IMG/VR virus record: IMGVR_UViG_3300035681_000133
Coordinates: 1-22,749 of that record
Length of the DNA stretch: 22,749 nucleotides
Source of the DNA: a virus
Direction: 5' to 3' (one strand)
The notes beneath the pieces were generated by a model. The model made no database searches. It was not told the origin of the DNA and was given only the letters and a program-made list of their open reading frames with translations. The position numbers and the translations under genes are program-made. This document shows positions 1-22,749 of the stretch, one piece after another. How positions within the stretch are numbered: the first letter of the stretch is position 1; each line of letters begins with the position of its first letter.

Positions 1-38
1 CTTTTCGTTTATCAAAAATAAGGCATTTTAAAGCAAAT

Positions 39-63
39 AAAAAAGGGCTAAAATTTAGCCCTT
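39..63 (-). terminator. Intrinsic terminator ending the tail operon
   Basis: On the minus strand an 8-bp stem with arms AAGGGCTA and TAGCCCTT and a 5-nt loop is followed by a run of six T. It begins about 10 bases after the stop codon of the last gene and is the only obvious signal in positions 1-72, where I see no gene. It most likely ends the late tail transcript. Confidence 0.75.
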
Positions 64-72
64 GTATTATCC

Positions 73-360
73 TTACTTATCCTTTAAAGCCTCGTAAAGC
101 GGCCCTAAAACAAGCACAGTAAAGCCTTTGGCCTTGACCTTTTCCTTTACTAAATCTGCATCGCTTTTTGATAGTTCAATGTCGCCCTCGGAATAGTAAA
201 TTTTCTTAGCAAGCTCGTAAAGTCTTATTGGGTCGTCCTTTTCCTCGGCTGAAAACAAAGCGTTTCCGACCATCTTAGACAAGTACATAAACTCGCCGTT
301 CTCGCTTGTGATTTTGTTGCCTTCGATGTCAGTTAAGGCAATTGCTAGGTTTACAATCAT
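73..360 (-). CDS. Unknown 95-aa protein, last gene of the tail module
   Basis: I do not recognise a family. The 95-aa product starts MIVNLAIAL and reads as a small soluble mixed alpha/beta protein: a hydrophobic N-terminal strand, a charged middle with several Asp, Glu and Lys, and a C-terminal hydrophobic strand (VLVLGPLYEAL). There is no signal peptide, membrane helix or cysteine. It lies 5 bases after the previous small gene and just before a terminator, so it is co-transcribed with the fibre and hub. Position suggests a tail accessory, fibre chaperone or late host-interaction role, but nothing in the sequence shows which. Confidence 0.65.
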   Translation of the reverse strand: MIVNLAIALTDIEGNKITSENGEFMYLSKMVGNALFSAEEKDDPIRLYELAKKIYYSEGDIELSKSDADLVKEKVKAKGFTVLVLGPLYEALKDK

Positions 361-365
361 GTTGT

Positions 366-647
366 TTAAATAAGTGTTAAGTTTAATTTTTTGGCAATAT
401 AAGAATATGCATAATCATTGTCTCCGTCCCATGCCAAATAATCCTCTCCATTCATTGGCAAATTGCCTTGGATTAGTGTATTTCCCTTTATTAAAGGCAT
501 AGCCTCCGTCACTTGTCCGCCTTCGCATAATTCGTAGAAAAATGAGCATGAAGATTCCAAATTGTCGCTAACAATGTAAGCGTTTAAAATACTAGCCTCA
601 AAGCTTTCGCCGCTTTTCCAAATTGATAATGGTTTAATTTGTTTCAT
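366..647 (-). CDS. Unknown 93-aa protein downstream of the tail fibre
   Basis: The family is not recognised. The 93-aa product has a conserved-looking aromatic start (IKPLSIWKSGES), two cysteines near residues 34 and 41, and an acidic, aromatic stretch near residue 70 (LAWDGDNDYAYSYIA). No membrane segment or signal peptide is present. Its ATG is four bases after the stop codon of the S74 tail fibre and it is followed at once by a second small gene, so it belongs to the tail transcript. A small gene directly behind a receptor-binding fibre can be a fibre assembly chaperone or attachment factor. That is only a positional guess. Confidence 0.65.
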   Translation of the reverse strand: MKQIKPLSIWKSGESFEASILNAYIVSDNLESSCSFFYELCEGGQVTEAMPLIKGNTLIQGNLPMNGEDYLAWDGDNDYAYSYIAKKLNLTLI

Positions 648-651
648 TGTA

Positions 652-3600
652 TTAGTTTTTTAAAGTATCGATTTCTTGTTTTAACTCTTGAATTGCTTTT
701 ATTAAAATTGGAGTTAGTTTTCCATAGTCTACACCTTGAGGAATAATTACTCCATTTTTGTCTATTTGGTCTTTAATGCCTCCAACCATATCTGGAATTA
801 ATATTTGTAATTCATGGGCTAAAACTCCGTATGACCTAAAATTTAAATCTTTCCATTTAAAATCGTAGGTTTTTATTTTACTTACAATTTCAATTCCGCT
901 ATAATCTTTTAAATCCTCTTTAAATCTGTAGTCTGAAGTAGTGTTATAAAGAACGCCAGTATTAGCGATATTTGTTTGAATACTACCTTTATTTACTGAA
1001 TTTGACCTAAAAAGCATTAAAAAAGAATTTGCTGCCGATGTTGTTTCATTTATTGCTAATCCATTATTATTTGCATCTGAATACTGGACTGTTAACCTTG
1101 CAACTGCTGAATTTGTATCAATTAAAACATCTCCACTAGAAGTTATAATCATTCTTTGGGTCATTGCGCTGCTATTAAGTCTAGTATAAAAATTTATGTC
1201 TCCTGAAACATTACCGTCTGTTGTATTTGATTTCATTCCACCAATAGCAGACCATTCGGTATATGAACCTCCCGAATTAAATGTACCTCCAAATGTAACT
1301 GTGCCTCCATGATTAGAGGCATTGTAAGCTTGAGAATCATAAATACCTAATCCCGAAAATGCAGTTGATTTATCCCATTGAACCGAAAGTCTACTTGGAG
1401 GACTATCCGTACCAATCCCAACATTTCCGCCTGTTATATAACTATTACCTTGGGTGTTTAATTGTATACCAATATTATTGGAATTATTATATAATCCTAA
1501 ATATCCAGCAGCTGCTCCAGCAGTTGAAGAGCCAGTTCCTAGCCATACAACTTGATTTGCACCTTTATATAAAAACAAAGCTCCATTACCATTATCTGCG
1601 GCCCTTACATCTAAAATTCGTGTAGGTGTAGAAGTCCCAATCCCTACGTTGCCGCCTGATGTGATGCGCAATTTTTCAGTTGGAGTTGTTGAGCCTGAAT
1701 CTGAAGTTCGAAAGGCAATATAACCTCCGTTGACTCCAGTAGTTGTTTGCTCAATATGAATAGCACCTAAAGCACCTCGGCTACTCATTCCAGTAAATCG
1801 ACCTCCAGCAGTTGCAACATCTAAAGATTGGGTTGAAGTTACCTGACCATTGGAATCAATTGAAAAGTAACCACCTGAAGAAATAAACCGCCCAGTTCCG
1901 TTAACGTCTAGCTTATAGCCAGCGTCTGTTGGTGAGTTTGCAATAGTTACGTTTCCGTTGCTAAAAATTGCAAGTCTTTCTGTATTATCAGTTGCAAGAA
2001 TAAGTCTGCTATCTCCAAATAAATTATTAGGGTCTGCATTTAAAATTAAATTTCCAGTTCCTGCATAACTAAAAATATTTCCAGTAGTAACATTGTTTGC
2101 AAAAAAGCCAATCCCTGGATAAAGAGTAGCCGAAATATTAAAAGTCCTTACATCTGTTCCCGAATAGTAATTAGCACCTCCAAAAGCTCCGTTTGTTCCA
2201 TTTTCAGTAAATAAGCTATTTCCAATCGTTGTTGAGCCTGTAAACTTTGGTAATGTTCCGCTTGTACCTGTTCCCGTTACTGGGTTAGTTAAAGCGTTTT
2301 GTTTGCCGTTAAAAGTTGTCCAATCGGTACTAGATAACAATCCATTTTGCGAGCCGCTGGCCGTTGCAATTGCCAAGGTAATTGTTCCGCTTGTTGTTAT
2401 CGGAGTTGAGCCAATAGTGACGCCGCTAGTCGCCGAGGATAAGCCGACCGAGGTAACCGTTCCAAGGTTAGAAGTTTTGTTGTTAAAGGTTGTCCAATCC
2501 GCCGAGCTTAAAGCGCCTCGATTTGTCGCGCTTGCCGTTGGTAAATTAAACGTATGGGTATCGCTTGCGCTAGAAATTGCAAAGTCTGTTCCGCTAGTCC
2601 CAACCGTTAAATATTGCACTTGGCTAGTAAGTCCGTTTAATGCAGTCAAACCAGTTGTAAACGTGGTAATAACTTGGCATAAATGGTTGTTTTCTGTATG
2701 CAAAGTGATCGTACGGCCTGAATGTGTAACGTAGTATCTTAGTGCCAACCTATCTGTTAAAGCCAAGACTGTCTCGGGAACTGCTAACGTGCTAAAATAT
2801 GGGTTTAAGTTAGTTCCAAAAGCTATTAACTCGGGCGCCGTGCTACTAGACGCAATTAAGGTAAATGTTGTGCCGTTGTACTTGTAAAGCTCAACATGAA
2901 AGGACGGCGTTCCTCCACTACTTGATGCGCTAAAATAAGTCTCTAAGTTCCAGTTTCCAGCTGGAATAAGTAATTTATTAGGGTCTCCTGCATCTGTAAT
3001 AAATGAGGCAATATATCCGTCAGCGCTTATGCTTATGTCAGTTCCAGCGCCAAATATTGGCGTTTTGTTAAGTTCCTTATAAGCAACTCCTCCGATTGTG
3101 CCTTGGCTTACTGAGCCGTTCAAATAGTAACTAACCGACGAACCGCCGCCAGTAGTTGCTGGAAAGTCAGCCAATGAGCCATCGCCTCGGATGTATTGCC
3201 CAACCGTGCCAGCGCCAGTAACTGCCAAAGTTCCAGCCGTTGTTATTGGACTTCCACCAACGCTAAATGCTGACGGCATAGTTAATGCAACCGAGGTTAC
3301 TGTTCCCGTTCCATATGTACTAGAATCAACTGATCCGTCCGCCTTTAAAAATTGTGCAGACGTTCCGCCAGCCTTTACAAATGATCCAGCCAAAATGGAT
3401 TGCGCGCCCAGGTTAACCGTAGTAACTGCGCCAGTATAAGGTACATAACCGCCGCTTGAGTTTTCCCATTTAGAGGTTGACGAATTATAAACCAATACCT
3501 GGCCATTTGCTGGCGCCACAATTGTAACGTCGCCCAACTCTGACAAATTAATATCGGTCCTATCTACGTTCTCCCATTTGCTAGTTGTGGAATTGTATTG

Positions 3601-3786
3601 CAAAATCTGACCATTGGTAAGCGCTGAAATGTCAACGTCAGTTAATCCAGCCAGGCTTTGCGGTGATCCTTGCAAAAGCGTTGCCTTGGTTGTCTGTTTG
3701 TTTAAACCGTCTTGCCAAATTAAAACAATGTCGTTGTCGCCAACACTTGCGGCAATTGGAAAGTCTATAAATCGTCTATTAGCCAT
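652..3786 (-). CDS. Tail fibre with C-terminal S74 intramolecular chaperone
   Basis: A 1044-aa structural protein, probably the trimeric receptor-binding fibre. Residues 1-45 look like an attachment region. Residues 48-74 and 84-110 are two copies of a repeat ending in YNSTTSKWEN or YNSSTSKWEN. A long Gly/Ser/Thr-rich beta region follows, with repeated LSSxDWTTFNxK units and two GNVGIGTxxP units. The C-terminal ~97 residues match the peptidase S74 chaperone, which folds the trimer and then cuts itself off: the SDYRFK motif places the probable Ser-Lys dyad at S951 and K956, and the end (DYGKLTPILIKAIQELKQ) is the usual terminal helix. It starts three bases after the hub gene stop. Sampled windows suggest lower GC in the C-terminal half. 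Confidence 0.9.
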   Translation of the reverse strand: MANRRFIDFPIAASVGDNDIVLIWQDGLNKQTTKATLLQGSPQSLAGLTDVDISALTNGQILQYNSTTSKWENVDRTDINLSELGDVTIVAPANGQVLVYNSSTSKWENSSGGYVPYTGAVTTVNLGAQSILAGSFVKAGGTSAQFLKADGSVDSSTYGTGTVTSVALTMPSAFSVGGSPITTAGTLAVTGAGTVGQYIRGDGSLADFPATTGGGSSVSYYLNGSVSQGTIGGVAYKELNKTPIFGAGTDISISADGYIASFITDAGDPNKLLIPAGNWNLETYFSASSSGGTPSFHVELYKYNGTTFTLIASSSTAPELIAFGTNLNPYFSTLAVPETVLALTDRLALRYYVTHSGRTITLHTENNHLCQVITTFTTGLTALNGLTSQVQYLTVGTSGTDFAISSASDTHTFNLPTASATNRGALSSADWTTFNNKTSNLGTVTSVGLSSATSGVTIGSTPITTSGTITLAIATASGSQNGLLSSTDWTTFNGKQNALTNPVTGTGTSGTLPKFTGSTTIGNSLFTENGTNGAFGGANYYSGTDVRTFNISATLYPGIGFFANNVTTGNIFSYAGTGNLILNADPNNLFGDSRLILATDNTERLAIFSNGNVTIANSPTDAGYKLDVNGTGRFISSGGYFSIDSNGQVTSTQSLDVATAGGRFTGMSSRGALGAIHIEQTTTGVNGGYIAFRTSDSGSTTPTEKLRITSGGNVGIGTSTPTRILDVRAADNGNGALFLYKGANQVVWLGTGSSTAGAAAGYLGLYNNSNNIGIQLNTQGNSYITGGNVGIGTDSPPSRLSVQWDKSTAFSGLGIYDSQAYNASNHGGTVTFGGTFNSGGSYTEWSAIGGMKSNTTDGNVSGDINFYTRLNSSAMTQRMIITSSGDVLIDTNSAVARLTVQYSDANNNGLAINETTSAANSFLMLFRSNSVNKGSIQTNIANTGVLYNTTSDYRFKEDLKDYSGIEIVSKIKTYDFKWKDLNFRSYGVLAHELQILIPDMVGGIKDQIDKNGVIIPQGVDYGKLTPILIKAIQELKQEIDTLKN
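934..936 (-). other. Predicted S74 autocleavage point (Ser951 codon)
   Basis: This is the TCA codon for Ser951 of the fibre, in a TTSDYRFKE context. In characterised S74 chaperones cleavage occurs just before the serine of a Ser-x4-Lys pair, and the same spacing is present here (S951, K956). Cleavage would leave a mature fibre of about 950 residues and release a C-terminal piece of about 94 residues. The assignment is from motif recognition. Confidence 0.6.
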
Positions 3787-3788
3787 GT

Positions 3789-6700
3789 TTAGTTAATTGG
3801 GTAAACGTAAGCGGTTGGAACTTGTCCAAAGGTAATTCTTGCCACTCGACTTGCCAAGTCATACTCCCAGCCAATGACTTGCAAACGTACGGTTGAAAAG
3901 CCAGTATATACTAATTGTGTACCTATGTAACCATTTCCAAACGTGTCGCCCTTGCGTCTAAATGACCCCTCCAAGCGATAGCTTAAAGCGTTGTATATAG
4001 TCAACACATTACGAGCGTAACAATCGCGCAAACGTGGTGAATAGCCGCCTAGTAAAGCTTGGTTTTCAAAGCTTATGTCCGTTTGCGAATAGGTAATAGA
4101 ACCGTTGGCGTTTACTTGCAAAAGGAATGTCGAGGTTTGGTAATCGTTGGAATTAGAGTCTTTTAAAAAGACTTGAATTTGAACGTTTGCCTCGCCTGTA
4201 TAATCGTAATCGTCAAAGGTTACCGTTAAATTTCTTTGTTGGCTGGAAATAGTTGTAACAATTGGCAAAACTGCCGAGCCTGTCGGAATTGTTCCCGACA
4301 AACTATTTACCAAAACAAAAGTACTTGAAATAGTAAAGCCGCTTGCCGCCACATATTGTCGTTGATACTGACCATTAACAACGCCGCCAGTAAAGTCCAA
4401 AGTATTAGACCCTAAAGTATCGGTCAATCGGTTTACTTGAGTAACCGCACCGCTTGGCACCTGAATAATTCCAGCAGTTCCAGCCAAAGACTTTTCAACA
4501 AATACAATGGCTGGCAAATCGCCTATTTTTAGCCAGTTTTTAGAGGCGGTTATTGCTAGATCACTAAACCTTAAAGTATCGTCTCGCAAGCTAGTATAAG
4601 CTCGGGCCGTCTCATAAATCTTTGTTACCTCGCTTGGATTCCGTCGCCCTTCAAACGTTGGAATTATCTTTGCCGCAGTTACTACCGCGCTGCCAGTCTC
4701 GCCAAAAAATTTAAGCTCAACGGATAAAAATCCAGCCGTTGGCAAAACAAAAGAAGACAGTTTAAACTTTCTTGTGTCGTCGTCTTTAGTTGAATAGAAA
4801 ACAAAAGTATTATAAGCCTCGTCCCACGCCAAAAGATTTAAAGAGCCAACAATACTTGTTCCCAAGTACCTAGTTGTTCCGCTGCTATCGACGTGCTTTA
4901 AAGCAATAGCCAAACCGCTTGCTAAAGTTGAATAATTAATATCAACCTCTAAATCCAAACTTAATCCAGCAAAGTCCAAGAAAATTGGCTTTGAGGTAAT
5001 TGGCTCGTCTGTTTCTTCGCCGTTTGCCATAAATCGTATGTCCCAAGAAACGCCTTGCTCGTCGTCGTAACCGCTTTGCGCTGGAATGTTATTTGGGAAA
5101 ATTTGAATTACTGGCGTGTCGGGATCGGGTGTTATGGTCCAATCGTAAGGCTTATAAGGTCCCTCAAGAAACCAACTTGATTCGTTAAAGCTTTCGCCGT
5201 TTGTTATTATTGATTGACCCAAGCCGCCTTGTTTAACAGTAAGTTTTTTAATTGGCCTTTGGTATTGCAAAAGCTGGTCCCCTCCAACAGGAATCCAAGT
5301 TGTGTTGGCCGTATTTTGATCGCCAATTATTTCGCTTTGAAAACCTTCAAAATAATTGAACATAATTGCATTGGCTCCAGTATCTGCAACCCCTACAAAA
5401 GTATTCTCGCCAAATGTTATATCTCTATAAGTATTTAAACTAGGTGAGGCCGTGGCGGTCCAAGTAATAGCGTCAGTTGAATAATAAATTCGATTAGCTC
5501 CCGATTCAGTCAAGCCAACAAAATAGCCGTTTCCGTAAGTTATACCAACCGCGTTAAAATTTATATTGGCTAAGTTCCAAGTAATTCCGTCACTTGAATA
5601 ACGATAACCAGTTGTAAATTTTCCGTTTCCAAAAAAGACAGTTTCAGCGTTCCAAGCTAAATTCCTTTGCGTCCAAGTGATGCCGTCGGTTGAAGTCATA
5701 ACGTTTCCGCCAGTTACTCCAGCGCCTCCAGTACTAACCGCAACAAAAACACCGTTTCCGTATGCCACGCTAGTAAAATCGGCATTCATTGGCGTTGTAC
5801 GACTTGTCCAAGTTATTCCGTCAGGCGAGGTCATTACGCGGTTGCCTGTTCCAGTTCTAGCAACCGCAACAAATAAACCATTGCCATAAACAACGCCTTG
5901 CCACCACAAATTAGCCGCTGGAGTTCGACTAGTCCAACTTATTCCGTCAGTTGAGGTAAATACATAAGCCGTAGGCACGCCAGGGGAGCCAACGCTAGCA
6001 AATCCAACGCCTACAAATAAACCATTACCAAAAGTAATGGAATCAATTTGCCAACCTCCACCTGGTATGGACTCTTCCCAATTTATACCGTCATAAGAAT
6101 ATGCCCTAAATGCTGAAAAGCTTGCAACAAAAATGCCGTTTCCGTAAGCAACTGTTTTGTAACTATAATCAACGGTTAGATTTGTCCATTGAGTAATCGC
6201 CGTGCTTGTGTTGTTTGCAAAACTTTCAATTACTGACCCATCAACGTAGCTATGAACGTAAACCATTGTCCCCTCAATGTTTCTAGCAATTGGTCGCTGA
6301 ATTAACCAACGCCCATTTTTTTGTAGCAAAATCCAGCCAAAACTGCGACAAATTTCCAGCAAGAAATCGTAAGCGTTTATTTGTAATTCGTCAAAAGTAA
6401 AGTCTTGGACTAGCAATTGTTCGCCTTCTACCTGGTCAAATATTGACCTCGTGTTATCCATTACAAGGCCCTCATATAGATCATTGCAAACCTCAATATC
6501 TAGCTCTAATTCCAAGCGGTTTAAAGTCTCAAAAATAAGGCTGCCAAGCTCGGTGTCTGCATTTGGACCAACCAAATCCACTTCTTTAAGTTGCGCCAAT
6601 CCGTCGGTTGCCGTTACGACAACTGGGTAAGGAGGGTCTTGGAATGGCTCCCCAGTAATGTCGTTAAGTAAGTAGCCTTTAAAGACAACATTTCCCTCGA

Positions 6701-6974
6701 ATTTATGCACAACTAAAAACTCGCGGTCGGAATAGCTAAAGAAATTGCGAAAGTCGGTTGTATCCGTTGAGTAAAAAGAAATTGTAAACGTCGTGGACAT
6801 TATTGGCGTTGTAATGTCCTCGTTGTCTTCGCGCTCGTATTTGTGCGTTGCTGGTTGCTCGGTTGCAATTAATTCCGTTGAGGCGCCAACAAAACCGTCC
6901 TGGTAAATTTCAACTAGGTTTGAATAGTTGTCGACGTCCTTAAATGGAATTGTGTATTTTAAGCCGTATGCCAT
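3789..6974 (-). CDS. Tail hub / tip protein with inserted beta-propeller
   Basis: A 1061-aa protein directly after the tape measure, the position of the siphovirus hub (distal tail/tail-associated) protein. Residues 1-235 resemble the N-terminal part of hub proteins I associate with Bacteroidota phages: beta-rich, with a segment near 195-230 (AYDFLLEICRSFGWILLQ). Residues about 260-545 are a repeat domain with seven GNGxFV-type strands and seven W-containing strands, read as a seven-bladed propeller. The rest (about 550-1061) is beta-rich and may include carbohydrate-binding-like and fibronectin-like modules. Three bases separate it from the tape measure gene and two from the fibre. It likely forms the tip that opens at host contact. 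I am sure of tail-tip identity, less so of the exact homologue. Confidence 0.8.
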   Translation of the reverse strand: MAYGLKYTIPFKDVDNYSNLVEIYQDGFVGASTELIATEQPATHKYEREDNEDITTPIMSTTFTISFYSTDTTDFRNFFSYSDREFLVVHKFEGNVVFKGYLLNDITGEPFQDPPYPVVVTATDGLAQLKEVDLVGPNADTELGSLIFETLNRLELELDIEVCNDLYEGLVMDNTRSIFDQVEGEQLLVQDFTFDELQINAYDFLLEICRSFGWILLQKNGRWLIQRPIARNIEGTMVYVHSYVDGSVIESFANNTSTAITQWTNLTVDYSYKTVAYGNGIFVASFSAFRAYSYDGINWEESIPGGGWQIDSITFGNGLFVGVGFASVGSPGVPTAYVFTSTDGISWTSRTPAANLWWQGVVYGNGLFVAVARTGTGNRVMTSPDGITWTSRTTPMNADFTSVAYGNGVFVAVSTGGAGVTGGNVMTSTDGITWTQRNLAWNAETVFFGNGKFTTGYRYSSDGITWNLANINFNAVGITYGNGYFVGLTESGANRIYYSTDAITWTATASPSLNTYRDITFGENTFVGVADTGANAIMFNYFEGFQSEIIGDQNTANTTWIPVGGDQLLQYQRPIKKLTVKQGGLGQSIITNGESFNESSWFLEGPYKPYDWTITPDPDTPVIQIFPNNIPAQSGYDDEQGVSWDIRFMANGEETDEPITSKPIFLDFAGLSLDLEVDINYSTLASGLAIALKHVDSSGTTRYLGTSIVGSLNLLAWDEAYNTFVFYSTKDDDTRKFKLSSFVLPTAGFLSVELKFFGETGSAVVTAAKIIPTFEGRRNPSEVTKIYETARAYTSLRDDTLRFSDLAITASKNWLKIGDLPAIVFVEKSLAGTAGIIQVPSGAVTQVNRLTDTLGSNTLDFTGGVVNGQYQRQYVAASGFTISSTFVLVNSLSGTIPTGSAVLPIVTTISSQQRNLTVTFDDYDYTGEANVQIQVFLKDSNSNDYQTSTFLLQVNANGSITYSQTDISFENQALLGGYSPRLRDCYARNVLTIYNALSYRLEGSFRRKGDTFGNGYIGTQLVYTGFSTVRLQVIGWEYDLASRVARITFGQVPTAYVYPIN
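5340..6197 (-). repeat. Seven-bladed beta-propeller repeat inside the hub protein
   Basis: The encoded residues ~260-545 contain seven units. GNG-type strands occur near residues 278, 316, 364, 407, 449, 481 and 522 (the last degenerate, GEN). W strands occur at W263, W299, W347, W389, W434, W466 and W505, most in an SxDGITW context. The repeat opens with a W strand (ITQWTNL) and closes after the seventh GNG strand, which is the circular arrangement expected for closure of a propeller by strand exchange between first and last blades. Spacing of about 32-48 residues per blade fits. The fold is inferred, not proven. Confidence 0.7.
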
Positions 6975-6977
6975 TGT

Positions 6978-8768
6978 TTAAAATTTTCTTGCCCTTGTTT
7001 TATTTGCTCTGTTCAACGTGCCAACCAAAGAGTCGCCGCTAATTGTAAAGGTAACATTCCCGCCCATCATGTTTTGCAATTTGCTTAAAGGTGCGATAAC
7101 TTCAGGATTTGTGCGCGCTCCTGTATATTCACCGACTAGCGCGGAGGTTGGACCGCTTACAATTCCACCATTTGCAAAAGGAATTAGACCGCCAAGCTGA
7201 CCGCCGCCGCCTAATCCTTTAAATATGTTTTTAAATCCTCCTGATCCAGCGCCAAATCCTGACAAGCCAACACCTCCAAGCAAAAGGTTTAAAGCAAATG
7301 CAGCCGCAGCGGTTGCCGCCAATTGTATTGCCATTTTTTTAAGTCCATCCAACAAAGATGCAAAACCAAATTGTCCCGTTTCAAACATTTCTGTAAATGA
7401 TTGAGCCAACAATGGCCCAAAAATGCCTGACATTTCAAGCCCTAAATCTCTTTGCTCTTTAAATTGTTGGTTTAACAACATTGCATTTTGAATGTGCAAC
7501 TTATCCGCCTCGTCCATTTCAGGCGTGTAGGTTATACCTTCAGCTAAATTTTCAGTATTAACTTTTGAATTTGCCTGGGGAGCCTCAAATCCAGCCGTAA
7601 TTTTTTGGTTGGTTTCACTTATTGAATAGCCAAAATCCTCAAATCCTATCTCATAACTTCTTGATAATTTTTGTAATGCCTCCTCCTCTTTTTTTATTTG
7701 TTCAAGTTTTTTGTCGTGGTCCTTTTTGAGTTGTTTAGCAAGCTCGTCGCTTATTTTTTTGGATGCCTCTTTAGTTTGAGTTTCTTTTTTTAGCGCTTGC
7801 TCTGCCTCAACTGCTGCTTTTTTTGTTGCGTTAATACCAATTGCAACCCCTTCCAATGTTGCCGCGTAGGCTGGACTAATAAAAGAAAGTAATTGACGGC
7901 CAAAAGCTTCCAAACCAGTATCGCCAGCAGCTTGGGCAACAGTATTAACAGAATTTAAAGAAGTTACTAAATCGCCAACAATTGTATTTGATAATTGTAA
8001 AACGCTAGATATTAAACCGCTTGATGACGATCCAATTGCCAATTGTAATTGGGAAAAATTGTCTTGCAAATTGGAAATTTGACCGCCAACAGTTTCCGAA
8101 ATTGCAGCCATTGAGCCGCTGACACCCTCAGCATTTCCAAGGCTAATTAAATAGTCTTTAATCGCTTCGTCCGTCTTTTCAACCTCGGTTGTTACGCCTT
8201 TAAAAGTAAACGCAACCTTATCGCCTTCAGATTTTGCACGAATACCAAACTCTTTTAAACGCTCAAATTCGCCAGTCATTGCGTCCAAAGCCGCTTCGGT
8301 CAATTGGTCAAAAGATTTACCAGTTGACGACGCTAGATCACCCAAAGCATTCATTTGGGCCAAGGTCGGTGTAAAACCTCGATTGGCTAATTTTACAAAT
8401 GAGTCCGTTAATTCGTTAACCTGGAAAGGTGTTTTGGATGCAAACTCAACTATTTGAGTCATTGCAACCTGAGCCGCTGATTTACTGCCAAGCGTCGTTG
8501 TTAAAACCGCTTCCATTTTTTGGAATTCCGCAGTCGTTTCAACCACCGCTTTGCCAAAACTTAAAAGCATATCGGCGGCAAATAGACCGCCCAAGGTTTT
8601 GCCTAAATTTCCAAAGGCGCTAGATAAAGCATTCGTTGATTTTGTGCTTTCGCTATTTCCTTTCCCAACTTTTTGGTTTACTTCGTCAACCTCCGATTTA
8701 ATATCGGTCATTGCTTTGTTAAACTCTTTTAGTTGGGCGACAATGTCAACGTTTAATTTTGCGCTCAT
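6978..8768 (-). CDS. Tail tape measure protein
   Basis: A 596-aa protein that sets tail length and is released at DNA ejection. Residues ~77-245 match the tape-measure domain common in siphophages (FASKTPFQVNELTDSFVKL, LTEAALDAMTGEFERLKEFG). Residues ~315-372 are a Lys/Glu-rich coiled coil, ~479-510 an Ala/Leu/Gly hydrophobic segment, and ~531-570 carry the FANGGIVSGPTSALVGE signature of tape measure C termini. Its ATG overlaps the stop of the upstream chaperone frame in ATGA, suggesting translational coupling. At roughly 1.5 angstroms of tail per residue, a general rule for these proteins, it implies a tail near 90 nm, short for a siphovirus. Confidence 0.92.
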   Translation of the reverse strand: MSAKLNVDIVAQLKEFNKAMTDIKSEVDEVNQKVGKGNSESTKSTNALSSAFGNLGKTLGGLFAADMLLSFGKAVVETTAEFQKMEAVLTTTLGSKSAAQVAMTQIVEFASKTPFQVNELTDSFVKLANRGFTPTLAQMNALGDLASSTGKSFDQLTEAALDAMTGEFERLKEFGIRAKSEGDKVAFTFKGVTTEVEKTDEAIKDYLISLGNAEGVSGSMAAISETVGGQISNLQDNFSQLQLAIGSSSSGLISSVLQLSNTIVGDLVTSLNSVNTVAQAAGDTGLEAFGRQLLSFISPAYAATLEGVAIGINATKKAAVEAEQALKKETQTKEASKKISDELAKQLKKDHDKKLEQIKKEEEALQKLSRSYEIGFEDFGYSISETNQKITAGFEAPQANSKVNTENLAEGITYTPEMDEADKLHIQNAMLLNQQFKEQRDLGLEMSGIFGPLLAQSFTEMFETGQFGFASLLDGLKKMAIQLAATAAAAFALNLLLGGVGLSGFGAGSGGFKNIFKGLGGGGQLGGLIPFANGGIVSGPTSALVGEYTGARTNPEVIAPLSKLQNMMGGNVTFTISGDSLVGTLNRANKTRARKF

Positions 8769-9127
8769 TGTATTTTGTTTGTTATCGTGTCAAAACTGGC
8801 TTCTTCTTCAAATTTAAGGTTTTGCCATTTAAGTCCAATTTCATAGGCTTTTGCCTTTTCCTCAGCGGTAGGAATTACAATTGGTTTGCCGTCAATTAAA
8901 GGAATTTTCCAGTACTTTTCAGGCTTTCTAATAATGTCTGCTTTTCTAGTAACGTTGACATTGGCTAGTTGTACCCAAATTGCTCTAAATAAATTCTCTT
9001 CTTTGCTTTGCCTCATTTGGTAACCGTATGCAATGGATTGATACTCGGCAAAAGACATAAAATAAAAGGAGTCAGGTGCAATACCTAACTCCCCAATGGC
9101 GTAATGGCAAACGTCTTTAAATGTTAT
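8765..9127 (-). CDS. Tail assembly chaperone, T-like part made by -1 frameshift
   Basis: This is the downstream half of a G/GT-type chaperone pair. The frame is open back to the A10 run at 9127-9136, and translation from there begins ITFKDVCHYAIGELGIAPDS before an in-frame ATG at 9058. That upstream part reads as genuine protein and fits the start of T domains (a short helix, then GxxPxxFxxM). The rest has a typical T-like segment (MSFAEYQSIAYGYQMRQ). A -1 slip from the 122-aa G-like gene would give a fusion of about 242 aa. The ATG at 9058 has no convincing ribosome site and may not be used. In siphophages the fusion binds the tape measure and recruits tube subunits. The frame ends in an ATGA overlap with the tape measure. 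Confidence 0.75.
   Translation of the reverse strand: MTFKDVCHYAIGELGIAPDSFYFMSFAEYQSIAYGYQMRQSKEENLFRAIWVQLANVNVTRKADIIRKPEKYWKIPLIDGKPIVIPTAEEKAKAYEIGLKWQNLKFEEEASFDTITNKIQ
9059..9092 (-). promoter_or_regulatory. Hairpin plus T-rich tract inside the chaperone fusion
   Basis: On the minus strand GGAGTTAGGT and ACCTGACTCC pair over 10 bp (one T-G wobble) around the loop ATTGC, followed by TTTTATTTT and then the ATG at 9058. It lies 34 bases downstream of the slippery A run, farther than the usual 5-9 bases for a frameshift-stimulating stem. Its form resembles an intrinsic terminator or attenuator. Function is inferred. Confidence 0.45.
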
Positions 9128-9492
9128 TTTTTTTTTGACTCGCCAGCTTCAGCGCTTGGGTAATCAATTTTAGTAATTGAGCTGATACCTTGCATAATTA
9201 CTTTTACGACATTACCAACCTCGTCCGCTGGATTAGAGTCTACCCAGTCAATTATATCAATTTCATTTAAAGTAAATTGTTTGTCGTTGTAAAGCGCATC
9301 GACATAAAGAGCCGCGTAAATAAACTTAGCAATTGATTTAATTTGACCAACTCCTGGCTTTGTTAAAGCCGTAATTGTTTCTTGGACGTCATAGCCAAGG
9401 CCCTCGCTAAAATGCAACAAAGCACCCATCCCAAATTTAACAGGATAGGTGCCGCCATTAATTGTGATTATTGTTCTGCCTGAATGATTCAT
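9124..9492 (-). CDS. Tail assembly chaperone, G-like protein
   Basis: A 122-aa protein sitting between the tail tube and tape measure genes, where G-type chaperones occur. It starts MNHSGRTIITINGGTYPVKF, a beta-hairpin opening common in this family, and continues with helices (MGALLHFSEGLGYD, IAKFIYAALYVDALY). It ends in SKKK at an A10 run immediately before the TAA stop. The chaperone coats the tape measure during tail assembly and is absent from the finished virion. The A10 tract allows a -1 slip into the next frame, giving the longer GT form in small amounts. Family assignment rests on position, size and the frameshift arrangement more than on strong motifs. Confidence 0.75.
   Translation of the reverse strand: MNHSGRTIITINGGTYPVKFGMGALLHFSEGLGYDVQETITALTKPGVGQIKSIAKFIYAALYVDALYNDKQFTLNEIDIIDWVDSNPADEVGNVVKVIMQGISSITKIDYPSAEAGESKKK
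9127..9136 (-). other. Slippery A10 site for -1 programmed frameshift
   Basis: Ten consecutive A on the minus strand are read TCA AAA AAA AAA TAA in the G frame. They contain the A-AAA-AAA heptamer. A -1 slip gives AAA ATA ACA TTT AAA GAC and continues through the downstream frame for 120 codons. The direction (-1) and the location at the very end of the first chaperone gene match the conserved tail-chaperone frameshift of long-tailed phages. Confidence 0.75.
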
Positions 9493-9511
9493 AGGCGAAA
9501 TATAATACTAA

Positions 9512-9934
9512 TTAAGTAGATGCTGGTACTACGGTTGCTTTTAGTAATGGACCTTTTCCAGTAAATTCTACAGAATAAGTTACCGCGGCCTCCATTTCAG
9601 CTGAAACGCTGATTGATGCAACGCTAGCGTTTCCGTAAAATACAAGGTCTCCAGTTACGTTGGTGGTAAACTTTAACGCCACAACAGTACGACCGCTCAA
9701 AAGCGTATAAATGTCGCCTACGTTGTTTGTGTCGTCAAATGCAACCAATCCGTCAGTTGAAACGGACCAATCACGCAATCCAGCGATATGGTCGGCCCAT
9801 CCGCCATCGTCTTTGCAAGTTGCATCCGCAAGGTCAACGTTTACGGATAATTCTGAAGAGGTTGCGCATCCAATCATAACGTTGTCTAGGTAAACGTTTA
9901 AAAGGGTGCCATTAAATTTGCCAGCAGTTGCCAT
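9512..9934 (-). CDS. Major tail tube protein (copy 2)
   Basis: A 140-aa protein of the TP901-1/major tail protein type, which stacks as rings to form the tail tube. Evidence is its beta-rich content, its position just before the chaperones and tape measure, the internal motif WADHIAGLRDWSVSTDGL, and a C-terminal strand ending TGKGPL that is typical of these tube proteins. It is paralogous to the gene just upstream. This copy has the shorter, canonical length and is closest to the chaperone genes, so it is the better candidate for the main tube subunit. The 70-bp gap upstream is A/T-rich and carries no clear promoter or terminator. Confidence 0.82.
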   Translation of the reverse strand: MATAGKFNGTLLNVYLDNVMIGCATSSELSVNVDLADATCKDDGGWADHIAGLRDWSVSTDGLVAFDDTNNVGDIYTLLSGRTVVALKFTTNVTGDLVFYGNASVASISVSAEMEAAVTYSVEFTGKGPLLKATVVPAST

Positions 9935-10004
9935 ATTTTTGTTAGTTTAATTCTAATTTTTTTTAAAAATAAAAGGACTTTGAATAATTGCAAAACAATA
10001 AATT

Positions 10005-10469
10005 TTAAGTGTAGACCAAAAAGTTGCCGTCTTGATCTATTATTATTTCAAATAATTCGTCAATAATAAACCGCTCCGCTGGTAATATTGTAGGGTAAAG
10101 TCCGCCAACACCTTTAAAGTTTGCCGAAATTGTTGCAACATTTTCCATAGGTGCCGATTGGCTTAATGATTCAATCATTGCCAAACCGATAAAGGTTAAA
10201 TTGTCCTCTTGACCAGCTGACAAATAAATGCGCTCGCGGTTAACATAAGCGTTAAATAAATCGCCAAAAGAAAAGCCGTCTTGAATGTAAAGGGATTCGC
10301 TAGATAAGGACCAGGAGGCCAAGCGCGAAATATGGTCCGCAAAAAACCCCGACTCATTACTTGTTTTATCAAGTTGTCCCATTTCAGCGGACAACTCGTA
10401 ACTGGTTGACTTGGCAACTTGATTCAGCCCAACCGTTACAAATAAAGCGGAGCCATTTACCTTAGCCAT
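10005..10469 (-). CDS. Second tail tube-like protein (paralogue)
   Basis: A 154-aa protein clearly related to the following tube protein: FADHISRLASWSLSSESL here corresponds to WADHIAGLRDWSVSTDGL there, and ANFKGVGGL corresponds to EFTGKGPL near the end. It carries about 25 extra C-terminal residues (FIIDELFEIIIDQDGNFLVY). The ATG overlaps the stop of the tail terminator gene by eight bases (ATGGCTAA), so translation is probably coupled. It may be a minor or alternating tube subunit, or form the first ring below the terminator. Which copy dominates in the virion cannot be read from the sequence. Confidence 0.78.
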   Translation of the reverse strand: MAKVNGSALFVTVGLNQVAKSTSYELSAEMGQLDKTSNESGFFADHISRLASWSLSSESLYIQDGFSFGDLFNAYVNRERIYLSAGQEDNLTFIGLAMIESLSQSAPMENVATISANFKGVGGLYPTILPAERFIIDELFEIIIDQDGNFLVYT

Positions 10470-10887
10470 TTATCCAGTTCTCAATTGTCATTATTTCACG
10501 ATGCACAATGTTTGTGTCCGTAATGCTTGAAAGGCTAGTTTGTTGTATAAGCTTTGCCGTTACAATTTTGCCAACCTGAAGCGCCAAATAATTTTCAGGA
10601 TAAAGACAAACGATTTGTAAAATAGAGTCGGCGATCAGATCAGCGTCAATGCGTCCGTATGGCGCAATCCCAGCCGTTACAACGTCCAAAGTTATTGTTG
10701 TAATGTAATTATATTCCTGGTTGTCTTTGTCGTCTTCTTGCGTTTGATTTCCTATAAGAATGTAAGGAAAAACCGCGCTGTCAGGAGCAAAAGTATCGTA
10801 ACAAGGGACAAGCGCACCCTTATAAGTAATGGTATTATTTAACGCAGTCCAATAAGCTTTGCGAATAAATGGCTTAATATTTCTCAT
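10462..10887 (-). CDS. Tail terminator / tail completion protein
   Basis: A 141-aa protein in the usual place of the tail terminator, between the gp10-like and tube genes. It has the composition and layout of the DUF3168/gpU-like group: an N-terminal helix with W13, a strand with YILIGNQTQEDDK, a strand with TTITLDVVT, then a helix (DADLIADSILQIV) and a last strand pair ending in ENWING. Terminators cap the tube and dock it to the head. It overlaps the upstream gene by four bases and the downstream tube gene by eight. The family is inferred from layout and position; the motif signal is moderate. Confidence 0.7.
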   Translation of the reverse strand: MRNIKPFIRKAYWTALNNTITYKGALVPCYDTFAPDSAVFPYILIGNQTQEDDKDNQEYNYITTITLDVVTAGIAPYGRIDADLIADSILQIVCLYPENYLALQVGKIVTAKLIQQTSLSSITDTNIVHREIMTIENWING

Positions 10888-11327
10888 TTCTCAAATAATT
10901 TTTTTAACGTGCGCTCAATGTTTTTTGGCAATTCCGTCCGTTGTTTGAAAACCTCGGGATAAAAAAACGGTCTTGCTGGTAAGTTTACTTCCTTTATTCC
11001 GTCGCCTTTAAATTGTGCCGCGAAATCGCTTAACTCGCTTGGGACCTTTACCCTGGTGCCAGTTCCAAACTCAACGTAAGCCGCGTAATTAGCGCCAACC
11101 TCCACGCCTCCAGTCACTTCGTTTTTACTTACTTTAATTGGCGTTGATTGAATGCTATTTTTTAGCGCGCCAGTATCAACGGCAACCTTATTTGCCGCGT
11201 GGTTTTCAATTGCCAAAATTGAATCTTCAACCTCTGCCCGTACATAGTCGGAAACATCGCCCTCTAAGTCTTTTAAATACTTATAAAAGGCGTTCAGGCT
11301 TTGCTTGTTAAATTCAATACTTAGCAT
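10884..11327 (-). CDS. HK97 gp10-like head-tail joining protein
   Basis: A protein of the HK97 gp10 family, an early tail/neck component. The signature is clear: VAVDTGALKNSI, then GANYAAYVEFGTG and ARPFFYPEV near the C terminus. I chose the ATG at 11327 (147 aa, starting MLSIEFNKQS) because it follows the previous stop codon by one base (TAAAATG). A start at 11348 would add seven residues and overlap the adaptor gene by 20 bases. The C terminus is a Lys-rich helix. Together with the adaptor and tail terminator it forms the head-tail junction. Confidence 0.85.
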   Translation of the reverse strand: MLSIEFNKQSLNAFYKYLKDLEGDVSDYVRAEVEDSILAIENHAANKVAVDTGALKNSIQSTPIKVSKNEVTGGVEVGANYAAYVEFGTGTRVKVPSELSDFAAQFKGDGIKEVNLPARPFFYPEVFKQRTELPKNIERTLKKLFEK

Positions 11328-11328
11328 T

Positions 11329-11670
11329 TTAGTCTCTTTGTATTGCAATAAATTTAAGCATTCGTTCGTATTCGTTCACGTCAATTATTTCGCTAATTAT
11401 AAGCGTTTTCCCAGCGTAATTAATGTGCATTGACTTGGTAATTGTAACCAAGGGATTGTCTCTAATTATAACCTCCCATTGGTTTTTGATAACCATTTGG
11501 TCCTCGCTATTTTGACGCGATCCACTAAGATTAGTAAGCTTTGCCCAACAAGTGTAGGTAAGTGTTGGCTGAGAATAAAAACCGCCGTAACCATCGCCAA
11601 AAAGGCTTGGATTGTAAAACGAAATGCGCTCACGCAAATCGCCAGCTTTAAGCTCGTTGTTAGTTCTCAC
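11329..11670 (-). CDS. Phage head-tail adaptor (head closure) protein
   Basis: A 113-aa member of the head-tail joining family (SPP1 gp16 type) that closes the connector after packaging. Family marks are LRERISFYNP at residues ~12-21, DGYGGF near 26, a strand with CWAKLTNLSG, then INYAGKTLIISEIIDVNEYERML towards the end, matching the usual ...GKxYxIxxI...exxR.l.l pattern. It overlaps the upstream connector gene by four bases and ends one base before the start of the gp10-like gene, so the neck genes form one tightly coupled unit. Confidence 0.82.
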   Translation of the reverse strand: MRTNNELKAGDLRERISFYNPSLFGDGYGGFYSQPTLTYTCWAKLTNLSGSRQNSEDQMVIKNQWEVIIRDNPLVTITKSMHINYAGKTLIISEIIDVNEYERMLKFIAIQRD

Positions 11671-12260
11671 GCGCCAAACCAGTTATAAGTCTTATAAGGC
11701 ATCAACAAGGCTTTAACTCCCAAAGGAAATTCCGCCACAATTGTTCCAACAATTACGTCCTCGCGACGTTCGTAAAGTGTATTTACCAACATTTTAATGG
11801 CAAGCTTAATGTCCTCGGGAACCGTTGTAAATCCAGCAACATAAACCATTTTAAACTTATAGGATTGTGCGCCTCCTATAATGTTAATCTTTGGAAACAA
11901 TCCCACGTTTAACTGGTAATTTAAAGCCGTCTCAGCATTGTTTTGATCTAGCGTTACAACCTTAGTAACATCCCCAGCAGCAACCAAGGGACCATAAGGG
12001 ATTTGCCATTGGTATGGAAATCCAAACGATTCAATTGTAACTGTCTTGCGAATAATTGCCTTACCCATGTACGACTCGCAATGTAGGCGCGCAACTTTTA
12101 TTAGGCTAGTAATTAAGGTGTCTTCTGTACTTCCGTCGATTCTAGCGTATTCTTTTGCCTCTGCCAATGTAATTGGCTCGGTAACTGGCGCCACGTCTGC
12201 AAACTGGATAGAATATCCTGTAAAGGACGAATTGTTGGGACTATATAATAAATCACTCAT
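11667..12260 (-). CDS. Head-tail connector protein (HK97 gp6-like)
   Basis: A connector ring protein that docks under the portal. Near the N terminus is the family signature PITLAEAKEYARIDG followed by EDTLITSLIKVARLHCESYMG, and the C-terminal part has the helix IKLAIKMLVNTLYERRED. I use the ATG at 12260 (197 aa), which overlaps the stop of the glycosyltransferase gene by eight bases (ATGAGTGA). An upstream ATG at 12284 would add eight residues within the glycosyltransferase gene. It begins the neck gene block that continues through adaptor, gp10-like and terminator. Confidence 0.83.
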   Translation of the reverse strand: MSDLLYSPNNSSFTGYSIQFADVAPVTEPITLAEAKEYARIDGSTEDTLITSLIKVARLHCESYMGKAIIRKTVTIESFGFPYQWQIPYGPLVAAGDVTKVVTLDQNNAETALNYQLNVGLFPKINIIGGAQSYKFKMVYVAGFTTVPEDIKLAIKMLVNTLYERREDVIVGTIVAEFPLGVKALLMPYKTYNWFGA

Positions 12261-13239
12261 TGTATGGTTTCTTTGCTTTGTCAACGATAAAATTAAAGAA
12301 TCTTTCTAGTTCTTGGTCCTGGTATTTAAGGCGCTCCTCTGCAAGGTTGCGCATTATGTTTTGGTGAAAGTCGTATAAAATCTCGTCGCTCATCAACTCC
12401 TCAATCTTTGCCGCCATTCCGTCTAAGTCGTCACGATCAAAGTAAAGACCAGCGGCGCCAAGACATTCCTTTAGGCCGTCCGTAGGCGTGCATATTACTG
12501 GGAGCCGATTAATTGCAGCCTCCAAACCAACGCGCCCATAAGACTCATAAAACGAGGGCACAAGCATAATGTTTGTTTTGCCGTAGATTAAATGGACGTC
12601 AGGCGTTTGCGCGACATACTTTAAATTTTTTAAGGTGTCGTCCATAATTTGCTCGCCATAGCTGCCAAGCACGCCAAGAAATTTTCGCTTTGGTAATCGC
12701 TTGGCCAGTTCAATTAATATTTGTCCGCCTTTGTTTTCGTTGCAGTTTATAAGGGTAATGTATTGCCCATGTTTGCGGTTGTACTTTACATCTTCAGGGA
12801 AAATTGGCGGCTTGCAAACAATCGACGCGTTTGGATAAGGCCCGTTTTGTACGTTCTTTTCGTTTGCCTTATTGTTGTAAACAACGTGAATGTTTTGCGC
12901 TTTAAACCTTACGTTTCTATAATCTGAATCGTTATGGCTTAAAAAAATCAATTGCTTTTTAAATTGTCTTGACCAATTAATTGCAACGCCTGTATTGTCT
13001 AAGTGCGTAAATATTACGCTTGCATTTTGTAAGGCTAAAAAAAAGTCGTTTGAATAGTAACCAGTTATAAACTTTATAAATGCAAATTTTTCGCCGTCGG
13101 GATAAATTTGGCCCTCGGGTAAAATCACTTCAATATTGCATCCCTTCTCGTGAAAATATTTGGCGTAATGCTGAACGGTCCACTCTGCACCTGAGTTATG
13201 AGTGCCAGCCCAAGCGTGTACAAAAAAAACGATATTCAT
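12253..13239 (-). CDS. GT4-type glycosyltransferase in the head gene cluster
   Basis: A 328-aa GT-B fold retaining glycosyltransferase (group 1/GT4-like). The N-terminal Rossmann half begins MNIVFFVHAW and has the usual Gly-rich start (SGAEWTVQHYAKYFHEKG). The C-terminal half has NENKGG (167-172), the donor-site E232-x7-E240 pair in SFYESYGRVGLEAA, and LPVICTPTDGLKE. It transfers sugar from a nucleotide donor; the acceptor is unknown. The gene lies between the capsid protein and the connector, directly after a strong terminator, and overlaps the connector gene. Enzymes placed this way may glycosylate virion proteins or alter host surface glycans. Length is slightly below the ~370-400 aa common for the family. 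Confidence 0.85.
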   Translation of the reverse strand: MNIVFFVHAWAGTHNSGAEWTVQHYAKYFHEKGCNIEVILPEGQIYPDGEKFAFIKFITGYYSNDFFLALQNASVIFTHLDNTGVAINWSRQFKKQLIFLSHNDSDYRNVRFKAQNIHVVYNNKANEKNVQNGPYPNASIVCKPPIFPEDVKYNRKHGQYITLINCNENKGGQILIELAKRLPKRKFLGVLGSYGEQIMDDTLKNLKYVAQTPDVHLIYGKTNIMLVPSFYESYGRVGLEAAINRLPVICTPTDGLKECLGAAGLYFDRDDLDGMAAKIEELMSDEILYDFHQNIMRNLAEERLKYQDQELERFFNFIVDKAKKPYNE

Positions 13240-13286
13240 GTTTTTTAGTTTTGATTTCGTTTAAAGGTATTGATTTATAGATAAAT

Positions 13287-13318
13287 AAAAAAAGGCCGCC
13301 AATATTTGGCGACCCTTT
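13287..13318 (-). terminator. Intrinsic terminator after the capsid gene
   Basis: On the minus strand GGTCGCCAA and TTGGCGGCC pair over 9 bp (one T-G wobble) around the loop ATA, followed by seven T. It starts about 20 bases after the capsid stop codon and lies before the glycosyltransferase gene. It would trim transcripts after the capsid gene and favour high capsid expression with lower expression of the enzyme and neck genes. Confidence 0.85.
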
Positions 13319-13339
13319 TATAAACAAACACCTATTTAC

Positions 13340-14542
13340 TTAAACTGCGGAACCGTTAGCCAAAGCGGCTGCAAATGTTCCGTAAACGATAGATTGAGTG
13401 GTGTAAACTGCAAGCGCAATTCTTTCCTCAACTCGAACAGTCACAAAGTTCTTGGTCACGTTGTCCGCGTCTTGCTCGAAAAACTCAAGAGTTACGCCCT
13501 GACGAACGAACAATTGGGAACCAAGTGCAAAGTCACCAACAAAGAAGTCGCCAGCAACAACGCCATTAATTGCGTAAACTGGAACGCCCATGATAAACAT
13601 TTGACCAGCTGACATTGTAACGTAAGAAGGCAAAATGTAAGCTCCAGCATTTTCCTTAGTAGATACTAGGCTAAGGTAGTCGGATGGGTTAATCATGATT
13701 GCATTTGGCGCGTATTCGTTCTTAGTAGTTTGAACTACCGCAGCAGCCAAAACGTCGAATCTGTTGATTAAAGTGCCGAATTTAACAGTTGTCCAAGCCG
13801 ATCCGTCGGTTGCAAAACCGTTCAAGTTTTGACCTGTTCCGCTTCCGTACAAAAGTTGAGTATCTTCAACGTTTAACAATTTGCTAGGCGCACGGCTAGA
13901 AAGGTAAGCAATCAAGCCTGGAGTATCGTCCAACATTTCTTTTGTCAATCGCATGAAAGTAGGGATTGTACGGATTGAACGATCTACCGCGGTCAAATCG
14001 AAATCGGATTGCGGTTTTGCGGAACCTTGCGCGGTTGGAGCCGCTGCGTTGTCGTAAGCTGACTCGCGTACGAAACGAATAAGGTTAGAGCTAGTCTGTC
14101 CAACTGGCAACAACTGGCGAACGTTTACTTTTCTGTTTGGAGTAAACTTTAGATCAGGAACGCGGTCCGCTGGGATAACCTCGCCAGTATAAGCGTTTCC
14201 AACTGTCATGTCGGAGCCCTTTAATTCAAGGTCCAACTTTACTTTATTAGCGTTTCCGCTTTTGTAGTTTCCGAATGCATCAGAGTTAAACGCTTTCTCT
14301 AATTCGCTAGAAAAAGAATAACTTTTTGCAGACTTAGAAAAACTAGCCTGGGTGCGTGCATCTACGCCGTCAAGTTGAGCCTGTAGGGCGTCAGCTTTTT
14401 CGTTTAACTTAGCGGTCTCAGCAGAAAGGTTTTTTCTGAATTCTTCGCCAGCTTCTTTCATAGCCTTTACGTCGGAAATCAACGCCTCGTTGCCTTCCAA
14501 TTTCGCAAGTACTGAATCTAATTGTGATTTAATTGCTTCCAT
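13340..14542 (-). CDS. Major capsid protein (HK97 fold)
   Basis: A 400-aa HK97-type major capsid protein. Residues 1-65 are a charged coiled coil (LDSVLAKLEGNEALISDVKA, LNEKADALQAQLDG), the delta domain that acts as built-in scaffold and is removed by the protease; no separate scaffold gene is visible. The rest follows the family layout: N-arm and E-loop region around 90-170 (TGEVIPADRVPDLKF, RQLLPVGQTSSNLIRFVRES), the A-domain approach (PTFMRLTKEMLDDTPGLIAYL), and the C-terminal part MGVPVYAINGVVAGDFFVGD to VRVEERIALAVYTTQSIVYG. It starts six bases after the protease stop, with an AAAACAAA leader, and is followed by a strong terminator. Confidence 0.93.
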   Translation of the reverse strand: MEAIKSQLDSVLAKLEGNEALISDVKAMKEAGEEFRKNLSAETAKLNEKADALQAQLDGVDARTQASFSKSAKSYSFSSELEKAFNSDAFGNYKSGNANKVKLDLELKGSDMTVGNAYTGEVIPADRVPDLKFTPNRKVNVRQLLPVGQTSSNLIRFVRESAYDNAAAPTAQGSAKPQSDFDLTAVDRSIRTIPTFMRLTKEMLDDTPGLIAYLSSRAPSKLLNVEDTQLLYGSGTGQNLNGFATDGSAWTTVKFGTLINRFDVLAAAVVQTTKNEYAPNAIMINPSDYLSLVSTKENAGAYILPSYVTMSAGQMFIMGVPVYAINGVVAGDFFVGDFALGSQLFVRQGVTLEFFEQDADNVTKNFVTVRVEERIALAVYTTQSIVYGTFAAALANGSAV

Positions 14543-14548
14543 TTTGTT

Positions 14549-15262
14549 TTAGATAAATTTTTTAAGTTTCGGTATATATTCAAATTCCAAGGCTATTGCT
14601 AAGCTCGGGTCTTGCTCGATTACGAATTGAGTTGCCTCGGATTCCACGATTAAAACTGATTTTAATTGCAAGTCCTTTAAATGTTCTTCGATTTGTTTTA
14701 AACAAATTTCAAGTTGTAACATTGTTTCGTCGGTAACGTCTCCTTTTCTTAAAATGTTGCCAAACTTAACAATCATTTCCTCGCTCTTTGGTAAATCCCA
14801 GCCTTTCATTGATTCAATTGGCGTGCTTGGATTGGCTCCCCAGGTAACAGTTGATCCCTCCCAAAGTTTAATCTCTCTTATTTCTCGATAACCGCTTTTA
14901 TTGTCGCTCTTTACAATTTCAAACCCTACGGAATGCTCATTAAAAACGCCCTCTTTGTAAAGCTTTATTACGTCTTTGCCGTAGCTGGTTTCGGTAATCT
15001 TTGAAGTAAAACGCAAGCCTTTAGCGTCCTCCATTAACTCCATAGGCTTTGCCAATGGCATTAAAGGATTGTGCTGGAGCAAGTGCATGATTCGATTGCG
15101 GCCTTGCGGTCCGTTTTCGGCAACTGTCTTTTTGTAAGCGCCTGAAACGATAACGTCGCCGTCGGAATCAATATTGTTAAACGCGGAAAAATATCCCGTT
15201 ACGATTCCTTTAACGTCGTCGACGTCTTCAATTATCCCCTCGCTTAAATTCTTGTAAATCAT
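14549..15262 (-). CDS. HK97-family prohead protease
   Basis: A 237-aa serine protease that trims the capsid delta domain during maturation and then degrades. Family marks: the N-terminal strand GIVTGYFSAFNNIDSDGD, the H64 region (MHLLQHNPLMPLAKP), S111 in the NEHSVGF motif, and E136 in IKLWEGSTVTWGANP. H64, S111 and probably E136 form the catalytic set. The C-terminal ~80 residues are variable and include an unusual acidic and hydrophobic end. The gene directly precedes its substrate, the capsid protein. Its start is preceded by a 17-base sequence also found before the portal gene. Confidence 0.92.
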   Translation of the reverse strand: MIYKNLSEGIIEDVDDVKGIVTGYFSAFNNIDSDGDVIVSGAYKKTVAENGPQGRNRIMHLLQHNPLMPLAKPMELMEDAKGLRFTSKITETSYGKDVIKLYKEGVFNEHSVGFEIVKSDNKSGYREIREIKLWEGSTVTWGANPSTPIESMKGWDLPKSEEMIVKFGNILRKGDVTDETMLQLEICLKQIEEHLKDLQLKSVLIVESEATQFVIEQDPSLAIALEFEYIPKLKKFI

Positions 15263-15267
15263 TGCGT

Positions 15268-15284
15268 CTTTTTTTGTAAAAATA
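15268..15284 (-). promoter_or_regulatory. 17-base leader repeat before the protease gene
   Basis: The minus-strand sequence TATTTTTACAAAAAAAG ends five bases before the protease ATG. An identical copy precedes the portal gene. TATTTTTA is one base from the Bacteroidota -7 consensus TAnnTTTG, and a TTTG lies 19 bases upstream of it, so it may be a promoter. The A run may instead serve as an A-rich translation start region. I cannot choose between these. Confidence 0.4.
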
Positions 15285-15291
15285 AAAAGGT

Positions 15292-15324
15292 TAAAAAAAA
15301 ATGCAAACCAATAAATTATTGGTT
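15292..15324 (-). terminator. Weak terminator-like hairpin at the end of the GT25 gene
   Basis: On the minus strand AACCAATAA and TTATTGGTT form a perfect 9-bp, A/T-rich stem around a single central base (so the inner pairs open to form the loop). After four bases (TGCA) comes a run of nine T. The stem includes the GT25 stop codon. The low-GC stem and the gap before the T run make it a weak or leaky terminator at best. Confidence 0.4.
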
Positions 15325-15894
15325 AATAAAATGCAAGGCTTTCGCCTCGCTTTCCTCAAAGATACTTGTATAATTTTTATGAACGCCTTCAATGTCGCTT
15401 TCGCTTGGTCGCTGATAAGACAAAAAAGGCACGCAAATATAAGAATTACCTTTTGGATGGACTATTGTCCTAAAGTGTTCGTCAATTGGTATGTCTAAAT
15501 TTAATTGGGCCATTTCCTTTGCAAAGCGATACGAGTACAAAATTCCATGCGTGGTCCACGATCCATAAGTGCGGACCAATCCCTTGGTTACGCGGTCAAG
15601 TCTTGAATCTTTTATATTGGCTCCCAACATCAACATATCCCAGTCAGCTGGCAAATCCTTTATTGCATTTTCTAAACTGGTCGCCCAGCCTCGGTAAGTT
15701 GCATCGTCTTCAAAAATTAAAACGTCGCCCTCGCATTCTTGAAAAATCTTTTTAAAGGTTTGCCACAATCCAAGCCAACCCCATTCGTGTTTAATTGCGC
15801 TTACCCTTTTTAAATTAAAGTGCGGCGATAACTCTTGCATTGAGGCGCGCCATTTGTCTTTGCGGTTATCTAAGTTAATAACGTAGGCAATCAT
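15316..15894 (-). CDS. GT25-family glycosyltransferase
   Basis: A 192-aa protein of glycosyltransferase family 25 (LPS-biosynthesis type, GT-A fold). Motifs: VINLDNRKDKW at residues 5-15, the metal/donor site VLIFEDDA at 58-65, GSWTTHGILYS at 111-121, and IPIDEHF at 135-141 followed by FLSYQRPSESDIEG. In bacteria these enzymes add hexoses to surface polysaccharide; here the acceptor is unknown and could be a virion protein or host glycan. The gene overlaps the MuF gene by four bases and precedes the protease, an unusual place for an enzyme. The length is near the lower end for the family but the core motifs are intact. Confidence 0.85.
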   Translation of the reverse strand: MIAYVINLDNRKDKWRASMQELSPHFNLKRVSAIKHEWGWLGLWQTFKKIFQECEGDVLIFEDDATYRGWATSLENAIKDLPADWDMLMLGANIKDSRLDRVTKGLVRTYGSWTTHGILYSYRFAKEMAQLNLDIPIDEHFRTIVHPKGNSYICVPFLSYQRPSESDIEGVHKNYTSIFEESEAKALHFINQ

Positions 15895-16682
15895 TTACGC
15901 ATAGGTAAGCCGTCGGCGTCTCGCATAATTCTAAAAACAACCTTGCATCGGCAATTACATATTTGGTCCGCGCCAGCACCTTGGGAGCCGTCGCCTGGTT
16001 GTCGCATATCGTTACCGCCAACAATAAAGTTTTGGTCAAACGGAATCCAATCCTTTGGCCTCATTTCTGCATGATCAGGACGCGTGCGCGTGTCGGTCGC
16101 TGGAATCCATTTCTTTTCGTACATAAAATCTGAGGTTGCCGCCGATTGCATAGCCGCATTATTGGTAGCAATTACCATCTCAGTCCTGGCAATTAGCTTG
16201 GCCCTGTTTGTAAATATTACCGAAATTGTGTCTTGTATATTACGCGCAATTTCTAGCGCACCAAGGCCCTCGTTTAATCCAGCAAGTACAATGGCTCGGA
16301 TTATTTTTTGGCTGGTCTCGTTAATGCTTATCAACGTTTGCGGCAAGTTCCTTACTGCAAACAAACGCATAAAGTCACGCCAGCCAGCGCGTAAAGCTTC
16401 TTTAGTTGCTTTTGTTGGTGGTTGGATTGCGTTATACATAGCCTCGGCGTATGCCGTGCCAGCCACAACGTAAAGGCTTTCCAATATATCAGCCAAAGGC
16501 GCTGGCGTTATTAAATCAAAGCGGTTAATATTTCCGTCAGCCTGTTTAATTGCATCCAAATAAGGTTGCATTTGCTTTTTAAGAGCGGTAAATATTTGCT
16601 TTTCATATCGCCTTTCGTAACGCCTTTGCAATGCGTCCAATTGCTTTGCAAGTGCTAAATCCTTTTTAGTTGGCTGGGCCAT
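15891..16682 (-). CDS. Head morphogenesis protein, SPP1 gp7 / MuF family
   Basis: A 263-aa MuF-type minor head protein, carried in few copies inside the head near the portal. The N-terminal half is helical and Lys/Arg-rich. The MuF domain covers about residues 150-252, with ARTEMVIATNNAA (165-177), KKWIPATDTRTRPDHAEM and the terminal ICNCRCKVVF that define the family. It overlaps the portal gene by 17 bases and the following glycosyltransferase by four, so the three are translated together. No extra toxin or protease domain follows the MuF domain here; the protein ends soon after it. Confidence 0.9.
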   Translation of the reverse strand: MAQPTKKDLALAKQLDALQRRYERRYEKQIFTALKKQMQPYLDAIKQADGNINRFDLITPAPLADILESLYVVAGTAYAEAMYNAIQPPTKATKEALRAGWRDFMRLFAVRNLPQTLISINETSQKIIRAIVLAGLNEGLGALEIARNIQDTISVIFTNRAKLIARTEMVIATNNAAMQSAATSDFMYEKKWIPATDTRTRPDHAEMRPKDWIPFDQNFIVGGNDMRQPGDGSQGAGADQICNCRCKVVFRIMRDADGLPMRK

Positions 16683-18042
16683 AGTCTCCCATATTGTCTA
16701 TGTTGTCGACCTCTGACGCTTGGAACTCGGCCAAAGTCATTAGGCCCTGGGGAATAAATGGTTGTTCCATCAATGTGTTTTGGTATTCGCCATAGTTCAT
16801 GGCCGCGCGCTTTTCATTTGGAGTTAACCACCAAGCTGCCGACAATTGATTTACGAGCTTATCCATGTCGTCTTGCATTTCAGGGTAAGCCATGTAATCG
16901 AAATCCAAGAATAGATTTTTATTTCCGTACGATTCCAAAAGCCAGTTGTTAAGCACGTCCCTAATTTCAATATGCAACGGACGGACAACGTTATTAATTA
17001 GGGCCTTGTAAGCCGTTTCCGTATTGTTAAACGTGCTTGCCTCAGTGTCGCCAAGTAACTTAGCATCGACGCCGTAAACGCGGCACAAAGAGCGTAAAAT
17101 TACTTTTTGCGTGTCAATGATTGACATATCAACCGCATTCATTCCCATTTGCACCCAAGACAATTTGGCTGGCGTAATAATTACGTCGCCAGCGCGGTTG
17201 GCGCCCTGGTAATTAGATTTATAATCCTCTTTAAGTCCTTGCGCTTGTTCCCTTGTAATGTTTACCGTTCCATCGCCTGTAAGAATGCCACGCGCTCCCA
17301 TGTTTTGCAGCATAGATAAAAGCGCTTGCTTTCCATCGTTTGACGTGGTTAGATCGCGGACTGCTGACCGCAAAGGTGAGGCTCCGTAAAGGTGGTTTGC
17401 CGTGCCAGCCGTGTAACTTAAATTAATATTTTTTAGGTGTCCTACGTTATTGGCATTTATGCGCTCGTAACCGTTATACGTTAATCGATATTCCTTAATA
17501 GGCTGGTTTAAACCGCCCGAAATGATTTCCATGTATTGCGCTGGCAAAGAATACAACGCAATGATTGGCGCGTTTGGTTGTTCGCCACGTCTAGCGCCGT
17601 AAATGTAAGCGTTGCCAGTTATTAGTCTGAATGCGGCAATTTCTTTTAAAAGGTTGTCCCAAGTTTGGAATTCGTTTGGCTTTTTAAATAGACGGTCCAA
17701 TTCAGGAATGCTGACCTCTTCAAGTGCCCTGGCTTTGTATTGTTGAGCCTGGAACTTGGCGCCCGAATTGTCAAACGACTTGCTCATTGATTTGTAATAC
17801 TTCAAAGCCTTTTGATCCTTTACCTCATAAACCACAATTGGAGCCGTGCTTACCTTGTTGATAATTAAATTGATAATGGCGTAAAGGTCAGAGTTAAGAT
17901 ATAAACCTTTCTCGATAAAATTTTGCGTTGTTGGTGCGGTCCAAATAACGTTGTTGCCCAGGTAAGGAAAAACCGCGTTTAAATAGGTGGAATCTTTTTG
18001 GTTAAAACCTAGCGCGGCCTTAATTCTGTCTATATAATTCAT
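16666..18042 (-). CDS. Portal protein (HK97-type)
   Basis: A 458-aa portal, the dodecameric ring at the packaging vertex. Family features in order: an N-terminal segment with a conserved wing start (LYLNSDLYAIINLIINKVSTAP), a middle helix pair (KQALLSMLQNMGARGILTGD), and the stem and C-terminal region with IDTQKVILRSLCRVYGVDAK, LLGDTEASTFNNTETAYK and IEIRDVLNNWLL. The end is Met/Asp-rich and variable. It lies directly after TerL and overlaps MuF. The start is preceded by the 17-base leader repeat shared with the protease gene. Confidence 0.92.
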   Translation of the reverse strand: MNYIDRIKAALGFNQKDSTYLNAVFPYLGNNVIWTAPTTQNFIEKGLYLNSDLYAIINLIINKVSTAPIVVYEVKDQKALKYYKSMSKSFDNSGAKFQAQQYKARALEEVSIPELDRLFKKPNEFQTWDNLLKEIAAFRLITGNAYIYGARRGEQPNAPIIALYSLPAQYMEIISGGLNQPIKEYRLTYNGYERINANNVGHLKNINLSYTAGTANHLYGASPLRSAVRDLTTSNDGKQALLSMLQNMGARGILTGDGTVNITREQAQGLKEDYKSNYQGANRAGDVIITPAKLSWVQMGMNAVDMSIIDTQKVILRSLCRVYGVDAKLLGDTEASTFNNTETAYKALINNVVRPLHIEIRDVLNNWLLESYGNKNLFLDFDYMAYPEMQDDMDKLVNQLSAAWWLTPNEKRAAMNYGEYQNTLMEQPFIPQGLMTLAEFQASEVDNIDNMGDYGPAN

Positions 18043-18050
18043 TCCGTTTG

Positions 18051-18067
18051 CTTTTTTTGTAAAAATA
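18051..18067 (-). promoter_or_regulatory. 17-base leader repeat before the portal gene
   Basis: An exact second copy of TATTTTTACAAAAAAAG on the minus strand, ending eight bases before the portal ATG, inside a 56-bp A/T-rich gap after terL. The shared sequence points to a common expression signal for the portal and protease genes. The upstream spacing to a TTG (24 bases) is longer than for the protease copy, so promoter function is uncertain. Confidence 0.4.
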
Positions 18068-18098
18068 GGGTAATAAAATAAAAAAATGATTCAATATT

Positions 18099-19310
18099 CT
18101 AAACGTGCCAAAATTTAGAAACCGATAGCTTATCAAAGACATATCTAATTGCATCGATGGTATGGTTAAAATCGTCCCTGGGCGTGTCCGAGCGTTTGTC
18201 GCTCCAAATGTAATTGTTAAGCTCTTTAATAATTGTCTTGCTTTCCCCTGTTACAACAATTTGATAGTCTTGCATTTTTTTAATTCCATATCTAACCGAG
18301 TCGGGGCCCTTAGTACATGGGATAATATTAAAACCCATGTTATAAACCTCGTTTATAAGCCTTGGCTCGGCTGAGTCCGCAACGATCATGTCATTAGGCT
18401 GGCAATATTTACCAATCTTTTTGGCAATATCGTTGGTCGTTAGTCCCGTTTCTGCAAAGCATTCATGGCAATATATCAAAGCTTTGTCCTCATCAACTGC
18501 AACTTTTATTAACGTGGTTGGGTCAACGCTAAATCCAAAGTCCATCCCAAAGCCAAATGGCAATGACGTGTCAAAATTATCAATTTTCCAGTTCTCAAAA
18601 ATTGTTCCCTCGGCTTTGTCCATCCAATAACCCATGACAATATGGTTGTACTTGGTTGGGTTTCTTTGCTTTATTGCCTCAAAACGATTTATAACGGTCT
18701 CGTTTAGGTTGTCTATGTTGTCTAAATAGGTTGTATGAATGTAAGTACAATCGTTTTTTATCCCTGTAAAGCCTGAGTTTACCATGTAATCCTCAAAAAA
18801 ACGCTTATAAACCCAATGTTCTTTGGTCGCTGGGTTCATTACCAGCAGAACGCGGTTTGGCTTGTTTACTGCTCTAACCGATAAGTCGATGCGGTCGAAA
18901 ATATCCTCATCTACCAGCTCCTCGGCCTCGTCCATTAACCAGGTAGTTACTCCAGCAATTGATTTGAGGTTAGCCGTTGCCGTGCCTTGGCTTGTTTTTA
19001 TGCCTTTAAACAAAATTTTTGATCCTGTTTGCTTATTTATGATTTCAGACTGTGTTATTTCGAAATCGTCGGCCTTGTTCATTAACTCAATCTTATCGAT
19101 AAACTCAGGAATAATTGAAATAAACGCAGAGGTTAGCGTCCAACGTGTAAAAAGGATTATGTGCCCTTCCTCATAAGTTAGATTTAAAAGAAACATCGAC
19201 AATGTCCAAGACTTACCCGATCCACGACCGCCAGTTATAAGATAATAACGCGTTTTAGGCGTCTCTAAAAATAAAGGTTGGTATTTATCTAGTAATTTTA
19301 TTGATTCCAT
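18099..19310 (-). CDS. terL: Terminase large subunit
   Basis: A 403-aa packaging motor with both domains. ATPase: Walker A GGRGSGKS at residues 27-34, Walker B TTWLMDEAEE with D127/E128, and the coupling-type motif VMNPATKEHW near 157-166. RNase H-like nuclease: acidic residues D257 (GFGMDFGFSVDP), D312 (IVADSAEP) and D386 (FNHTIDAIRY), which cut concatemeric DNA. The arrangement matches PBSX-like/terminase_3 proteins, and the length is normal. It shares one base with the small subunit stop (TAATG), a coupled start. A 56-bp gap separates it from the portal gene. Confidence 0.95.
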   Translation of the reverse strand: MESIKLLDKYQPLFLETPKTRYYLITGGRGSGKSWTLSMFLLNLTYEEGHIILFTRWTLTSAFISIIPEFIDKIELMNKADDFEITQSEIINKQTGSKILFKGIKTSQGTATANLKSIAGVTTWLMDEAEELVDEDIFDRIDLSVRAVNKPNRVLLVMNPATKEHWVYKRFFEDYMVNSGFTGIKNDCTYIHTTYLDNIDNLNETVINRFEAIKQRNPTKYNHIVMGYWMDKAEGTIFENWKIDNFDTSLPFGFGMDFGFSVDPTTLIKVAVDEDKALIYCHECFAETGLTTNDIAKKIGKYCQPNDMIVADSAEPRLINEVYNMGFNIIPCTKGPDSVRYGIKKMQDYQIVVTGESKTIIKELNNYIWSDKRSDTPRDDFNHTIDAIRYVFDKLSVSKFWHV

Positions 19311-19690
19311 TACTCGGTTTTAAGCCATTGAATTGGCGGAGTTACCTTATCGCCAAGACTTGTAACGTCTACGGATTGCTTATCGGTCCAATTAAATCTG
19401 TTTTTCATATTCATGTACCAGCCAGTATAATTAAAGTCTCTGTTTTCCAAGTTTTTACGACCTGACTTTGACCACCAAGCTTCAGAAATGAGCTTACCCA
19501 TTTTTATGGTTTCCGAAAATTGTTCCTCTTCTTTAATCCAACGGTCCCAAAGGTCATTGGAAAAGGAGCCACGCCATTGATAAATTAAAGCTTTAATTTC
19601 AACGTCAGAGGCGCCCTCCTCATAAAGGCTAAGTATTTTTTTATACCAATCTTGTGGTAAATCAAATATTTCTTTTGGTCGTCCGCTCAT
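19310..19690 (-). CDS. terS: Terminase small subunit (probable)
   Basis: A 126-aa protein directly before terL and overlapping it by one base. It starts [20 protein letters not shown], a basic then helical opening common in small terminases, followed by a predicted helix-turn-helix ([20 protein letters not shown]) and a helical middle rich in Trp (W53, W57, W73, W74). The C-terminal tail contains PPIQWLKTE, which may contact TerL. It should bind the packaging site and hand DNA to TerL. The call rests on position and the DNA-binding-like N terminus more than on strict family motifs. Confidence 0.78.
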
Positions 19691-19694
19691 GTTA

Positions 19695-19702
19695 CAAAGT
19701 TA
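19695..19702 (-). promoter_or_regulatory. Possible -7 promoter element before terS
   Basis: TAACTTTG on the minus strand fits the Bacteroidota -7 consensus TAnnTTTG and lies just after a terminator-like hairpin and four bases before the terS ATG. A transcript from it would be nearly leaderless. No TTG is found at the usual 17-23 base spacing, so the support is weak. Confidence 0.3.
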
Positions 19703-19703
19703 T

Positions 19704-19730
19704 AAAAAAGTCTAACCGAAATTAGACCTT
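19704..19730 (-). terminator. Intrinsic terminator after the methyltransferase gene
   Basis: On the minus strand AAGGTCTAA and TTAGACTTT pair over 9 bp (one G-T wobble) around the loop TTTCGG, and the T run continues for three more bases. The stem includes the methyltransferase stop codon. It separates the methyltransferase from terS, although read-through is possible. Confidence 0.65.
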
Positions 19731-20282
19731 ATCAAATACCATTATCGTGTAGCCAAACCAAGACGCATTTGTTGCGGCCTTTCTAATTGTTTCGCTATCG
19801 TTAAAATTAAATTTAAAGCCGCGGTCCTCAACTTGACCAATAATATAGTTGTTATTTCTGCAATTAATGTGTCCGCTTCCGCCTTGGCCCTCAATTGCCC
19901 AGCTAATAACTAAATGTTTTTTGGCGTGCTTGCAAATGTTGTCAATAAATTGTTGCTCAAATTCGGATGGAATATGTTCGCCGACTTCCAGCGACAAAAC
20001 AACGTCAAACATTTTGCGCAAATAAAAAGGCTTAGACAAGTCTAGTACCTTGCCAATCCCATTGCTTAGCGTTTCGGTATTAGGGTTGCCGTCGTATGCC
20101 TCCACCTTATAGCCGTCAGCTTTAAAAGCTTTTGCATAGTCACCCATACCACATCCAAAGTCGACAACCGTCTTGGCTTGTTTTTCTCCTAGATAATTGG
20201 ACAAAGCGGCGGCAATGCTGCGGTCGTGAATGTGACCAGTTGCGTCCGTTGTCTCCCAAAATCCTAAATCATTTATTTTCAT
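19722..20282 (-). CDS. Class I SAM-dependent methyltransferase
   Basis: A 186-aa Rossmann-fold methyltransferase. Motif I is VVDFGCGMGDYA (39-50), the acidic residue after strand 2 is D64 in EAYDGNPNTE, and motif IV-like FDVVLSLEVGEHIP spans 92-105. The segment ISWAIEGQGGSGHINCRNNN (127-146) resembles small-molecule or sugar methyltransferases; I see no DNA target-recognition domain and no (D/N)PPY motif, so a DNA methylase is unlikely. The substrate is unknown; a glycan is plausible given the two glycosyltransferases downstream. The gene lies between the early block and terS with terminators on both sides, like a moron cassette. Its ATG lies about 16 bases after the upstream terminator. Confidence 0.8.
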   Translation of the reverse strand: MKINDLGFWETTDATGHIHDRSIAAALSNYLGEKQAKTVVDFGCGMGDYAKAFKADGYKVEAYDGNPNTETLSNGIGKVLDLSKPFYLRKMFDVVLSLEVGEHIPSEFEQQFIDNICKHAKKHLVISWAIEGQGGSGHINCRNNNYIIGQVEDRGFKFNFNDSETIRKAATNASWFGYTIMVFDKV

Positions 20283-20297
20283 ATCTTTTTAAATTTT

Positions 20298-20329
20298 AAA
20301 AAAAAGCTTGAGCATAACCCAAGCCTTTT
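20298..20329 (-). terminator. Intrinsic terminator at the end of the early block
   Basis: On the minus strand GCTTGGG and CTCAAGC pair over 7 bp (one G-T wobble) around the loop TTATG, followed by eight T. It lies about 25 bases after the stop of the 82-aa gene and about 16 bases before the methyltransferase ATG, dividing the early/regulatory genes from the late region. Confidence 0.75.
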
Positions 20330-20352
20330 AAACATCAACAAACCCAAAATAA

Positions 20353-20601
20353 CTACATTAATATGATTGTTTGGCCAGTTGGCTCGCCTGTAAAACTGCA
20401 AAGCTTACCGTTCCATTCAAAGCGAACCTCTTTTTCTCGACCTTGGTAAGATGCTGCCAGCGTTCTAATCTGTCGCTGGACTAATTCAATGCATTCAAAT
20501 TTACCCTTGCCTTTGTTGGACCATGGCGACCAATTTCCGTCCCTTAGTCGGTATCTAATTTCCAACGAATAGTCGGTTTTAACTGGCGGTATTCTTGGCA
20601 T
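20353..20601 (-). CDS. Unknown 82-aa protein downstream of the XRE regulator
   Basis: I do not recognise a family. The 82-aa product is basic and beta-rich, with WSPWSNKGKGKFECIELVQR in the middle and a C-terminal strand ending in GQTIILM. There is no membrane segment or signal peptide. Its ATG lies inside the 3' end of the XRE gene, a 23-base overlap, so the two are probably translated together from the promoter at 20814-20842. A partner or antagonist of the regulator, or a small DNA-binding accessory, would fit the context, but this is inference. Confidence 0.65.
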   Translation of the reverse strand: MPRIPPVKTDYSLEIRYRLRDGNWSPWSNKGKGKFECIELVQRQIRTLAASYQGREKEVRFEWNGKLCSFTGEPTGQTIILM

Positions 20602-20797
20602 CTTTAATTTTTATTACTACCTCCAAACCAATTGCATCGCAAATCTGTCTAAGTCTGTTTAGGCTTATAGATTCCCAACCATTTTCAACCTGGTTAATTG
20701 GCGCCAAGGACAGTCCGATTTTGTCGGCCAATTGCTCCTGGGTGTAACCAGCGGATTTGCGTGCTTTTCGTATAAATAAACCCTCGTATATGCTCAT
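20579..20797 (-). CDS. XRE/Cro-type helix-turn-helix regulator
   Basis: A 72-aa DNA-binding protein made almost entirely of an XRE domain. Residues ~8-60 give the five-helix pattern: IRKARKSAGYTQEQLADKIG (scaffold and first HTH helix), SLAPINQVENGW (recognition helix, with the family-typical xxEnG), then ISLNRLRQICDAIGLEVV. It may be a phage repressor or an autoregulated control gene. A promoter-like sequence matching TTG-N17-TAnnTTTG is just upstream, and a short inverted repeat adjoins it. Without an integrase in view, a lysogeny role cannot be claimed. Confidence 0.88.
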   Translation of the reverse strand: MSIYEGLFIRKARKSAGYTQEQLADKIGLSLAPINQVENGWESISLNRLRQICDAIGLEVVIKIKDAKNTAS

Positions 20798-20813
20798 CGT
20801 TTTAATCTTTAGG

Positions 20814-20842
20814 CAAATATAGGATTCCGATAATAATACAAG
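20814..20842 (-). promoter_or_regulatory. Bacteroidota-type promoter for the XRE gene
   Basis: On the minus strand CTTG (20839-20842), then 17 bases, then TATATTTG (20814-20821), an exact match to the Bacteroidota -7 consensus TAnnTTTG with the TTG -33 element. The expected start of transcription is about 10 bases before the XRE ATG at 20797. This is the best promoter match in the window and a main reason for the host assignment. Confidence 0.7.
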
Positions 20843-20846
20843 TTAA

Positions 20847-20863
20847 AAACAAGATTTTTGTTT
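20847..20863 (-). repeat. Short inverted repeat, possible operator
   Basis: AAACAA and TTGTTT arms of 6 bp are separated by five bases, just upstream of the XRE promoter and touching the resolvase stop codon. It could be an operator for the XRE protein or a weak terminator of the resolvase gene. The repeat is short and A/T-rich and may be chance. Confidence 0.3.
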
Positions 20864-21203
20864 AAAACGGGATTAATTTATAAATGCCCATGTGTATAAA
20901 CTCCTCGCCTTTTTTTACCAGGCATTTGCGAACGTTTAACTCAAATACGTTTTTGTCGTTAAAGCCGTATTTTTTTTGCGCAATGTCAATTAGCAATTTA
21001 ACTGGATTGTCAAGATCGCTGGCCTTATTGCTAAAGCCAAAAAAAAACTCAATCCTCAACATTTCTTTTGGGTCAATTTCGGCTTTTGGCAACATAAATG
21101 AAATCGTGCGCTCGTAATCCTTATAGGCTTCGGTCTTAAAGCGCTTGCCTTGCCAAGCCTCGTTAACGCTTAGCGGTTTCTCATTTAACTTAAACTGGAT
21201 CAT
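20862..21203 (-). CDS. RusA-like Holliday junction resolvase
   Basis: A 113-aa endodeoxyribonuclease of the RusA family, which cuts four-way junctions and branched phage DNA before packaging. Family marks: KPLSVNEAWQGKRFKTEAY (9-27), the catalytic block SDLDNPVKLLIDIAQKKYGF with D63, D65 and D73, and D83 in FNDKNVF. The C terminus has the usual KKGEEFIHMGIY strand. Length and order are normal. Its ATG overlaps the stop of a 49-aa membrane-protein gene by four bases (ATGA), so it is co-translated with that gene in the replication/recombination block. Confidence 0.88.
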   Translation of the reverse strand: MIQFKLNEKPLSVNEAWQGKRFKTEAYKDYERTISFMLPKAEIDPKEMLRIEFFFGFSNKASDLDNPVKLLIDIAQKKYGFNDKNVFELNVRKCLVKKGEEFIHMGIYKLIPF

Positions 21204-21349
21204 TTACATTTGCTATAAATCCAAGACCAAGCCAATGTCCACAAAGCCAAAGCCACTACAAAAAGCAGCAAACTAGAAACCTTTAGGAGCGCAAGTAGGG
21301 TAATCCCTACCAACGCCACAAAGATTGCGTACAAATCGTTTTTTTTCAT
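21200..21349 (-). CDS. 49-aa two-helix membrane protein
   Basis: A gene too short to be found by length cut-offs. Translation from the ATG at 21349 gives 49 residues starting MKKNDLYAIFVALVG and ending WIYSKCK. Two hydrophobic segments (about residues 7-22 and 26-43) flank a Lys-containing turn, so it is probably an inner-membrane hairpin with both ends in the cytoplasm. The start shares one base with the preceding stop (TAATG) and the stop overlaps the RusA start (ATGA), which strongly supports it as a real coupled gene. Function is unknown: an accessory membrane factor, superinfection or host-takeover protein are possibilities. Confidence 0.72.
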   Translation of the reverse strand: MKKNDLYAIFVALVGITLLALLKVSSLLLFVVALALWTLAWSWIYSKCK

Positions 21350-21621
21350 TAGAAAGGCAAACTATCGTTTTCAACAATTCGCTTCTCTGTCGGCTTGTTT
21401 GCCACTTGGACTGGCTTCCAATCGTCAACCTCCAAGTAATGCGTCGGCTTGCCTTCAACCTTTTCTTGCTTTTCCTTTAATACTAGGTTTACCCATTCCG
21501 AGTCGTTTGCGTTTAGATATGCCAATAGCTTTTCTAAGTCGCTACGGCTTTGGCTAATCTTTGTCATTTCGCCAAACTTGGTTTGAATAATCTTTGCGTT
21601 TCCGCCGTAAATTTTGCTCAT
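21349..21621 (-). CDS. 90-aa protein with SSB-like acidic C-terminal tail
   Basis: A 90-aa protein I cannot assign to a named family. The N-terminal part (SKIYGGNAKIIQTKFGEMTK) is basic and beta-rich, a helix follows (RSDLEKLLAYLNAND), then strands with WVNLVLKEK and HYLEVDDWKP. The C terminus ends in VENDSLPF, which resembles the acidic DDxPF tip by which single-stranded-DNA-binding proteins recruit replication and repair partners. It precedes the membrane and RusA genes in the replication block. I infer a small ssDNA-binding or replication-accessory protein; the fold is not a clear OB domain by eye. Confidence 0.72.
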   Translation of the reverse strand: MSKIYGGNAKIIQTKFGEMTKISQSRSDLEKLLAYLNANDSEWVNLVLKEKQEKVEGKPTHYLEVDDWKPVQVANKPTEKRIVENDSLPF

Positions 21622-21632
21622 AGTTGTTTTGT

Positions 21633-22262
21633 TTAAATTAATTGATCTAAATTTTTATTGTCCTTAATTGCTTGTAAAATAAACAATTTCCAAATCTTAT
21701 TCTTTGTCTTGGCGCCAACTGTAGACTCTTCAACGTACCTAGTTGTCAATCGCAATTCCTTACGAACGTCGCTTTCTATTTCTTGCACGTTAAACTCCCA
21801 AGGCTTTAAAATTCCTTTTTCTTGGAACTTGTTAAACCAGTATATACCCCAGTCGGCAAGGTGCTTGCAATTTCCCGTTTCTTTGGCTTCCTGGTAATTG
21901 TCTCGAAATGTTTGCTTTCCAACCTCAATCCAGTACGCAATCTCTTCGTTTGTTGGCTCCCTATCTTTGTTGTTTAAAGCTTGCACCTCTTGGACAATTT
22001 GGCTTTGATGATGGGCGTAATATTGATTAATCCAAACGCTTACAGTCTTTTCGTTAACGTGGTAAAAATCGCCGTACTGTCCACGCATTCCAGCGTGTAA
22101 AATGTAGTTTACTCGGTCCTCTGTCATCCAGCCATAAGAGCCAAATAATTTGCTAAGGCATCCAAGTAATTCGTTTGCCTCTTCTTTTTTGTATTCCTTA
22201 AATTGTTTAAGGCCACAAACAAACTCCATTTTTCGGAGGTGCGTTAAAATTATCTCATCCAT
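21633..22262 (-). CDS. Unknown 209-aa protein of the replication block
   Basis: No family recognised. The 209-aa product is helical and charged, with many aromatic residues (GSYGWMTEDRVNYILHAGM, HVNEKTVSVWINQYYAHH, LADWGIYWFNKF) and a C-terminal Lys-rich helix (KNKIWKLFILQAIKDNKN). It has no ATPase motif, membrane segment or signal peptide. Its ATG overlaps the stop of the upstream replication-type gene by eight bases, so the two are probably translated together. A helicase-loader, primase-accessory or replication partner role would fit its position, but no motif proves it. Confidence 0.68.
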   Translation of the reverse strand: MDEIILTHLRKMEFVCGLKQFKEYKKEEANELLGCLSKLFGSYGWMTEDRVNYILHAGMRGQYGDFYHVNEKTVSVWINQYYAHHQSQIVQEVQALNNKDREPTNEEIAYWIEVGKQTFRDNYQEAKETGNCKHLADWGIYWFNKFQEKGILKPWEFNVQEIESDVRKELRLTTRYVEESTVGAKTKNKIWKLFILQAIKDNKNLDQLI

Positions 22263-22749
22263 TTTTTAAAAGTTTTTGTTTTTGTAAATCCTCATAAATT
22301 TCGTCAAAGACGTTGTATGTTTTTGACTTTTCCGCTGGCTTGTAACTGGTTTTTAAATTATTGCCAAGGTAAAGATTAAAACTATTTTCGGCCTTGGCGA
22401 TGGTCATGCTTTCGCCTTCTTTTAAAGTTGCCCATTTTTTAAATAAACCTTCAATTGTTTCCGAGTCTGTCGAATGTACCTCGGCCATTCTGTCAAAGTA
22501 AGGCCGCTTTAAAGGCTTTTCTTTTTTAAAATCAATAAATACATCGTCCAAAGAAAAAAGCGCGTTAGCGCCTATTTGTTTAGTTACATTTCCATTTACA
22601 TTAACATTATCATTTACATTAACATTACCATTACCATTTACATTACCACCAAACGAAATCAAACGCTCGTTAACGCTCGTTAAAGTTCGTTGCCTTGATT
22701 CAACGGATTTCTTTGCCGCATCCTTTCGTTGTTCTTGCTTATTTTCCCA
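22255..22749 (-). CDS. Replication-initiation-like protein, 5' end outside window
   Basis: The frame is open to the window edge, so at least 164 C-terminal residues of a longer protein are seen. They begin WENKQEQRKDAAKKSVESRQ, a basic helix, then an Asn-rich linker (about 23 residues, every other one Asn), then a helical domain with FKKEKPLKRPYFDRMAEVHS and FKKWATLKEGESMTIAKAEN, ending QKQKLLKNG. A charged segment, an Asn/Val-rich linker and a C-terminal helical part recall Lin1244/Lin1753-like and DnaD-like phage replication proteins of Bacteroidota. A TTG at 22662 is not a credible start since the frame continues upstream. The coding sequence contains iteron-like repeats. Confidence 0.6.
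   Translation of the reverse strand, partial: WENKQEQRKDAAKKSVESRQRTLTSVNERLISFGGNVNGNGNVNVNDNVNVNGNVTKQIGANALFSLDDVFIDFKKEKPLKRPYFDRMAEVHSTDSETIEGLFKKWATLKEGESMTIAKAENSFNLYLGNNLKTSYKPAEKSKTYNVFDEIYEDLQKQKLLKNG
22587..22646 (-). repeat. Ten hexamer repeats encoding an Asn-rich linker
   Basis: Ten tandem six-base units of the form CATTNN (plus strand) run without a break. Read on the minus strand they put AAT (Asn) at every second codon, alternating with Gly, Val or Asp. The length is a multiple of three, so unit gain or loss changes linker length but not frame. It is about one quarter GC, an A/T-rich stretch next to the 10-bp repeats. Confidence 0.8.
22662..22691 (-). repeat. Three tandem 10-bp repeats (possible iterons)
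   Basis: Plus-strand units AACGCTCGTT, AACGCTCGTT and AAAGTTCGTT follow each other directly. Ten bases is one helical turn and not a multiple of three, so the repeat does not follow the reading frame and is not explained by a protein repeat. Set inside a replication-type gene beside an A/T-rich tract, it may be part of an origin, as in the lambda O gene. Confidence 0.5.

Follow-up and report, generated by a model that had tools for sequence, protein, structure and literature searches.

Tail genes and the putative hub protein

The window, a virus record of 22,749 bases, represents an incomplete phage genome whose close relatives were all metagenomic contigs. Its main genes were located on the minus strand in an order typical of long-tailed phages, namely terminase, portal, Mu-F-like, protease, capsid, connectors, tail tube proteins, tape measure, hub and fibre. 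No sheath gene was recognised in the window, hence the phage is likely a siphovirus. The hub gene can be placed by the tape measure gene immediately upstream of it (Table 1), and no separate Dit gene was found between the two.

Table 1 Coordinates of the hub gene, its parts and its neighbours in the window
Feature	Position	Strand	Basis
Tail-tip/hub protein that holds the propeller (1061 aa)	3789..6974	-	Open frame; directly downstream of the tape measure gene
N-terminal part of the hub (residues 1-250), with the final strands before the module	6225..6974	-	71-98% identity, relatives with and without propeller
Seven-bladed beta-propeller, residues 255-545, seven GNG and seven W strands	5340..6212	-	Motifs, AlphaFold2 model, fold match, absence in relatives, breakpoints
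C-terminal hub part, residues 549-1061	3792..5330	-	76-99% identity, relatives with and without propeller
Tape measure protein; gene immediately upstream of the hub gene	6978..8768	-	Pfam TMP_3 (E = 5.6e-11); several PHROG tape-measure families
Tail fibre ending in a Peptidase_S74 chaperone; gene immediately downstream of the hub gene	652..3786	-	Pfam PF13884 (E = 1.7e-6)

We infer that the 1061-aa protein is the tail hub since its gene directly follows the tape measure and its N-terminus has a homologue, gp59 of Cellulophaga phage phi18:1, that was identified in virions (MS/MS) and is likewise encoded directly after the tape measure. The N-terminus was ~25% identical to gp59 (24–29% to distant hubs in general) and matched phrog_23570 (‘virion structural protein’, E = 2.8e-8), an entry whose length (905) equals that of gp59. 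The C-terminal part found no match among annotated phage records, NCBIfam annotated nothing in the hub, and a profile of the N-terminal part had no match among solved structures. Sequence searches of the PDB with the whole protein returned antibody-type matches only, which were judged to be chance. The full-length model was poor outside the propeller (pLDDT 52.6), and a fold search with that model returned the propeller again. As the rest of the hub folded poorly, the propeller can only be presumed to sit on the surface of the tip.

Several other genes in the window were noted. A group-1/GT4-type glycosyltransferase gene (12253–13239, minus strand; Pfam E = 2e-12) occupied an unusual place between the capsid and connector genes; glycans of the virion or of the host surface could be its substrates. 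A 192-aa protein resembling GT25-type glycosyltransferases (MIAYVINLDNRKDKW...EDDA; 15316–15894, minus strand) was encoded between the Mu-F-like and protease genes and had no Pfam match at E 0.01. A SAM-dependent methyltransferase (19722–20282, minus strand; Methyltransf_23, E = 6e-10) was encoded immediately upstream of the terminase genes. Finally, two adjacent and seemingly paralogous genes (9512–9934 and 10005–10469, minus strand) encoded tail-tube-like proteins, the first above the Phage_tail_2 cut-off and the second a weak match.

The propeller repeat and its predicted fold

The initial annotation, made from the sequence alone, had proposed that 5340–6197 (residues 260–545) encode a seven-bladed propeller built from seven GNGxFV and seven W strands at 32–48-residue intervals, opening with a W strand and closing with a GNG strand. 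This reading was borne out both for the repeat and for the fold. Seven [FY]G[NE][GN]xF[VT] motifs started at residues 277, 315, 363, 405, 448, 480 and 521 (spacings of 38, 48, 42, 43, 32 and 41 residues), and 20,000 shuffles of the domain never yielded more than one GNG-type motif. Seven W strands alternated with these: a W at residue 263 preceded the first GNG strand, one of the remaining six (SxDGIxW or DAITW) followed every GNG strand but the last, and a GNG-type strand ended the domain. The edges of the module, set by structure and recombination boundaries, lay at residues ~250–548.

The AlphaFold2 model of the propeller (33 relatives in the alignment; pLDDT 89.5, pTM 0.86) was a closed seven-bladed ring spanning residues ~255–545. 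DSSP assigned seven A, seven B and seven C strands, with D strands in blades 1–6 (short in blade 5) and the seventh, D7, donated by the N-terminus. This gives a 3+1 velcro closure, in which the N-terminal strand at W24 (model residues 25–27) joins the C-terminal A7-B7-C7, so that the model displays both the closed ring and the terminal-strand velcro of a seven-bladed beta-propeller. Fold comparison, which had been suggested as a check on the annotation, aligned 262–269 residues around the ring. The best solved match was virginiamycin B lyase (2z2o; Z = 28.2, rmsd 2.7, 269 aa) at 12–13% sequence identity; seven-bladed 7big also aligned over its full length, and designed seven-bladed propellers were among the matches. 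We read the likeness to virginiamycin B lyase as a match between a model and a fold and claim no membership of that family.

Family searches gave little more. DUF6242 (PF19755) was the best Pfam match, below its cut-off (19 bits vs 29), and a match to a glycosyl hydrolase family was likewise sub-threshold. A propeller profile searched against solved structures gave a chance-level match only (E = 0.4). The GNG/DGxxW-type repeat was widespread in bacteria, occurring in at least 431 genome stretches (38–50% identity among the matches listed), and bacterial propellers of this kind (DUF6242-like, with Ycf48 and virginiamycin B lyase folds) share the repeat and the fold class but sit in bacterial genomes. 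The top viral fold matches included related propellers in proteins named as auto-processing chaperones (fibre-like), BNR, tail-fibre and baseplate proteins. No second propeller gene was found elsewhere in the loci of the relatives.

Sialidases and many other carbohydrate-active enzymes are propellers, and the closest solved fold belongs to a lyase. Together with the sub-threshold DUF6242 and glycosyl hydrolase matches, this could point to a sialidase- or lyase-like enzyme that cleaves host surface glycans. The SxDGIxW repeat resembles, at least by its letters, the Asp-box turn (SxDxGxxW) of sialidase/BNR propellers. Yet in 33 homologous sequences the propeller had no invariant Asp, Glu, His, Lys, Arg, Tyr or Cys, and no Pfam enzyme, BNR or sialidase family reached its cut-off there. 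The invariant positions were W, G, S, T, N and hydrophobics, as is typical of the repeat. Propeller types could differ in their active site, but we regard catalysis as quite improbable.

Presence, absence and exchange of the propeller

That the propeller is an insertion in an otherwise continuous hub, and a module gained, had also been proposed, with the proviso that homologous hubs should not all contain it. Hub homologues with and without the insertion were both recovered. Among IMG/VR relatives with sequence covering the site, the propeller was present in at least 46 close hubs and replaced by a short loop in at least 21. Because patterns derived from the propeller were also used in the first search, this ratio is tilted towards presence. 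The flanks of these empty hubs were 71–79% (N-terminal) and 76–84% (C-terminal) identical to the window. Closer pairs were also found: the propeller-bearing hub L035 was 89–90% (N-terminal) and 95–97% (C-terminal) identical to the empty hubs L050, L051, L052, L056 and L063. On the hub tree, inferred with the insert removed, presence and absence required three changes, at least two of which were forced by starred branches. Since this sizeable minority of close relatives lacks the propeller, it is dispensable.

Propeller repeats were absent from 22 distinct distant viral hubs (L213–L217, at 28–29% N-terminal identity, and kin of L214; ~670–746 aa), from Cellulophaga phi18:1 and from Flavobacterium 11b. 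Absence is probably ancestral, as every distant outgroup hub examined lacked the domain, which agrees with the proposed gain. Repeated gain, loss and exchange by recombination followed; cassette swapping, and gain that was repeated or reversed, go beyond what the initial annotation had claimed.

The propellers themselves were far more divergent than the hubs that hold them, and hubs 95–99% identical outside the module could contain propellers only 41–58% identical. This included the window and L038 (98% outside vs 42% inside), L012 and L018 (97% vs 46%), and L026 and L039 (98% vs 51%). On DNA, identity dropped from ~93% outside to ~52% inside, and the fitted breakpoints lay at residues 255 and 547. 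Nine further pairs, which are not all independent, had the left edge at 242–265 and the right edge at 541–548, apart from one at 496 (window and L009). The hub and propeller trees conflicted at starred branches: L038 was placed beside the window in the hub tree (starred clade, 98) and within a divergent clade in the propeller tree (starred, 100). The propeller is swapped as a unit among these phages, apparently via recombination in the conserved flanking hub sequence.

Blade 3, the most conserved blade, departed from this pattern, with 66–87% DNA identity over 5805–5894 (hub residues ~361–390) between propellers otherwise ~50% identical. This may reflect a packing contact or a shared recombination tract.

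Within one propeller type, dN/dS was ~0.11 in the propeller and ~0.07 in the core, signifying purifying selection on the module. Hypervariability by point mutation was rejected on this basis, and the value of 0.11 also argues against the propeller being the target of a DGR, as far as sequence comparison can tell. Given this low within-type ratio, new variants arise by exchange rather than by accelerated point change.

The adjacent fibre gene appears to be a second variable host-recognition gene, its N-terminus being conserved and its C-terminus variable among relatives with or without the propeller. Co-inheritance of fibre and propeller was tested and not found: for 26 pairs whose hubs share 93% identity or more, the similarity of the propellers was uncorrelated with that of the fibre C-terminus (rho = −0.10, P = 0.63), a purely descriptive value because pairs share members. 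L012 and L042, for example, had near-identical propellers and unrelated fibre ends, the L012 fibre being cut by the contig end. The propeller therefore assorts independently of the neighbouring fibre gene.

A candidate host-surface-binding module at the tail tip

Variation between propellers was concentrated in particular loops. With strands assigned from the model, mean entropy was 1.80 bits in the DA and BC loops vs 0.87 in the AB and CD loops (P = 3e-9), a contrast computed for the GNG/DGxxW propeller only and partly generic, as the repeat motif itself makes up the AB and CD turns. Most indels also fell in the DA and BC loops. In standard propeller topology these loops form one face. In the model the chain enters at the start of D7 and exits where C7 ends, which puts both chain ends at the CD corner of blade 7, on the opposite face. 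Since the DA and BC loops lie on one face and both chain ends on the other, the variable face would be directed away from the hub.

By analogy with known tail-tip inserts, the exchangeable propeller most likely acts as an accessory host-surface-binding module. A ~290-aa seven-bladed propeller of GNG/DGxxW repeats, inserted in a loop of the tail hub protein, would function in adsorption at the tail tip. Presumably present in several copies around the tail axis, it would contact a surface protein or a glycan, either ahead of the separate tail fibre or along with it, and would be traded as a unit between phages encountering different hosts. Binding is favoured over a spacer function because propellers are swapped between near-identical hubs, the variable loops probably face outward and the viral fold matches include fibre and chaperone proteins.

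The main rival to binding is a structural role, with the propeller as a spacer or scaffold that stabilises the tip or docks other tip proteins and does not bind the host. In the SU10 nozzle, seven-bladed propellers form the lining of the channel and keep fibres and needle in place (PMC9509320), the repeat number was maintained across the aligned propeller-bearing relatives, dN/dS was low, and the conserved blade 3 could be a packing surface. However, the 21 or more close relatives that lack the propeller still keep the hub and the fibre N-terminus, swapping down to ~42% identity in an unchanged hub is unexpected if a fit to hub or fibre were required, and propeller type did not correlate with fibre type. 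Easy loss and exchange thus speak against a structural role, which we consider unlikely.

The same swapping and surface-loop variation would also be seen if the propeller were a decoy or shield, exchanged in evasion of host surface defences or inhibitors and not for receptor binding. Its fold relatives, however, occur in adhesion-type proteins, and we know of no precedent for decoy or shielding surfaces in phage tails; this explanation is very improbable. Returning to surface binding, the hub could serve as a recombination platform, in which one fixed site receives divergent propellers or none, exchanged independently of the fibre. Each phage would then possess two independently assorting determinants of host recognition, an arrangement to which we lean slightly.

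The nearest functional parallel is the evolved Dit, known from lactococcal skunaviruses and other siphophages; its optional inserts have been demonstrated to confer adsorption to exopolysaccharide-bearing lactococci (PMC10688798). As there, the hub is a conserved tail-tip protein with an optional domain, relatives with and without it and several distinct groups of insert, and the propeller may be considered analogous. The evolved Dit inserts differ in being BppA-like carbohydrate-binding modules in phages of Gram-positive bacteria, for which binding was shown, whereas here a seven-bladed propeller is held by a protein in hub position in phages related to those of Bacteroidota, and binding is predicted.

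Propellers themselves have been described in phage host-recognition proteins, including those of phi11, PRD1 (P2) and phiKZ (gp131C) (PMC4901313). The phi11 receptor-binding protein Gp45 has an N-terminal-strand velcro propeller within a tail-tip host-recognition protein, as here; there are three propellers per trimer, and the propeller has a GlcNAc-sized cavity. In contrast, that propeller is five-bladed, and Gp45 is a separate receptor-binding protein with stem and tower rather than a hub insert (PMC4901313); cassette loss or gain is not known to have been described for it. The propeller of phiKZ gp131C, as cited in the same text, is seven-bladed and baseplate-associated like the one in the window and was proposed to be receptor-binding or cell-degrading, but it is the C-terminal domain of a baseplate protein of a jumbo myophage, its function is unconfirmed, and it is not a hub insertion (PMC4901313). 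The T7/SU10 nozzle also has a seven-bladed propeller in a tail-tip protein whose chain enters and leaves it at a single blade, but there it forms the structural core of a hexameric podovirus nozzle and is not known as an optional, swapped insert (PMC9509320).

Phage adhesion devices with propellers, and tail-tip proteins with inserted modules, are each already known separately. No hub-inserted propeller in siphophages was found in the literature searched, which is not proof of absence; what is new, within that literature, is a seven-bladed propeller in a hub-position protein that is present, absent or swapped between near-identical hubs, independently of the fibre. This suggests that decoration by exchange, similar to that of the evolved Dit, also occurs in phages related to Bacteroidota phages and with another fold. 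Natural near-isogenic hubs with different propellers or none make directly testable the idea that a phage can alter its attachment through exchange of a hub module with the fibre unchanged. Host prediction from fibres alone would overlook the second determinant.

One clade of empty hubs, around L044 (L046, L048, L049 and L065), had a short fibre followed by an extra gene of ~950–1076+ aa with tail-spike-like matches, which perhaps stands in for the role of the propeller.
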